A stretch of 56,430 nucleotides of DNA from Cryomorphaceae bacterium (GTDB lineage: Bacteria > Bacteroidota > Bacteroidia > Flavobacteriales_D > Sanyastnellaceae), in the NCBI GenBank assembly GCA_016124575.1, contig WGNM01000013.1:1-56430 (forward strand). Direction: 5' to 3'. The translations under genes and the position numbers were made by a program. The notes beneath the pieces are model-generated. The model made no database searches. It was not told the origin of the DNA and saw only the letters and a list, made by a program, of their open reading frames with translations. This document shows positions 1 to 56,430 of the stretch, piece after piece (within the stretch, counting starts at the first letter, position 1; every line of letters begins with the position of its first letter).

Positions 1-1153
1 AATCTTGACTGCTAATCAAGCGACCAGTTGTATCGAAGATGCTCAAGTTTTTTGAGACCTCATTTTTAAGTCCACTCAAAAGGTAGGTTCCAGGCACAGA
101 TTCTGCTTGCAAACGCCAATTTGTCGGCTGTTCATATGCATGAATATCTACCAAAGGACCACTTCCCCAATGTATGCCGTACAAGTGTTTTCGAATATTC
201 GAGTAGTAAGCGTTTATAACATTGTTGCTTGTATCGGGAGCAGGGAAACCCCATTCGTCTTCGCTGTATTCAGATTCAAGGATGAGATGCTCGTTGTATT
301 CGATGTCACCTGTTCCGAACTCAATGATGTTCACTTTACTGCCTTCTTCATATGTGTAACTCGATGCGTAAATCCAGTCATTTTCTTCGTCAACACTTCC
401 AGAAGCTTTATAATACCACGGGAAAGTGAGAGAGGTTGTAATTGGTGTGACAATTCCTGTCGCGGTATTTAAGTAGCCAATTTGTTTACCTGCCGACTGT
501 TCATCGTTACATATTACAGCCAAGTCTGATGAATCAGTAGTCGCAAACATTGCGTGGATAATTCGGTTGGAAGTGATTTCATTCGAAACCATTCCCGTTT
601 CTACATCAACTTCTGTGATGTACGATACGTTTAAAGTGGTTTCATCACTATGATGAAAGTAGAACTTGTTTGTTGAAGGGTTGTATTCAGAAAAGCCAAT
701 GTATTGAGTGCCTGTTTGTGTTGGGAAATAAGACAAATTTACTCCCTCGTATTCTTCTAATGTTGGATCAAAGTAAAAGATATCAAAAGAAAAGACGTAA
801 AACAAAGTTGCTAATATTCTACCGTCGTTTACACGTAAAGGATCCCCAGGGGTTAATAATGGACTTGTATTAGGAAATGGTGTGTAATACAATGTCTCAC
901 CATATTCGACATCAATCGTAATAGCTGCAACTTCAGGAACGGTTTGAAAAAAAGTATATTGACCAAGGTCATCGCTGAAAGCTGGTCGGCCATAGGATAC
1001 GTATTGTACCCCATCGATAGGACTAACAGTTTCGAAGGTTTCTTCAAAGGCGCTGATCTTCACAAAATATTCGCTTTCTTGAGCAAATGATGATAATGAG
1101 AAAATCAAACTTACCAATAAGAAAAGGCAGGGCTTGGCCGTTTTCGTTTTCAT
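1..1153 (-). CDS. Secreted protein with incipient T9SS sorting domain (3' end cut by window edge)
   Basis: Reading leftward from an ATG at 1153, the frame stays open for 384 codons to base 1, so the gene runs off the window. Residues 1-24 (MKTKTAKPCLFLLVSLIFSL and on to SSFAQ) form a signal peptide with a signal peptidase I site. The body has repeated beta-strand-like stretches that resemble a loose beta-propeller (for example IGFSEYNPSTNKFYF, LNVSYITEVDVETGMV, WIYASSYTYEEG). The last visible residues, NLSIFDTTGRLISSQD, match the middle of a T9SS type A C-terminal domain, so only about 30-40 residues are missing. Function unknown; export by T9SS is inferred. Confidence 0.75.
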   Translation of the reverse strand, partial: MKTKTAKPCLFLLVSLIFSLSSFAQESEYFVKISAFEETFETVSPIDGVQYVSYGRPAFSDDLGQYTFFQTVPEVAAITIDVEYGETLYYTPFPNTSPLLTPGDPLRVNDGRILATLFYVFSFDIFYFDPTLEEYEGVNLSYFPTQTGTQYIGFSEYNPSTNKFYFHHSDETTLNVSYITEVDVETGMVSNEITSNRIIHAMFATTDSSDLAVICNDEQSAGKQIGYLNTATGIVTPITTSLTFPWYYKASGSVDEENDWIYASSYTYEEGSKVNIIEFGTGDIEYNEHLILESEYSEDEWGFPAPDTSNNVINAYYSNIRKHLYGIHWGSGPLVDIHAYEQPTNWRLQAESVPGTYLLSGLKNEVSKNLSIFDTTGRLISSQD

Positions 1154-1178
1154 TGTCTTTTAGATGAATGTGTTATAC

Positions 1179-1186
1179 CAAACTTA
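1179..1186 (-). promoter_or_regulatory. Candidate -7 box for the leftward secreted-protein gene
   Basis: On the minus strand the word TAAGTTTG matches the Bacteroidota -7 consensus TAnnTTTG and lies 25 nt upstream of the ATG at 1153. No clear TTG -33 element is seen at the usual 19-21 nt distance, so this is only a candidate. Confidence 0.3.
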
Positions 1187-1389
1187 ATAAAAATTCGGAA
1201 AAAATAAACACTTAATTTCTTGAGTTGAAATTCGAATGGGTTCGAGACGCATTTAGTACGACATTTCGTTAGCGATAAAACGATAATCATTCTTCAAGAT
1301 TTTGATGCGACAACCTAAGTTAGCAACTATAAAGTGAGTTAAATGCTCTTTGCTTGTCTGTAAGATGTGAAAGATTTGTATATTGTATT

Positions 1390-1397
1390 TATATTTG
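1390..1397 (+). promoter_or_regulatory. Candidate -7 box in the 1154-1467 divergent intergenic region
   Basis: TATATTTG matches TAnnTTTG, 70 nt upstream of the ATG at 1468. The intergenic stretch 1154-1467 separates two divergent genes, is AT-rich, and otherwise shows no ORF, hairpin or repeat that I can support. No -33 element at the expected distance. Confidence 0.3.
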
Positions 1398-1467
1398 TTG
1401 CAATTGTTAGCCAATATTTCAATTAAAACATTAAATAGATTATGACATCAACCAATATTCGGGAATT

Positions 1468-2058
1468 ATGATATACCTAATTCCTCTTTTAATTTACATA
1501 ATCCTTATCGCCTGCGTGATCTGGATTGCGGGTAAACTCACAAAGTCTAAGTCAACACTATTTCGCACAAGAGGCAAAAGATGGATCATTGTCATTTCAG
1601 CGATCTTGCTATTTCCAATAGGTGTCTTCTATTTCTCTTACATTTTCGGAATCTCTCTTGAAGATCATAACGACGTGCAGCCAGGGACGTTTCTATGGTT
1701 CGTAACCATGGATAACGAAGTTATCAATAACTTTCCAATCATAGATCCGGCAACTGATCCGACTTTTAATAGCATTGGAGGGGGTGGTCCGAATATCGCA
1801 ACTGGATGGGAAATTATATATGAAAGCAAGCACGACCCTACAATCCTAGCGGGTGCAATAATTAATTATCTTAAAGCCAACGGCTTTGATGTTGAAGCAG
1901 TCAGCGAAACGCAGTACTACTGGACTGGGAAATTCAGGAAAGACAATTCAAATCTGCTTTTTTCCGGTTCTAATGAGAAAGGAGAAGGATTGGATTTGTT
2001 GATTGTAAAAGAGGGTGCAGGGAAGCAAACGAAAGTGGTGTGCTCAATTGTCTATTGA
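1468..2058 (+). CDS. Small membrane-anchored protein of unknown function
   Basis: 196 aa. Two hydrophobic segments are visible: residues 2-21 (LIPLLIYIILIACVIWIAG) and about 40-62 (IIVISAILLFPIGVFYFSYI), separated by a basic loop (KLTKSKSTLFRTRGKR). This predicts an inner-membrane protein with a soluble C-terminal domain of about 130 residues. That domain has a GGGGPN glycine turn and a helix, PTILAGAIINYLKANGFDVE, that looks like part of a small alpha/beta domain. I do not recognise the family. It stands alone in orientation between a leftward gene and a DUF2459 gene 230 nt downstream. Treat as hypothetical. Confidence 0.65.
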   Translation: MIYLIPLLIYIILIACVIWIAGKLTKSKSTLFRTRGKRWIIVISAILLFPIGVFYFSYIFGISLEDHNDVQPGTFLWFVTMDNEVINNFPIIDPATDPTFNSIGGGGPNIATGWEIIYESKHDPTILAGAIINYLKANGFDVEAVSETQYYWTGKFRKDNSNLLFSGSNEKGEGLDLLIVKEGAGKQTKVVCSIVY

Positions 2059-2288
2059 TGAAAAAATTATTAGACAATCATCCATTTCTTTAGCCTTGGT
2101 CGATGCGTTATGTAAATTTCAAGATCGAAAAACGGAATTTTCATGGCTGATAAACCGAAACAATATCTCCAAATGGGAATTAGGACAATTCTTCCCCTAA
2201 ATTAAGGGTTGCAAAAAGAATGTAATCCCATCCGTCACGCAAAAACACTAAATTCGCTGCGCTTCGTTCCAGATCATAAACAAGAACA

Positions 2289-2960
2289 ATGAAAAAGGCG
2301 CTGAAAATTGTACTTAAAACAGTGGTGGGTTTTCTCGCGTTTTTGCTAGTGTATGCATTGTTCGCCTTGGTACTTTCGGTCATTCCTTCGTCTGAGAAAC
2401 CAGGAGGTGATATCACCGTGTACTTGGTTTCAAATGGTGTGCATACCGATATCGCCGTGCCTACAAAAAACCATTTGATGGATTGGTCAAATTTCGTAGA
2501 TCCTGCGGCGACAAGGGGGAAAAGGGAAGACCTGCCATGGATATCGCTGGGGTGGGGACATCGCGGTTTTTATCTCGAAACGCCAACATGGAGTGATTTG
2601 ACCGTAGGCACGGCGTTGAACGCGGCATTCGGATTGGGAGAGTCGGTCCTCCACGCGACGTTCTACAAAGAATTTAAAGAAAGTGATCAGTGCTTTAAGT
2701 TGAATCTGTCGAATGAACAGTACGAGCAACTGATAGCTTTTATATCAGACAGCTTCGCGAAAGACGAGAAAGGAAAAACAATTTCTGTTGCAACCAATGC
2801 ATTGTATGGCGACAACGATGTCTTCTACGAAGCCACAGGTAAATACAGTTTGCTTCATACCTGCAACACGTGGGCGAATAACGGATTGAAGGCATGTGAG
2901 AAAAAAGCAAGTTTTTGGACGCCGCTCGAATGGGGCATCTTTTACCATTATAGAAAGTAA
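2289..2960 (+). CDS. DUF2459 / TIGR02117 family protein
   Basis: 223 aa with one N-terminal membrane helix (about residues 7-31, IVLKTVVGFLAFLLVYALFA). The remainder matches the DUF2459 (TIGR02117) family by its conserved blocks: VSNGVHTDIAVPT near residue 49, SLGWGHRGFYLETPTW near 86, and the C-terminal HTCNTWANNGLKA with WTPLEWGIFYHY. The invariant His in NGVHTD and the Cys in TCNTW suggest a Cys-His hydrolase-like fold, but no reaction is known to me. The MATE exporter starts 3 nt after its stop, so the two are probably co-transcribed. Family assignment is strong; function unknown. Confidence 0.85.
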   Translation: MKKALKIVLKTVVGFLAFLLVYALFALVLSVIPSSEKPGGDITVYLVSNGVHTDIAVPTKNHLMDWSNFVDPAATRGKREDLPWISLGWGHRGFYLETPTWSDLTVGTALNAAFGLGESVLHATFYKEFKESDQCFKLNLSNEQYEQLIAFISDSFAKDEKGKTISVATNALYGDNDVFYEATGKYSLLHTCNTWANNGLKACEKKASFWTPLEWGIFYHYRK

Positions 2961-2963
2961 GCA

Positions 2964-4337
2964 ATGATTTCGAAATCAATCCGCATCATTCGGGAGTCTC
3001 TCTCGGGTGCCGAGCGCGACTATACTGAAGGAAGTATCCCAAAGGCGGTAATTTTACTCGCCATCCCTATGATTCTTGAATTGAGCCTGGAAAGTGTCTT
3101 CGCGGTGGTTGATATGTTCTTCGTATCGAAACTAGGTGAGAATGCCATTGCCACAGTGGGACTAACGGAAGCTGTAATCATGATCATATACTCAATAGGT
3201 ATTGGTTTGAGCACAGGGGCCACTGCTATCGTTGCGAGAAGAACTGGTGAAAAAGATCCTGCAGCAGCCGCAAATGCTGGAGCCCAAGCAATCTTCCTAG
3301 CTGTCGTTATTTCTGTCATACTCAGTGTGCCGTCTGTTTTTTTTGCTGGCGATATTCTACGCTTGATGGGCGCTGCTGAGGATGTAGTGCGCGATGGTGC
3401 CATTTTTACTCAGATCTTACTGGGTGGAAACGTGGTCATCCTTCTGCTATTTATCATCAACGGTATCTTTCGAGGGGCCGGAGACGCAGCCATGGCCATG
3501 AGAAGTCTCTGGATCGCGAGCATCATCAATATCATTTTGTGCCCGATTCTCATTCACTACCTTGGCTTGAAAGGTGCTGCTATAGCAACAGTTATCGGTC
3601 GCGGTTCTGGTGTAGCATATCAACTTTATCACCTCTTCGGAGGCAAAGGAATTGTGAAGTTTACTGTCAAACAACTTAAGCCGGTTCCTGAATTAATCGC
3701 TTCGGTTATTAAGATTTCATGGCCTGCAACGTTGCAGTTTATTGTGGCCACTGGAAGTTGGATCGTGCTGACGAGGTTGGTGGCTGAAACAGGGGGGACA
3801 TCCGCTTCAGCGGGATACCAAATCGCCATGAGAAATGTGATGTTTTTTATCCTGCCTGCCTGGGGGTTGAGCAATGCTGCGGCAACATTGGTCGGACAAA
3901 ACCTAGGTGCTGGAAAGATTGATAGGGCTGAGAAAAGTATCATGCTGAGTGCAAAATTCAATGCGATCTTCATGGCTTTTGTTATGCTTTTGTTTGTCAT
4001 CTTTCCAAAAGCTGTCATTTCCATCTTTACTACTGAACCCCTTGTTTCTGAATATGCTGTTAACGCATTGAGAATCATTGGTTCAGGCTATATCTTTTAC
4101 GGCATCGGTATGGTAATGGTGCAAGCTCTCAATGGGGCAGGAGATACCAAGGCTCCTACAGTTATCAATTTCGTGGGATTTTGGTTGATTCAGATTCCGC
4201 TGGCATATTTTCTAGCTACCCAGACATCACTAAAAATCAATGGCGCGTTCATGGCCATTCCAATCGCGGAAACGGTGATAGCATTGCTGGCTTGGTATTA
4301 TTTAAAAAGGGGAAACTGGAAGAATATCCAGGTCTAA
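2964..4337 (+). CDS. MATE family efflux transporter
   Basis: 457 aa, the usual MATE length, with about 12 hydrophobic segments in two homologous halves (roughly residues 24-190 and 245-420). Family marks include IPKAVILLAIPMILELSLES at the first helix, VDMFFVSKLGENAIATVGL, and in the second half ATLVGQNLGAGKIDRAEKS followed by GDTKAPT. It sits in the inner membrane and is expected to export cationic or hydrophobic compounds in exchange for Na+ or H+; the substrate cannot be read from the sequence. It follows the DUF2459 gene by 3 nt. Confidence 0.93.
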   Translation: MISKSIRIIRESLSGAERDYTEGSIPKAVILLAIPMILELSLESVFAVVDMFFVSKLGENAIATVGLTEAVIMIIYSIGIGLSTGATAIVARRTGEKDPAAAANAGAQAIFLAVVISVILSVPSVFFAGDILRLMGAAEDVVRDGAIFTQILLGGNVVILLLFIINGIFRGAGDAAMAMRSLWIASIINIILCPILIHYLGLKGAAIATVIGRGSGVAYQLYHLFGGKGIVKFTVKQLKPVPELIASVIKISWPATLQFIVATGSWIVLTRLVAETGGTSASAGYQIAMRNVMFFILPAWGLSNAAATLVGQNLGAGKIDRAEKSIMLSAKFNAIFMAFVMLLFVIFPKAVISIFTTEPLVSEYAVNALRIIGSGYIFYGIGMVMVQALNGAGDTKAPTVINFVGFWLIQIPLAYFLATQTSLKINGAFMAIPIAETVIALLAWYYLKRGNWKNIQV

Positions 4338-4340
4338 TTT

Positions 4341-5201
4341 TCAACAAATTTCCAACCAAAAAGAGCCGCCGTGACGCTCTACTCCCGCGAGGTTTTTATG
4401 ATCCCAAAGTGGTGCCAATTGAGCAGATAAAGCCGTGTCTTCTGAAACAAAATAGTTCGGAAAAAGGGGCTTGAATCGATCTGGATTTGCCAAAAGATAC
4501 ATCGCCAATCCATACTGTTCGTTGTAAAATCGATCGCACATGAACTGGGGATAGTCGTACGGCAAATAGATGTCGTGAATGTGAACGATCACGCCTTTCT
4601 TCAGCATTGGAAGGACTTCCATGAAAAATACCATGGCGTCGGAATTGGGCAAGATGCGATGCGAGTTATCGATGAACAAGATGTCGTTGGCCTCCAAAGT
4701 TGTTGCGATTTCTTGCTTCGTATCTTCAAAGGGTTTTCGCACGACGACATCCGCCAACGTATCGATTTCAGCCCGTGGATGCGGGTCGATGGATGTTATT
4801 TCCATGCCGTGCGCATGCAAGTTTTTCGCTAAAAAAGCCACTTTGGTGGAATTTCCTGAGCCGACTTCCAAGTATTTATTGGGTTTGCGCGATGCGATGA
4901 TGGTGAACAAAGCGGCGATGTCTAAACCTGGTAAAAAACCGTTGTTCCAGGCCGGACGAGATGCATCTGTTTCTGTGTGGCTCTGCTTAATGTCCTGAAT
5001 ATCGGTGCGATAACCCAAAATCTGATCAATGACTTCGGAATATGCACTTCGATGTCTGTCAATAATGGTATACAATGCGCCATGCGGCGGATGTCCATGC
5101 CCCCAGCGCGGTTTCATGTCTATCGGATAATCCAAGATCAATTTCTGATACCTTGGTGAAAGATGTTTGTACAGATTAGCTACCGACTTCTTCAACGACA
5201 T
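4341..5201 (-). CDS. Class I SAM-dependent methyltransferase (Methyltransf_24-like)
   Basis: 286 aa. A Rossmann methyltransferase core begins near residue 108 with motif I, YLEVGSGNSTKVAFLAKNL, followed by the acidic strand end ITSIDPHPRAEID and the motif IV-like FIDNSHR, then VIVHIHDIYLPYDYPQ. This order fits the Methyltransf_24 group, often found in glycan or cell-surface biosynthesis. No signal peptide, so cytoplasmic. It faces the MATE gene tail to tail with only 3 nt between the stops. The acceptor substrate is unknown. Confidence 0.85.
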   Translation of the reverse strand: MSLKKSVANLYKHLSPRYQKLILDYPIDMKPRWGHGHPPHGALYTIIDRHRSAYSEVIDQILGYRTDIQDIKQSHTETDASRPAWNNGFLPGLDIAALFTIIASRKPNKYLEVGSGNSTKVAFLAKNLHAHGMEITSIDPHPRAEIDTLADVVVRKPFEDTKQEIATTLEANDILFIDNSHRILPNSDAMVFFMEVLPMLKKGVIVHIHDIYLPYDYPQFMCDRFYNEQYGLAMYLLANPDRFKPLFPNYFVSEDTALSAQLAPLWDHKNLAGVERHGGSFWLEIC

Positions 5202-5220
5202 ACTGGGTTTCTTTAGAAAA

Positions 5221-5742
5221 TTATTTTACCGATTTGAGCGAGAACGTTCTTGTAAGACCCGACTCGTCGGAAACCGAGCAGTCATAAATGTTTTCGTTAC
5301 TATTGAGGATGATCCAAGCATTCATTCTTGCCATCGCTTTTACCTCTTTTCGCTTAATTCTTTGCTTTGTTACTGTCCCTTCCGGTGCCTGTTTGAACTT
5401 CGAGTGTTCAATCAATTTGACTACAAAAGGTGTTTGCAGCGCAAGTTCTAAATTCTTGGAGACATAGCTGTAGGTCTTAATATCTCCATCACCATTCTCA
5501 TTTATGCTTCGCTCAATGACCAATTTATCAGTGAATTCAATTGTGGTGATGGTCGTTTTATTGTCTGAAATCATCACGTATTTTCCGCGAGGAAATGAAT
5601 CTGCAAGGGGCCGCACCTCTGTTGCAGCGGCCGGTGGTGCAAAAGATACGCTATTGGACGTTTGAGCAGTCAACGGCAATGAAGTAAGCGGACTCCAACA
5701 TCCGCCGAGTAAGGCGATAGAAAGTAGGTAATGTTTCAACAT
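5221..5742 (-). CDS. Secreted protein or lipoprotein of unknown function
   Basis: 173 aa. The N-terminus is an export signal, MLKHYLLSIALLGGCWSPLT; LGGC could be a lipobox, or cleavage could fall after LPLTAQ. The mature part has a low-complexity PPAAATEVRP linker, then a beta-rich domain with KYVMISDNKTTITTIEF, and it ends SGLTRTFSLKSVK. No recognisable domain and no T9SS tail. It lies 20 nt upstream of the methyltransferase start and may be co-transcribed with it. Hypothetical. Confidence 0.65.
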   Translation of the reverse strand: MLKHYLLSIALLGGCWSPLTSLPLTAQTSNSVSFAPPAAATEVRPLADSFPRGKYVMISDNKTTITTIEFTDKLVIERSINENGDGDIKTYSYVSKNLELALQTPFVVKLIEHSKFKQAPEGTVTKQRIKRKEVKAMARMNAWIILNSNENIYDCSVSDESGLTRTFSLKSVK

Positions 5743-5783
5743 GGTGCAAAGGTAAAATTCATGCGCAATAACCCGACAATTTG

Positions 5784-5791
5784 TAAGTTTG
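5784..5791 (+). promoter_or_regulatory. Candidate -7 box for the GH114-like gene
   Basis: TAAGTTTG matches TAnnTTTG and lies 43 nt before the ATG at 5835 in the divergent gap 5743-5834. No -33 TTG at standard spacing. Confidence 0.3.
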
Positions 5792-5834
5792 AAAAGGTGA
5801 AAACCATTTTTCTCTAACCAATGTAGTAAACATC

Positions 5835-6776
5835 ATGTGTAATCGCTTGTTATCCATTGTTCTAATCTGCTTGTTTGCGGTTTCTTGTAAGGAGCGTAAG
5901 ACAGATAAGGCAGCTGAAAAAATGCAGGATTTTATAATTGCCATTTCTGATTATGCGCACGGCATAGATGATGATTTCATAGTGATTCCGCAGAATGGTT
6001 CGGAGCTGGCGTTCAATAATTTAGAACGTACAGAAGGCTTTAGGTCCGACTTCATGAATGCCATCGATGGTTTTGGAATTGAAGAGCTGTTTTATGATGG
6101 TGAGGCCGTTGATGATGCGTATCGTCTTGATAATGTGAGAGATATAGTAGGAGAGAAGGTTGTTATGGTGGCCGATATGCTGGGGTCGTCTTCGCAATAC
6201 CAGTCGGCCATAAATAAGAACTTGGCTGAGGGATTTATATGTTTTCCGCGCTACCCCGATAACCACGACTACCTTTCGATTCCATCAAACGTTATCAATG
6301 AAAATGCTAGTGATGTTTCGGTGTTGGCGGAGGCGCAAAACTACCTGTATCTTATTAGTAGCGACAATTTCAGCAGTGCGGAAGATATGATTGCGGCCAT
6401 TGAGGCAACAAACTATGATGTTGTTCTCGTCGATTTGTTTTTTGAAGATGAACCCCTAACCGCCTCACAAGTCAACCGTTTGAAGTTAAAAGCAAACGGT
6501 AGTTCCCGACTGGCAATCGCCTATATGAGTATAGGTTCAGCCGAGAACTACCGCTATTATTGGAAGAAGTCGTGGTTCCATCATTGTCCAACATGGCTCA
6601 AGCGCCGATACGACGGCTATCCCCATGAGTTTTGGGTGAAATTTTGGAACAAAACGTGGCAAGAAATCATTTATGGTAACGATGAATCGTATACCAAGAA
6701 AATCATAGATGCCAATTTCGACGGAGTTTATCTTGATAATGTTGAAGCTTACTACTTCTTATACCATCGGAATTAA
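5835..6776 (+). CDS. GH114-like (TM1410/MJ1477 group) putative glycoside hydrolase lipoprotein
   Basis: 313 aa. The signal peptide ends in a lipobox, LFAVSC (Cys at residue 18), so it is a predicted lipoprotein. The body follows the TIM-barrel pattern of the TM1410/GH114 family: DYDVVLVDLFF-like strand ends near residue 200, IAYMSIGSAENYRYYW near 229, HEFWVKFWNKTWQEI, and the closing IIDANFDGVYLDNVEAYYF near 293. Known relatives are endo-alpha-1,4-polygalactosaminidases. Asp in GVYLDN and Asp in VDLFF are plausible active-site residues. The first 140 residues are less conserved, and the product ends soon after YLDNVEAYYF. Substrate unproven. Confidence 0.8.
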   Translation: MCNRLLSIVLICLFAVSCKERKTDKAAEKMQDFIIAISDYAHGIDDDFIVIPQNGSELAFNNLERTEGFRSDFMNAIDGFGIEELFYDGEAVDDAYRLDNVRDIVGEKVVMVADMLGSSSQYQSAINKNLAEGFICFPRYPDNHDYLSIPSNVINENASDVSVLAEAQNYLYLISSDNFSSAEDMIAAIEATNYDVVLVDLFFEDEPLTASQVNRLKLKANGSSRLAIAYMSIGSAENYRYYWKKSWFHHCPTWLKRRYDGYPHEFWVKFWNKTWQEIIYGNDESYTKKIIDANFDGVYLDNVEAYYFLYHRN

Positions 6777-6809
6777 TCGCTTGCTTAATACCTCACAAAC
6801 TCAGCAGTA

Positions 6810-7424
6810 TTATTGGATGGCTATTTTATGAGTCTCCGTTTTTTCAGCAGTTGTAATCTTCACCAAGTAGTACCCTGCACTTAGTCCGTTCAGCTGAATT
6901 TTGTTGCCCGAAATAGCATTTTCCTCTGAAACGACAAGTTTACCATCTAGGTTCATCACAGCAAAAGATTGCACAGGGCGGTCAGAAGTGATGAAAAGCT
7001 CGCCATTGGTAGGGTTTGGGTAAATCACCATTGCGTTTTCTTCTGTAGCTTCAGCGATGCTGTTGGTAGGTAGAACGGTGATAGTGCCGAATTGGGTCAG
7101 CGCGTGGTTTCCAACTGGGCATTCGTAATTATAGAATCCAGGAACATTGAATGTGTGAGAATACACCCATCCTTGACCAGCATTGCCAGAAGTAAACGAT
7201 TCAGGGTTGTTCGGAAAACTGTTTGTTGTACCATCAATGGCATGCGTTCCCTGAACATTGGTCCACTCTACAATATCCCCTTGATTGATGGTGATGAACT
7301 GCGGTGAAAAATAAGGAGGAGTGCCACCAGTAGGCATCCCACCAGCTTCTACAGCGTGAGTAGTTTGGGCCTGAACTCCCATAAAAGCAGAAATAAAGAC
7401 AATAGAGAATAGCATTCTTTTCAT
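6810..7424 (-). CDS. Secreted cupredoxin (plastocyanin/azurin-like) with T9SS C-terminal domain
   Basis: 204 aa. Signal peptide MKRMLFSIVFISAFMGVQAQ. Residues about 22-120 are a type-I copper domain: GTHAIDG supplies the first His, YECPVGNHA supplies Cys and the second His. The axial position is a Gln (TQFGTITV), where plastocyanins have Met in the MxG context. Residues about 130-204 are a T9SS type A sorting domain (MVIYPNPTNGELFITSD through GLSAGYYLVKITT). It is expected to be exported to or across the outer membrane as a small electron carrier. Monocistronic; neighbours converge on its end and diverge from its start. Confidence 0.85.
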   Translation of the reverse strand: MKRMLFSIVFISAFMGVQAQTTHAVEAGGMPTGGTPPYFSPQFITINQGDIVEWTNVQGTHAIDGTTNSFPNNPESFTSGNAGQGWVYSHTFNVPGFYNYECPVGNHALTQFGTITVLPTNSIAEATEENAMVIYPNPTNGELFITSDRPVQSFAVMNLDGKLVVSEENAISGNKIQLNGLSAGYYLVKITTAEKTETHKIAIQ

Positions 7425-7679
7425 AAAAGTAGATTTGATTAATGGATTTTACTTGCTGCTAAACACTTGATTATTAGCGATGTGAATAACAGTTTCGCAC
7501 TGTTCATGCGCTGCTGTTGTTTTCGAAACAGCTTGACTGCAAATATGTTCAATCGAAAATTCAGTCTGAGAACCATTCGAAACGCATTCCTTGATTCCCA
7601 TCATCTTTGTCTTCGGTTGTCCCATTTTCATTACCAACTCATTCTATGCTATCTTAGAGGCCTTCGAAATAGAAAATCC

Positions 7680-10600
7680 ATGCTTAGAAATCTACTCTCT
7701 GCAACATGTGTGTTGCTAGCCCTGAATGTTTTTTCTCAAACTACTCCATCAAATGATCCTGATTGGTCGGCTTTGATGCAAGACCCTTCTCTTTCTTTTG
7801 AGGAAGTTCAAGCAATCTTTAACGAGCATTGGCAAGGCAGAGCAATAACTCCAGGCTGCGGTTGGAAGCCATTTAAACGCTGGGAAGCGCTTATGCAATC
7901 GCGATTGAATGAGAGTGGTATGGTTCCAAACGGACAAGATATCATTCGTGCGCATCAGGAAATGATGGCTGCAAAGGCGAATAGAAGCGAAGCCGGAAAT
8001 TGGATGCCGCTGGGACCCATTCTCGATAGTCAGACATCTCGTGCAGATATACCAGGCGTGGGACGTACCAATGCCATTGCATTCCACCCAACAGATGCGG
8101 ATGTTATGTTCGTTGGAGCGCCTTCTGGGGGCTTGTGGCGGACATACGACGGTGGGAATTCATGGGTGTCGAATACAGATCAACTGCCAACTTTGGGAGT
8201 GTCGGCGATTGTCTTCGATCCGATCAACCCGAACATTGTGTACATCGGAACGGGAGACCGTGATGCTGCCGATGCTCCAGGATTGGGTGTCATGCGATCT
8301 ACAGATGGAGGTATTTCTTGGGAGCTCGCAAACGACGGTATCCAAAACAAAACGGTTACTGCAATGCTAGTGAACCCTGATAATACAGACATGGTTTTTG
8401 CAGCCACCAACCAAGGTGTTTATCGATCTCTAGACGGCGCGGTGACTTGGAACTTGGTGAGCAATACCATGAACTACAAAGACATCCACTTCAAGCCGAA
8501 TGATCCGACCATCGTTTATGCGACAGGAAATGGACGCTTTTTTAGAAGCACCGACGGAGGCGAGAGTTTTCAATATGTAACCGATGGCATTCAGTCTGCA
8601 ACACGCATGGCCATTGCTGTGACCGATGCAGACCCAAATCTGGTTTATGTTATTTCAACCTCCACCTATGCTTTCCGGTTCCTCTACCGCTCTACCGATT
8701 CTGGCGCAAGCTTTGAAACGATGTCTGACTCGCCTAACATCATGGGCTGGTCAGCAACGGGTGACGACGATAGCGGACAAGCATGGTACGACCTCTGCAT
8801 GGATGCAGACCCTGTGAACCCAAATCGCATATACGTAGGTGGTATCCGCATGAAGCGCAGCGATGACGGTGGTGCTACATGGATGGATATCCAAAATAGC
8901 TACCTCCACGTCGATCAACATTGGTGCGAATTCAACCCACACAACGACGATCTTTATCTATGCAACGATGGTGGTGTTTACCATTACGTAGACAACCAGA
9001 ATTGGGTAGATATCTCACACGGCATTGTGGCAGGACAGATTTACGCATTTGGTCAATCGCCCCATGAAGCAAATACCGCTGTTTCGGGTTATCAAGACAA
9101 TGGTACTATGGAGTTCAACGGCGTCCGCTGGACGGATGTTGGGGGTGGAGATGGATTTGAATGTCAGTACGATCCTGTTGATCCTGAGTGGAGGTATACA
9201 TCGCTTTACTACGGGCGTGTTTATCGCACTTCGCCGGATTTTTATGGTCAGCAAATTTGCGGATTTGATCAATTGGGCATCAACGAAGAGGGAGCTTGGA
9301 AAACGCCATGGCTCGTTAGTAAGCACAATGAAAATGTCATGTTCGCCGGTCTGAAAAACGTTTGGAGAGCAAAGAATATAAAGACTGAGAACCGCGACGA
9401 CATCGTTTGGGAGAAGATATCGAGCAACCTAGCAGGTAATGACCTCACCAACATGAATCAGCTCATTCAGCACCGCGCAGATTCAAACATCGTGTATGCA
9501 AGCGAAGGCACGCGTCGACTTTTTAGATGCGACAATGCGCTAGCCGAAGAGCCAACATGGACAGATCTAAGCAACCTGTTACCATTCACACAAGTTCCAG
9601 TTACGGCCTTGGAATCGCATCCTACCGACAGTGCTACCTTGTTTTTAGGTTTCAATAGCAAGGTTTGGAAGTCGGTAGACGCTGGTAATTCATGGACAGA
9701 AATCGAAGGCGCTTTGCCAGGAGTTGCGGTAAATACGATATGTTACGACACCTTGACGAATGAAGGCTTGTACGTTGGAACCGACATGGGTATTTATTAC
9801 AAAGATGCCGATATGGAAGACTGGATTTCGTTTAGCAACGGATTGCCAACAAACTCCCGTGTTACCGAAATTGAAATGTATTACGGCTCATCGCCGGATG
9901 AACACCGATTGAGAGCAGCAACATACGGAAGAGGTATGTGGGAGTCTGATATATTCAATGCTGAAACTTTCGTATTCCCAGCTACAGCATGGCTCAAAGC
10001 TGAAGACAACTCACCTGAGGTATATGGTGCTTTTGCTCTGGAAGCTGGTTTTTATCGCAACTTGATAAACATTGATGTAACTGGTTTTGATGTTTCAGAT
10101 GTACATGCAGAAAACGCAACCGTTACAGGAATAACAGGCGGTCCGGATGTTTTTACAGTGAACGTTGCCCCAGAAAATTATGGTTTGATTACTTTGGTGA
10201 TACCAACAGGTGCAGCAAACGACAACGATGGACAGTTGACGCTGCAAAGTGATACACTGCTTGTGCTTTATCGTCAGGCGCCAGAAACCATGGGTATTTA
10301 CGGACCGGGTGGAGTAGGAAGTGAGGACGAGATTTCGTTCTGGATGCGTGCCGACAACAACCTTTTTTCAGACATAAACGGCTCAATAGTCGCTGAAGCG
10401 GATGGAGATAAAGTGCAGCGATGGAATGATTTGATGGGCGGAGATCTGTTTGCTGTTCAAGACACCCTTGATGACCGACCTACTTTGCGTACCAATGCCA
10501 TCAATGGATTCCCAGCCGTAGAATTCAATGGTGAAAACGAGTTTTTAATTGGTCACGATTTCCCAAGCACCGTTGATTTGTCGGTGTTCTCAATAGCCAA

Positions 10601-11747
10601 AGGAACTGAAGTGAATTGGAACGACCATGGCTGGATAGCGAGCGCTCGTGTCCCGAATGGATTCCTCATCCACCCTTGGAGGAACCAAAGTTTGCTAAGC
10701 GTTAACATCTACAACAACGAAGGCGGCAACGTCAGCACACCACAACACTGGATTGTAGATGCAGCCCTACCGCAGATTTACGGCTTGGTATATGACTACG
10801 AGCCAGAAGCACAAATCTTCCACCAAGTGGTGAATGATACAAAACTAGATTTCAACGCAAACAACCATGGAGCGCGCTTGGCAGGAGTAAATGTAGATGT
10901 GAAATACGGGTGGGACTACAACAACCGTTTTGGAGAAGGACAGATAGCAGAGCACGTCATTTACGGACGCCGACTCTATGAATCACACCGCTTGATCGTA
11001 TCCAACTACTTCGCTTCCCGATATGGAATTGATCTTGGTCCGTCGACTTTGTATCATCACCACACGTATCCGCATGATGTGGCTGGAATCGGAAGAAAGC
11101 ACTTTTACGATTACCACGATGATGCGCAAGGGCGAGGGATTGTGCGTGTCTTGAATCCTTCCAATCTTGGCGATAACGAGTTTCTGCTTTGGGGACACGA
11201 TAACGGAGCGTTGAATTGGGAGAACACGGGATATCCGCTTACATCACCTCATGTTGATCGCTTATGGGCATACGAACAAACAGGTGAATTAGGCAGTGTA
11301 GAAGTTCGTATTTACGCACCAGAGCTTGATTTATCTGAAGAAATCGGCTTAGTTGTTTCCGATCAGAACGTATTTGTAGCCGGACAGTTGCCACTTTTCT
11401 TTCCTCTCACCAACATGGGCGAATACCTCGTGGCAACAGTTGATTTTCCTGCTTCTGGGGTTTTCACCATAGGCACAGCGCCATCGGTAGGAGTAGAGGA
11501 CATTAGCCAAGCCGAGATCGTATTGTATCCAAACCCTGCAAGCAGCGAATTGGCAGTCCGAGTGAATGGCATGGCTTCAAATGCATTCACCGTTCAGATT
11601 TTTAATACCATCGGAAAAAAAGTCTTGGAAGTTTCACCACAGTCTGCTAACTTCACAATCCCTGTTGCTGGACTAGCAAGTGGGATGTATATAATTGAAG
11701 TAGCAAAAGATGGCAAATCCACCCGTCTGTCGTTTGTGAAACATTGA
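7680..11747 (+). CDS. Large secreted BNR/VPS10-type propeller and LamG-like protein with T9SS domain
   Basis: 1355 aa from the ATG at 7680, chosen because it opens a clean signal peptide (MLRNLLSATCVLLALNVFSQ); an upstream in-frame ATG-like start would precede it by 71 unlikely residues. Residues about 105-760 are a beta-propeller built from BNR/Asp-box repeats, for example LWRTYDGGNSW, VMRSTDGGISWE, FRSTDGGESF, KRSDDGGATW and VWKSVDAGNSW. Residues about 765-860 look Ig-like (VTGITGGPDVFTVNV), about 870-1120 LamG/concanavalin-like (RWNDLMGGDLF, PAVEFNGEN), then a YHHHTYPHDVAGIG block. The last 85 residues are a T9SS type A domain (IVLYPNPASSELAV). Likely a cell-surface adhesin or glycan-binding protein. 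Confidence 0.88.
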   Translation: MLRNLLSATCVLLALNVFSQTTPSNDPDWSALMQDPSLSFEEVQAIFNEHWQGRAITPGCGWKPFKRWEALMQSRLNESGMVPNGQDIIRAHQEMMAAKANRSEAGNWMPLGPILDSQTSRADIPGVGRTNAIAFHPTDADVMFVGAPSGGLWRTYDGGNSWVSNTDQLPTLGVSAIVFDPINPNIVYIGTGDRDAADAPGLGVMRSTDGGISWELANDGIQNKTVTAMLVNPDNTDMVFAATNQGVYRSLDGAVTWNLVSNTMNYKDIHFKPNDPTIVYATGNGRFFRSTDGGESFQYVTDGIQSATRMAIAVTDADPNLVYVISTSTYAFRFLYRSTDSGASFETMSDSPNIMGWSATGDDDSGQAWYDLCMDADPVNPNRIYVGGIRMKRSDDGGATWMDIQNSYLHVDQHWCEFNPHNDDLYLCNDGGVYHYVDNQNWVDISHGIVAGQIYAFGQSPHEANTAVSGYQDNGTMEFNGVRWTDVGGGDGFECQYDPVDPEWRYTSLYYGRVYRTSPDFYGQQICGFDQLGINEEGAWKTPWLVSKHNENVMFAGLKNVWRAKNIKTENRDDIVWEKISSNLAGNDLTNMNQLIQHRADSNIVYASEGTRRLFRCDNALAEEPTWTDLSNLLPFTQVPVTALESHPTDSATLFLGFNSKVWKSVDAGNSWTEIEGALPGVAVNTICYDTLTNEGLYVGTDMGIYYKDADMEDWISFSNGLPTNSRVTEIEMYYGSSPDEHRLRAATYGRGMWESDIFNAETFVFPATAWLKAEDNSPEVYGAFALEAGFYRNLINIDVTGFDVSDVHAENATVTGITGGPDVFTVNVAPENYGLITLVIPTGAANDNDGQLTLQSDTLLVLYRQAPETMGIYGPGGVGSEDEISFWMRADNNLFSDINGSIVAEADGDKVQRWNDLMGGDLFAVQDTLDDRPTLRTNAINGFPAVEFNGENEFLIGHDFPSTVDLSVFSIAKGTEVNWNDHGWIASARVPNGFLIHPWRNQSLLSVNIYNNEGGNVSTPQHWIVDAALPQIYGLVYDYEPEAQIFHQVVNDTKLDFNANNHGARLAGVNVDVKYGWDYNNRFGEGQIAEHVIYGRRLYESHRLIVSNYFASRYGIDLGPSTLYHHHTYPHDVAGIGRKHFYDYHDDAQGRGIVRVLNPSNLGDNEFLLWGHDNGALNWENTGYPLTSPHVDRLWAYEQTGELGSVEVRIYAPELDLSEEIGLVVSDQNVFVAGQLPLFFPLTNMGEYLVATVDFPASGVFTIGTAPSVGVEDISQAEIVLYPNPASSELAVRVNGMASNAFTVQIFNTIGKKVLEVSPQSANFTIPVAGLASGMYIIEVAKDGKSTRLSFVKH

Positions 11748-11785
11748 TCCGAACCTCAACCAAATAGTTAATTGATAAACGAAGG

Positions 11786-11813
11786 AGGCTGTCTGTAAAG
11801 ACAGCCTTTTTCT
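11786..11813 (+). terminator. Rho-independent terminator of the 1355-aa protein gene
   Basis: Perfect 9-bp stem AGGCTGTCT / AGACAGCCT with a GTAA loop followed by TTTTTC, starting 39 nt after the stop at 11747. Confidence 0.85.
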
Positions 11814-11990
11814 ATACTGCTCAGCATTGTCTTTATGCAGAAGCGACATTGTTGATATGTCGCAATCAAGGTGCTGATTGTGGTTTCCCAAATTCGGGAT
11901 AGTTACAAATTAACCACGCAAATCAATGGACTTTCTAGGCTAACAATCTTTACACTTATTTTCAATAACACCTATTCATTCCCTCCGAAG

Positions 11991-12323
11991 CCTGAGGCTC
12001 TCGAAGGTAGAGGTTCTCGAAGGTGAGGTTCTCGAAGGCGAGATTCTCGAAGGCGAGATTCTCGAAGGCGAGATTCTCGAAGGCGAGGTTCCCGAAGGCA
12101 GAGGTTCTCGAAGGTGAGGTTCTCGAAGGTGCGGTTCTCGAAGGTGAGGTTCTCGAAGGTGAGGTTCTCGAAGGTGAGGTTCTCGAAGGTAGAGGTTCTC
12201 GAAGGTAGAGGCTCTCGAAGGTAGAGGCTCTCGAAGGTAGAGGCTCTCGAAGGTAGAGGTTCTCGAAGGTAGAGGTTCTCGAAGGTAGAGGTTCTCGAAG
12301 GTGAGGTTCTCGAAGGCAGAGGC
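11991..12323. repeat. Tandem array of 21 copies of a 15/16-nt unit
   Basis: The unit is GAGGTTCTCGAAGGT (15 nt) or the same with an extra A (16 nt). Twenty-one copies of CGAAGG occur from 12002 to 12316. Spacings are 15 nt in two runs (copies 2-7 and 8-13), 16 nt in seven consecutive steps (copies 13-20), and 15 nt at the end. The first copy carries the exact word TGAGGCTCTCGAAGG that forms the loops of the hairpin arrays at 14360 and 17325, so all three loci are one family. It lies in the 825-nt gap between converging genes; the rest of the gap (12324-12518) shows no gene. Open frames through the array are by-products of the periodicity. Confidence 0.9.
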
Positions 12324-12518
12324 CTTTTGCGCCCTGCGGGCCCTCCCTCCCCCGCGCCGTCAACACCGTGCACTGCAAAGGTAAGCTCTCCTCAAAAGCT
12401 TGTCAATAGGCACTTTGTGTGTGCCGGCGAAAACTTTGTAATCGTCAATTTTCCGACAAAAAATTGGAGATAACAAGAAGTCAATTTTCCAATGATACAG
12501 GAAAAGGTAACGTTCATG

Positions 12519-12550
12519 AAAAAAAAAGGCCGTCTAAAAAGACAGCCTTT
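12519..12550 (-). terminator. Rho-independent terminator of the 322-aa T9SS protein gene
   Basis: On the minus strand: stem AAAGGCTGTCT / AGACGGCCTTT (one G-U pair), a TTTT loop and a T-rich tail, 23 nt downstream of the stop at 12573. Its stem is nearly the same word as the terminator at 11786 on the other strand. Confidence 0.8.
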
Positions 12551-12572
12551 GTATAATTTCTTGAAAGCTAAA

Positions 12573-13541
12573 TTATTGCTTGATCACTTTCATCGTTTGA
12601 TTGCTTTCAACCGAGCGAATGAAATAACATCCGGCGCTTAAGCCACTAAGATCAAGTTGAGTTGATTGCTTTACCGTTTCTTGCATCAAAAGTTGTCCGC
12701 TAAGTGACCGAACCTCAATTGTTAGAGGTACATTCACTTGGGTGCTAACCGTAACGAGACCATCGGTTACTGAAGGGTAGACTTTCAACTTTGAGTCAAA
12801 AGTAAACTCCGGTAAAGAAACCACAGTGCTGGCAAATCGGTAAACACGACCATTTTCAGGAGTTGCATCTAGCGTTGCGCTAAGCAGTGTGTTTTCATCG
12901 CCTGAAGAAATTATAGTAGGTGCATTTGTTGATCCACTCAATATATGACCAAATCCAATATTATTTGAAGTCAGACTGATGTTCTGAAGTAATCCATGAG
13001 TTAACCAACCGTCATAAACAGTGAAATCTTTTACAGAGTTTTGTCCATAACGGACTTCAAAATCATTCGAACCTTCGTAAATCCACAGTTGAAAGGAAAC
13101 CCTGTCAGGGAATACGCCATCATTAACTTGATTATAAAATCCACAATTTTTCCACTCAACTTTGCAAATTTGAGAACCAGGAGTTCCAGAAAGTTGGTAA
13201 CTGATAGGGCTCAAAACACTGCCTTCATTGTAACCTACATCGATAATATCTGCGCTGTGAGCTATAATAACATTGGCCATGTCAGAACCGTTTTGGAAAA
13301 TTACAATTCCACCATAACCATAGCCGATGAATAATTCGGTATAACTAATGCCTTCAAAAAGAAAATTAAAACCGATAGGAACTAAAAGTTCGGGATCATC
13401 CCATGTCTCTGTAGAAACAACAGTCGGATTTGTTAAATCTGAATATTCACTCGTGAAAGTAGAAAAGTTGTAATTTAAAACTTGTGACTGACTTGAAATA
13501 GCCAGAACTAGAAGTATAGGAATTAGTAGATGTTTCATCAT
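12573..13541 (-). CDS. Secreted T9SS-sorted protein of unknown function
   Basis: 322 aa (an ATG one codon later is equally good). Signal peptide MMKHLLIPILLVLAISSQSQ. Residues about 22-240 are a beta-rich domain with FNFLFEGISYTELFIG, IGYGYGGIVIFQNG and SQICKVEWKNCGFY, a pattern common to uncharacterised Bacteroidota surface proteins. Residues about 250-322 form the T9SS type A tail (LKVYPSVTDGLVTVSTQV, GLSAGCYFIRS). It has its own promoter at 13579-13608 and terminator at 12519-12550, so it appears monocistronic. Confidence 0.75.
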   Translation of the reverse strand: MMKHLLIPILLVLAISSQSQVLNYNFSTFTSEYSDLTNPTVVSTETWDDPELLVPIGFNFLFEGISYTELFIGYGYGGIVIFQNGSDMANVIIAHSADIIDVGYNEGSVLSPISYQLSGTPGSQICKVEWKNCGFYNQVNDGVFPDRVSFQLWIYEGSNDFEVRYGQNSVKDFTVYDGWLTHGLLQNISLTSNNIGFGHILSGSTNAPTIISSGDENTLLSATLDATPENGRVYRFASTVVSLPEFTFDSKLKVYPSVTDGLVTVSTQVNVPLTIEVRSLSGQLLMQETVKQSTQLDLSGLSAGCYFIRSVESNQTMKVIKQ

Positions 13542-13578
13542 GGATATAATTTTGGTCTATAAGACGAATAAGTTGAGA

Positions 13579-13608
13579 CAAAGTTACATCCTAGAAGTTT
13601 GGTCGCAA
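13579..13608 (-). promoter_or_regulatory. Promoter (TTG-N19-TAACTTTG) for the 322-aa T9SS protein gene
   Basis: Minus strand: TTG at 13606-13608, 19 nt spacing, TAACTTTG at 13579-13586. Both boxes fit the Bacteroidota -33/-7 consensus with normal spacing. The -33 part overlaps the last codons of the LOG-family gene. Expected start of transcription is about 30 nt before the ATG at 13541. Confidence 0.5.
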
Positions 13609-14298
13609 TAGGTATTGACTGTAGAAATGATCAATGGCTTCCACAGCTTCTTCGGCGGTATCTACCACTTGCCACAGGTCAAGGTCGTCAGGAGAGATGT
13701 TTTGGAATTCATCGAGCAAGGTCTTTTTAACCCATTCTACCAATCCTCCCCAGAAATCTTTACCGACCAGAATGATTGGGAATCGACCTATTTTGTGTGT
13801 TTGAATAAGCGTCATTGACTCAAACAATTCGTCGAGGGTGCCAAAACCACCCGGCATTACAATAAATCCTTGGGAGTATTTCACGAACATGACTTTGCGG
13901 ACAAAGAAATAATCGAAGTTGATGGATTTGTCGTGGTCTATCCACTGGTTTCCTTTCTGCTCGAATGGCAATTCGATATTTAAACCCACAGAAGTACCAC
14001 CACCTTCATTGGCACCTTTGTTACCGGCCTCCATAATACCCGGTCCACCGCCAGTTATTACGCCATACCCTTTGTCAACCAAACGATGCGCTATGTCAGT
14101 CGCCATCTCATAGTACTTGGTGCCTGGCTTTGTCCGCGCTGACCCGAATATCGACACACACGGACCGATCCGTTGCATTTTTTCATACCCTTCAACAAAC
14201 TCACTCATGATCTTGAAAATAGACCACGAGTCGTTCGATTTGCTCTCATTCCATGAGCGTTGCTTAAATTTTTCGCCTATGCGCTTATCTTTCTCCAT
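13591..14298 (-). CDS. LOG family protein (TIGR00730 Rossmann-fold, nucleotide 5'-monophosphate phosphoribohydrolase type)
   Basis: 235 aa, typical length. Diagnostic motifs are GGGPGIMEAGNKGANEGG near residue 82 and PGGFGTLDELFESMTLIQ near 150; the second is the PGGxGTxxE signature of lysine-decarboxylase-like LOG enzymes. Known members cleave the N-glycosidic bond of (cytokinin) nucleoside 5'-monophosphates; in bacteria without cytokinin signalling the physiological substrate is usually unclear. Cytoplasmic. The start at 14298 lies just outside the hairpin array that fills the upstream region. Confidence 0.9.
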   Translation of the reverse strand: MEKDKRIGEKFKQRSWNESKSNDSWSIFKIMSEFVEGYEKMQRIGPCVSIFGSARTKPGTKYYEMATDIAHRLVDKGYGVITGGGPGIMEAGNKGANEGGGTSVGLNIELPFEQKGNQWIDHDKSINFDYFFVRKVMFVKYSQGFIVMPGGFGTLDELFESMTLIQTHKIGRFPIILVGKDFWGGLVEWVKKTLLDEFQNISPDDLDLWQVVDTAEEAVEAIDHFYSQYLLRPNF

Positions 14299-14359
14299 GG
14301 GTTAGTAATTGAACGGGGAAATTAAGCAAAAATGCAATATCCGTGATAACTCCCTGTGC

Positions 14360-14544
14360 GTTGCCTTCGAGTGCCTCAATAAACCTTTGCCTTCGAGAGC
14401 ATCAATAAACCGTTGCCTTCGAGAGCCTCAGGCAGCGGTTTATTGATCCTCCCGTTACGTTGCCTGAGGCTCTCGAAGGCAACGTAACGGGAGCCTGAGG
14501 CATATAACAAAACCGGGGGCTGAGGCTCTCGAAGCCCCGGTTTT
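14360..14544. repeat. Hairpin-array repeat, locus A (five copies of a 13-nt core)
   Basis: Contains TTCGAGAGCCTCA or its complement at 14366 (one mismatch), 14392 (one mismatch), 14418, 14465 and 14521. The first three copies alternate with 13-nt spacers (ATAAACCTTTGCC, ATAAACCGTTGCC), a 26-nt period. Three cores are loops of hairpins with different stems: 14401-14417 with 14431-14447 (17 bp, one G-U), 14451-14464 with 14478-14491 (14 bp, perfect), and 14509-14520 with 14534-14544 (one bulge). It occupies the divergent gap 14299-14602. Locus B at 17325-17477 is the same composite in the same orientation. Confidence 0.9.
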
Positions 14545-14602
14545 GCACTATCAAAAAAAACATTACATTGCATTACTTATTCTTTTCACTAAATACACTC
14601 CA

Positions 14603-15889
14603 ATGAAAACAATTGTATTAATCATTTCTAGTTTCTTAGCTGTAAGCGTTAGCGGACAGTTGAGTCAAATTGTTGTAGAACAGTTTGCTTTAACAGGTCC
14701 AGAATCCGAACAACCAGAAGGAACAGTAACCTATCGTGTATATGCAGAATTGATGCAGTCGAACGATAAAGTTGTATCTGTTTTTGCGTCGGATAACTGT
14801 CATTCGTTGGATATTTCGACTTCAACCCATTTTTTCAACCACGACTTTGGAGCTATATATGGAAGTACAATCAATTCCGGTTTCTATTTCTTTTTTCCTA
14901 CTTATGAGGCTGACTCTTGGGTAACTATTGGTGCTGCCAATTCCACCGTCTTTGGAGCAATGGATGTAGAGATTTCAGTTGCCTCTTCTGATCTGTTCAA
15001 TAATTCTTTCGGCGTGAACAACCCTGAAGGATCTAGCTTTGTTTTGAACGATGGCCTTTGGTTTACTTCAGCCAATTCTCAAACGGCTTTGCCTGTTGGG
15101 CCGGATAATCGTGTTTTGATCGGACAGTTTACAACGTCGGGACAACTCAGTTTCCACCTAAATATGAGGGTTTTGATTGGAGGTGATGAAGTCAACGGAA
15201 TTGTCGACTATGTATGGAATGAATCGTGCAATGAGGCCAGCAATCTTACTGGATTTGAGCAGTACCATAGCCAGCTTACATACGGGGAGTGCAATGATAT
15301 CAATGCTTGTAACTATTCTACAAATTCTACGACTGATGAATTCTGTACGTATATAGAAGGTTGTATGAACCCTGATTTTTGTGCATACAATCCGCTAGCC
15401 TGTATCGACACAGGTTGCCTTCCCAACAATGAAGGTTGTATCAACGAGAACGCTATAAATTACGACCCGCTCGCAACTTGTCCTACACCTTGTACTTTCA
15501 ATTTTCACGGAACAGTATACCATGATTCTAACATCAATGGCGTTTTGGACGAAGGAGAAACGGGGATACCAATGCAGCAATTGAATTTTAGCCAAGGAAG
15601 TAATTTGGTTGTTTATACCGACGAGAATGGATCATTTAGCGTTGAACTTGAAGAACTGTCGACTTTATTAAACTTAACGTTTAATCCAAGTTTTCCTTTC
15701 ATTACAAATTCTCAGTTCCCTTTCACAATTAACCCGAGTCAAATCAATGGTCCATTCAATATTGGATTGAGTTTTGATGTCCCGAATTTTAGCTTTGAAT
15801 CAGAAATTTTCTCTTTGTTTGGTGGTGCTTTGTGTGGCTCTGCTACGCCCATAGTGGTGAGTGTTGAAAATAATTCAAATGTGCCATAG
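14603..15889 (+). pseudogene. N-terminal part of a T9SS surface protein interrupted by an in-frame TAG
   Basis: 428 codons from the ATG at 14603, chosen for its signal peptide (MKTIVLIISSFLAVSVSGQ), to a TAG at 15887-15889. The reading frame continues without shift into the next feature, so one base change (for example CAG or TGG to TAG) would restore a protein of 893 aa. About residues 235-300 hold cysteine-rich repeats of the ECNDINACNY / GCMNPDFCAYNP kind, common in Bacteroidota surface proteins, followed by an SdrD B-like segment (GTVYHDSNINGVLDEGETG). A sequencing error or translational readthrough remain possible. Confidence 0.7.
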
Positions 15890-17284
15890 TCTTGCTACTA
15901 TGAGCTTACTTTTGACGATGTATTGTTGATGCCAATAAATCCCGAAAGTCCGGATTCTATAGTAGGTAATAAGTTGTATAGATCATTTAATACCGGCATT
16001 CAGTCACCAAATTTCCCCTATTTTCTGGAGGTTTTCGATCCAACTGGTAACTTGCCTGAAGGAGAAACAACCATCCTCAGCTTGAAGACTTATGGCTTTT
16101 ATGAAGGGGTTCAAGTGGCGTACGGTGAAACGGCAATTGAATTGATGATACTTTGCAGTTATGATCCAAACGATATTACGGTTACTCCTTCAGGTTGGGA
16201 AGAACCAAAATACGTTGATCCTGAAGAAACGTTGGAATACCGAATTCGTTTCCAGAATACAGGTAACTATCAAGCATTCAATGTTGTGGTAAGAGACACA
16301 ATTTCGGAACACCTCGACTTAAGTACGTTCGATTTAAAGGCATACAGCCACAATGTTGAACCTGTAATTAATCTCGATACCCGCGAAATAGCATTCTACT
16401 TCAATGATATTAACTTGCCTTATGAAGAATGTTGCGAATTAGAAAGTCATGGCTTTATCGTCTACGATATTCAACCTTATGCTGATCTGGCTCACAATAC
16501 TGTTATCGAAAACACAGCTTACATCTATTTCGATTTCAATGATCCAATTATTACAAATACAGCGTCTTCTTCTATATACGTCTGCCCTGAAAACTTAGCA
16601 GAGTTTACCAGCGATGTTGAAACGCTTTGTCTGGGTAGCATACTAAATCTTGAAGCAACGCAGCCGTGGGTAGAAACGTACTTATGGACAGTAAACAATG
16701 TGCCAAATGGCGCGGAACAGTTGAATAGCATTGATTTCACAGAAGCAGGCATGCATTCAATTAGTCTCACAGCATCCAATCCTTTTTGCGCTCACAGCAG
16801 CGCTGTGGATGTTGAAGTACTGCCTCTTCCAACTGCTGTTTTTGAAACGAATAGTAACGTCCTCACAGCATCCGATGCTGCCAACTACCAATGGTTCAAC
16901 AACGGTATCCTCATCGACGGTGCTACCGGCCAAACGCTGGAAATAACCGAAGACGGCGACTACAGTGTAGAAGTAATGGGCGACAATGGTTGTGTGGCGA
17001 TGTCAGACGAAGTATTCGTGGCTTATGTGGGCATCAATGAACAGTGGAAAGAAAACCTATCTGTATTCCCAGTTCCTGTTGGTAAAAACGATGTGTTGAA
17101 TATCGCAGGCATAAACCTCACCGATATCACCTACATCCGCATTGTCGATAGAGCAGGGAAGGTGGTCTTCGAAGCAGCCAACGGCATTCGCCAAATTCCA
17201 ATCGGCAACTGGGCAAGTGGAAACTATTCACTTGAAATATACAGAGGTGCAGATAAGGTGGTGAAGCTGGTGGTGGTGAGGTAG
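15890..17284 (+). pseudogene. C-terminal part of the TAG-interrupted T9SS surface protein
   Basis: 464 codons in the same frame as the upstream part, continuing with SCYYELTFDDVL immediately after the TAG; an ATG at 15929 or TTG at 15923 could start it separately, but it would have no signal peptide. Residues after the stop include a DUF11-like segment (YDPNDITVTPSGWEEP, LEYRIRFQNTGNYQAFNV, VIENTAYIYFDFNDPI), a PKD/Ig-like stretch (LEATQPWVETYLWTVNN) and a T9SS type A tail (NLSVFPVPVGKNDVL, GNWASGNYSLEIY). Without readthrough or correction this half could not be exported. Confidence 0.7.
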
Positions 17285-17324
17285 AAGTTGGTTTGTAAAC
17301 CTTTGCATTTGAGACTCCCAATAC

Positions 17325-17477
17325 GCAGCCTTCGAGAACCTCAATAAACCTTTGCCTTCGAGAGCCTCAGGCAGCGGTTTATTGATCCTCCCATTCCGTT
17401 GCCTGAGGCTCCCGTTACGTTGCCTGAGGCTCTCGAAGGCAACGTAACGAGAGCCTCAGGCTCTCGAAGCCCCGGTT
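17325..17477. repeat. Hairpin-array repeat, locus B (direct copy of locus A)
   Basis: Cores at 17331 (one mismatch), 17357, 17425 and 17456 (one mismatch), plus a truncated copy near 17404. Hairpins: 17341-17356 with 17370-17385, and 17413-17424 with 17438-17449 (12 bp, perfect). It shares the words AATAAACCTTTGCC, GGCAGCGGTTTATTGATCC, CCCGTTACGTTGCC and GAAGCCCCGGTTT with locus A, in the same order and orientation. It fills the gap between the T9SS gene and uvrA, and its last bases touch the uvrA stop codon. As it lies between converging genes it could also end transcription. Confidence 0.9.
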
Positions 17478-20332
17478 TAAATCTCCATCGCCAAAAACTT
17501 GCCTGTATGGCTTCCGTTGGCTTTGATAACTTTTTCAGGTGTGCCTTCAGCGATGATCTGTCCGCCGCCTTTGCCGCCTTCTGGACCAATGTCAACGAGG
17601 TGGTCGGCGACTTTTATTACGTCGAGGTTGTGCTCAATAACCAAAACGGTGTTGCCTTGGTCGACAAGTCTGTTTAAGACATCTATCAACATCTGGACGT
17701 CTTGAAAATGCAGACCGGTAGTGGGCTCGTCTAATATGAAGATGGTGTTGCCTGTGCTAATGCGAGCCAACTCAGTGGCTAATTTCACGCGTTGTGCCTC
17801 ACCACCTGATAGGGTGGTGCTCTGCTGGCCAAGCGTGATATAGCCTAGGCCGACGTCTTTTAAGGTCTGCGCTATGCGGCGGATTTTCGGTATGTTCTCA
17901 AAGAAATCAACGGCGTCTTCTATGGTCATGTCCAATATGTCGGCGATGGATTTGCCTCTGTAACGCACTTCCAAGGTCTCTCTGTTGTAGTGTTTGCCAT
18001 TGCATGTTTCACAGTCGACATAAACGTCGGGTAAAAAGTTCATCTCAATAACGCGAACTCCAGCCCCTTTGCAGGTTTCACAGCGTCCGCCGCTGACATT
18101 AAACGAAAACCGACCTGGTTTATATCCTCTTACCAAGGCCTCTGGTAATCGGGTAAAGAGGTTGCGTATCTCACTGAAAATTCCAGTGTAGGTGGCAGGG
18201 TTTGATCGCGGCGTTCGTCCAATCGGACTTTGATCAATCTCGATTACTTTGTCTAGATGCTCCAAGCCTTTGATCTTGTCGTATGGAAGGGCCTTTCTGG
18301 TTTCTTCGTAAAAATGGTTATGAAGAATAGGGTAGAGCGTCTGGTTAATCAGCGATGATTTGCCACTACCAGAAACGCCGGTGACGCCTATAAATGTCCC
18401 CAATGGTATGGTCAATGTGACGTTCTGCAAATTATGACCCGTAGCGCCTTTCAAGACAAGCTTGTTTCCGTTGCCTTTTCTGCGTTTTTTGGGTGTTTCG
18501 ATCTTTAAGGCTCCTGATAGGTAACGCGCCGTGACAGAGGTGCTGCTCAAATGCTCTTTTGGTGGACCTTCAGCAACGACATTGCCACCGTGCTTGCCAG
18601 CACCTGGACCAATATCGATCAGGTGGTCACTCTCAAGCATCATGTCTTTGTCGTGTTCTACTACAATAACGGTATTGCCCGCATCGCGTAGCTGCTTCAA
18701 ACTGGCGATCAATTTATGGTTGTCGCGCTGGTGAAGTCCGATGCTTGGCTCATCGAGAATGTAGAGCACGCCGACTAGCTTGCTGCCAATCTGTGTGGCG
18801 AGTCGAATACGCTGGGCTTCTCCACCCGATATGGTTCGCGCACTGCGATTTAAGGTGAGGTATTCGAGTCCGACATCTAACAAAAACTGAAGCCTAGCGC
18901 GGACTTCTTTCAGCGATTCGCGCAAAATAACTTTCTGTCGCTCCGAAAGGGTGTCTTCTAATTCGTTGAACCATGCAGCCAATGAAGCTATGTCCATCCC
19001 CGCGAGGGCAGAAATGTCGGTGTCGTTGAGTTTGAAATATGTTGCATCAATGCGCAAACGTGTTCCTTGGCAAGTTGTGCATGTCTTCCGATTCATGAAG
19101 CTCGATGCCCAGCGTTTTAATGTGGCATTGCCACTATCTTGAGCTGCACGCTCGATGATTGAAATCAAACCTTCAAAGCGGACGTTGTACGAGCTCGCTC
19201 CTGTATTCGATTTAATGACCAAGGGCTCGTCTGTACCATTCAAAAGCTCTTGCAAAAACAGTTCTGAAACGTCTTTGAGTGCTGTTTTGACGTTGAAGCT
19301 GTGCTTCTCAAGTAGCGCTTCAACCTGCGTCAATGCCCACGAACTCTTCAATTCTCCCAATGGTGCGATACCTCCTTGACGTATGTTCTTGGATGGGTCG
19401 GGGATGATTTTTGATGGGTCAACTTCGGCAACGTCGCCCAAGCCGTTGCAGGTGGGACAAGCACCGTATGGACTGTTGAAAGAGAATAAATTTGGTTCTG
19501 GTTCTGCGTATGATATGCCTGTGGTCGGACACATCAAAAAGCGCGAAAAGTGCCTTACTTCGGAGCCTTCATGGGGTAAAACCAACATGCTGCCTTTTCC
19601 CATGCGGAGGGCCGTTTGGACTGATTTTAAGACCCGTTGATAGACATCTGAGCCTGCCTGAAAGCGGTCAATAACCACTTCGATGTCGTGTATTTTGTAT
19701 CGGTCAACTCTAAAACCAGGCTCTAAATCAATCAATTCACCGTCGACACGGGCTTTGACATATCCTTGCTTTAATATTTGCTCAAATAACTCTCGATAAT
19801 GTCCTTTTCGACCTTTCACAAGTGGAGCAAGAAGTACCAATTTTTGTCCAGACATGTCGTTGCAAATGCGATCAGCAATCTGCTCGTCGGTGTAGCGAAC
19901 CATTTTTTCGCCAGTATTGTACGAATATGCTTCACCAGCACGGGCGTACATCAATCGCAAAAAGTCGTATATCTCAGTAATGGTGCCTACGGTAGATCGA
20001 GGGTTTCTGGAAATGGTTTTTTGCTCGATGGCGATGACAGGACTCAAACCGGATATTTTGTCGACATCCGGTCGTTCCAATCCTCCTAAAAACTGTCGGG
20101 CATACGCAGAAAATGTCTCAAGGTACCGGCGTTGTCCTTCAGCATAAATGGTGTCAAATGCCAACGAGGATTTCCCACTGCCGCTCAATCCGGTTATGAC
20201 AACGAGTTTTTCCCGTGGAATGCGGACGTTGATATTTTGCAGGTTGTTTTCTCGTGCACCCGTTACTTCGATGTATTCAATGTCATCGATTTTATAGGCA
20301 GAGGTTTCCAGGACTTTGGTTTCGTGGTTCAT
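17477..20332 (-). CDS. uvrA: UvrABC excinuclease subunit A
   Basis: 951 aa, full length. Damage-recognition ATPase of nucleotide excision repair that loads UvrB at lesions. Two ABC modules are visible: Walker A GLSGSGKSSLAFDTIYAEG near residue 50 with signature SGGEAQRIRLA near 500, and Walker A GVSGSGKSSLINQTL near 650 with SGGEAQRVKLA near 840. The C-terminal zinc module has both CxxC pairs (GRCETCKGAG and VDCETCNGKH). In the N-terminal zinc module the first pair reads CPTT rather than CxxC, while the second (CPTCNGLG) is intact. It is last in a leftward run after nhaC, with a 48-nt gap. Confidence 0.97.
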   Translation of the reverse strand: MNHETKVLETSAYKIDDIEYIEVTGARENNLQNINVRIPREKLVVITGLSGSGKSSLAFDTIYAEGQRRYLETFSAYARQFLGGLERPDVDKISGLSPVIAIEQKTISRNPRSTVGTITEIYDFLRLMYARAGEAYSYNTGEKMVRYTDEQIADRICNDMSGQKLVLLAPLVKGRKGHYRELFEQILKQGYVKARVDGELIDLEPGFRVDRYKIHDIEVVIDRFQAGSDVYQRVLKSVQTALRMGKGSMLVLPHEGSEVRHFSRFLMCPTTGISYAEPEPNLFSFNSPYGACPTCNGLGDVAEVDPSKIIPDPSKNIRQGGIAPLGELKSSWALTQVEALLEKHSFNVKTALKDVSELFLQELLNGTDEPLVIKSNTGASSYNVRFEGLISIIERAAQDSGNATLKRWASSFMNRKTCTTCQGTRLRIDATYFKLNDTDISALAGMDIASLAAWFNELEDTLSERQKVILRESLKEVRARLQFLLDVGLEYLTLNRSARTISGGEAQRIRLATQIGSKLVGVLYILDEPSIGLHQRDNHKLIASLKQLRDAGNTVIVVEHDKDMMLESDHLIDIGPGAGKHGGNVVAEGPPKEHLSSTSVTARYLSGALKIETPKKRRKGNGNKLVLKGATGHNLQNVTLTIPLGTFIGVTGVSGSGKSSLINQTLYPILHNHFYEETRKALPYDKIKGLEHLDKVIEIDQSPIGRTPRSNPATYTGIFSEIRNLFTRLPEALVRGYKPGRFSFNVSGGRCETCKGAGVRVIEMNFLPDVYVDCETCNGKHYNRETLEVRYRGKSIADILDMTIEDAVDFFENIPKIRRIAQTLKDVGLGYITLGQQSTTLSGGEAQRVKLATELARISTGNTIFILDEPTTGLHFQDVQMLIDVLNRLVDQGNTVLVIEHNLDVIKVADHLVDIGPEGGKGGGQIIAEGTPEKVIKANGSHTGKFLAMEI

Positions 20333-20380
20333 CTTTTCTTTTAGGGACGAATCTTAATAACTCTTTTGAGTGGCTTGTGT

Positions 20381-21838
20381 TCAATCTTCAATGGCTCCGT
20401 CGCTACCTATTTTGGGAGGTAGCTTTTTCATCCTCCACCCCATGATTCCAAATAGAATGGTCATGAACGGACTAATGATATTGAAAATGCAATAGGGGGC
20501 ATATGCCAAGGTTGCTATTCCTAGCACGCCCGATTGCGCTACGCCACAAGTATTCCAGGGGATCAAGACTGATGTTACTGTCCCGCTGTCTTCTAACACT
20601 CTACTTAGATTTTCAGGTGCAAGCTGTTTGTCGTTGAATGCTTTGCGATACATCTTGCCGGGAACCACGATGGCGAGGTATTGATCGGCTGCCAAGACGT
20701 TGAAAAGTACACATGTCCCTGCCGTTGCTGCAATTAGACTAGCAACGCTATTTACACCACGCAATATTACTTGTGTAATGCGCTCCAACATCCCTGCTGC
20801 TTGCAGGATACCGCCGAAGGTAAGTGCGCACAAAATGAGCCAAACCGTATTCATCATGCCGTACATACCTCCGGTAGATAGGAGTTTGTCGACCACTTGG
20901 TTGCCGGTATCGATATTGACGTCGAGCGCCATGGCTTGCATAACAGCTGAGTATGATGCGCGAAAGATGTTGCCGCTGCCTCCAATGCTTTCAATGATTT
21001 GTGGCTGGAAAATGATTGCGAAAAGTCCGCCCAATAATGTACCGACAAACAACGCTGGTATTGCGGGTACCTTTCTCGCAATCATAACGATAACCGCTAC
21101 TGGAACGATAAAGAGGTGGAGGCCGATGTTGAACTTCTCGTGAATGACCGCTTGCATATCACCAACCGAGATGGCCGATTGTCCGTAATCACTGAACATA
21201 CCAACAAGCAGAAAAACGATCAACGAAATGCCGATGGATGGACCTGTTGTCCATATCATATGCCTGATGTGCGTGATGAGATCAGTGCCTGCAACAGCAG
21301 GGGCGAGGTTCGTAGTATCTGATAAAGGCGACATCTTATCGCCAAAATACGCTCCGGAAATGATGGCTCCTGCAATCCAACCGTCTTCTATGCCGAGTGC
21401 TTTGCCAATGGCTAGTAAGGCGACACCAACGGTGCCGATGGTCCCCCAACTGCTGCCTGTAGCGAGTGAAACGATGGATGCAACGATGCATGTAGCAAAC
21501 AGGAAGATGCTGGGGTTAAGGACATCTAAACCGTACGATATCATGGCAGGAATGACACCTGAAATAAGCCACGTTCCGGCCAGACAGCCGATCAAAAGCA
21601 AAATCAAAATGGCGCCCATGGCTGAGCTGATGCTTTCTTCGATGCCGTTGTACAGTTTCTCCCAACTGATTTTACTCGCCATGGCGATACCTGCGGCAAC
21701 TGCACCGGCTGTGAGAAGCGCGATTTGATTGGCACCGTAAGATGAATCTTCGCCGAATATTTGGACGTCGAACCACAGTAAAACAATTAAGACAACAATA
21801 GGGATGAGCGATAGCACCAGCGACCATTTTCCTTGCAT
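20381..21838 (-). CDS. nhaC: Na+/H+ antiporter, NhaC family
   Basis: 485 aa with about 11-12 hydrophobic segments. NhaC hallmarks are SSWGTIGTVGVALLAIG near residue 149, the AGAIISGAYFGDKMSPLSDT block near 177, and GVAQSGVLGIATLAYAPYC near the C-terminus. It exchanges internal Na+ for external H+ in the cytoplasmic membrane, fitting a saline habitat. It sits 29 nt after the ybbR-like gene and 48 nt before uvrA on the same strand, so it could be part of the nusB-to-uvrA transcript. Confidence 0.93.
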   Translation of the reverse strand: MQGKWSLVLSLIPIVVLIVLLWFDVQIFGEDSSYGANQIALLTAGAVAAGIAMASKISWEKLYNGIEESISSAMGAILILLLIGCLAGTWLISGVIPAMISYGLDVLNPSIFLFATCIVASIVSLATGSSWGTIGTVGVALLAIGKALGIEDGWIAGAIISGAYFGDKMSPLSDTTNLAPAVAGTDLITHIRHMIWTTGPSIGISLIVFLLVGMFSDYGQSAISVGDMQAVIHEKFNIGLHLFIVPVAVIVMIARKVPAIPALFVGTLLGGLFAIIFQPQIIESIGGSGNIFRASYSAVMQAMALDVNIDTGNQVVDKLLSTGGMYGMMNTVWLILCALTFGGILQAAGMLERITQVILRGVNSVASLIAATAGTCVLFNVLAADQYLAIVVPGKMYRKAFNDKQLAPENLSRVLEDSGTVTSVLIPWNTCGVAQSGVLGIATLAYAPYCIFNIISPFMTILFGIMGWRMKKLPPKIGSDGAIED

Positions 21839-21867
21839 AACGAAGATTTTGCCCTAAAGATAGCACT

Positions 21868-22827
21868 TCATCGGATGATGAGATACTCAATTCGCCCCGG
21901 ATCCAAAGAAACATCGCGAATGCCCATTGGAATGCTGTCTAACATCAATGGAAGTCGCGTAGCGCCTGATCTGGCGATTGATTCTGGGTCTTTTTCTCGG
22001 ACAACAACCCGGAAGTCGGCAGGCGATAACATGCTCGCTCGTTCAGATCCTGCAAAGAAATGGATGTCGACACTGTCAGGCAATAGCTTTAATTCATAGC
22101 CATCGCGCTTGTGGACATCTGTTATTCCTACCCTAATTACGTGCTCCGTCCATTGCTCAATCGTCCACCGTATCTGTGTCTCGGTTACTCCGTCGATGCT
22201 ACAAAGGTGCGGGATGATCAAAGGGACTCGTGCTTCTTCGGATTCATCGGCAACGAAGGGCATTGTGCGTATGAAGTTTAACGTGTCCAATATCTCTTTT
22301 GGTCCACGTACGACAACAATCTCAGGAAGAGGTGAGGGGTGTTGCTTGAAGAAATAGCCACCGCCGAGATTTTCAGTAAATGTAGGGACGACTGGTATGG
22401 ATTTGTTATTGAGAATTGAAAGGTTGAAAGACAATGAGTCGGGACGGATGCGCACCAAATCGCGGTAGTCTCCAAGCAATTCTTTTACATCGTCGCTAAC
22501 TACATCACTGCCTATTTTCAATCTGCCGTAACGTCCAGAAAATGATGCAAGTGAAACTTCTATGCGGTCGTCGGCACCCAATAGTTTACGACCTATCAAG
22601 CCAAATCCGCTGGAGTTCACGTCAACCAACAATTGAGTCGCCGAAGATTCCATCAGACAAGCGCCTTCAGGTATTTCAGTAAATGTAACAGGTATGGCGA
22701 TGGTTGATGTTGCGTCTTCAGTGAGCGTTCGCAACAGCCAAATAAAGAACGAAATGCCAATACAAATTAGCAATACACGTCCTTCTCTGCGCAACCAAGA
22801 TGCAGGCCGATTAGCACCGGCAACCAT
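21868..22827 (-). CDS. YbbR-like domain protein
   Basis: 319 aa. One N-terminal membrane helix (about residues 17-33, VLLICIGISFFIWLLRTL) followed by beta-rich YbbR-like repeats: AIPVTFTEIPEGACLM, RIRPDSLSFNLSILNNKSIPV and VVVRGPKEILDTLNFIRT are typical strand patterns. In Bacteroidota this gene commonly follows yajC, as it does here with a gap of 2 nt. YbbR proteins in Firmicutes (CdaR) regulate cyclic-di-AMP synthesis; there is no evidence for that role here. Confidence 0.8.
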   Translation of the reverse strand: MVAGANRPASWLRREGRVLLICIGISFFIWLLRTLTEDATSTIAIPVTFTEIPEGACLMESSATQLLVDVNSSGFGLIGRKLLGADDRIEVSLASFSGRYGRLKIGSDVVSDDVKELLGDYRDLVRIRPDSLSFNLSILNNKSIPVVPTFTENLGGGYFFKQHPSPLPEIVVVRGPKEILDTLNFIRTMPFVADESEEARVPLIIPHLCSIDGVTETQIRWTIEQWTEHVIRVGITDVHKRDGYELKLLPDSVDIHFFAGSERASMLSPADFRVVVREKDPESIARSGATRLPLMLDSIPMGIRDVSLDPGRIEYLIIR

Positions 22828-22829
22828 GC

Positions 22830-23159
22830 TTATTTCGCTGCTGTTTGGATATCTTGCTCGCTGGCAGCCGCGTTTGGAGAGATCGCTGATTTCTCAACAC
22901 GGATCTTACCACTTTCAACGGTTAACATCACACTTGTTTCGTAAATTTCTGTGATCTTACCGTGAATACCACCAATGGTAACTACTTTGTCGCCTTTGGC
23001 CATGCCTTCGCGGAATTTCTTCGCCTCTTTCTGACGCTTCATTTGCGGACGGATCATGAAGAAATACATGATCAAAAACATACCTCCTAGAAGGATAAAG
23101 AATTGAAGTCCACCACCTTCTGCTGGTGCTGCTGCTCGCAATAAAATTGTGCTTTCCAT
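22830..23159 (-). CDS. yajC: Preprotein translocase subunit YajC
   Basis: 109 aa from the ATG at 23159 (MESTILLRAAA); a longer frame to 23204 would overlap the upstream gene and adds no conserved residues. One membrane helix (FFILLGGMFLIMYFFMI) is followed by the family block RPQMKRQKEAKKFREGM, then KGDKVVTIGGIHGKITEI. It is the accessory partner of SecDF in Sec export. Its start is separated by one base from the stop of the DUF1573 gene. The order nusB, DUF1573, yajC, ybbR-like is a common Bacteroidota arrangement. Confidence 0.93.
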   Translation of the reverse strand: MESTILLRAAAPAEGGGLQFFILLGGMFLIMYFFMIRPQMKRQKEAKKFREGMAKGDKVVTIGGIHGKITEIYETSVMLTVESGKIRVEKSAISPNAAASEQDIQTAAK

Positions 23160-23160
23160 A

Positions 23161-23604
23161 TTATTCAGGCTTATCCGGTCCAACCACTTCTCCTCGCAAG
23201 GCAAGAACTGTTTTGGCTGGACGGGTATTTGCTACTACTGTAATCGATTTGTTTTGTGTTCCAATGCGCTTATCGCTATTGAATTGTATGTCAATACGGC
23301 CTTTTTCACCGGGAGCAATCGGCTCCTTTGGCCACGTCTTCGCGGCAGTGCAACCACATGTTGTTTCAACAGCCGTCAAAACGAGTGGGGCATCTCCTGT
23401 ATTTTCGAAGATATAGGTGTAATCAACCAGTTCACCTTCAGCTATTCGTCCAAAATCGTATACTTCCTCCTCAAACTTTATTTCGGGCATATCAGCATCC
23501 GAATTTTCATCTGGGAAATGAATCATATCGACGGTTACCTCTTCTGGTGTGTTCCCACAAGCAGAAAAGAAAACGATGACTATGGCTAAAAGTAAAGTTC
23601 TCAT
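23161..23604 (-). CDS. DUF1573 domain lipoprotein
   Basis: 147 aa. Signal peptide with lipobox FFSAC (Cys at residue 16). The single DUF1573 domain is shown by VYDFGRIAEGELVDYTYIF near residue 48 and the strongly conserved TTCGCTAAKTWP near 81, an immunoglobulin-like (ASH/MSP-type) fold. The start codon overlaps the nusB stop by 4 nt and yajC follows by 1 nt, so the three are translationally coupled. Function is not established for the family. Confidence 0.9.
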   Translation of the reverse strand: MRTLLLAIVIVFFSACGNTPEEVTVDMIHFPDENSDADMPEIKFEEEVYDFGRIAEGELVDYTYIFENTGDAPLVLTAVETTCGCTAAKTWPKEPIAPGEKGRIDIQFNSDKRIGTQNKSITVVANTRPAKTVLALRGEVVGPDKPE

Positions 23605-24545
23605 TGCAATAATCCGCGACCCACTTTTTTAATGGTGCCGTCGTCTTTAAGTTTTGTGAACAACTGATCAAGCACTCCGTTGATGAAGCCATTGCTTTTC
23701 GGTGTGCTGTAATACTTTGAAAGCTCGATGTATTCGTTCAAGGTAACTTTCAAAGGTATCGATTCGAATGTCCGCGCTTCTGCAAGTGCCATCTTCATCA
23801 ATATCATATCGATGACAGCGATGCGATCGAGCTCCCAGTTTTTGGCCGACTCTTGAATCATGTCTTCACTTTCTTTCCCCAACGCTAATGTTTGGCGGAA
23901 AAGACGTTGCGTGAAGTCTTTCTCATCGTCGCCTTCTTTCCAAAGCAATAGAAGTTCGATGTCGTCGGCATCTTCTTCAATTAATTTCAATGATTTGATT
24001 ACCATCGATGAAATCAAATCAAGGTCGTCGTTCCAGAAAATGCTTTTCTCTTCGAAATAATCGTGGATTTCTTCAACGTTGATCATATGACGTTTGAAGA
24101 ATCGCAACAAATACTCCTTGTCATGATCGAAGCCACGCTCTTCTGAGGCCATGTATTCCTGATAGTCTTCTGTTTCAGTAACAGCTTTAAAGACACGCTT
24201 GAGGAGGTCGCGGTTGTCTGACCAGCTAACACCTGTATTGTCACAAGCCTTTTTAAGAATTTTGCTATTTACCAATGCACGCAAAGGCTTGTTGGTAACG
24301 AACTTAGTGTTCGGATGCAAGTCTTCTTTGGTCGGTAACTTCTTATTTCGCCCTGATTCAATGCGGTCGATGGCTTGTCCCTGCATCTCAACAATGAGTA
24401 GCAACAGGTAAAGATACATCTCCCTCATTTTCTCGATTGAGAAGAGTAAAGCGTCTTCAGATTTTTTAGCATCGCCGTCGTCGGCCGTGTAGTGGCTATA
24501 CAAGGCCTGCATGATTTTAATGCGAAGGTGCCTGCGGTTTAGCAT
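23601..24545 (-). CDS. nusB: Transcription antitermination protein NusB (long Bacteroidota form)
   Basis: 314 aa; the NusB domain occupies roughly the last 130 residues (FTQRLFRQTLALGKESED through IDMILMKMALAEARTFESIP and NEYIELSKYYSTPKSNGFING). An N-terminal helical extension begins MLNRRHLRIKIMQALYSHY, which is the first NusB helix displaced by an insertion, as in other Bacteroidota. It acts with NusE (S10) on boxA RNA to suppress termination in rRNA operons. It heads the coupled run nusB-DUF1573-yajC. Confidence 0.93.
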   Translation of the reverse strand: MLNRRHLRIKIMQALYSHYTADDGDAKKSEDALLFSIEKMREMYLYLLLLIVEMQGQAIDRIESGRNKKLPTKEDLHPNTKFVTNKPLRALVNSKILKKACDNTGVSWSDNRDLLKRVFKAVTETEDYQEYMASEERGFDHDKEYLLRFFKRHMINVEEIHDYFEEKSIFWNDDLDLISSMVIKSLKLIEEDADDIELLLLWKEGDDEKDFTQRLFRQTLALGKESEDMIQESAKNWELDRIAVIDMILMKMALAEARTFESIPLKVTLNEYIELSKYYSTPKSNGFINGVLDQLFTKLKDDGTIKKVGRGLLQ

Positions 24546-24580
24546 GGTTGAGTCGTTGGTAGAGAGGATAGCTGTAGGTA

Positions 24581-25690
24581 TTAAAATGTACTTTTTACTT
24601 TCGCCATTGCTTCGATTCGGGATTCTGCCATGCGGTTTGCTGCAAGGTAGGTAGGCATCGATTCGTCAATAGACTTCTTAAATATCGTCAATGTGGTGTT
24701 GTAAATGTCTTGCGCTTGTCGCATTGCTGCATCGCGATTGTAACCGATCACTTCCCAATAACAGTTGATGATTCCTCCTGCATTCACCAAATAATCGGGT
24801 GCATACAATATTCCTCTATCCATTACTGCTTGTCCGTGCACCTGCTCATTCGCCAACTGGTTGTTTGCAGCACCAGCGATGATTGAACACTTCAAGCGAT
24901 TCAAGGTGTCGTCGTTCACGGTGGCTCCCAAAGCACATGGCGCATAGATGTCCATATCGACATCGTAAATGGCTTCTGGTGCAACGGCTGTAACTCCATG
25001 TTTTGCAACCAATGCCTGAACACGGTCTTGAAATATATCGGTAATTGTTACGTGAGCGCCTTCTTTAACGAGGTGTTCAATCAAGTATTGGCCAACGTTT
25101 CCTACCCCTTGAACAGCTACTTTCTTGCCTACGAGTGAGTCGTTACCCCAACGTTGATTGGCCGCAGCTTTCATTCCCATGTAAACACCATAAGCCGTTA
25201 CGGGCGATGGATCACCAGATCCTCCTAGATATTCAGGAAGTCCGGCTACGTGCTTGGTTTCCATGCGCACCCATTCCATATCGCGTGTGCCGATGCCCAC
25301 ATCTTCAGCAGTAATGTATTTACCACCCAAGCTATTGATGAACTTTCCGAATCTGCGGAAAAGTGCTTCGTTTTTCTGTGTCCGCGAATCTCCGATGATA
25401 ACAGCTTTACCTCCTCCGAGATTTAAACCTGCCAACGACGATTTGTATGTCATACCACGAGATAAGCGCAAAACATCCGTTAATGCTTCTGCTTCAGTCG
25501 CGTATTGCCACATGCGGGTGCCCCCAAGACTTGGACCTAGGGTGGTGTTGTGGATGGCAACAATGGCTTTCAAACCCGTTGCTTGATCCTGACAAAATAA
25601 AATTTGTTCGTGATCATAAGTGGCCATCTGACCGATGACGCCTGAGGTGCCCGTTTGAACTGATGCACCATTTTGATTGACATTAATCAT
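24581..25690 (-). CDS. Leucine dehydrogenase-type Glu/Leu/Phe/Val dehydrogenase
   Basis: 369 aa. N-terminal catalytic domain with GPSLGGTRMWQYATEAEAL near residue 53, the Lys of MTYKSSLAGLNLGGGKAVI near 83, and the Asp of TAEDVGIGTRDMEWV near 124. The C-terminal NAD-binding Rossmann motif is VAVQGVGNVGQYLIEHL near 188. These match leucine/valine dehydrogenases, which reversibly deaminate branched-chain amino acids to 2-oxo acids, and the length fits. nusB starts 35 nt downstream. The ATG at 25690 fits a candidate promoter at 25727. Confidence 0.9.
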   Translation of the reverse strand: MINVNQNGASVQTGTSGVIGQMATYDHEQILFCQDQATGLKAIVAIHNTTLGPSLGGTRMWQYATEAEALTDVLRLSRGMTYKSSLAGLNLGGGKAVIIGDSRTQKNEALFRRFGKFINSLGGKYITAEDVGIGTRDMEWVRMETKHVAGLPEYLGGSGDPSPVTAYGVYMGMKAAANQRWGNDSLVGKKVAVQGVGNVGQYLIEHLVKEGAHVTITDIFQDRVQALVAKHGVTAVAPEAIYDVDMDIYAPCALGATVNDDTLNRLKCSIIAGAANNQLANEQVHGQAVMDRGILYAPDYLVNAGGIINCYWEVIGYNRDAAMRQAQDIYNTTLTIFKKSIDESMPTYLAANRMAESRIEAMAKVKSTF

Positions 25691-25726
25691 ACACTGCAGA
25701 TTTGGTGATGTCGTTTATCACCGCCG

Positions 25727-25734
25727 CAAAAGTA
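25727..25734 (-). promoter_or_regulatory. Candidate -7 box for the leucine dehydrogenase gene
   Basis: Minus strand TACTTTTG followed by C, 36 nt before the ATG at 25690. No TTG at standard -33 spacing. Confidence 0.3.
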
Positions 25735-25888
25735 CTCATTTTTCCCAATTTTATGTGGTATCTGTCGATTTTACAATGCACTTTACTCAAGTGGTTGAAT
25801 GTCTATATTTTGGGGCGCTTTTAGGATGAATAGTCCTAGATTAATTATCGATTTTGAAGTATTTAACATTCTGATACTATGTTCACCT

Positions 25889-25896
25889 TAACTTTG
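25889..25896 (+). promoter_or_regulatory. Candidate -7 box immediately before the DUF4249 start
   Basis: TAACTTTG ends 4 nt before the ATG at 25901. In Bacteroidota transcription starts a few bases after this box, which would place it at the start codon and give a leaderless mRNA. No convincing -33 box. Confidence 0.35.
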
Positions 25897-25900
25897 CACC

Positions 25901-26875
25901 ATGGTTCGCAAGGCATACTTCTTTATTGGTTTGGTGGTGTTACTTCTTTTCGGATGTGAAAAGGAAATCACTGTTGATGTGCCCGAGTCTGATCCAAAGG
26001 TGGTGGTGCAAGGGAGTATCGAGCAAGACCAACCGCCGTTTGTTATGCTGACGTGGTCTCAAGGCTATTTTGATCCGATCGATTTGAATGGTTTTGCTGA
26101 TCTCATGGTGCGAGGCGCTGTGGTAACTGTTAGCGACGGTGTGAACGTTGTTCAACTGGATGAAATTTGTTCATCTGATGTGCCTGAGGATTTATTGCCG
26201 TTGGTAACTGAGCTTACCGGATTTTCAATTGAACAATTGGCGGCGGCAGATATCTGCATCTATACATCGTTCAATCAAGCAATCTGGGGACAACCCAATA
26301 CGGTGTATGACCTTAAAGTTGTGGTTGAGAACAATACGTTGACGTCTCGTACGAAGATCAATACGCCGCAAATGCTGGATAGTGTATGGTTTGAAACGCC
26401 GGGGTCGTCGGATTCACTTGGTTTTGCATATGCGACATTGACCGATCCCGATACGCTGGGGAATGCTTACCGTTGGTTCGCCCGTCGAATTAATCATTAT
26501 CCTTCTTGGAGCGCTCACGCAGGTGAAGTGAAAGACCCAACCTACATAGCGCCCATCGGAAGCGCTTATGATGATGGCTTTTTCAATGGATTAAGTTTCG
26601 AGTTCGCTTACTATCGCGGTACTTTGCCCAATTCGAATAAGGAAGATGACGTAAATGAGGAAAATAGCTTTTTTAAAGTCGGCGATACCATTGCTGTAAG
26701 AGGCACTGTGATCGATCGTGGAGCGTATGCTTTTATTTCGTCGTTTGAGAATCAGGTGAGCGGACAAGGATCTCCTTTCGCTTCGCCAGCCAATGTGTTG
26801 ACCAATATCAATGGTGGGTTGGGTGCTTGGATCGGTTATGCAACAACGTACGACACAATAATCTGCGTTGAGTGA
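25901..26875 (+). CDS. DUF4249 family lipoprotein
   Basis: 324 aa. Signal peptide with lipobox LLLFGC (Cys at residue 19) and then EKEITVDVPESDPKVVVQGS, the conserved opening of DUF4249 proteins. Further family features are DDGFFNGLSFEFAYYRG near residue 224 and the C-terminal GLGAWIGYATTYDTI. DUF4249 lipoproteins are often encoded beside SusC-like TonB receptors and may cap them on the cell surface. No such receptor is adjacent here; the next gene is a DUF4139 protein 67 nt downstream. Confidence 0.8.
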   Translation: MVRKAYFFIGLVVLLLFGCEKEITVDVPESDPKVVVQGSIEQDQPPFVMLTWSQGYFDPIDLNGFADLMVRGAVVTVSDGVNVVQLDEICSSDVPEDLLPLVTELTGFSIEQLAAADICIYTSFNQAIWGQPNTVYDLKVVVENNTLTSRTKINTPQMLDSVWFETPGSSDSLGFAYATLTDPDTLGNAYRWFARRINHYPSWSAHAGEVKDPTYIAPIGSAYDDGFFNGLSFEFAYYRGTLPNSNKEDDVNEENSFFKVGDTIAVRGTVIDRGAYAFISSFENQVSGQGSPFASPANVLTNINGGLGAWIGYATTYDTIICVE

Positions 26876-26942
26876 TAGTTTCTTAGTGCGACTCTTCTTC
26901 ATGAAGTTCGTTTTCACCACCTTTGTCTCAAACTTTTCTGCT

Positions 26943-28559
26943 ATGAATCGATTCCTCTTGTCTCTATCTGTTTTGTGCTGCTTTACTTTAACCACTACTG
27001 CACAGAATAAGGATCAAATAATTGATATTCAGTCTGTTATAGTTGATGCTACAGTCTACTTGCAAGGTGCTGTTATTGTACACAATGCGGAAGTAAATCT
27101 GAAAGCAGGTGAGAATATTATTCGCTTAAGCGGATTGACAACAAATCTAGATCCTGCAAGTGTTGTCGTAAAAGCAACAGATGGAATCACCATAGCCGGT
27201 GTATCGCATAAAAATAATTTTTCTGGCGCTTCGCGGATGTCGAGTCTGGCACGTGCTAAAACAGACAGTCTAGAAGATGCCCGTTTTGAACTAGAAGGCA
27301 AGCAGGCCTTGATGGCTGTTTACAACGAAGAGATGCTTTTCCTTCAAGCAAACCGTGCTATAAAAGGTTCGGATGCCGCCTTGATGGTTGAAGACCTGGA
27401 AGAGATGGCAGATTTTTATCGCGAACGCGTGCGAGAAATAAAGTACAAATCAATTGAGCTGAACCAACAGGAGCGTGAACTTCAAAAGCTGGTGCAACGT
27501 CTGACCAATGAATTGAACAACATGGGCGGATTGGAGAACATGAACCTTGGTGAACTCCAAATTCGTTTGAAAGCTGCTACGGCAGGAAAAAAGACGATCG
27601 AAATTAGCTACTTCACCTACGATGCGGGTTGGTGGCCGATTTATGATCTGCGTGCGCAAGATGCTACGAGCAATGTGGAGTTGACTTACAAGGGCAATGT
27701 ATACCAAAGAACAGGCATGGATTGGGAAAATATCAACCTAACGCTTTCGACCGGTAACCCGGGGATTGGCGGAAATCCACCTGTGCTTTATCCTTGGCAG
27801 CTATATTTGAGAGAAGAATACCGGAAGGATAAAGCCAATGCTTTTTATGGTATTGATCAGCCTCAGAGCCGACAATCCGATGATAATTATGAGCTTGGAG
27901 AGATGGTGTTAATGCGCGCTGAAGTTGGCAACGCAACCATTCGCGATGTGATGGTAAACACGGAGTTTGATTTGGTAGGTAAATATGATATTCCTTCGGA
28001 TGGGGAGTCTCACGAAGTTGAAAATCAGCGTTTTACTTTGCCCTCTACTTTCCAGCATTTGACAGTGCCGAAATTGAATAAGGAGGTTTATTTAACTGCG
28101 TTGGTGACTGATTGGGAGAAATATTCGATCATTCCAGGCGAAGCATCAATCTATTTCCAAGGGTCGTTTGTGGGCAATAGCTACATCGATCCTGCTACTG
28201 CTGATGATACTTTGCAATTATCGTTCGGACGCGATGGGTCGATGGTTGTGAAGCATGAACAAATTAAGGAATTCTGCAAGACGAGTGCACTGGGAATGAA
28301 GACGAAGACAACCAGAGCCTATTCGATTAAGGTGGTGAACAATCATAAAAAAGCAATGAAAGTGGTTGTTGAAGACCAAGTACCTTTGTCTTCTACTGGA
28401 GATATTGAGGTGGATGTTGAAGAATTGTCTGGTGGTAAATTGGATGCTGTTACTGGAAAGGTAACGTGGGAATTGATCCTCGAACCAGGCGCGTCAAAAG
28501 AACTTATTTTGAGGTTTTCTGCTAAACATCCGCGCAAGCGACCAATAGCCAACTTGTAA
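26943..28559 (+). CDS. DUF4139/DUF4140 (mucoidy inhibitor MuiA-like) secreted protein
   Basis: 538 aa from the ATG at 26943, chosen for its signal peptide MNRFLLSLSVLCCFTLTTTAQ; an earlier ATG-like start would add 25 residues ahead of it. Residues about 28-130 match DUF4140 (VDATVYLQGAVIVHNAEVNL), about 130-215 are coiled-coil (ELNQQERELQKLVQRLTNEL), and 215-538 DUF4139 (ISYFTYDAGWWPIYDLRA, the YKGNVYQRTGMDWENINLTL block, WELILEPGASKELILRF). The protein is probably periplasmic; biochemical function unknown. Its stop is one base from the oxyR stop on the other strand. Confidence 0.85.
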   Translation: MNRFLLSLSVLCCFTLTTTAQNKDQIIDIQSVIVDATVYLQGAVIVHNAEVNLKAGENIIRLSGLTTNLDPASVVVKATDGITIAGVSHKNNFSGASRMSSLARAKTDSLEDARFELEGKQALMAVYNEEMLFLQANRAIKGSDAALMVEDLEEMADFYRERVREIKYKSIELNQQERELQKLVQRLTNELNNMGGLENMNLGELQIRLKAATAGKKTIEISYFTYDAGWWPIYDLRAQDATSNVELTYKGNVYQRTGMDWENINLTLSTGNPGIGGNPPVLYPWQLYLREEYRKDKANAFYGIDQPQSRQSDDNYELGEMVLMRAEVGNATIRDVMVNTEFDLVGKYDIPSDGESHEVENQRFTLPSTFQHLTVPKLNKEVYLTALVTDWEKYSIIPGEASIYFQGSFVGNSYIDPATADDTLQLSFGRDGSMVVKHEQIKEFCKTSALGMKTKTTRAYSIKVVNNHKKAMKVVVEDQVPLSSTGDIEVDVEELSGGKLDAVTGKVTWELILEPGASKELILRFSAKHPRKRPIANL

Positions 28560-28560
28560 T

Positions 28561-29484
28561 TTACATTTGGCGCCATCGGATTTTGTAGAAGCTCTCGTTC
28601 TGCTCGAATTCTGGAGGCAGCGATTCTGAAATGGTTGTTCTGAGGACTTCGAGTAATCTTTCGCGGACAAAAGAATGGTGCACTACAAGGCTTACTTCGC
28701 GGGTGGGGACAGGTGATTTGAATTTGCGGAGGTACTGCTGGTCGCCGTCGTTGGCAGACAAAGCAGGGACAAGTGTATACCCCAATCCTCGTCTTACCAA
28801 AGCTTTCAAGGCTTCTATAGAGCCACTCAAATAATGAAGCCGGGGAATGCCTGAGCCGTGGTTGTGCCGACAAATTTCAAGCATCTGAGACCTGAAACAA
28901 TGGCCCTCTTCGAGCAACAACAATCCGTCCATTGGCAATGTCTCAACCTCAATTTCATCAAGGCTGTGGCTCGTTGGTCCGTAAAACAAAAAGGGTTCGT
29001 TGAAAATTGGTATCTCACGTATGTCGCTATCTTCCAGCGGCGTAACCAATAATCCGATGTCGATCCTATTCTCTTTTAAGGCTTCTATAATATGAGACGT
29101 CTGCATCTCCCGAATGTCTAACTCTGTCTCGGTATAGGCTTTCAGAAAGTTTGGGAGGAACTGTGGCAACAAATAAGGCGCAAGGGTAGGTATTACACCC
29201 AGCCTGAACTTACCCTCTATCTGCGTGTGTATTCCGTTTATCTCCCCGAATAATTTGTCTGCTTCCATTAGCATTTTGCGGGCGTGTTGGACAACCAAAA
29301 TGCCCGTAGGAGTCGTCTTTACAGGTGATCGCGAACGATCAAATAATAAAACCCCCATCTCATCTTCTAACTTCTTAAGCTGCATCGTAAGTGTTGGCTG
29401 TGTAACCATGCACGCCTCAGCAGCTTCACCAAAATGACGGAGGTTGTCGAGCGCTACTATGTAACGCAGTTGTTGTAGTGTCAT
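28561..29484 (-). CDS. oxyR: Hydrogen peroxide-sensing LysR-type regulator OxyR
   Basis: 307 aa. N-terminal LysR winged helix-turn-helix (MTLQQLRYIVALDNLRHFGE, residues 1-60) and a substrate-binding fold. The sensor loop reads EEGHCFRSQMLEIC: a Cys preceded by GH and a second Cys eight residues later, the same spacing as Cys199/Cys208 of E. coli OxyR, which form the redox-switch disulfide. Location supports the call: it is divergent from dps, with ahpC and an ahpD-like gene behind it. It probably controls both directions from the shared region 29485-29562. Confidence 0.92.
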   Translation of the reverse strand: MTLQQLRYIVALDNLRHFGEAAEACMVTQPTLTMQLKKLEDEMGVLLFDRSRSPVKTTPTGILVVQHARKMLMEADKLFGEINGIHTQIEGKFRLGVIPTLAPYLLPQFLPNFLKAYTETELDIREMQTSHIIEALKENRIDIGLLVTPLEDSDIREIPIFNEPFLFYGPTSHSLDEIEVETLPMDGLLLLEEGHCFRSQMLEICRHNHGSGIPRLHYLSGSIEALKALVRRGLGYTLVPALSANDGDQQYLRKFKSPVPTREVSLVVHHSFVRERLLEVLRTTISESLPPEFEQNESFYKIRWRQM

Positions 29485-29517
29485 AACGAATATCTATCAA
29501 AGTATAAATATAATCAA

Positions 29518-29549
29518 TTTGACAAATGAAAGTAATGATTAGACCTTTG
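29518..29549 (+). promoter_or_regulatory. Candidate dps promoter within the oxyR-dps divergent region
   Basis: TTTG at 29518-29521, 20 nt spacing, then GACCTTTG at 29542-29549 (one mismatch to TAnnTTTG). On the opposite strand TTTG-N17-ATACTTTG offers a weaker oxyR promoter that shares the sequence around 29518-29526. The palindromic ATTTGTCAAAT lies between them and could be part of an OxyR site, but no ATAG/CTAT-type consensus is evident. Confidence 0.4.
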
Positions 29550-29562
29550 TGGAAACATTTTG

Positions 29563-30048
29563 ATGATGAAGACAACAGATATAAGCGCAGTAAGCGCAAA
29601 AAATAGCCAGGCAATAGTAGCAAGTTTAAATCAACTTTTGGCTGATTACCATTTGTACTACCAGAATCTTCGTGGCTTTCACTGGAACATAAGTGGACCG
29701 TCTTTTTTTGAACTGCACCGTCAGTTTGAATTGATGTATACGGAGGCACAGGTGGTGATTGACAATATAGCTGAGCGGATTTTGACGTTGGGCGGACAGC
29801 CATTGCACACGATGACTGATTATTTAGCGCACGCCTCAATTAAAGAAGCGAAAGGATTGATGGATGCAGAGTCGACAGTTAAAACGGTGCATGAGAATTT
29901 AGGATTGTTGCTAAGCATGGAACGAGGCATTGTTTCGCTGGCATCGAAATCGGATGATGAAGCAACAGTGGATATGCTCACACCACTGATTTCAGCGCAG
30001 GAGAAGGTAGCATGGATGCTGCGCGCATTCAACGGAAAGAAGAAATAA
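29563..30048 (+). CDS. dps: Dps family ferritin-like DNA-protection protein
   Basis: 161 aa from the ATG at 29563 (a second ATG follows at once; a TTG precedes). Four-helix ferritin-like fold with the Dps ferroxidase ligands: His in YYQNLRGFHWNISGPSFF near residue 40, His in LHRQFELMYTEAQVVIDNIA (with Glu and Asp further on), and AERILTLGGQPLHTM near 70. Dps forms a dodecamer that oxidises Fe(II) with peroxide, suppressing Fenton chemistry. First gene of the dps-ahpC-ahpD-like unit opposite oxyR. Confidence 0.93.
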   Translation: MMKTTDISAVSAKNSQAIVASLNQLLADYHLYYQNLRGFHWNISGPSFFELHRQFELMYTEAQVVIDNIAERILTLGGQPLHTMTDYLAHASIKEAKGLMDAESTVKTVHENLGLLLSMERGIVSLASKSDDEATVDMLTPLISAQEKVAWMLRAFNGKKK

Positions 30049-30076
30049 CAAAAACAAAAATAAAAATCAAGATAAC

Positions 30077-30637
30077 ATGGAGTTTTCACGTGTATTGAAT
30101 GTCGGACAACCATTTCCGTCATTTACAAAACAGGCAGTCGTTTCGTTGGAGAAAGGGAAGGAGTTCGCCACATTAACAGATAAAGCAATGGTGAACAATG
30201 AAAATCGTTGGCATGTCATTTTTTGGTGGCCGAAAGATTTTACGTTCGTTTGTCCAACTGAGATTGCTGCATTTAACAATAAAGTCAGTGATTTTGAAGA
30301 TCGCGACACTACGCTAATTGGAGCGAGCACTGATTCTGAATTTGTGCATTTGGCATGGAGAAAAGACCACGATGATTTGCGCGGATTGAATTTTCCAATG
30401 TTAGCAGACACTTCGAAATCGCTTGCTGGTGAATTGGGTATTCTGGAGCAGGAAGAGAAGGTTGCTTACCGCGCAACGTTCATTGTTGACCCAACAGGAA
30501 TTATTCGCTGGGTGAGTATTTACGACCTGAATGTGGGCCGCAATGTGGATGAAGTGATTCGTGTCCTCGACGCCCTACAAACAGATGAACTTTGTCCGTG
30601 CAACTGGACGAAAGGTGAAGAAACACTAACCGCATAA
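30077..30637 (+). CDS. ahpC: 2-Cys peroxiredoxin of the AhpC/TSA family
   Basis: 186 aa. Peroxidatic Cys in DFTFVCPTEIAAFNN near residue 55 and a C-terminal Cys pair, ELCPCNW near 173, for resolution. The sequence resembles the actinobacterial AhpC that is reduced by AhpD rather than by AhpF, and an AhpD-like gene starts 2 nt after its stop, which supports that pairing. It reduces hydrogen and alkyl peroxides in the cytoplasm. Lies 28 nt after dps. Confidence 0.93.
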   Translation: MEFSRVLNVGQPFPSFTKQAVVSLEKGKEFATLTDKAMVNNENRWHVIFWWPKDFTFVCPTEIAAFNNKVSDFEDRDTTLIGASTDSEFVHLAWRKDHDDLRGLNFPMLADTSKSLAGELGILEQEEKVAYRATFIVDPTGIIRWVSIYDLNVGRNVDEVIRVLDALQTDELCPCNWTKGEETLTA

Positions 30638-30639
30638 CC

Positions 30640-31200
30640 ATGGAGACGACAACCGCAGGTTTACCAGAATTCATTACCCTTTCTGACCGTTTTGCTCAAC
30701 TCGAAATTGGCGAGAGTAGATTCGTTCGCGACCTTTCGATGAATTGGAAGGGTATTTTGTCTTCGACGATTTTGTCAACAAAGGAAACGGCCTTGCTCGG
30801 TTTGAGTTTGGCAGCGAATGCGAAAGAGGAGGGCATGATCGCTCATTTCGATCTTTTGTCTGATGAATCGCAAGCAACTGCATCTGAAAAAGCCGATGCC
30901 ATTGCCTGTGCGTCGATGCTGACTGCCAACAATGTCTTCTACCGTTTCCGTCATTTCATGAACGATCCCAATTACGATGGACTACCTGCTCGTTTGCGTA
31001 TGCAGGCGATGATGAACCCGTCTTGTGGAAAGGAGCTTTTCGAGCTGATGAGCATAGCTATTAGCGCTGTGAACGGATGTGAGAAATGCGTTGTCGCACA
31101 TGAGCATTCGCTGCGAGAACTGGGGACGAGTAGAGAAAAAATATGGGAGAGCATACGATTTGCTTCTGTATTTGAAAGTGCAAGAAAACTTGCTATATAG
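30640..31200 (+). CDS. AhpD-like alkylhydroperoxidase / carboxymuconolactone decarboxylase family
   Basis: 186 aa, all-helical. The AhpD redox centre is seen at the C-terminal third as GCEKCVVAHEHSLRELG (CxxC followed by His), near residue 150. The middle helix carries ADAIACASMLTANNVFYRFR, whose place corresponds to the catalytic Glu-helix of AhpD. It would pass electrons to the neighbouring AhpC. The gene starts 2 nt after ahpC and is followed by a terminator at 31206. Confidence 0.88.
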   Translation: METTTAGLPEFITLSDRFAQLEIGESRFVRDLSMNWKGILSSTILSTKETALLGLSLAANAKEEGMIAHFDLLSDESQATASEKADAIACASMLTANNVFYRFRHFMNDPNYDGLPARLRMQAMMNPSCGKELFELMSIAISAVNGCEKCVVAHEHSLRELGTSREKIWESIRFASVFESARKLAI

Positions 31201-31205
31201 AGAAG

Positions 31206-31228
31206 GAGGGCAGCAGCCCTCTTTTTTT
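31206..31228 (+). terminator. Rho-independent terminator of the dps-ahpC-ahpD-like unit
   Basis: Perfect stem GAGGGC / GCCCTC, loop AGCA, followed by TTTTTTT, 5 nt after the stop at 31200. Confidence 0.85.
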
Positions 31229-31264
31229 GTCTTTATCAGCATCGACGCTTTTTGAAATAAAGAA

Positions 31265-32386
31265 TCAATCCAGAATTTCTATGCTAAGTGTTCTAAGTTT
31301 CGATACCACTTGATCTCGCGAGAAATGCTCGGTAGCAAATTTTTGACCTTTCAGTCCCAATTCTAACCGCCGCTCTTCACCGTATAATTCCTTCATTTTC
31401 ATTTTGAAGGTCTCACTATCGCCAGGATCGTACAACAAGCCGTGATTGCCATACCCTAAAATCTCTGGGGTTCCCGATGAGTTGGTGCCGAGCACAGGCA
31501 ATCCTGAAGCCATGGCTTCAATGGTTACCATCCCGAAGGTTTCTCCCTGCGACGGCATGATGAAGACGTCCATTGCTGCATAGGCAGTTTCTATGTCTGT
31601 TCTGAACGGACTAAAAACAACATATTTGTCAGAACCAAGATCTTTGGGAAGCGTTTTCAAAAGATTGAAATAATCGTCTCCCTCGTTTCTTGTAGGTTCA
31701 CCCACTATCAAAAGGTGCATGGGGTAGCCTTCATTCACCAATTCCGCATGTGCTCGTATTACAAATTCCTGTCCTTTCAGTGGGTCTATCCTCCCCACAA
31801 TCCCCATTGTTATGGCGTCTATCGGAATTCCGAACATGTCTTTTGCCACAGCATTTGGAATGCGATTTTGGAATTTTTGAGTATCGATGGAAAGCGGAAC
31901 GATGGCGATTCTGTCTTGCGGAAAGCGTGTCCGTTTCTTTACTTGATCAGCCAGAAATTGCAGTGTCGATATCCACAAATCGATGCGTTTGAATCGCATG
32001 GTATGGAAAAGATCTCTTTTATCGATTCCCAATTGCATGGCTTGCTGATAAACGAGTTTGGCATGTCCATTTATACGCACAGCCAACCCACACGTGTCAA
32101 TATCCCGCGTATCGCGGATCCAAGCGATATCAACCTTGTGCATTTTAAGCTTTCGCGACAAAAGCCAGGCTTTGCCAAATGCAAAATACTTTCTGTGACG
32201 GGGAATGGTAACAACAGTGATGCTAGTTTTCTTAGCTGCTTCATGCAACGGAGAATTTTCTACGCACCACAAAGTAGTTTTAAACGTATCATTTGCCATC
32301 CATTCTGCGTACCGCAGGATGTTCATTTCCAAACCACCCCAACTAGTTGAGCTGCAGATAAATGCGATGTGCTTTTGGGGATCCAC
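31265..32386 (-). CDS. GT4-type glycosyltransferase
   Basis: 373 aa starting at a GTG (32386) that overlaps by one base the TAG of the upstream lipoprotein gene. GT-B fold: N-terminal donor-side glycine loop STSWGGLEMNILRYAEWM, and in the C-terminal half GIVGRIDPLKGQEFVIRAH near residue 194, the E-x7-E motif of SQGETFGMVTIEAMASGLPV near 280, and LLYDPGDSETFKMKM. It transfers an activated sugar to a cell-surface glycan or lipid; donor and acceptor are unknown. Last gene of an overlapping five-gene leftward run starting at apaG. Confidence 0.9.
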   Translation of the reverse strand: MDPQKHIAFICSSTSWGGLEMNILRYAEWMANDTFKTTLWCVENSPLHEAAKKTSITVVTIPRHRKYFAFGKAWLLSRKLKMHKVDIAWIRDTRDIDTCGLAVRINGHAKLVYQQAMQLGIDKRDLFHTMRFKRIDLWISTLQFLADQVKKRTRFPQDRIAIVPLSIDTQKFQNRIPNAVAKDMFGIPIDAITMGIVGRIDPLKGQEFVIRAHAELVNEGYPMHLLIVGEPTRNEGDDYFNLLKTLPKDLGSDKYVVFSPFRTDIETAYAAMDVFIMPSQGETFGMVTIEAMASGLPVLGTNSSGTPEILGYGNHGLLYDPGDSETFKMKMKELYGEERRLELGLKGQKFATEHFSRDQVVSKLRTLSIEILD

Positions 32387-33003
32387 TACTTCCCGAAAAC
32401 AGTCTCCAAGAATGTCAGTTGCTCATCGGTCAGCACTTTCAGCGTTATGCCTGATGAATTGATTTCACCGTTTTGTTCACTCAGCAGGCTAAGGAATTTT
32501 TCTTCAGCACAAAGTGTGAACACTCCACCGTCATGTTTTTTCATCAGTTCCATGATGCAGTTTGAACAGTTGCCATCGATAGGGATGAAGACCATTTTTC
32601 CGTTTTCAACTTCGGTAACTTCGAAAGGACGAGCACCCGTTGATATTTTGCAAAAATCGGTACGGTGAGCTACACCCCAAGTTGTTTGAACGTGAATCGG
32701 ATCAACGAAAACAGGGTGAATTGGGAATAGCTTTTCCCATGATTCTAGCGGAAGGAGGTTGATGCTCACTCGATCTACACGCGGCATGAAATAGAACCCC
32801 GCATCAATGGGTTTTTTATAGGTATATTTCAAACTGTCGATATCACGAGCGGTGAAGTTGTTTACACCATCGGTCATGACAACCTCTTCAGTTTTTGTTT
32901 GTCCACCTGCGGTAGATTGATCTTCTCCTGGATTATCTGTAGAAGGATCTCCACATGACATGAAAACTGCTAAGACAGAAAACGATATGAACCACTTTTT
33001 CAT
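32386..33003 (-). CDS. Lipoprotein of unknown function with CxxC motif
   Basis: 205 aa. Signal peptide with lipobox AVFMSC (Cys at residue 17) followed by a Thr/Gly/Asp-rich linker. The mature domain includes IDAGFYFMPRVDRVSINL and a CxxC in IPIDGNCSNCIMELMKK near residue 140, plus single Cys in DFCKIS and TLCAEE. I do not recognise the family; the CxxC could bind a metal or be redox-active. It overlaps the SDR gene by 4 nt and the glycosyltransferase by 1 nt. Confidence 0.7.
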   Translation of the reverse strand: MKKWFISFSVLAVFMSCGDPSTDNPGEDQSTAGGQTKTEEVVMTDGVNNFTARDIDSLKYTYKKPIDAGFYFMPRVDRVSINLLPLESWEKLFPIHPVFVDPIHVQTTWGVAHRTDFCKISTGARPFEVTEVENGKMVFIPIDGNCSNCIMELMKKHDGGVFTLCAEEKFLSLLSEQNGEINSSGITLKVLTDEQLTFLETVFGK

Positions 33004-33710
33004 AATGTAGCTTTGTTTGGACGTATAATGATTTCACTTATTACCGCTTCTTTCGGAAGTTCGATAATGGTTTTTATTTGTTGTGCTATAATTTCTGGAG
33101 ACAGTCCACTTTCAAACGAAGGGACATAGCTCTCTAGCAATTGTTCATTCTTCGTTTGGTGTATAAATGCAGTGTTGACCGAACCCGGACTAACAGTAGA
33201 CACCTTAATTTCAGAGGAGAGTTCAACACGAAGTGCTTCAGAAATGGCCAATACAGCGTGTTTTGAAGCACAATACACTCCAGAGTTTGCAAAAACGTGG
33301 TGAGAGGCAACAGATCCGATGTTTATCAGATTTCCCTTTCTAGCTCGAAGATGCGGAAGAGCCGCATGCACACAACTCAACAATCCTTTTACATTCACAT
33401 CAATCATGTGGTGCCAGTCAGACAATCGTGCTTCAGCCAATGGATCGAAAATACCAAGTCCGGCATTGTTCACTAAGACATCAATACCACCGAAATGAGC
33501 GATAACTGAAGTAAATACATCAGAAACTTGACTATCGTTGGTTACATCGCAAGCGTATGCTTTGACGTTGTCGAAAGAAGCTTCAAGGTTTCGCAGTGGC
33601 TCAAGGTTTCTCGACAAAAGGGCAACATGATAGTTGTTTTCAGCCAATAATTTTGCAGTTGAGAGTCCAATCCCGCTACTCGCACCTGTAATGACAATAG
33701 TTTTGCTCAT
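33000..33710 (-). CDS. Short-chain dehydrogenase/reductase
   Basis: 236 aa, classical SDR. The cofactor motif VITGASSGIGLSTAKLLAE lies at the N-terminus, DVT-type loop in YACDVTNDSQVSD, NNAGLGIF near residue 86, catalytic Ser in NIGSVASHHVF near 132 and the YxxxK pair in GVYCASKHAVLA near 150. The pattern is of NADP-linked YdfG/serine-dehydrogenase-like SDRs. Substrate unknown. Lies 27 nt after the GH113-like gene and overlaps the lipoprotein start by 4 nt. Confidence 0.92.
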   Translation of the reverse strand: MSKTIVITGASSGIGLSTAKLLAENNYHVALLSRNLEPLRNLEASFDNVKAYACDVTNDSQVSDVFTSVIAHFGGIDVLVNNAGLGIFDPLAEARLSDWHHMIDVNVKGLLSCVHAALPHLRARKGNLINIGSVASHHVFANSGVYCASKHAVLAISEALRVELSSEIKVSTVSPGSVNTAFIHQTKNEQLLESYVPSFESGLSPEIIAQQIKTIIELPKEAVISEIIIRPNKATL

Positions 33711-33737
33711 AAGGCTGCAAAGTTAAGCATCTCAGAC

Positions 33738-34769
33738 CTATTTTCGGTATGAAAATATTTCGCCAAGTGCAGATTGAGCAGGTTTATTTTGCGGGGTGAA
33801 TCTATTGTTTTGAGTTCCACCAGCGTCCTCGTGCTCAGGGTGCCATTTCCACATAAAACCACCTGCAAACCATGGTTGGCTGTATAGGGCAATGTACATG
33901 GCTTGGTAGGCATTTCGTTGACCATTCAAGTTTATGTCTTCAGTACGCCCAGATTCCCATGGTCTTCGCGCACAGTAGTCGATGCTGCGGTATCCCCATT
34001 CGGTAAAAACAATGGGTTTATTTGTCTTTCGACTGAATTGCTGCATTTCGAACACGAAAGGAGTCCACCCCACAACCAGCTCATCAACCGTCGGTGTTTG
34101 CTCTTCTGATAGCGGGAAGTACGCATCAACACCAATGAAGTCAAGTTCTTTCCAAAACCAACATTCGGAATAGGTATCCCAGTTGGCCGCATACGTAAGT
34201 TTTCCGGAGTAGACAGCTTTGACATCCGCGATAAGCGATTGCCAGAATTTTGGCCGTTGGCGAACGAATTCACACAGTTCAGTTCCGATGCAGAAAACAG
34301 GTAGATTGTGTTTCTCACTCATCCGCGCGTAGATCATGATGTATGCGCGGTAGCTTTCTTCGAAAGATTTCCAATCTTCTTCAGACGCGTAGGTATGATG
34401 TCCGGTAAAACTTCCTCTATCAAGCCAAATCTGTGGTTTCAACATCACTTGAAAGCCATCTTCTTTTGCCATGACAATGGATTCTTCAGTACCCTCAGCG
34501 CTTTCACCCCACCATTGCCAGGTTAAGTTTTCAAACACCAGCTTTGCATCGCTTTTTTGTCCGTATGCGAAAGGCATAAGTGTTATTGCATTGCAATTCA
34601 GGTCTTTGAGTGTGTTGAAGGCATCGTTATTAACCGGTCGAGGATTTCCCATAAAGGACACCCCATTGAAGAAAACCGAATCACGAGCTGCATTGTTTGG
34701 TAGACCGAATCCCAATACTAGCAGTAACAATAGAAGGGCGATTGAAGTGATTTTTAGTTTAAAAGCCAC
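33738..34769 (-). CDS. GH113-like glycoside hydrolase (putative beta-mannanase)
   Basis: 343 aa. An N-terminal hydrophobic signal or anchor (IALLLLLLVLGFGLPNNAA) is followed by a TIM barrel: GVSFMGNPRPVNNDAFNTLK, VMLKPQIWLDRGSF, VFCIGTELCEFVRQRP with a likely acid/base Glu in GTELCEF near residue 166, DFIGVDAYFPLS, and IVFTEWGYRS with the likely nucleophile Glu near 258. This follows GH113 (mannanase/mannosidase) architecture. Its first 16 nt overlap the 3' end of apaG. Activity is inferred from the pattern only. Confidence 0.85.
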   Translation of the reverse strand: MAFKLKITSIALLLLLLVLGFGLPNNAARDSVFFNGVSFMGNPRPVNNDAFNTLKDLNCNAITLMPFAYGQKSDAKLVFENLTWQWWGESAEGTEESIVMAKEDGFQVMLKPQIWLDRGSFTGHHTYASEEDWKSFEESYRAYIMIYARMSEKHNLPVFCIGTELCEFVRQRPKFWQSLIADVKAVYSGKLTYAANWDTYSECWFWKELDFIGVDAYFPLSEEQTPTVDELVVGWTPFVFEMQQFSRKTNKPIVFTEWGYRSIDYCARRPWESGRTEDINLNGQRNAYQAMYIALYSQPWFAGGFMWKWHPEHEDAGGTQNNRFTPQNKPAQSALGEIFSYRK

Positions 34770-35140
34770 GGTACTTCCATTATAAAAAGTGGAATTTGCA
34801 CTTGAATTCGCTCACGGCTGATGTGGTTGCGCATGACATAATAGCCCGACATGTTTCCGATAGGTGTGGTGAAATCGCAAGCAGACTCGTAAGAAAAAGT
34901 GGTATTGGGTTGAATAACAGGTTGCAATCCAATCACACCTGGGCCATCTACTTCTCTTATAAATCCGGCGCCATCAACAATGTCCCAATGGCGATCGAGA
35001 AGTTTCACAGGATCTGTCCCCAAGTTTGAGATAGAAATCTTGTACCCAAACAAAAAATGGTTCAGTTTCGGATCAGAAAAGGCAGCGTTGTAGTAGGTTT
35101 CAACGACCACCTGGATACCTTCGGTGACTGCGATGTTCAT
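34754..35140 (-). CDS. apaG: ApaG (DUF525) protein
   Basis: 128 aa, the normal size. The single fibronectin-III-like DUF525 domain is shown by FLFGYKISISNLGTDPVKLL, LLDRHWDIVDGAGFIREVDG and the TPIGNMSGYYVMRNH motif near residue 93. ApaG is linked to Co2+/Mg2+ tolerance and Ap4A metabolism in Enterobacteria; the mechanism is not settled. It appears to be first in an overlapping leftward set that ends with the glycosyltransferase. Confidence 0.93.
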   Translation of the reverse strand: MNIAVTEGIQVVVETYYNAAFSDPKLNHFLFGYKISISNLGTDPVKLLDRHWDIVDGAGFIREVDGPGVIGLQPVIQPNTTFSYESACDFTTPIGNMSGYYVMRNHISRERIQVQIPLFIMEVPWLLN

Positions 35141-35286
35141 TAAAGCGCGGTTTTCTCAAAGATACGGAATAGGGTTTGGGTGGAATGAATCAATTGTTAA
35201 AAAATATTATTCATACACGAATAAGTCTCAAAATAAAGGGAAGGCTAGAATAAGCGTCATAAAATCAGTGCTTCAGACAATAATTC

Positions 35287-35727
35287 TCAACCGGCGATAA
35301 TTTTTACCTGTCCTTTCACCGAAAGTCTGATTCGCGTTTTGATAGCACCTCCAACAATCATCAAAGGTGCTTTTACACGTCCAACAATGTTGGAGATTTT
35401 TTGATCCGTTGCAACAATACATCCCACGTAATCATCACCATAAGGCATCTGGTTAGCGCCTTCCAATTCAACGATAATGTGTTTGTCTGCTGCCCCGAAA
35501 AGATCCCATGCCACCTCGGGTACTTCTTTAAAAAAACGTTCGAGGCTGGCTTCATTTTGAAAAATCAAAGCTACTTTTTCCGAAGAATTTTTGAAATACT
35601 CTTTGGCTGTTTCACTGGTTGCAGCGCAGACATCCCCGCTGTTTGCGGGATTACCTGTTAAATGCGAAAGAGGTGCGAATTCTCCGTTTAGCAGCTGCTG
35701 CAAAGCCTTTTCGTATGTGCCATTCAT
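35287..35727 (-). CDS. Divergent YrdC/Sua5-like protein without the catalytic signature
   Basis: 146 aa from the ATG at 35727; an alternative start at 35808 would add 27 residues. Read along a typical Bacteroidota Sua5/TsaC, it shows the same order: YEKALQQLLNGEFAPLSHL at the N-terminus, CAATSETAKEYFKN, KVALIFQNEASLERFF, then KEVPEVAWDLFGAADKHII and PLMIVGGA where TsaC has PLxxTSAN. The KxR and SxN nucleotide and substrate residues are absent, so it is probably not an active threonylcarbamoyl-AMP synthase. The alignment is by eye. It is 146 nt upstream of apaG. Confidence 0.5.
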   Translation of the reverse strand: MNGTYEKALQQLLNGEFAPLSHLTGNPANSGDVCAATSETAKEYFKNSSEKVALIFQNEASLERFFKEVPEVAWDLFGAADKHIIVELEGANQMPYGDDYVGCIVATDQKISNIVGRVKAPLMIVGGAIKTRIRLSVKGQVKIIAG

Positions 35728-35897
35728 AAAGCGAAAGTGATGTTTTTTTGATAAGAAATCAAATAAGAACATTGAAATATCACTGTTCGCCTGATCATGC
35801 AAAACCATGGAGTGACTGAGCTAATTCAATATCAGAACTTACAAGTCTTTTTCACCCCCATCCAAACTTCTACCCCTTTTCGCCGTATAATCGCAGT

Positions 35898-36488
35898 ATG
35901 GATAAAGCAATTCGGTTTTTGGCGCCCGTTAACGGACAAACAGCAGATATGTTGTTCAGAGTGATTGATGAGCTGTGCGGACAAGGCATGACGCGTTTGC
36001 ACTTGTTATTGTCGACCCCGGGAGGTAGTGTGTTTCACGGACTGAGCATACACAACTATTTGCGTGGAATTCCAGTGGAGGTGCACACCTACAATTTCGG
36101 TAGTGTGGATTCAATCGGTGTCGTGATCTATTGCGCAGGCGATAGAAGATACACGGTGCCACATTCTCGATTCTTGATTCACAGCGTGAAACTGACCATC
36201 AACAACAAGGTGACGCTGGATGAAAAACAGATTGATGAATACCTTAAAAGTGTTCAAATCGACCAACGAAACATTGCGCGTGTGATGGCAGATACGACAG
36301 GTAGGAGTGAGGCAGCCATTGACGCCGACATGAATAACCGCACAACATTAGGTCCTGAACAAGCCATTGAATACGGTTTGTCTCACGAAATAAGAGTGAA
36401 GCTGTTGGAGCCAGGAATTCCGGTTACTGTGATCGGTGAACCGCAGCAAAATCAGCCGTTTCAGGCAAAGCAATTCAAAATGGCGTAA
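35898..36488 (+). CDS. ClpP-fold serine protease (S14 family, solitary)
   Basis: 196 aa, the size of ClpP. Catalytic residues can be read: Ser in NFGSVDSIGVVIYCAG near residue 76, His in SRFLIHSVKLTI near 99, and Asp in AAIDADMNNRTTLGPEQA near 150. The entry LLLSTPGGSVFHGLSIHNYL matches the oxyanion-loop region. Unlike housekeeping ClpP it lacks the GxASMA context, has no clpX partner nearby and has a C-terminal Gln-rich tail (GEPQQNQPFQAKQFK). It abuts, tail to tail, the small protein gene at 36489. A specialised member; role unknown. Confidence 0.85.
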   Translation: MDKAIRFLAPVNGQTADMLFRVIDELCGQGMTRLHLLLSTPGGSVFHGLSIHNYLRGIPVEVHTYNFGSVDSIGVVIYCAGDRRYTVPHSRFLIHSVKLTINNKVTLDEKQIDEYLKSVQIDQRNIARVMADTTGRSEAAIDADMNNRTTLGPEQAIEYGLSHEIRVKLLEPGIPVTVIGEPQQNQPFQAKQFKMA

Positions 36489-36818
36489 TCAAAACATGCG
36501 GTCGAGCATGTGCTCAACTCCTCTTTCGATCATGCTAAGGTGTCCGTTTGCAGTCATGATATCGTGAACCTCCTGTTTCATGCGGCTGACATCTTGTTCC
36601 GTTATTAAGAAATGACCTTTGTTCACTAAGACGACATCAATTCTTTGAGCGTCGTTTAATTCCGAGAACATTTCTTCTACTTTCTCATAACCATCACCAG
36701 CTTTCGCCTTGATGATTTTTAATTCTTTGTTGTCGGTCTCTAGGTCGGCATTGGCCGCAATCATCAAAACGAATGCTTCAAACTCGTTTGTTGTCCAACC
36801 TGTTAGTTCGTGACTCAT
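36489..36818 (-). CDS. Small helical protein of unknown function (TerB-like pattern)
   Basis: 109 aa, no signal. The composition suggests a helical bundle, [21 protein letters not shown] at the N-terminus and [19 protein letters not shown] further on, which recalls TerB/DjlA-type acidic helical domains ([12 protein letters not shown] resembles a TerB metal-binding loop). That similarity is weak. Its start overlaps the purC stop by 4 nt, so it is translationally coupled to purC. Confidence 0.65.
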
Positions 36819-37771
36819 ATGGATTGCATTTGTGTTTTTAGGTAAGCCTCAACATTGACTTGCACACGATCGAGAAGCGTGCTTTGATCGGCAGGCACGA
36901 ATGCTTTGCCCGTCACTTTCTCGTACAATTCGATGTATCGCTTACTCACGGAATTTACGAAATCATCGTCCATTTCTGGCTGCAATTGTCCGTCTTTTCC
37001 CATAAAATTGTTTTCCATCAGCCATTCACGGACAAATTCCTTCGATAATTGGCGTTGTGGTTGGTTCGTGTCTTGACGCTCTTGGTAGCCTTCTGCGTAA
37101 AAATAACGGGAAGAATCGGGAGTGTGTATTTCGTCGATCAGAATGACCTTGCCGTCGCGGATACCGAATTCATACTTGGTATCTACCAATATCAATCCTT
37201 GCTTGGCAGCAATCTCAGTGCCTCGGGCGAAAAGTTTGCGGGTGTAGTCTTCCATTTGAAGATAAATGCTTTCAGGAACAATGCCTTTCGAAAGTATGTC
37301 TTCTCTTGAAATGTCCTCATCATGTCCTTCATCGGCCTTCGTAGCAGGGGTGATGATAGGCGTAGGGAAGCGATCGTGCTCTTTCATTCCCTCCGGCATG
37401 TTCACGCCACACAATTCACGTCCACCCGCTTTGTAGGTGCGCCAAGCATGTCCTGTCAAATAACCGCGTATTACCATTTCCACGCGGACGGGCTCACATG
37501 GCAAACCGACTGTTACATTGGGGTCTGGCGAAGCCATTTTCCAATTGGGAACGATGTCGGATGTCAAATCAAGAAAATAACCCGCAAGCTGATTTAATAC
37601 TTGTCCTTTAAATGGAATTCCTCTTTTCAAAATGACGTCGAACGCTGAAATGCGATCGCTGGCAACCATAACCAATAGGTCGTTACCAATGGTGTATACG
37701 TCGCGCACTTTTCCGTGGTAAACAGCCGTTTGTCCGCTGAATGTAAAATTGGTACTATAAAGAGTGTTCAT
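36815..37771 (-). CDS. purC: Phosphoribosylaminoimidazole-succinocarboxamide synthase (SAICAR synthetase)
   Basis: 318 aa, the longer form. It joins CAIR and aspartate with ATP in step 7 (bacterial numbering) of de novo purine synthesis. Recognisable parts: [20 protein letters not shown] (the nucleotide-binding SGKxRxx region), [18 protein letters not shown], then [21 protein letters not shown], and [19 protein letters not shown] near the C-terminal third. phoH starts 26 nt upstream on the same strand and the 109-aa gene overlaps its end. Confidence 0.97.
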
Positions 37772-37797
37772 GATGCAATCTTCTCTGCTGGTGAGAG

Positions 37798-38787
37798 TTA
37801 TTCGGGTTTATTATCTGAAGGAATATTGAATGTTTGTCGGCGTTCCTCATCTTCTTCAAAGGCGTTGATGATGAGCTTCACGAGTTTGTGTCGCATGACG
37901 TCTTTATCGTTAAAGCGGACAATAGAAATGCCTTCTTTGTTTTCTAGGATGTTGAGTGCGCGGATCAAACCTGAAGGTTGCTTGCGCGGTAAATCTACTT
38001 GACTGGCATCACCAGTGATGACGAACTTCGCTTTTTGTCCCATACGGGTCAAGAACATCTTCATTTGAGCCACGGTGGTGTTTTGCGCCTCATCGAGAAT
38101 TACAAAAGCTTTATCAAGTGTTCGTCCGCGCATAAAAGCAAGTGGTGCTACCTGTATCACGCCCTTCTCCATGTAATCGGCAACTTTTTCATACGGCAGC
38201 ATATCGAGCAACGCGTCGTAAAGTGGCTGCAAATAGGGGTCTAGCTTTTCTTTCAAATCGCCAGGGAGGAAACCGAGGTTTTCACCTGCTTCAACAGCCG
38301 GACGTGTAAGAATGATTTTGCGAACTTCTTTGTCTTTGAGGGCGCGAACTGCCAAGGCAACCGCTGTGTATGTTTTACCCGTCCCAGCCGGACCGATTGC
38401 AAAAAGCATATCGTTTTCTTCGCATGCTTCTACCATTTTTCGCTGGTTGGCGCTGCGAGCGGTAACCTTCAATCCGCCAGGGCCATAAACCAATACATCG
38501 CCCTCTTGGGTTGACTTCTTGAATTCTTCAGCATCGCTGGTCATGATGCGTTCGATGTTGCGCTCTGTAAGTTGGCTGTATTTCTCCAAATGCCAGAATA
38601 CAAGCTCCATTTTGATCTCAAAATGATCGATGTCTTCAGGTGCGCCCATGACCTTTATCACATTGCCTCTGGCAACCAATTTGAGTTTTGGGAAATACGA
38701 TTTTATGAGGTTCAACTTTGCATTGTTCGATCCGAACAATTCTAAAGGATCCACAAGTGGGATGAGGATATCTTTCTCTTGCTGCAA
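37798..38787 (-). CDS. phoH: PhoH family ATPase
   Basis: 329 aa. A KH-like N-terminal region ([20 protein letters not shown]) precedes the PhoH P-loop domain: Walker [21 protein letters not shown] near residue 130, the [20 protein letters not shown] block, Walker [16 protein letters not shown] near 230, and [17 protein letters not shown] near 258. PhoH proteins are RNA/ATP-linked with unclear cellular role. Upstream partner of purC (26 nt gap); divergent from the SAM hydroxide adenosyltransferase. Confidence 0.95.
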
Positions 38788-38873
38788 TTACTTCACTTTA
38801 GTGTGTAACATTTGATGCCTGCAAAGTACGTAAAACGTTATGGAATTTGCACTTTTGCAAAACGACCAGCATT

Positions 38874-39677
38874 ATGGGAATTTTAACACTGATTTCAGAT
38901 TATGGATTGACCGATCACTACGTAGCAGTAGTGAAGGGTGCTGTTTTGGCTGAATTGCCAGACGTGAAAATTGTTGATATTTCACACAATGTCGTTCGAT
39001 ATAATGTCCGCGAAGCTGGATATATGCTGCGCTCAAGCTTCAATGTCTTCCCAAAAGGTACCGTTCACTTGATCGGTGTAAATGAAATTGAATCGGAAAA
39101 AACGCCACATAGGATTGTGAAGTTTGGTGGACAGTATTTCATTGGGGCCGATAACGGAATCTTTACGGAACTGTTCGACGATGTGCCTGAAGAGGTATGG
39201 ACGCTAACACTGCCATCAAATTCGACGTCGATTTCATTTCCCATGTTGAATAGATTTGTTCCAGCAGCATGTTTTATCCTCAATGGAGGTGATTTGAATG
39301 AAATAGCTACTCCTGTTGAAGCGTTCAACGAGGGCGAACGACTTCGTCCGATTGTAGATGCTGATGGAATTAGAGGTTCCATCATTCATGTCGACTCATA
39401 CGGAAACCTAATCACCAACGTGGATAAAAAGCTATTCGATGAAGTTTTTAAAGGGAAGACATTCATGATCGAGCTGCGGTCGAAGAAAAAATTGGTAAAC
39501 AAGATCTCCGAAAAATTCATGGAGGTAGTATCGGGCGAACAGCTGGCATTGTTCAATAATGAAGGGTTGCTGATGATTGTGGTTAGTTTCGGATCTCCAG
39601 AAAAAGGAGAGGGAGGCAGCGCTCAACAACTCCTTGGAATGTCGGTTGGTAGCGCATTTAGCATAATATTTAAATGA
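38874..39677 (+). CDS. SAM hydroxide adenosyltransferase (DUF62)
   Basis: 267 aa from the ATG at 38874, which starts the conserved MGILTLISDYGLTDHYVA; the frame continues upstream 9 more codons without support. DUF62 enzymes split S-adenosylmethionine to adenosine and methionine using hydroxide. Conserved blocks are SDYGLTDHYVAVVKG, VDISHNVVRYNVREAGYML near residue 43, IGADNGIFTELF near 97, and IIHVDSYGNLITNV near 170. The conserved Asp of SDYG fits the family's catalytic set. The next gene overlaps its stop by 4 nt. Confidence 0.9.
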   Translation: MGILTLISDYGLTDHYVAVVKGAVLAELPDVKIVDISHNVVRYNVREAGYMLRSSFNVFPKGTVHLIGVNEIESEKTPHRIVKFGGQYFIGADNGIFTELFDDVPEEVWTLTLPSNSTSISFPMLNRFVPAACFILNGGDLNEIATPVEAFNEGERLRPIVDADGIRGSIIHVDSYGNLITNVDKKLFDEVFKGKTFMIELRSKKKLVNKISEKFMEVVSGEQLALFNNEGLLMIVVSFGSPEKGEGGSAQQLLGMSVGSAFSIIFK

Positions 39678-39973
39678 TTACTCGCATAGTAAAAATGACC
39701 TTTGACCCTCAAAAAGTGGATGCTTTTTTAGCACTTTTTGAAGAGTTCGAATTCAAAATCCGTCAGCAACCTGGCTGCTTCTATCTTGAACTTTTGCGTG
39801 AGAAAAGCGATGGAAATGTGTTTTTTACTTACTCGAAATGGGTTGATAATGAGGCACTTGAACGCTATAGACATTCGGAGACCTTTAGAATGGTGTGGCC
39901 GCAAACGAAGGCCTCGTTTATTGCCCCTGCGGAGGCATGGACGTTGGACGGACGAGAGGCAGGAGTTATTTAA
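39674..39973 (+). CDS. Antibiotic biosynthesis monooxygenase (ABM)-domain protein
   Basis: 99 aa, one ferredoxin-like ABM domain of the YgiN/HmoA type: MITRIVKMTFDPQKVDAFLA at the start, RQQPGCFYLELLREKSDGN and VFFTYSKWVDNEALERYR. These small dimeric proteins oxidise quinols or heme; the substrate here is unknown. It overlaps the adenosyltransferase gene by 4 nt. A gap of 85 nt follows before gldF, with a candidate promoter. Confidence 0.85.
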   Translation: MITRIVKMTFDPQKVDAFLALFEEFEFKIRQQPGCFYLELLREKSDGNVFFTYSKWVDNEALERYRHSETFRMVWPQTKASFIAPAEAWTLDGREAGVI

Positions 39974-40035
39974 TGCCACTTTGAATTGTTAAGAAATGGC
40001 GATTTAGTGCGAAATCGACTGCTTCAGAATACCTT

Positions 40036-40043
40036 ACTTTTGT
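40036..40043 (+). promoter_or_regulatory. Candidate -7 box for the gldF-gldG operon
   Basis: TACTTTTG ends 15 nt before the ATG at 40059. No -33 TTG at the usual spacing. Confidence 0.3.
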
Positions 40044-40058
40044 TACTTATTTGAATCT

Positions 40059-40790
40059 ATGAAGGCATTATTGCTCAAAGAAATTCGTTCGTTTTTAAGT
40101 TCCCTCATCGGATACATCGTGATGGCAATTTTCTTGCTCATGATCAGTCTGTTCATGTGGGTTTTCCCCGGCGAATACAATACGCTCGAATCGGGGTTCG
40201 CTAACATCGATACCCTTTTCCTCATTGCTCCTTGGGTGTTCATGTTCCTTATTCCTGCGATTACCATGCGGAGTTTTTCTGAGGAAAGGCGGACAGGTAC
40301 CATAGAGATGTTGCTCACGCGCCCAATTACCGACTTCCAAATCGTGTTCGCAAAATATGTCGGCGGGTTGGTTCTTGTCGCCATCAGCTTAATCCCCACG
40401 CTTTTGTTTTTTGCAACAATCTATTACCTCGGAGATCCTGTAGGTAATATCGATACCGGAGCAACGTGGGGAAGCTACATCGGACTGCTTTTCTTGGGGT
40501 CTGCATACGTTAGCATTGGCATATTTGCCTCTTCAATTACTCCCAATCAAGTTGTCAGCTTCTTAGTAGCTATAATACTTTCGTTTTTTATGTTCATCGG
40601 TTTCGATTCCATCGGGTCATTCAATTGGTTCGGTGATTTGGATACGTTTATCATAAATCTCGGCTTGAACGAACATTACAAAAGCTTGCGAAGAGGGGTT
40701 GTCGATTCGCGCGATGTCATATACATCGTTGTGGTTTCGTTGTTCTTTTTATTCTCTACACGTTTGATATTGCAGAGCAGAAGATGGTAA
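40059..40790 (+). CDS. gldF: Gliding motility ABC transporter permease GldF
   Basis: 243 aa with six hydrophobic segments. It is an ABC-2 type permease; GldF-typical sequence includes LLKEIRSFLSSLIGYIVMAI, FLIPAITMRSFSEERRTGTI near residue 62, and LLTRPITDFQIVFAKYVGG. With GldA (ATPase, not encoded in this window) and GldG it forms an ABC transporter needed for gliding in Flavobacterium johnsoniae. Overlaps gldG by 7 nt. Confidence 0.92.
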   Translation: MKALLLKEIRSFLSSLIGYIVMAIFLLMISLFMWVFPGEYNTLESGFANIDTLFLIAPWVFMFLIPAITMRSFSEERRTGTIEMLLTRPITDFQIVFAKYVGGLVLVAISLIPTLLFFATIYYLGDPVGNIDTGATWGSYIGLLFLGSAYVSIGIFASSITPNQVVSFLVAIILSFFMFIGFDSIGSFNWFGDLDTFIINLGLNEHYKSLRRGVVDSRDVIYIVVVSLFFLFSTRLILQSRRW

Positions 40791-42532
40791 AGAAGAAACA
40801 TACTTTCAAAAGAGACGACCTACTGCAGTTCGTTCTGAGTAGTGCCATTCTGGTTGTCGTATTAATCGCTGGACAATTCGCGTTTTTCAAGTTGGATCTA
40901 ACTGAGGAAAAGCGTCATACGATAACGAATGCGACAGAAAATCTGCTCGGTCAGCTAGAAGATGATATCTACGTCAGATGCTACCTCCACGGGAATTTTC
41001 CTGCGAAATACAAACGACTTGAACAGGCTTTTCGTGAGCTGCTAGACGAGTTCAATGATGCCGGCAACAACAATATCAAGTATGAGTTTATCGATATTTA
41101 TGAGTCGGGTGACGATAAAACCATCGGTGAAATTGAACAGGCTGTGTACAAAGAAGGTTTGCGCTTTTCGCGGATAGGGTACGATGACAATGGCGCTAAG
41201 AAGTTTCAAAATATCTGGCCTGCGGCGATGCTCACGTATAAAGGGAGATCGCTGCCCATTCAATTGCTTAAAAGCGATAGCCCAGACCCAACTGATGAAA
41301 TGATCAATGGATCGATAAACAACTTGGAGTATGAAATGGCAGCCAGCATGCAGCTGCTGTTGAGGGAGTTTAGACCGGCAATTGCGGTGCTAGACGGACA
41401 TCGTGAGCTGCTACCAGTTGAGATGGCTGACCTGGAACTGTCGTTGAAAGACAACTACGATGTTGAACACATAACTATCAATGGTTCAATCAATGCACTG
41501 ACAGAAAAATTAGAGAATATCAAAGATCGTCAGTTGAAGTATGATCTCTTGATCGTAGCGAAACCAGATAGCGTTTTTGATAATAAAGACAAGCTGATTA
41601 TTGATCAATTCATCATGAATGGCGGCGCTGTATTGTGGATGGTAGATCCGATGCTAACCGATTTGGATAGCCTTCGGGTAGCACAACAAACAATGGCGGT
41701 GACAAACGAAATGGGTTTGTACGACATGCTTTTTGATTACGGGGTGCGCATGAATCGAAACTTGATTCTCGATTACAATGCGGCACCCATTGTTTATGAT
41801 ACAGGCCCCCGCGGAAACCAGCGTGGAATGGAGGTGTTTCGCTGGTATTTCGCTCCAATCGTGTTGACATCAGATAGCGCTCACCCGATTGCCGCAAACC
41901 TCGACCCAATTCACTTCGATTTTGTGTCTTCTCTAGATGCTGTTGGTGAAAACAAAAAGGTTAAACATACGCCGTTGTTGCAGACTTCAGATCTGTCTGT
42001 AGAACGTAAAACACCGGTCCGCGTGCACAGCGGAATCAGCGAATATCAATTGGATTTCTTCCAAAACTCTCCCCACCAACCATTCACGGTAGCAATGTTG
42101 CTTGAAGGTGAGTTCAATTCAAACTTCACCGGACGAATTCCAGACGTGATCGCTCAGGATCCAACAATTGCGTTCCGCGAGTCGAGTCCGTTTACGCGTA
42201 TGATCGTTATCGGTGATGGTGACATTGCGCGCAATAAAGTAATGCAAAGTGCCGAAGGACTAACACCAATTCCGCTGGGATATGACCGCATGGCAGGTAG
42301 GGTGATATACGACAACAAAGAGTTTTTACTCAATGCCATCAACTACTTGTTGAACGATACTGAGCTTATCGCCGTGAGGTCGCGATACATCAAATTGAGA
42401 AAACTCAATGACGCTGCAGTCACTGCAAATCGTAAAATGTTGCAATTGGCAAATACGCTGGTTCCAATTTTAATTATAGCCACCTTCGGGTTGATCCTGC
42501 TGTGGATCAGAAAAAGGAAATACGCACAATGA
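40784..42532 (+). CDS. gldG: Gliding motility-associated ABC transporter substrate-binding protein GldG
   Basis: 582 aa. One N-terminal membrane helix (LSSAILVVVLIAGQFAFFKL) and one near the C-terminus (TLVPILIIATFGLILLWIRK), with a large extracytoplasmic region between them. GldG features are FKLDLTEEKRHTITNATEN, YEFIDIYESGDDKTIGEIEQ and INNLEYEMAASMQLLL. It pairs with GldF as the accessory subunit. The next gene begins inside its stop codon (ATGA overlap). Confidence 0.93.
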   Translation: MVKKKHTFKRDDLLQFVLSSAILVVVLIAGQFAFFKLDLTEEKRHTITNATENLLGQLEDDIYVRCYLHGNFPAKYKRLEQAFRELLDEFNDAGNNNIKYEFIDIYESGDDKTIGEIEQAVYKEGLRFSRIGYDDNGAKKFQNIWPAAMLTYKGRSLPIQLLKSDSPDPTDEMINGSINNLEYEMAASMQLLLREFRPAIAVLDGHRELLPVEMADLELSLKDNYDVEHITINGSINALTEKLENIKDRQLKYDLLIVAKPDSVFDNKDKLIIDQFIMNGGAVLWMVDPMLTDLDSLRVAQQTMAVTNEMGLYDMLFDYGVRMNRNLILDYNAAPIVYDTGPRGNQRGMEVFRWYFAPIVLTSDSAHPIAANLDPIHFDFVSSLDAVGENKKVKHTPLLQTSDLSVERKTPVRVHSGISEYQLDFFQNSPHQPFTVAMLLEGEFNSNFTGRIPDVIAQDPTIAFRESSPFTRMIVIGDGDIARNKVMQSAEGLTPIPLGYDRMAGRVIYDNKEFLLNAINYLLNDTELIAVRSRYIKLRKLNDAAVTANRKMLQLANTLVPILIIATFGLILLWIRKRKYAQ

Positions 42533-43551
42533 ATAAGAATTTAAGATTACTGGTTATCTTGATAGCCCTTGCTGCTGGCGCAGGAATTATGTGGTCGTTG
42601 AACGGCGGCAGTGATGCTCGTCCACTTGCGAACTTTGAAATTGCCGACACGCTGGCAATCACCAAATTCGTTATTCAAGACTCAGATAACAACCGTGCGG
42701 TGCTAGAAAGAGACCCTGACAGTAAATATTGGGATCTCAATCAGACATACAAAGCCCGCGAAGATGCTGTTAATCTGATTTTAAAAACGGTGAACCGCAT
42801 TCGTGTAAAAGGACCTGTTCCAACCACGGCGCGTCAGAATGTCTTGCGCCAAATAGCAGGAACTGGAAAGAAGGTTGAGTTCTACCAAGGTGGCGACAAA
42901 CCTGTGAAAACGTATTATATAGGGACTGCTACGCAAGACCATACAGGCACTTATATGTTGCTCGAAACTCCAGAAGATGGTAAGTCTACAGAACCTTTTA
43001 TCCTCTACATGGAGGGCTTTGTTGGATTCCTCAATACACGATTCTTTACAGATGTTGAAGAGTGGAGGTATACCGGATTGTTCGATTACCCGGGTCTCAA
43101 TATTAAACAGGTTGATGTTATTAATCACGAGAACTTAGAACACTCATTTACAATTAATTACGGTGGTGAGAATGATCTAAAACTTGAAAGTCGTTATTTC
43201 AAAACGGGCGTTCCTGATTTCGATACGTTAGCTGTTAAAGACTACCTTTTGTTGTACAAGAAAGTACACATTGAAACGTATGTGAGTCATTTGACGCCTG
43301 CGGCGGAAGATAGTTTATTGAATACTTCTGCTGCTTACACAGTATCTGTTACAGATAATGTTGGAGGCAAAAAGAAGATTGATCTTTATTGGAAAACGGG
43401 TGGAGCGCCGCTGTACGATGAATTGGGGAATTTGCTTCCTTGGGATGGCGCGCGCATGTACGGTGTTGTGAATGGTGATGATGTGGTGCTGGTGCAACGT
43501 TTTGTTTTCGATCCTATCCTACAAAGTATTGAACGTTTTTTGAAACAGTAG
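42529..43551 (+). CDS. DUF4340 domain protein
   Basis: 340 aa from the ATG at 42529, which overlaps the gldG TGA; a longer frame to 42502 is unlikely. One membrane anchor (LRLLVILIALAAGAGIMWSL), then a repeated beta-rich DUF4340 domain: ADTLAITKFVIQDSDNNRAVL, YWDLNQTYKAREDAVNLILK and VEFYQGGDKPVKTYYIGTA. DUF4340 genes often follow gldG-like genes, which suggests a role with that ABC transporter. Function unknown. Confidence 0.85.
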   Translation: MNKNLRLLVILIALAAGAGIMWSLNGGSDARPLANFEIADTLAITKFVIQDSDNNRAVLERDPDSKYWDLNQTYKAREDAVNLILKTVNRIRVKGPVPTTARQNVLRQIAGTGKKVEFYQGGDKPVKTYYIGTATQDHTGTYMLLETPEDGKSTEPFILYMEGFVGFLNTRFFTDVEEWRYTGLFDYPGLNIKQVDVINHENLEHSFTINYGGENDLKLESRYFKTGVPDFDTLAVKDYLLLYKKVHIETYVSHLTPAAEDSLLNTSAAYTVSVTDNVGGKKKIDLYWKTGGAPLYDELGNLLPWDGARMYGVVNGDDVVLVQRFVFDPILQSIERFLKQ

Positions 43552-43555
43552 TGAG

Positions 43556-43939
43556 ATGAAAAAAACACCTTATACCGATGTTGCTGCTTTCATTCTCAGG
43601 GTAGGAATGGGGGCGTTGATGATTCCGCATGGCATCGCTAAAATTGATCGTTTTAATGGTTTGACGGATGTCGAATTCGCCGATCCCGTTGGTGTAGGCC
43701 CACTCATTACTCTTGTCTTTGCTTTGTTTGCAGAGCTGCTCTGTGCAACGCTTCTAATTGTTGGTTTTAAAACCCGCTTGGCGAGTGTGCCGCTCATCGC
43801 TACCATGGCAATAGCCGCTTTTGTTGTCCATGGCAACGACGCATGGCAAAAGAAAGAACTGGCAGTCGTCTATTTGGTCGGCTATCTCGCTGTTTTCGCT
43901 CTCGGTTCGGGCAAGTATAGCCTAGACCAGATGAAGTAA
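43556..43939 (+). CDS. DoxX family membrane protein
   Basis: 127 aa with four membrane helices. DoxX pattern: AAFILRVGMGALMIPHGIAK near residue 10, VFALFAELLCATLLIVGFKT near 55, and RLASVPLIATMAIAAFVVH. DoxX proteins occur in oxidative-stress and sulfur-oxidation contexts; function here unclear. Starts 4 nt after the DUF4340 gene and is probably in its transcript. Confidence 0.9.
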   Translation: MKKTPYTDVAAFILRVGMGALMIPHGIAKIDRFNGLTDVEFADPVGVGPLITLVFALFAELLCATLLIVGFKTRLASVPLIATMAIAAFVVHGNDAWQKKELAVVYLVGYLAVFALGSGKYSLDQMK

Positions 43940-43955
43940 TCTCACTTCATTTATC

Positions 43956-43963
43956 TACTTTTG
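43956..43963 (+). promoter_or_regulatory. Candidate -7 box directly before the thiolase start
   Basis: TACTTTTG ends 3 nt before the ATG at 43967. If used, the thiolase message would be nearly leaderless. No -33 box found. Confidence 0.3.
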
Positions 43964-43966
43964 AAT

Positions 43967-45169
43967 ATGGATGCTTTTATTTATGATGGGGTACGCACCC
44001 CTGTCGGTAATTTTGGAGGAAGTTTATCTCCAGTTCGTGCCGACGATTTGGCGGCTCACGCCATTTCTGCACTGGTTGCTAAATTCCCAAATCTACCGCT
44101 TGAACATATCGAAGATGTAATCATGGGTTGTGCAAACCAAGCTGGTGAAGACAACCGAAATGTCGCTCGAATGTCGCTTTTGCTAGCAGGTTTACCTTTC
44201 TCAGTGCCGGGCGAAACAGTGAATAGATTGTGCGCTTCTGGTTTAGGTGCCGCCATCAATGCTTCTCGCGCTCTAAAATTGGGTGATGGTGATTTGTATA
44301 TTGCAGGTGGTGTAGAACACATGACGCGGGGTCCGTGGGTGATATCGAAGACAAGTCAACCTTTTGGTCGCGATGCTCAGATGTTTGACTCGAGCTTCGG
44401 TTGGAGGTTTGTCAATCCGAAAATGAAGGAGCTATACGGTGTAGATGGAATGGGAGAGACGGCCGAAAACCTCGTTTCTCTCTTCAATATCTCTCGCGAA
44501 GATCAAGATTTGTTCGCCTACAACTCTCAAATGAAAGCGGCCGCCGCGCAGAGCAATGGACGTTTGGCGAAAGAGATAGCAGCGGTTCACATCCCTCAGA
44601 AAAAAGGTGATGCCATTGTTTTCGATACCGATGAGTTTATCAAATCAAATTCGTCGCTGGAGAAATTGGGTTCGTTGCGGGCAGCTTTCAAAAAGGATGG
44701 ATCTGTAACAGCAGGAAACTCAAGTGGATTGAATGATGGAGCCGCGGCTTTACTCATGGGGAGTGAACATGCCGCAAAAAGCTTTAACCTCACTCCAATG
44801 GCTCGGATTCTAAGCTCTGCGGTAGCAGGCGTAGAACCGCGTATCATGGGAATAGGCCCTGTGGAAGCTTCGAAGAAGGCGCTGAAAAGGGCGGGTATTT
44901 CAATGGATGAAATAGATGTCATTGAAATCAATGAGGCTTTCGCTGCCCAAAGTCTGGCCTGCCTGCGTGAACTGCATGTTGCCGACAATGATCCGCGTGT
45001 GAACCCGAATGGGGGCGCAATAGCAATTGGACATCCACTTGGAATGACGGGGGCCAGAATTCTATATTCTGCTGCTCTTGAATTGTCGATAACCAAAAAG
45101 AGGTATGCGCTGGTGACGATGTGCATCGGCGTCGGACAAGGTTATGCGGCCGTAATAGAACGGGTATGA
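43967..45169 (+). CDS. Acetyl-CoA C-acyltransferase (thiolase, PcaF/PaaJ-like)
   Basis: 400 aa from the ATG at 43967 (a TTG at 43961 in frame is less likely). Thiolase fold with acyl-enzyme Cys in ETVNRLCASGLGAAI near residue 88, EINEAFAAQSLA near 326, catalytic His in GGAIAIGHPLGMTGARI near 350 and the Cys in VTMCIGVGQGYAAVIE. The block VIMGCANQAGEDNRNVARMS resembles the 3-oxoadipyl-CoA thiolases PcaF/PaaJ. A gamma-carbonic-anhydrase gene of the PaaY type follows two genes on, which hints at aromatic or fatty acid breakdown; other pathway genes are absent. Confidence 0.9.
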   Translation: MDAFIYDGVRTPVGNFGGSLSPVRADDLAAHAISALVAKFPNLPLEHIEDVIMGCANQAGEDNRNVARMSLLLAGLPFSVPGETVNRLCASGLGAAINASRALKLGDGDLYIAGGVEHMTRGPWVISKTSQPFGRDAQMFDSSFGWRFVNPKMKELYGVDGMGETAENLVSLFNISREDQDLFAYNSQMKAAAAQSNGRLAKEIAAVHIPQKKGDAIVFDTDEFIKSNSSLEKLGSLRAAFKKDGSVTAGNSSGLNDGAAALLMGSEHAAKSFNLTPMARILSSAVAGVEPRIMGIGPVEASKKALKRAGISMDEIDVIEINEAFAAQSLACLRELHVADNDPRVNPNGGAIAIGHPLGMTGARILYSAALELSITKKRYALVTMCIGVGQGYAAVIERV

Positions 45170-45774
45170 ATGAGTTGAAGATGTCTGATAAGGTAGAGGC
45201 ATTCTTCTCGAAAGCCAATCCGGATGTCCGAGCAACCATGGAAGCTATTCGCTCAACAATTTTGGGTTTGCCAATAGAAATTGTAGAGGAAGTGAAATGG
45301 GGAGTGCCTTGTTATGCTCACTGCGGACTTATCATGGGTATGGGAAGTTTCAAAAATCATGTGGCCCTCAATTTTTTTAAGGGAACCATGTTGGATGATG
45401 GATTTGGTGTTTTTGATGACAACAATTCAGGTGAGGTCATGCGATCCGTGCGGATTGTTCATGGTGTGAAACCAAATTTAGATGCCATTGCAGACTTGGT
45501 TTTGCAAGCTGCTAAGGTCAATGCCTCAGGCGCCGCGGTAGAGTCAAACAGGGTTAAAAAAGAGCTCGAAGTTCCAAAATGGTTTGAAGAAGCTTTGAAA
45601 GCTATCCCCGGTATTTTCGATTTTTTTGAAAGTCTATCTCCTTCCCATAAAAAAGAATTTGTGGAATATGTGACGTCTGCAAAAAAGGAAGAAACACGGC
45701 TGAAGCGACTAGCGAAATCCATTGATCTGATGCAAAGGGGAAGTGGGTTAAATGACCAATACAAAAATTCATGA
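45166..45774 (+). CDS. DUF1801 / YdhG-like protein
   Basis: 202 aa from the ATG at 45166, whose ATGA overlaps the thiolase stop (a Met at residue 6 is an alternative). N-terminal DUF1801 domain: VRATMEAIRSTILGLPIEIV, EEVKWGVPCYAHCGLIMGM and FKNHVALNFFKG near residue 65. C-terminal OmdA-like part: EVPKWFEEALKAIPGIFDFF and SPSHKKEFVEYVTSAKKEET. This is the YdeI/OmdA (bacteriocin-resistance-linked) architecture, probably a small-molecule binding protein. ATGA overlap with the next gene. Confidence 0.85.
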   Translation: MNELKMSDKVEAFFSKANPDVRATMEAIRSTILGLPIEIVEEVKWGVPCYAHCGLIMGMGSFKNHVALNFFKGTMLDDGFGVFDDNNSGEVMRSVRIVHGVKPNLDAIADLVLQAAKVNASGAAVESNRVKKELEVPKWFEEALKAIPGIFDFFESLSPSHKKEFVEYVTSAKKEETRLKRLAKSIDLMQRGSGLNDQYKNS

Positions 45775-46373
45775 TCTATAAATTCAAAGGCTTCATTCCT
45801 GTTGTCCATGAAACTTCATTTGTCCACCCGCAAGCTTCGGTTACGGGCAATGTCGTCATTGGTCCGAAATGCTACATCGGTCCGGGTGCTGCTCTGCGCG
45901 GTGATTGGGGAGGTATTGTTTTGGAAGAGGGGTGCAACGTGCAGGAAAACTGCACGATTCATATGTTTCCGGGTGTTACTGTGCGGTTGGAGAAAGGGGC
46001 GCATATCGGACATGGTGCCATCATCCATGGTGCACAGGTAGGAGAGAATGTGATGGTCGGAATGAATGCCGTAGTGATGGATGATGTGAAGATTGGTGCC
46101 GGTTCAATCATCGGCGCCCTCGCATTTGTCCCTGCCGGAACAGATATCCCCCCGCGTAGTTTGATGGTTGGCAATCCGGCAAAAGTCATTAAGGTTGTTT
46201 CTGATCAATTACTTGAATGGAAAACCATGGGTACAGCGCTGTATCAGGCCCTGCCTGGTGAAATGCAAGCCGAATGGGAACCGTGTGAACCGCTTCGTGA
46301 GCTACCTGCCAATCAACCTTCTCAAGATGTTCTCTACAAAACATGGAATGAAATAAAGGATGGCAAAGGATAA
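45771..46373 (+). CDS. Gamma-carbonic-anhydrase/hexapeptide transferase family protein (PaaY-like)
   Basis: 200 aa with a left-handed beta-helix made of hexapeptide repeats (residues about 15-150: GNVVIGPKCYIGPGAALRGD, NVQENCTIHMFPGVTV, GAHIGHGAIIHGAQVGENVM, VGMNAVVMDDVKIGAGSIIG). The three metal-binding His of gamma-carbonic anhydrases appear in ENCTIHMF and HIGHGAIIHG. PaaY hydrolyses stalled CoA thioesters in phenylacetate breakdown, and the thiolase is close by. The start overlaps the DUF1801 stop; its end overlaps the next gene by 14 nt. Confidence 0.9.
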   Translation: MIYKFKGFIPVVHETSFVHPQASVTGNVVIGPKCYIGPGAALRGDWGGIVLEEGCNVQENCTIHMFPGVTVRLEKGAHIGHGAIIHGAQVGENVMVGMNAVVMDDVKIGAGSIIGALAFVPAGTDIPPRSLMVGNPAKVIKVVSDQLLEWKTMGTALYQALPGEMQAEWEPCEPLRELPANQPSQDVLYKTWNEIKDGKG

Positions 46374-47073
46374 ACTGCTTCCTTTTCGATTCAAACATTT
46401 TGAAATCCGCCACGATCGCTGTGCGATGAAGGTTGGTACCGACGGACTTTTATTGGGCGCATGGGTAAATGTCGGCAACCACAAATCAATCATCGATGTT
46501 GGCGCTGGTTCGGGTTTGATCTCTTTGATGCTCGCGCAGCGTTCCCCAGATTCACTTGTCCTAGGTGTCGAAATTGATGAACAAGCATATCAACAGGCCC
46601 TTGAGAATGTCGAAAATTCTAGCTTCAAAAGCCGAATCCGCCTCATCCACAATTCGATTTTAAACGCCGATGTCCCACAAGGACCGCATTTGGTAGTTTC
46701 CAATCCACCTTTTTTTACCGGTGGGTTAAAATCTGATGATGCCAAAAGAACAATGGCTCGTCATGACGACGAGTTGTCGCTGCATAGTTTGCTTTTCAAG
46801 GCTGCTTCTATGATTGATTACGCAGGTGTCTTCGCGTTGATTTGGCCTTTCGATAGGAGGGAAGAACTCCTAGATGAAGCAGAAAGAGTAGGATTGTTTC
46901 TAAGGAGAGAAACCAGCGTTCTAACTACCAAGCATAAACATCCAAGCCGTGTGCTTGCAGAATTTACACGTGCGGCTCACTCGCCGGATGTTGATGAAAT
47001 CGTGATACAAGAAAATGGGAAATATACCGAAACGTATACGCAGCTTTTAAAAGACTTCTATTTGGATTTTTGA
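46360..47073 (+). CDS. tRNA1(Val) (adenine(37)-N6)-methyltransferase (YfiC/TrmN6 family)
   Basis: 237 aa. SAM-binding Rossmann fold: motif I IIDVGAGSGLISLMLAQRSP near residue 44, acidic VLGVEIDEQAYQQALENVE near 66, and the N6-adenine signature VVSNPPFFTGG near 106. The start CAMKVGTDGLLLGAW near 20 is a strong YfiC mark. It methylates A37 of tRNA(Val). No signal peptide; overlaps the preceding gene by 14 nt and faces the START-like gene with no gap. Confidence 0.92.
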   Translation: MAKDKLLPFRFKHFEIRHDRCAMKVGTDGLLLGAWVNVGNHKSIIDVGAGSGLISLMLAQRSPDSLVLGVEIDEQAYQQALENVENSSFKSRIRLIHNSILNADVPQGPHLVVSNPPFFTGGLKSDDAKRTMARHDDELSLHSLLFKAASMIDYAGVFALIWPFDRREELLDEAERVGLFLRRETSVLTTKHKHPSRVLAEFTRAAHSPDVDEIVIQENGKYTETYTQLLKDFYLDF

Positions 47074-47454
47074 CTAGCAGCCGAGTATGCGGCGTAGGTT
47101 GTCGACGAGGCTATCCCACAAAAGCGATGATTCTTCAATTTCATCCTCATCCACGTAATCGTTGACGATGAGGGCTGTTTCACCGGTCATGGCATCAATG
47201 CGGATGCGCATATCGAAATAACTATCGTCATCTTCGTCATCCAACCACTTGAATTTGATGTATTCGTCACGTTTCTTGGTTATCAGCTTGGCTTCTTCTT
47301 CAGAATCATCCCATTTAAACGTATAAACCTCATTCCGAATGTTCACATCGTCGGCGAACCATTCTGATAATCCGCTTGGCGTGCTAAGGCAATTAAAAAG
47401 AATGCTTTTCGAGGCATTCAGCAAATACTCTTTCTGCAATAATACTTTTTCCAT
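47074..47454 (-). CDS. START-like (AHSA1-related) domain protein
   Basis: 126 aa. The pattern of a START/SRPBCC helix-grip fold of the Bacteroidota START_2 type is seen: KEYLLNASKSILFNCLSTPS, GLSEWFADDVNIRNEVYTF, DEYIKFKWLDDEDDDSYFDM and the closing helix ESSLLWDSLVDNLRRILGC. Such domains bind hydrophobic ligands or act as chaperone cofactors; the ligand is unknown. Abuts the methyltransferase stop on the other strand. Confidence 0.85.
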   Translation of the reverse strand: MEKVLLQKEYLLNASKSILFNCLSTPSGLSEWFADDVNIRNEVYTFKWDDSEEEAKLITKKRDEYIKFKWLDDEDDDSYFDMRIRIDAMTGETALIVNDYVDEDEIEESSLLWDSLVDNLRRILGC

Positions 47455-47581
47455 GTTGTCGCGTCAGGTGCTTAGTCGCCTATGAAGATACGGTTTTTTC
47501 AATGAACACCTATATTTTACGACATTTTGAAGTCGGGATTGTTTTTTTTCAAAAACCTTATCGGTTGCTTAAAGAATGTGT

Positions 47582-47589
47582 TATATTTG
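47582..47589 (+). promoter_or_regulatory. Candidate -7 box for the tRNA gene
   Basis: TATATTTG followed by C, 11 nt before the tRNA 5' end; position fits a short leader. A TTG at 47565 is only 14 nt upstream, shorter than usual. Confidence 0.45.
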
Positions 47590-47600
47590 CGCCCGCAAAC

Positions 47601-47674
47601 GGCGAGGTAGCTCAGCTGGTTAGAGCGCATGATTCATAATCATGAGGCCGAGAGTTCAAGTCTCTCTCTCGCTA
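47601..47674 (+). tRNA. tRNA with CAT anticodon (elongator Met or lysidine-type Ile)
   Basis: 74 nt cloverleaf ending with discriminator A at 47674; CCA is not encoded. Acceptor stem GGCGAGG with TCTCGCT (G-U pairs at both ends), D arm beginning GCTCAGCTGGTTAGAGC, anticodon stem CATGA / TCATG with loop TTCATAA (anticodon CAT), T stem GAGAG / CTCTC with loop TTCAAGT. It lacks the three G-C pairs of the anticodon stem and the 1-72 mismatch of initiator tRNA, so it is not the initiator; an Ile tRNA modified to lysidine is possible. Confidence 0.93.
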
Positions 47675-47678
47675 CAAC

Positions 47679-47712
47679 AGAAGGTCACATTTAATGTGAC
47701 CTTCTTTTTTTT
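47679..47712 (+). terminator. Rho-independent terminator after the tRNA
   Basis: Perfect 11-bp stem AGAAGGTCACA / TGTGACCTTCT, loop TTTAA, followed by TTTTTTT. Starts 4 nt after the tRNA. Confidence 0.9.
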
Positions 47713-47828
47713 GATAGATTTTGAGCTTGACAGAAGGAGATGAGGAGTGTCGGATTTTGACAAATCCATCTAACTTACAATAAAGTAAATAGCTGTATAT
47801 CAACACCATACGGTTGCGGAGTTCGGGG

Positions 47829-47873
47829 GCCACCATCCTCCTCCCCACGGTGATGGTGGCTGAGCCTGTCGAA
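47829..47873. repeat. Isolated repeat core variant beside a 9-bp hairpin
   Basis: Contains TGAGCCTGTCGAA at 47861-47873, which differs from the array core TGAGGCTCTCGAA only by an exchange of C and G at positions 5 and 8. Immediately before it is a hairpin, GCCACCATC (47829) with GATGGTGGC (47852). It lies in the 47713-48029 gap, which is otherwise AT-rich and without visible genes. Confidence 0.6.
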
Positions 47874-48029
47874 GTCACGATTCTCCCGAAATTTTGAACT
47901 ATAATAAACGCTTATAAATGTTTAAACTTTATTGATCGTAAATACATGTTAATCAGTAGTTTAATGATATTTTACATTCAATAAAGCAAAGTAGACATCT
48001 CTATTCATCCAGACCCAAAAACAGCGCAC

Positions 48030-48058
48030 AAAAAAAGCCACTCATTGCTGAATGGCTT
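48030..48058 (-). terminator. Terminator of a leftward transcript
   Basis: On the minus strand AAGCCATT ... AGTGGCTT with an 8-nt loop, one G-U pair, followed by TTTTTTT. It lies just beyond the stop of the short frame at 48077 and would end transcription arriving from the TonB/HYR region. Confidence 0.6.
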
Positions 48059-48076
48059 CACTGCTTTTGGAGGAAA

Positions 48077-48211
48077 TCATGTTCCTGTTTCCAGGAATCG
48101 ATCACATTGATTGAGAATTGCGATCAACCTTTTTTCTACATCTCTCCGGGTGGGGAAAGAAATGATCCGGGTGGATAGTTCAACCAAAAACTGAATGTTA
48201 TACAGTCCCAC
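48077..48211 (-). CDS. Possible short ORF or gene remnant, 44 aa
   Basis: From a GTG at 48211 the frame gives VGLYNIQFLVELSTRIISFP then TRRDVEKRLIAILNQCDRFL and stops at 48077; it is open back to 48238. The residues are amphipathic and protein-like, and a terminator follows at 48030-48058. There is no family I recognise, and start choice is uncertain. It may be the tail of a degraded gene downstream of the HYR protein gene. Confidence 0.3.
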   Translation of the reverse strand: MGLYNIQFLVELSTRIISFPTRRDVEKRLIAILNQCDRFLETGT

Positions 48212-48244
48212 CGATTCAAAGGTTACAATGTCGCTATACTATTT

Positions 48245-48745
48245 TTACATTCCTCCTAACTCTATCACTTGCTTCATGATGCTGGTGTTGCCACATTGAT
48301 CCTGAGCAGTCCATGTGCGTATAATTCTGTCTTTCTCTTTGGTCTCGTTAAAAACGATATCTATCTCTCCTTTGCTATTGTCTGTAGCTGTTACTTGCTC
48401 AACTTCTGGTATTGAACTCAGTGATGCGGTAAGGGTTGCTGGCACTTCATTCATAACAGGTGGTACTTTGTCGTCGAGTATTAGGAATTGCTGCGCGCGG
48501 GCTGTGTTGCCGCAGTCGTCGGTGAAGACGTAGGTGCGGACTAAATTTCCGAGACAACCGCCAGAAAACATGAGGTCTTCATACGAGGAGGTAACCATGC
48601 CACATGTGCTGGTAGCAACTATGGGTGATACTTCCAATAGCTTGTCGATGTCGGCGCGCATCTCGATGGTATAAGGCTGCACTGTTATTTGGGCGTTGGC
48701 CATGAGGCCTGCTCCAAGAAACAATAAGGTAAATAGGTTTCTCAT
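48245..48745 (-). CDS. Secreted protein with HYR-like repeats
   Basis: 166 aa. Signal peptide MRNLFTLLFLGAGLMANAQ. The mature part contains two HYR-like beta segments with DCGNTARAQQFLILDDKVPPV near residue 77 and DQCGNTSIMKQVIEL near 150 (the DxxGNT mark). No T9SS tail. Lies 81 nt downstream of the TonB-receptor gene on the same strand and may be co-transcribed. Role unknown. Confidence 0.75.
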   Translation of the reverse strand: MRNLFTLLFLGAGLMANAQITVQPYTIEMRADIDKLLEVSPIVATSTCGMVTSSYEDLMFSGGCLGNLVRTYVFTDDCGNTARAQQFLILDDKVPPVMNEVPATLTASLSSIPEVEQVTATDNSKGEIDIVFNETKEKDRIIRTWTAQDQCGNTSIMKQVIELGGM

Positions 48746-48826
48746 TTCAGATGTTTTGTCGTTGTTAACGCAAATTTAGTTCCGTTAATTCATCAATTGA
48801 TCACAAAAAAATCTCATTCTGTCGAT

Positions 48827-51214
48827 TTACCATCTAACAAAGGCGATGGATAGATGAAAACTGCGGGGATCAGCAGGTATGATGCCGGGACCTGGATAAC
48901 CACTGGCGCGTCGTGTGAAATAACTTGCGTCGGTCAAATTGTCAATACCGGCAGTTAATTTAAATGATTTGAAGTTTAGCTGCAAAGCTACGTCATGCAC
49001 TGAAAATGCGGGTATGGCGCCTACTACGGCGTTAGGGTCGCTGCCAAAGGGTGAATTGCTGGCGTCGCTGAATTGGGTTGAAACGTAATTCGACATCCAT
49101 GTAATTGTCCACCGCTCACGTTCATACGTGATTCCTCCTCGCAATGTCATCGTTGGCGCGTACTCAACTCTATTCCCGTCGGTTTGCAAATTCTCCTTGC
49201 CGCTGTAACGCCCGTCAAGCAATGCGGCATTGGCGAAAAACTGCAAGGTGGATTTCCGCAAATAGCTTTTCGCATTGGCTGTGAACTCTAAACCTCGAAT
49301 AATGGCTTCTGAAATGTTTTTTCGGACTTGGACACTCTGCGGACCGAGCATGGGGTTCAGCGTAGCGGTGTCGCTGATGTTGCCGATTTTATCGTTGTAC
49401 GTAACTTGAAAAATGTTGACGTCGAAACCGATGTGCTTGTTTAATTTTTTTCGTACCCCGATTTCGAGTGTATAGCCATGTTCATCGGTTATCCCACTGT
49501 CTACAAGCTGATTGGGATTGCTGATTCGAATGTCGCTGAAGTTGATTGCCCGATAATTACGTGTGCCAGAAGCATACAACTCGGCTCCTTTTATTTCTCT
49601 CTGCACTCCGAAGCCATACAAGAATACGTTGCGGTCTCGTTGGTCTGTTTCATCATATGTTCGTGGATAAGTGGGAAGTAAATTTCCAGCGCCGTCGTAA
49701 ACCACGCGGCTGTATTGTCCTGCTGATTGGGTGCTTATAAATTCATACCGCACGCCTGGCGTGAGTGTCCAACCTCCCAAGCGAACAACGTTCTCAGCAA
49801 ATAAACTGATGTTCCTGTTTTTGAAGTCGAAATCTGAACTGTTCGATATTCCATTTCCTCTTCTGAAATCGGCGTCCGAACCGGCACTCCCAAGTCCTTG
49901 AAAAGCAGTGGTATTTCCTTGATACAATCGTACGCCTCCAATGAAATTCGAAATCGATGAAAAAAGGTCGTAAGCTACCGACAGGCGCGTCTCCAATCCG
50001 ATGTTGTTAAATGTCCCTTGTATCAAATCTCTTTCTCCGCCACTGTCTGCTCGGGTAATCTTATCCAATATGCCCAAGGCTGATCGTGATGCCGACAATA
50101 AATAGGGCTGTACTTGCCATTTTACGCGGCTGTTGAAGGTGTGCTCGTATGTGAGCGACAACAGGTGCCAGTCGACTGCAAACCAGTTCCGATCTCGCAA
50201 GGCTAAGAAAGGGGTGCGGGTAAATTGGACATCTGTTAAGCCGCCCGGCTGCCGCGCCAATGAATGTGCAAAGGTGTATTCGAATTTTATACGGTCGTTG
50301 GTGAATTGCTTGCCAAGGTTAACATGCAACTGATGGGCTTTGAATTGGCTGTATTCCCGCCAACCGGTTCCGCGGCGGTGATGGTAATACGCCATGGCCT
50401 CAAAGCCTTTCTTTTGGTATCCGACGGCGTTGAAATACGACTGCATGCCGAATGATGAGATTCCTTGTTCTGATTTGATGCTCCATTTTTGCTCTTTCGA
50501 TGCGCTCAGCAATCGGAAGTTAATCATGCCGCCAAACTGTGGTCCAAACTGCAAGCTAGCAGCTCCTCGAATGATCTGTATCTCTTCCAATGCTTGCAAT
50601 GATGGGGTGTAATACGATTCTGGATATCCGAGCGGGTCAGCACTGATGTCGTACCCGTTCTGTCGGGTGTTGAAATTCGATGAGCGATTGGGGTTCATGC
50701 CCCGTCCACCTATAGAAAGCTGCAATCCTCCGTCGCCATTTTCCCAAATGTTCAACCCCGGAACTGATCTGAAAATCTGCCGGGCACTGCCTGTGGTGGT
50801 ATTCCCAACAATAGAGGTGGGGGTAATAATGTCGATTTTTCGCGCCGCTAATATGGTGTAGTCGTCTATGCTTTTAAATGTTTCTTGCGTCTCCCGTATC
50901 TCTGCAGCGTCTAAAAGTAGGGGGCTCATTTGTATGCTTATCGCGCGAACTGCGCGGATGATAGGTGCCGTGAAGGTGGTGTCTATATTGGTGAATCCTG
51001 CATGGCTGATTCGAATGGAAAGGTCTCCTACCTGATGATTCACTATCGCTTTACCGTGTATGTCGGTGGTGTAAACGGTGTCTTGAACGATGATATATGC
51101 GTTCGGAATGGCAATGTTATAGCTGTCAACAATCTCGAATGTTATTTGCGACTTGCTTTGCACAACGCAAAAAAGCATGCTGATAATAAATGCTATGTTT
51201 TGCAAATATTTCAT
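48827..51214 (-). CDS. TonB-dependent outer-membrane receptor (FecA-like)
   Basis: 795 aa from the ATG at 51214, chosen for its signal peptide MKYLQNIAFIISMLFCVVQS; an upstream in-frame ATG would lie inside the preceding gene. An N-terminal carboxypeptidase-regulatory-like domain (ITFEIVDSYNIAIPNAYIIV) precedes a plug (QIFRSVPGLNIWENGDGGLQ, IQIIRGAASLQFGPQFGGMI) and a 22-strand barrel-type region ending SFHLSIAFVRW. It imports a chelated metal or similar ligand using TonB energy. It begins 1 nt after the HTTM gene stop, and the imelysin/DUF4856 partners suggest iron or another metal. Confidence 0.93.
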   Translation of the reverse strand: MKYLQNIAFIISMLFCVVQSKSQITFEIVDSYNIAIPNAYIIVQDTVYTTDIHGKAIVNHQVGDLSIRISHAGFTNIDTTFTAPIIRAVRAISIQMSPLLLDAAEIRETQETFKSIDDYTILAARKIDIITPTSIVGNTTTGSARQIFRSVPGLNIWENGDGGLQLSIGGRGMNPNRSSNFNTRQNGYDISADPLGYPESYYTPSLQALEEIQIIRGAASLQFGPQFGGMINFRLLSASKEQKWSIKSEQGISSFGMQSYFNAVGYQKKGFEAMAYYHHRRGTGWREYSQFKAHQLHVNLGKQFTNDRIKFEYTFAHSLARQPGGLTDVQFTRTPFLALRDRNWFAVDWHLLSLTYEHTFNSRVKWQVQPYLLSASRSALGILDKITRADSGGERDLIQGTFNNIGLETRLSVAYDLFSSISNFIGGVRLYQGNTTAFQGLGSAGSDADFRRGNGISNSSDFDFKNRNISLFAENVVRLGGWTLTPGVRYEFISTQSAGQYSRVVYDGAGNLLPTYPRTYDETDQRDRNVFLYGFGVQREIKGAELYASGTRNYRAINFSDIRISNPNQLVDSGITDEHGYTLEIGVRKKLNKHIGFDVNIFQVTYNDKIGNISDTATLNPMLGPQSVQVRKNISEAIIRGLEFTANAKSYLRKSTLQFFANAALLDGRYSGKENLQTDGNRVEYAPTMTLRGGITYERERWTITWMSNYVSTQFSDASNSPFGSDPNAVVGAIPAFSVHDVALQLNFKSFKLTAGIDNLTDASYFTRRASGYPGPGIIPADPRSFHLSIAFVRW

Positions 51215-51215
51215 T

Positions 51216-52535
51216 TCAATACGGCAACAGCCATGAAAGGCGATCGCCTTTGTCGGTAACTTCAAGTAAATTTATGTCGGGGTCCACAAACGGTCTGCTT
51301 CCTCTGCCGTTTAGATTTACGTATGATGCTGCATGAATAGCAGTTACTGCGCAATCACTGGAGTTCAGACTGGCGATGTGGTGCGCATACTGCAAAATAA
51401 GGTCTGGCTGGGTAGCCATTTGTGTATACTGCAGTTTGGTTAACTGTTGCGAGGGTTCTACAATGTATGTCCGTCCGCAGTCGTCTGAAACGCGAAAATG
51501 GACATCCCCACTTTTTTCCATGAGCATCACCCGCCAAGAAAAACGAAAGCCCAATTCGTCCCAAAATAGGTTCTCGCTGAGGACAAAAAAACGGAGGGGA
51601 AGCAAAAATTGAATGGTGAAAAATATTACAACCATTGCCGATACCAATTTTTTGTATCCTGAGGACATTGAATCTGTTGCAGCCGCTGTTCCTGCTGCAT
51701 GAGTAATCCGTTTCCAAAACTGTGCATGTGCTTCTGGTGGAAAAAAAGCGAGGGTCATGAAGATCATCACCCACGGGAAAATTCCAATGGGAAAAAGTAT
51801 CCATGTGAGAATGTGAAAGACAACAACAGAAAAATAACCGAAAACACGTGTTGGCTTGTAGAGCAATATGAAGGGTATCGACAAGTCATAAATGCACCCA
51901 GCCCAGCTAAATATGTAGGCCGCAATGGGGTTTTCCAAGAAAGGACCAATAAGTGGCAGGTGCGCTCGCGCAGGCAACCACAGTTTTAACGGCAAGGCTT
52001 CAATCAGCCAGTCGCTGTGCAATTTGGCAAGTCCAGCAAAAAAATAGACAATACCGATTTGCAATAAAAAAATGTTGATGGTCCATGCCGGTACTACGTG
52101 TGATATACTTTCTCTTTTTCGCAAGGCATCCATAGAAAGCATCCGTGCCGCTGGCACGAAGCAAAAAAAGAATAGGGCGATGGATACGAAATAGTAGTGG
52201 TTGAGATAAGTGGAAACGTCTACCAGTTCTATGTAACCGAAGGTGAGAAACAACAATGGTGCGACAATTCGAAAGAAGAATCCCAAAGTAAATAAGATGC
52301 TCAATAAAACGAAGAGCATGAAAATGAAGTACATCCCAGCCTCTGAGAGAATTGGCATCTCAAATCCGAAATAATGGAAATGAAAGGTGGGTTTGATGTA
52401 CAACTCTTCGATCCAGCCGTAATACCAAAATCGCAAAGCCCCAAAGGTCATTAGGGCACCAAAAGCCACTCTCAGAGTGATGAGTGGCCAGGCGCTGACG
52501 CTTTTAAATAGGTATTTTTCGAGTATATCAGTCAC
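51216..52535 (-). CDS. HTTM (vitamin K-dependent carboxylase-like) membrane protein
   Basis: 439 aa with several membrane segments in the first 300 residues (ITLRVAFGALMTFGALRFWY, YFVSIALFFFCFVPAARMLS, IFLLQIGIVYFFAGLAKLHS, FLLYKPTRVFGYFSVVVFHI), followed by a soluble C-terminal region with QTY-like beta strands (FRFSWRVMLMEKSGDVHFRV). This matches HTTM-domain proteins. The TRVFGYFSVVVFHILTWILF block carries the conserved His. Its start overlaps the imelysin gene by 8 nt. Biochemical role in this context is unknown. Confidence 0.9.
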   Translation of the reverse strand: MTDILEKYLFKSVSAWPLITLRVAFGALMTFGALRFWYYGWIEELYIKPTFHFHYFGFEMPILSEAGMYFIFMLFVLLSILFTLGFFFRIVAPLLFLTFGYIELVDVSTYLNHYYFVSIALFFFCFVPAARMLSMDALRKRESISHVVPAWTINIFLLQIGIVYFFAGLAKLHSDWLIEALPLKLWLPARAHLPLIGPFLENPIAAYIFSWAGCIYDLSIPFILLYKPTRVFGYFSVVVFHILTWILFPIGIFPWVMIFMTLAFFPPEAHAQFWKRITHAAGTAAATDSMSSGYKKLVSAMVVIFFTIQFLLPLRFFVLSENLFWDELGFRFSWRVMLMEKSGDVHFRVSDDCGRTYIVEPSQQLTKLQYTQMATQPDLILQYAHHIASLNSSDCAVTAIHAASYVNLNGRGSRPFVDPDINLLEVTDKGDRLSWLLPY

Positions 52536-53595
52536 CGTCGTTGTCGGTTGAAGTCACGCTGACTCCCAAAGCTGAAATCATATCGGTTTTGAGCAAGACA
52601 ACTACTTGTTGCAATTCGTTGTAAGCGTTTTCTACAATTTCAGGATCGGTGCCAATGGCTTCAGATAGGGGTGAGATGATGAATGCAAGGGCCACACGTG
52701 CTTCGTCAAGCTGTTGGTTGATGCGTTCTGACAACAACATGTTTGATGGTGAATGCCAGGCGTCTCGCGCATCCAAAAGATCGTCGAGGCCGTATGAATC
52801 GCCGTTGTTAAATAGATTCTGGACGCCATCTAATTGCGCCAAAATCAATGTCATCGATTGTTGACTGTAATAACCCTCCACTTTTTCAGGCAGCTCGATA
52901 CCAAGGGTAAGCAATCCAAGTGGCAATGCTACTTTTTCGCGTTTCAACTGTTCGTAATCTTCTATCAATCCGTTGGCCAACAAACTTAGTCCGCCAGTAA
53001 CCGATGGACCGTCAGCGTTAACAAAGGTCGATTTGTACCCATTCGCCCAAGCTGTTTTGTATTGGGTTGCCAGGGTGCTTACTTCGGTTATCCGCGCCAA
53101 CAAGTAATTCTTACGACTTTGATCGAAAAGCTGTGCTAGTATTTCATCGTTGGGTTGATGAAAAAGCAAATAGTCAATCGCTGGCAATCCTTTGGTGGCA
53201 TTCGGCAATCCGCTCGTCAATCCACTTTGAATGGCGTTCTCTATCTGGATGTAGTCGGTAGGAAAGGTGTTCATCTTTCCAAGGATATCAAACTCGGTAG
53301 CCGGTCCATACCTGAACTGACTGACTTTTTGCCATGCAACATAAGCATCGATAAACGCTTCTTGCACCTGTGTGAGGTTTTGAGCTGTTGTCGATACGTC
53401 GAATATCGCTGCAGCGTCGGCAAACTGTGCGGCCGCACTTTCAAAATCAGATAGGGCAGGAGCTATGAGGTCGGCTTCAGTGCGAATGAGCAGCGTGGCG
53501 AAACTCTCGGTCTGTGTTTCGTCTTCTTTCTTGTCTTTACACGATGAGAAGAGAAGTGCTATTATCGCGATACCAATTAGATGATTGGTTCTCAT
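52528..53595 (-). CDS. Imelysin family (peptidase M75) lipoprotein
   Basis: 355 aa. Lipobox LFSSC near residue 19 (signal MRTNHLIGIAIIALLFSSC). Helical imelysin fold with LNQV-type start FATLLIRTEADLIAPALSDF, the AYVAWQKVSQFRYGP block near residue 87, and the family's GLPAIDYLLFHQPNDE near 145 where EfeO/imelysins have GxHxxE; here the His is replaced by Pro-Ala context. Imelysin proteins take part in bacterial iron uptake. Start overlaps the DUF4856 stop by 4 nt. Confidence 0.88.
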   Translation of the reverse strand: MRTNHLIGIAIIALLFSSCKDKKEDETQTESFATLLIRTEADLIAPALSDFESAAAQFADAAAIFDVSTTAQNLTQVQEAFIDAYVAWQKVSQFRYGPATEFDILGKMNTFPTDYIQIENAIQSGLTSGLPNATKGLPAIDYLLFHQPNDEILAQLFDQSRKNYLLARITEVSTLATQYKTAWANGYKSTFVNADGPSVTGGLSLLANGLIEDYEQLKREKVALPLGLLTLGIELPEKVEGYYSQQSMTLILAQLDGVQNLFNNGDSYGLDDLLDARDAWHSPSNMLLSERINQQLDEARVALAFIISPLSEAIGTDPEIVENAYNELQQVVVLLKTDMISALGVSVTSTDNDGD

Positions 53596-54710
53596 AAAAA
53601 GGCTATTTCAACGAGTTCGATTTCACTGTTATCGACAACAAACAAGATGGCTGCGTCGATCATTTCATCTGTTACCAAATACAAATTATCGCCAATAATA
53701 GCTCTGACTTCGTTGAGCTCATCAACCGTCCATGATCTATCAGGCCCATTGTGCAGCATGTTGCCCATAAAGCCCCAAGCTTCAGAAAGAACGTGGCATT
53801 TCACAGCGAGGTCATCTGTTTCTTTTGCTTCAATGAAATAGTGAATTATGGTTCCTGCGATAATGCGCTGCCAGTGTTTGCTGATATTCTGAAGCGAAGG
53901 TTGGTCGACTTCTCCATTAACTAGCGCCTTGCGAGTCGTAATGAAGGATGCCATGATTTCATTTGTTGCGATGGCTGCATTTCGACCATTGCAATACTTC
54001 CCGTAATACTTCAATCCTTCGGTATTCGATGGGAAATCAATCGGGACACCAAAATATCCAAAAGCCTCGTCGAATGCGTGTTCGGCTTCTGAGTAATACT
54101 TGCCAGCTGATGGGTCAACGGCTACTCCAGTTTCCAATGCACCCGACGAAACAGCAGCCAAGTAAGTGCTAAATGCTTGATAGTAAAATATGTCGCCCAT
54201 AAGTCCTTTCTCCAAAAGCTGGGCATATTCGAAACCGTTGGCGTCGAGCATGTACTTTTTTGTAGGATTTGCCATTACGGTCGCAATTCCTGCTACACCG
54301 TTAGATGCTTCGTTTGAAGTGGCAGACGTTTGAGCAGCTTCAATAAACAATTGTTGATATGCTGAAACACTTGGCAAAAAGCACTTGTTGTCTAAGGCTT
54401 TGCCAGCAACAGCGGCTTCTTCAGAAAAGTAGATGCTACCAGCTCCATTGCCGTTTGTAAACATGTCGAGCAGTTGCACAGAAGAAATTGTTTCACCACT
54501 GGCAGCCGATTTAACATAGGCGATCATCTCATCCATCTGTATTAGTCGGGTTGTCTGTCCTGAATAATCTACGGTCGAATGTCCGCTTCTCTGAAAGCAA
54601 TAAACATCTGCAGCACAGGTGCTAACTATTGGCGTTTCTTCTTCTTGTTTTTCTTTCTTGCAAGCAGCAAGGATGAGGATGCAAATGAGGGAAATGTAGG
54701 TGAGTTTCAT
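53592..54710 (-). CDS. DUF4856 lipoprotein
   Basis: 372 aa. Signal peptide with lipobox ILAAC (Cys at residue 17) followed by a Lys/Glu-rich linker. DUF4856 blocks: YCFQRSGHSTVDYSGQTTRL near residue 42, EYAQLLEKGLMGDIFYYQAF near 166, AEHAFDEAFGYFGVPIDFP near 212, and WGFMGNMLHNGPDRSWT near 316. The all-helical pattern is related to imelysins. First gene of the four-gene operon; the promoter with inverted repeat lies at 54718-54768. Confidence 0.88.
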   Translation of the reverse strand: MKLTYISLICILILAACKKEKQEEETPIVSTCAADVYCFQRSGHSTVDYSGQTTRLIQMDEMIAYVKSAASGETISSVQLLDMFTNGNGAGSIYFSEEAAVAGKALDNKCFLPSVSAYQQLFIEAAQTSATSNEASNGVAGIATVMANPTKKYMLDANGFEYAQLLEKGLMGDIFYYQAFSTYLAAVSSGALETGVAVDPSAGKYYSEAEHAFDEAFGYFGVPIDFPSNTEGLKYYGKYCNGRNAAIATNEIMASFITTRKALVNGEVDQPSLQNISKHWQRIIAGTIIHYFIEAKETDDLAVKCHVLSEAWGFMGNMLHNGPDRSWTVDELNEVRAIIGDNLYLVTDEMIDAAILFVVDNSEIELVEIAFL

Positions 54711-54717
54711 TATTTAG

Positions 54718-54768
54718 ACTGATTTTAAATTATGTCGCAAATCTAAAGTCAGTCTATGGATAGGGCAA
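54718..54768 (-). promoter_or_regulatory. Promoter (TTG-N20-TAGATTTG) with overlapping inverted repeat before the DUF4856 operon
   Basis: Minus strand: TTG at 54766-54768, 20 nt spacing, TAGATTTG at 54738-54745, giving a short leader before the ATG at 54710. The -7 box lies inside an inverted repeat: arms ACTGATTTTAAAT (54718-54730) and ATCTAAAGTCAGT (54741-54753) match at 11 of 13 positions, spacer 10 nt, centre distance about 23 nt, as expected for a dimeric repressor. Regulator unknown; no Fur-box consensus is evident. Confidence 0.5.
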
Positions 54769-54823
54769 TACCCCATTTAAGCGATTTTGATGAAAAAGGT
54801 GAAAAAAGTGAAAAATGTGATCC

Positions 54824-55870
54824 TTACTTTCGAACTCGAAAATCCAAACGAACAGGCTGATGGTCTGAGAAAGCGAAGTCTAAATCGATGGTTTTCACAC
54901 CTATTACTTCCACATTTGGTGAAACTACAAAATGATCAATGACGCTGGTATAGCTCGTTTCTGGATTGTAAACGGTATTCATTTTCCGATTTGTAGGTGT
55001 TTCAATGTCTGCTATCCAATGCCAATTTGGTGGCAGTTGATCATCAGAAAGCATGTATTCGTTGTAGGTTTTGGGGTCTTTGGGTTGGTATCCGGGCGGA
55101 CATTGATTCCAGTCGCCGCCGATGATTACGGTTGTCCCTGTCTGGTACACGCTGTCGGCATAGCTCATCAAACGTTTTATCTCGTTGGCCACCATCACAC
55201 CTGCTGTGTCGTAAGCAGAGCAATGGGTATTGATGAAGCAGATGTCGGTACCATCATCTAGCTTCGCCATCTGCGCAAGAAAGCAACGATCGAGAAAAAA
55301 CAAGCGCGTAGGCCATGAGAACTGACTGTCGTATGACCGTCGCTCGGCTTGAGTTGTGCTCAAATTCGAAAATGATGCCAGTCCGGATTTTACTTTCCCC
55401 ATGGGATCGAGGAAGGGTATGGGCACGAAATCGACGTTGTAGTTGAGGGCAAACGAGCGGACAAATCCCGGCAAGGAGGCTGATAGTTCTTCAACCATGT
55501 TGATGTAATGACTGCGCTTGGCTGCGCTGTCGACTTCCTGAAATAAGAAGACATCCACATCGGCGTTAGCCGCTACAAATTTGCAAATGCCTTCTCTGTT
55601 TTTTTTCACCAGCGCCTCCGTTTGGGTAACCACCGTTCCGCCGTCATAAAAAAAATCTGTTTCAGCCCCTAACCCCGTAAAACCAACATTCCAGGTAATG
55701 GCGGAATAAATGCTATCCTTTGCCGAGCGGACAATCTGTCCGTCTACCTGAATGGCCTCTTTAAACGGTGGAGTGAAGTCTGTAGCTGTTGCATACAAAA
55801 GGACAGCCGCCACGTACAAAAGCGGCAAGCCGATTAAGATCAAGGCGATGCGAACAATCTTTTTTCTCAT
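54824..55870 (-). CDS. Endonuclease/exonuclease/phosphatase (EEP) family protein
   Basis: 348 aa from the ATG at 55870, whose ATGA overlaps the preceding stop (a frame to 55897 adds nine residues). N-terminal membrane anchor (VRIALILIGLPLLYVAAVLL). EEP-fold motifs: SAITWNVGFTGLGAETDF near residue 57, DVDVFLFQEVDSAAKRS near 103 with the metal Glu, NTHCSAYDTAGV near 213, GGDWNQCPPGY near 251 and FAFSDHQPVRLDF near the C-terminus with the catalytic Asp-His. It may act on nucleic acids, phospholipids or sugar phosphates; the substrate is unknown. Confidence 0.9.
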   Translation of the reverse strand: MRKKIVRIALILIGLPLLYVAAVLLYATATDFTPPFKEAIQVDGQIVRSAKDSIYSAITWNVGFTGLGAETDFFYDGGTVVTQTEALVKKNREGICKFVAANADVDVFLFQEVDSAAKRSHYINMVEELSASLPGFVRSFALNYNVDFVPIPFLDPMGKVKSGLASFSNLSTTQAERRSYDSQFSWPTRLFFLDRCFLAQMAKLDDGTDICFINTHCSAYDTAGVMVANEIKRLMSYADSVYQTGTTVIIGGDWNQCPPGYQPKDPKTYNEYMLSDDQLPPNWHWIADIETPTNRKMNTVYNPETSYTSVIDHFVVSPNVEVIGVKTIDLDFAFSDHQPVRLDFRVRK

Positions 55871-56280
55871 TTGAACTCGGGTAGTGGCAAACTCCATTTA
55901 CGCAGTACTGCAGATATGCGTAAGGTAGTTATAATACCCATTGCAAGCAGCATGTTGAATATGGGGTGATCGAATTGCGACTGCAAAACGATGTATACAA
56001 TTCCACCAGCGAAACAAGCGGTTGCGTAAATCTCTTTTCTGAAAATCAGCGGAACACGGTTTACGAGTACATCGCGCACCACACCACCAAAAACGGCTGA
56101 AACAGTGCCCATCATCACCGCAATTGCCGGAGAAAGTCCGTACTCGAGGGTTTTTTGTAGTCCCAAAATCGTATACAGTCCAATTCCAATGGCATCAAAT
56201 AGGAACATTGTTTTCTGCAGCTTCGCAACGCGGTGGCGAAGAAGAATAGCCACCAGAATTCCGGCTGTTATCATCACCAA
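55867..56280 (-). CDS. Half-length TRIC/UPF0126 (YadS/YicG) channel protein, 5' part missing
   Basis: 137 aa at most; start codon uncertain (TTG at 56280, ATG at 56274). The family is about 200 aa with two repeats; only the second is present, recognised by KTMFLFDAIGIGLYTILGLQ, VSAVFGGVVRDVLVNRVPLI and FRKEIYATACFAGGIVYIVL. The frame extends back to a TAA at 56323 with DLVQTIPTTSNTSYLV, which matches the end of the first repeat, but the rest is absent up to 56430. It overlaps the EEP gene by 4 nt. Truncation by deletion or rearrangement is likely. Confidence 0.7.
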   Translation of the reverse strand: MVMITAGILVAILLRHRVAKLQKTMFLFDAIGIGLYTILGLQKTLEYGLSPAIAVMMGTVSAVFGGVVRDVLVNRVPLIFRKEIYATACFAGGIVYIVLQSQFDHPIFNMLLAMGIITTLRISAVLRKWSLPLPEFK

Positions 56281-56329
56281 ATAGCTGGTGTTTGAAGTGG
56301 TCGGGATTGTTTGGACAAGATCTTATATA

Positions 56330-56337
56330 CAAATATA
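56330..56337 (-). promoter_or_regulatory. Candidate -7 box ahead of the truncated TRIC gene
   Basis: Minus strand TATATTTG, 50 nt before the TTG at 56280. If used, the shortened gene would be transcribed from a promoter within 100 nt of the break. Beyond it, 56338-56430 shows no coding sequence. Confidence 0.3.
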
Positions 56338-56430
56338 ACAGTTAAAACCATAGTAATGAGGGGGTTTGGGGGAGACTCATAACTTAGTGTTTTTGTTCAT
56401 TTCTAGGCTGCTTGTTTGTAAACCTTAGCT

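Follow-up and report, generated by a model that had tools for sequence, protein, structure and literature searches.

A widespread family of REP-like hairpins with a conserved apex and compensating stems, and its linkage with a GIY-YIG nuclease gene in eight bacterial genomes

The window analysed here is a 56,430-nt stretch (contig WGNM01000013.1, assembly GCA_016124575.1) of the 3.68-Mb genome of a Cryomorphaceae bacterium. Copies of one short word, the core, lie between its genes: locus A is in a gap between divergent genes, and locus B and a tandem array at 11994–12322 are in gaps between convergent genes. The genes beside loci A and B are presumably those of a LOG-type protein and uvrA. The features, with the method by which each was found, are as follows.

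11994–12322, + strand: tandem array of about 21 copies of the 15-nt unit GAGGTTCTCGAAGGT(A), made of the core (tandem finder)
12327–12441, + strand: 115-bp dispersed repeat adjoining the array (repeat comparison)
14361–14412, + strand: direct repeat of two 26-nt units, both of which contain a variant core (TTCGAGTGCCTCA, TTCGAGAGCATCA) (repeat search)
14402–14446, + strand: locus A hairpin 1, 17 paired positions (one G.T) around TTCGAGAGCCTCA (DNA fold)
14449–14493, + strand: locus A hairpin 2, perfect 17-nt arms around TGAGGCTCTCGAA (fold z -9.0, arm comparison)
14508–14545, + strand: locus A hairpin 3, bulged stem AAAACCGG(G)GGC / GCCCCGGTTTT around TGAGGCTCTCGAA (fold)
17340–17386, + strand: locus B hairpin 1, homologue of locus A hairpin 1 (arm comparison)
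17401–17461, + strand: locus B hairpin 2, 24-nt arms with one mismatch around TGAGGCTCTCGAA (arm comparison)
17456–17468, + strand: variant core TCAGGCTCTCGAA, which overlaps hairpin 2 of locus B in its right arm (core search)
47857–47878, + strand: sister core TGAGCCTGTCGAA, one copy, with a 5-bp stem (one G.T), GTGGC/GTCAC (core search)

The initial annotation had placed a 17-bp stem at 14401/14431, a perfect 14-bp stem at 14451/14478, a bulged stem at 14509/14534 and two hairpins in locus B. The first and the third were recovered as locus A hairpins 1 and 3, and both hairpins of locus B (17357, 17425) are present. The second stem is indeed perfect but longer than described, with arms of 17 nt (14449–14465 with 14477–14493), a length that counts the T:A of the core. 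All three locus A hairpins were more stable than shuffled DNA on both strands (z -4.3 to -9.2); hairpin 1, with the inner stem CCGTTGCC/GGCAGCGG, folded at -16.3 kcal/mol (z -7.0), and hairpin 3 gave z -4.3 on the + strand and -5.1 on the - strand. A third 26-nt unit forms the start of hairpin 1, and the tandem finder reported 2.8 copies over 14359–14430. In locus B, hairpin 1 carries CCTTTGCC in place of the left arm CCGTTGCC, and its perfect inner stem is just 4 bp. Both stems are common to loci A and B, which are homologous, and the two loci are copies of one composite. The array at 11994–12322 is part of the same core set as their hairpins, and the sister core at 47857–47878 shows that this genome contains both types of core.

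The same 13-nt word had been noticed as the tip of several hairpins. This observation is real, and we found that the family is far larger, and its stems less unrelated, than first supposed. Within the window there are 29 core matches (at most 2 mismatches) against 1.21 expected from shuffles. In the whole genome TTCGAGNNCCTCA has 43 copies and the exact TGAGGYTCTCGAA has 35, with 0 copies of the reversed control in either case. We read 42 of the genomic sites, 39 of which are distinct; the 43rd (contig C48) has no stem. As the initial annotation had proposed, we compared the complementarity of the flanks with chance: a perfect stem of at least 5 bp was present in 17 of the 39 distinct sites versus 4.1% when arms of different loci were combined, and one of at least 7 bp in 11 of the 39 versus 2.2%. 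Outside the two tandem arrays, 22 of the 29 copies read had a perfect stem of at least 3 bp. Copies in the two arrays have stems of 0–2 bp, and some listed copies, such as L039 and L074, have no stem at all, so not every copy forms a hairpin. Such stemless copies speak for a chance or compositional artefact, but the controls (0 against 43 in this genome and 0 against 82 in genome G078, described below) and the crossed-arm comparisons refute this explanation, whose probability we consider negligible.

The stems had also been described as unrelated to each other, and this proved incorrect. The inner 8 bp are mostly variants of one family, CCGYTGSC/GSCARCGG, with both sides changing together. In the 29 genomic copies outside the two tandem arrays, pair 2 is GC in 12, CG in 10 and AT in 1, and pair 5 is TA in 13, CG in 5 and GC in 4; the pairing at pair 2 or pair 5 was reached in 0 of 1000 shuffles, a count that is not a probability because the genomic sites are related to each other. 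Stem pairs 6 and 7 did not exceed the shuffles because they hardly vary. At 8 sites all inner 8 pairs are Watson-Crick, and 5 of these stems extend to at least 12; their outer parts differ, the A/B pair excepted. The inner stems are thus related, and the outer stem parts are mostly locus-specific. A reduction of the stems to a few fixed sequences, which the initial annotation had named as the finding that would tell against it, is half borne out.

The core itself had been taken for a plain loop. Fold prediction for the window core gives instead a T:A pair, a 2-nt bulge and then GAG/CTC closing 3 nt; on this prediction the 13-nt "loop" is a mini-stem with a bulge and is not open. In C..G forms of the core the inner pairing is weaker and is not predicted every time.

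The TTCGA..TCAG words that the initial annotation had mentioned for other bacteria were found in other genomes, of the same phylum and of others. Named genomes were scanned for exact matches to the core plus G, which gave at least 118 stretches, and records among the matches listed belong to Chryseobacterium, Aquirufa, Fulvivirga, Desulfobotulus, Chloroflexi, Acidobacteria, Treponema, Neomarinimicrobiota and others. Among the matches listed for these 118 stretches, 93 of 146 distinct copies have a stem of at least 3 bp versus 9.5% with crossed arms, and some of the structured ones come from records named Chloroflexi, Acidobacteria and Deltaproteobacteria. Covariation was scored, again among the matches listed, on one site per stretch outside frames of at least 120 aa, which left 53 of the 118 stretches. 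Pair 2 is CG in 20 of them, GC in 10, AT in 9 and TA in 7 (0 of 1000 shuffles), and pair 3 is CG in 23, GC in 14 and TA in 13; the closing G is constant here because the search pattern demanded it. The 65 sites inside frames of at least 120 aa (among the matches listed) pair less, yet above shuffles at pairs 2 and 3. Because sites in long frames pair above chance (0.55 versus 0.29 at pair 2), the frames are not a clean control. Such frames hold 27 of 90 sites with stems of at least 4 bp and 52 of 74 sites with 0–2 bp (among the matches listed); structured sites are thus less often in long frames, which we counted towards the extragenic feature of REP elements. Like REP elements, the hairpins are short palindromes, extragenic and multicopy.

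A second pattern, TTCGANNNNCTCA, which was not selected on stems, gave 146 distinct sites among the matches listed, in 12 of 149 genomes. Among these matches a stem of at least 3 bp was found in 48 of the 146 sites versus 2.1% with crossed arms, and by inner letters the structured sites were 32 of 43 for C..G, 5 of 14 for G..C and 11 of 89 for all others. The preference for C..G and G..C indicates an apex of the form TTCGA-S-NN-S-CTCA with complementary S..S. Core counts were above control counts in G053 (33 versus 4), G117 (30 versus 1), G241 (49 versus 4) and G306 (44 versus 3), and many sampled genomes had no core excess, for example G139 (0 versus 8 in the control) and G295 (0 versus 3). 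In G078, a 14-nt form, TTCGAC-NNN-GCTCA, has 82 sampled copies versus 0 in the control, and the stems ATGC, ATGG and ATCC are each paired with their own complement. Scrambled cores were too few for use as a control, as 4 of 9 patterns had one site each, none structured, among the matches listed in the 118 stretches. A strand preference from G.T versus A.C mismatches was considered and rejected, the counts being too few and lineage-biased (14 versus 4 among the matches listed in the 118 stretches, 1 versus 1 in the window's own genome).

Taken together, these results show a constant apex, compensatory stems, clustering and spread across phyla. The conserved apex consists of a closing C:G pair, T:A, a 2-nt TC (or GA) bulge and a mini-stem, with the core TTCGA-S-NN(N)-S-CTCA. 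That recognition is confined to the tip, as the initial annotation had suggested, is upheld in part: the apex and the closing pair are fixed, and pair 2 takes all four Watson-Crick types. Recognition would then be by shape and tip sequence, and the stem would only have to pair, its letters drifting with compensation. We are confident, short of certainty, that this is a widespread REP-like hairpin family recognised at its tip.

We then compared the window's genome (G000) with that of one other species of the genus (G001, 85% complete). With orthology assigned by eye, the arms are alike in both species at L035/L076 and L031/L082, and both the arms and the copy number differ at L033/L079. The 15-nt array is missing from the orthologous gap of G001 (contig C216), and loci A and B coincide with contig breaks in that genome. 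The 115-bp repeat has several copies in both genomes of the genus (window 12327–12441; L322–L326, L037, L071, L077 and L081). A core hairpin is present in two G001 copies of this repeat, and none is present at that spot in the other copies seen. This old repeat provides the sole contrast of with and without, between copies too diverged to call, and no insertion was caught in the act.

Some long arms are nearly perfect. Those of locus B hairpin 2, which include part of another core, match in 23 of 24 bases, and those of L033 match in 24 of 25 bases and run into a neighbouring core. At L035, a unit of about 52 nt is present four times; three of these copies, as well as the G001 ortholog, have the arms GAC...GGC, and copy 4 has GAC...GTC, a change that restores pairing. 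Similarly, the locus A spacer reads CCG versus CCT in the neighbouring unit and in locus B, a change towards the partner arm. Template switching is described as giving arm homogenisation and spacer inversion (PMC8604942, in the portion available). We infer that the outer arms arose by inverted copying, that is, template switching. An inverted copy of the flank, which was one of the first suggestions made for this DNA, fits the outer arms with their 23 of 24 and 24 of 25 matching bases. A copy of the locus B left arm was also considered as the source of the locus A right arm. The two match in 23 of 24 bases, with 19 in one run, versus 16 for the left arm of locus A itself, but the extra bases are core-like and near-palindromic, and this candidate was set aside as ambiguous; the gain of a 21-nt unit in locus B may be explanation enough. 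Owing to this ambiguity we lowered our confidence in template switching, and we now lean only slightly towards the view that the arms are renewed in this way.

Such arms could also be produced with no dedicated enzyme, if a hairpin-prone word spread passively, with quasipalindrome template switching maintaining its arms and slippage and segmental duplication its copy number. The long near-perfect arms agree with passive spread, and so do the tandem units of 15, 21, 22, 26 and about 52 nt; template switching is described as making and repairing stems in the accessible part of PMC8794818. However, passive spread leaves unexplained both the recurrence of one apex word in many phyla with unrelated stems and the nuclease linkage presented below, and we regard it as rather unlikely.

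At the RNA level, the hairpins might be transcribed and recognised at the tip by a protein, with a role in termination, stabilisation or regulation. One G001 copy resembles a textbook terminator, with the core in the loop and then a T-run; its G000 ortholog has the stem preserved around the loop TTTGAAAATTAA, in our reading a decayed core, and the unrelated record L214 is also terminator-like. However, locus A lies between divergent genes and locus B between convergent genes, both core orientations occur, and few printed copies are followed by a T-run, as judged by eye. No T-run directly follows locus A hairpins 1–3 on the + strand, and Rfam gave no match at the gathering score in window positions 11900–17600 (best 37.8 bits versus 64 required). 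The use as a terminator looks like a later co-option, and we consider an RNA-level element to be quite improbable.

GTAG-REPs have a GTAG foot as their common mark, and their enzyme is a Y1 HUH transposase. The hairpins described here might be ordinary REPs moved by RAYT (the Y1 HUH transposase), as for proteobacterial GTAG-REPs, with the RAYT of this genome lost. They have the same look, being palindromic, paired and clustered, and a RAYT profile match is present in 113 of 149 sampled genomes of the class (58 over the cut-off). Moreover, 'atypical' structures without GT[AG]G are reported beside Bacteroidetes class-2.6 enzymes in the part of Quentin 2018 (PMC6006769) that was available. The sole RAYT-profile match of the window's genome is weak and split, in a 355-aa frame at G000:C40:31740-32687 (L153, L159, L175), and no core was found in the 6.5 kb read around it. 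When loci of the enzyme were searched for hairpins, 74 RAYT-profile loci (47 over the cut-off, two genes covered twice) held no structured and 2 unstructured cores, and 30 Y1_Tnp loci (92 kb) held one unstructured core only. The high-copy genomes G078 and G048 have no match to PF01797 or NF047646. RAYT as the linked enzyme was thus rejected by three tests, with no structured core at the loci read. When the arms were inspected by eye, no GTAG or GTGG foot was noticed at the stem base, the feet being GAC, GAACGG or none, and no CGTC tag was noticed in the arms read. These results make movement by RAYT improbable in our view. The hairpins work like a REP element, yet without a linked RAYT and, by eye, without a GTAG foot.

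An earlier clustering of neighbouring genes within a 3-kb radius, limited to the 118 stretches (among the matches listed), showed nothing notable. In the dense hairpin clusters of G153 and G228, we observed a small GIY-YIG gene between the hairpins. A search of 341 loci found the gene beside hairpins in G025, G031, G038, G153, G228, Aquirufa nivalisilvae and an Ignavibacteriae record, together with one weak, distant case 5 kb from a hairpin (L224). All ORFs at most 200 nt from a structured core (at least 3 bp) were clustered across 169 loci and 131 genome labels, each of the 118 named stretches being one label, though a few share a genome. GIY-YIG was the most recurrent family, in 7 of the 131 labels, and the next families had 3 each: the second-ranked one appears, from its sequence, to be the antisense of the same GIY-YIG gene, and the third is a different large protein. 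Among loci fetched regardless of nuclease, 7 of 8 GIY-YIG genes lay at most 200 nt from a hairpin versus 5.9% of bases (169 loci), leaving out of the count a partial second copy in L340. The nearest hairpin is at 12–80 nt in 7 of 8 loci and at 90 nt in Aquirufa, and hairpins stand within 150 nt on both sides in 5 of 8; five of the seven core-found nuclease loci were in view because of the several cores that they held. All seven linked proteins match PF01541 (E 2e-19 to 2e-15), and their invariant alignment columns include R26 and E63, which we take to be the catalytic residues. The linked nuclease also matches the UPF0213 structures PDB 1zg2 and 1ywl over about 80 residues (E 5e-22 and 5e-17).

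Some further features of these loci were observed. In L340, a second, partial GIY-YIG copy (2582-2827; 48 aa, 94% identical) lies among the arrayed hairpins of G228, which points to duplication there. In L172 of G153 (2373-3548), the GIY-YIG frame stays open through the hairpins into further sequence, presumably nucleotidyltransferase-like, for a total of 391 aa. Translation of the hairpin array at L340:3502-3825 as an open frame yields repetitive peptides, PFPEPVEG for example, and such tails may turn up as spurious protein ends in databases.

The reverse test started from the protein and comprised 24 GIY-YIG loci, namely 11 of 52 plasmid places and 13 viral contigs, some of them near-identical. 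One of the 24, the Sphingomonas parapaucimobilis plasmid locus L341, which was thus found through its protein only, holds five structured cores, placed around the GIY-YIG gene and within it; this gene sits between nrdR and an RNA methyltransferase gene. Hairpins were absent from 23 of the 24 protein-fetched loci, including L357, L342 and L343, the nearest relatives of L341 in the tree, and the 13 viral-contig loci had no structured core. The lack of hairpins at the nearest relatives of the Sphingomonas gene lowered our confidence in a GIY-YIG driver. In a tree of 29 genes, the six from Bacteroidota form one branch (98/94), and the label 'flanked' requires 3 changes versus 7.2 in shuffles, with 0 of 500 as low. 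Among the clusters of at least three hairpins found without using the nuclease (window not counted), 15 of 21 have no GIY-YIG gene, and a 10-hairpin cluster of Desulfobotulus is one of the 15. No linked nuclease was found in the 35 kb read of G078, despite its 82 sampled core copies. The 903,135 bases searched in the window's 3.68-Mb genome, which overlap in part, contained no GIY-YIG gene, and none adjoined the structured cores that were read in this genome. Overall, a UPF0213-type GIY-YIG gene is closely linked with the hairpins in eight genomes. This nuclease is the best candidate driver, on the strength of linkage in three groups of bacteria, not of function, and we propose it tentatively, as a role that falls somewhat short of an even chance.

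In the account that we prefer, the candidate GIY-YIG nuclease, which some genomes have and others may have lost, would nick DNA at extruded hairpins, and repair by copying would spread the elements. Fold-back (template-switch) synthesis at a hairpin would put an inverted copy of one flank on the other side; this would renew complementarity, lengthen the arms with locus-specific sequence and, with slippage, make tandem arrays. The elements of the window's genome are probably non-autonomous copies. For this account as a whole, comprising a REP-like family, tip recognition, template-switched arms and a candidate GIY-YIG driver, we see the balance as even. The hairpins might go further and represent a new class of mobile element, in which only the bulged tip is conserved, a single-domain GIY-YIG nuclease is the driver instead of a transposase, hairpins are nicked and copied by fold-back, and each site receives a fresh locus-specific stem; this class would extend over Bacteroidota, Ignavibacteriota, Chloroflexota, Acidobacteria and Proteobacteria, with non-autonomous copies in the window. 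We consider a new class conceivable but doubtful.

Known REPs are foot-marked and have a Y1 transposase, and a family conserved only at its apex would be evidence that a hairpin can be recognised by its tip alone. In such a family, the making and repair of hairpins by template switching could also be followed in nature. Should the GIY-YIG link hold, the little-characterised UPF0213 family would acquire a candidate role in biology, and a testable explanation would become available for many unnamed palindromes of Bacteroidota and other phyla.

In a literature search that lay largely outside subscription journals, no paper was found that prints the exact core or describes this hairpin family. Part of the family may already figure in the supplementary table of 'atypical' structures of PMC6006769. 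Neither TTCGA nor GIY-YIG is named in the main text of the RepRanger paper (PMC12306157), as far as this was available, and PMC2267715 gave no match to the words sought. The linked nuclease has the same domain as UPF0213 GIY-YIG proteins, and no paper was found that ties this domain to extragenic palindromes; one paper, on Moraxella carriage, names both GIY-YIG and extragenic palindromes in the part of it that was available.

The hairpins share with REPs and REPINs and their RAYTs a short form, a frequent arrangement in inverted pairs or clusters, many copies per genome and, sometimes, a linked gene of small nuclease type. In GTAG-REPs, the GTAG foot is the common mark and a Y1 HUH transposase is the enzyme, whereas here the apex is conserved and the stems covary freely. 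Unlike GTAG-REPs, these hairpins have no GTAG foot that we noticed, and in the loci read RAYT is unlinked and a GIY-YIG nuclease is linked. The GTAG tag is given as the mark of GTAG-REPs in PMC3733652, in the text at hand. The same source (Di Nocera 2013) describes CGTC-tagged REPs, palindromes that occur in Bacteroidetes among other phyla and are said to be without a dedicated transposase. These carry CGTC; the available text of PMC3733652 contains no CTCAG and has TTCGA once, within another palindrome, and its figures may print sequences. Finally, quasipalindrome hairpins (PMC8794818, PMC8604942) are similar in that their arms are made alike and are extended by inverted copying of the flank; the available parts of these sources mention no conserved loop word, whereas here the loop is one word across phyla.
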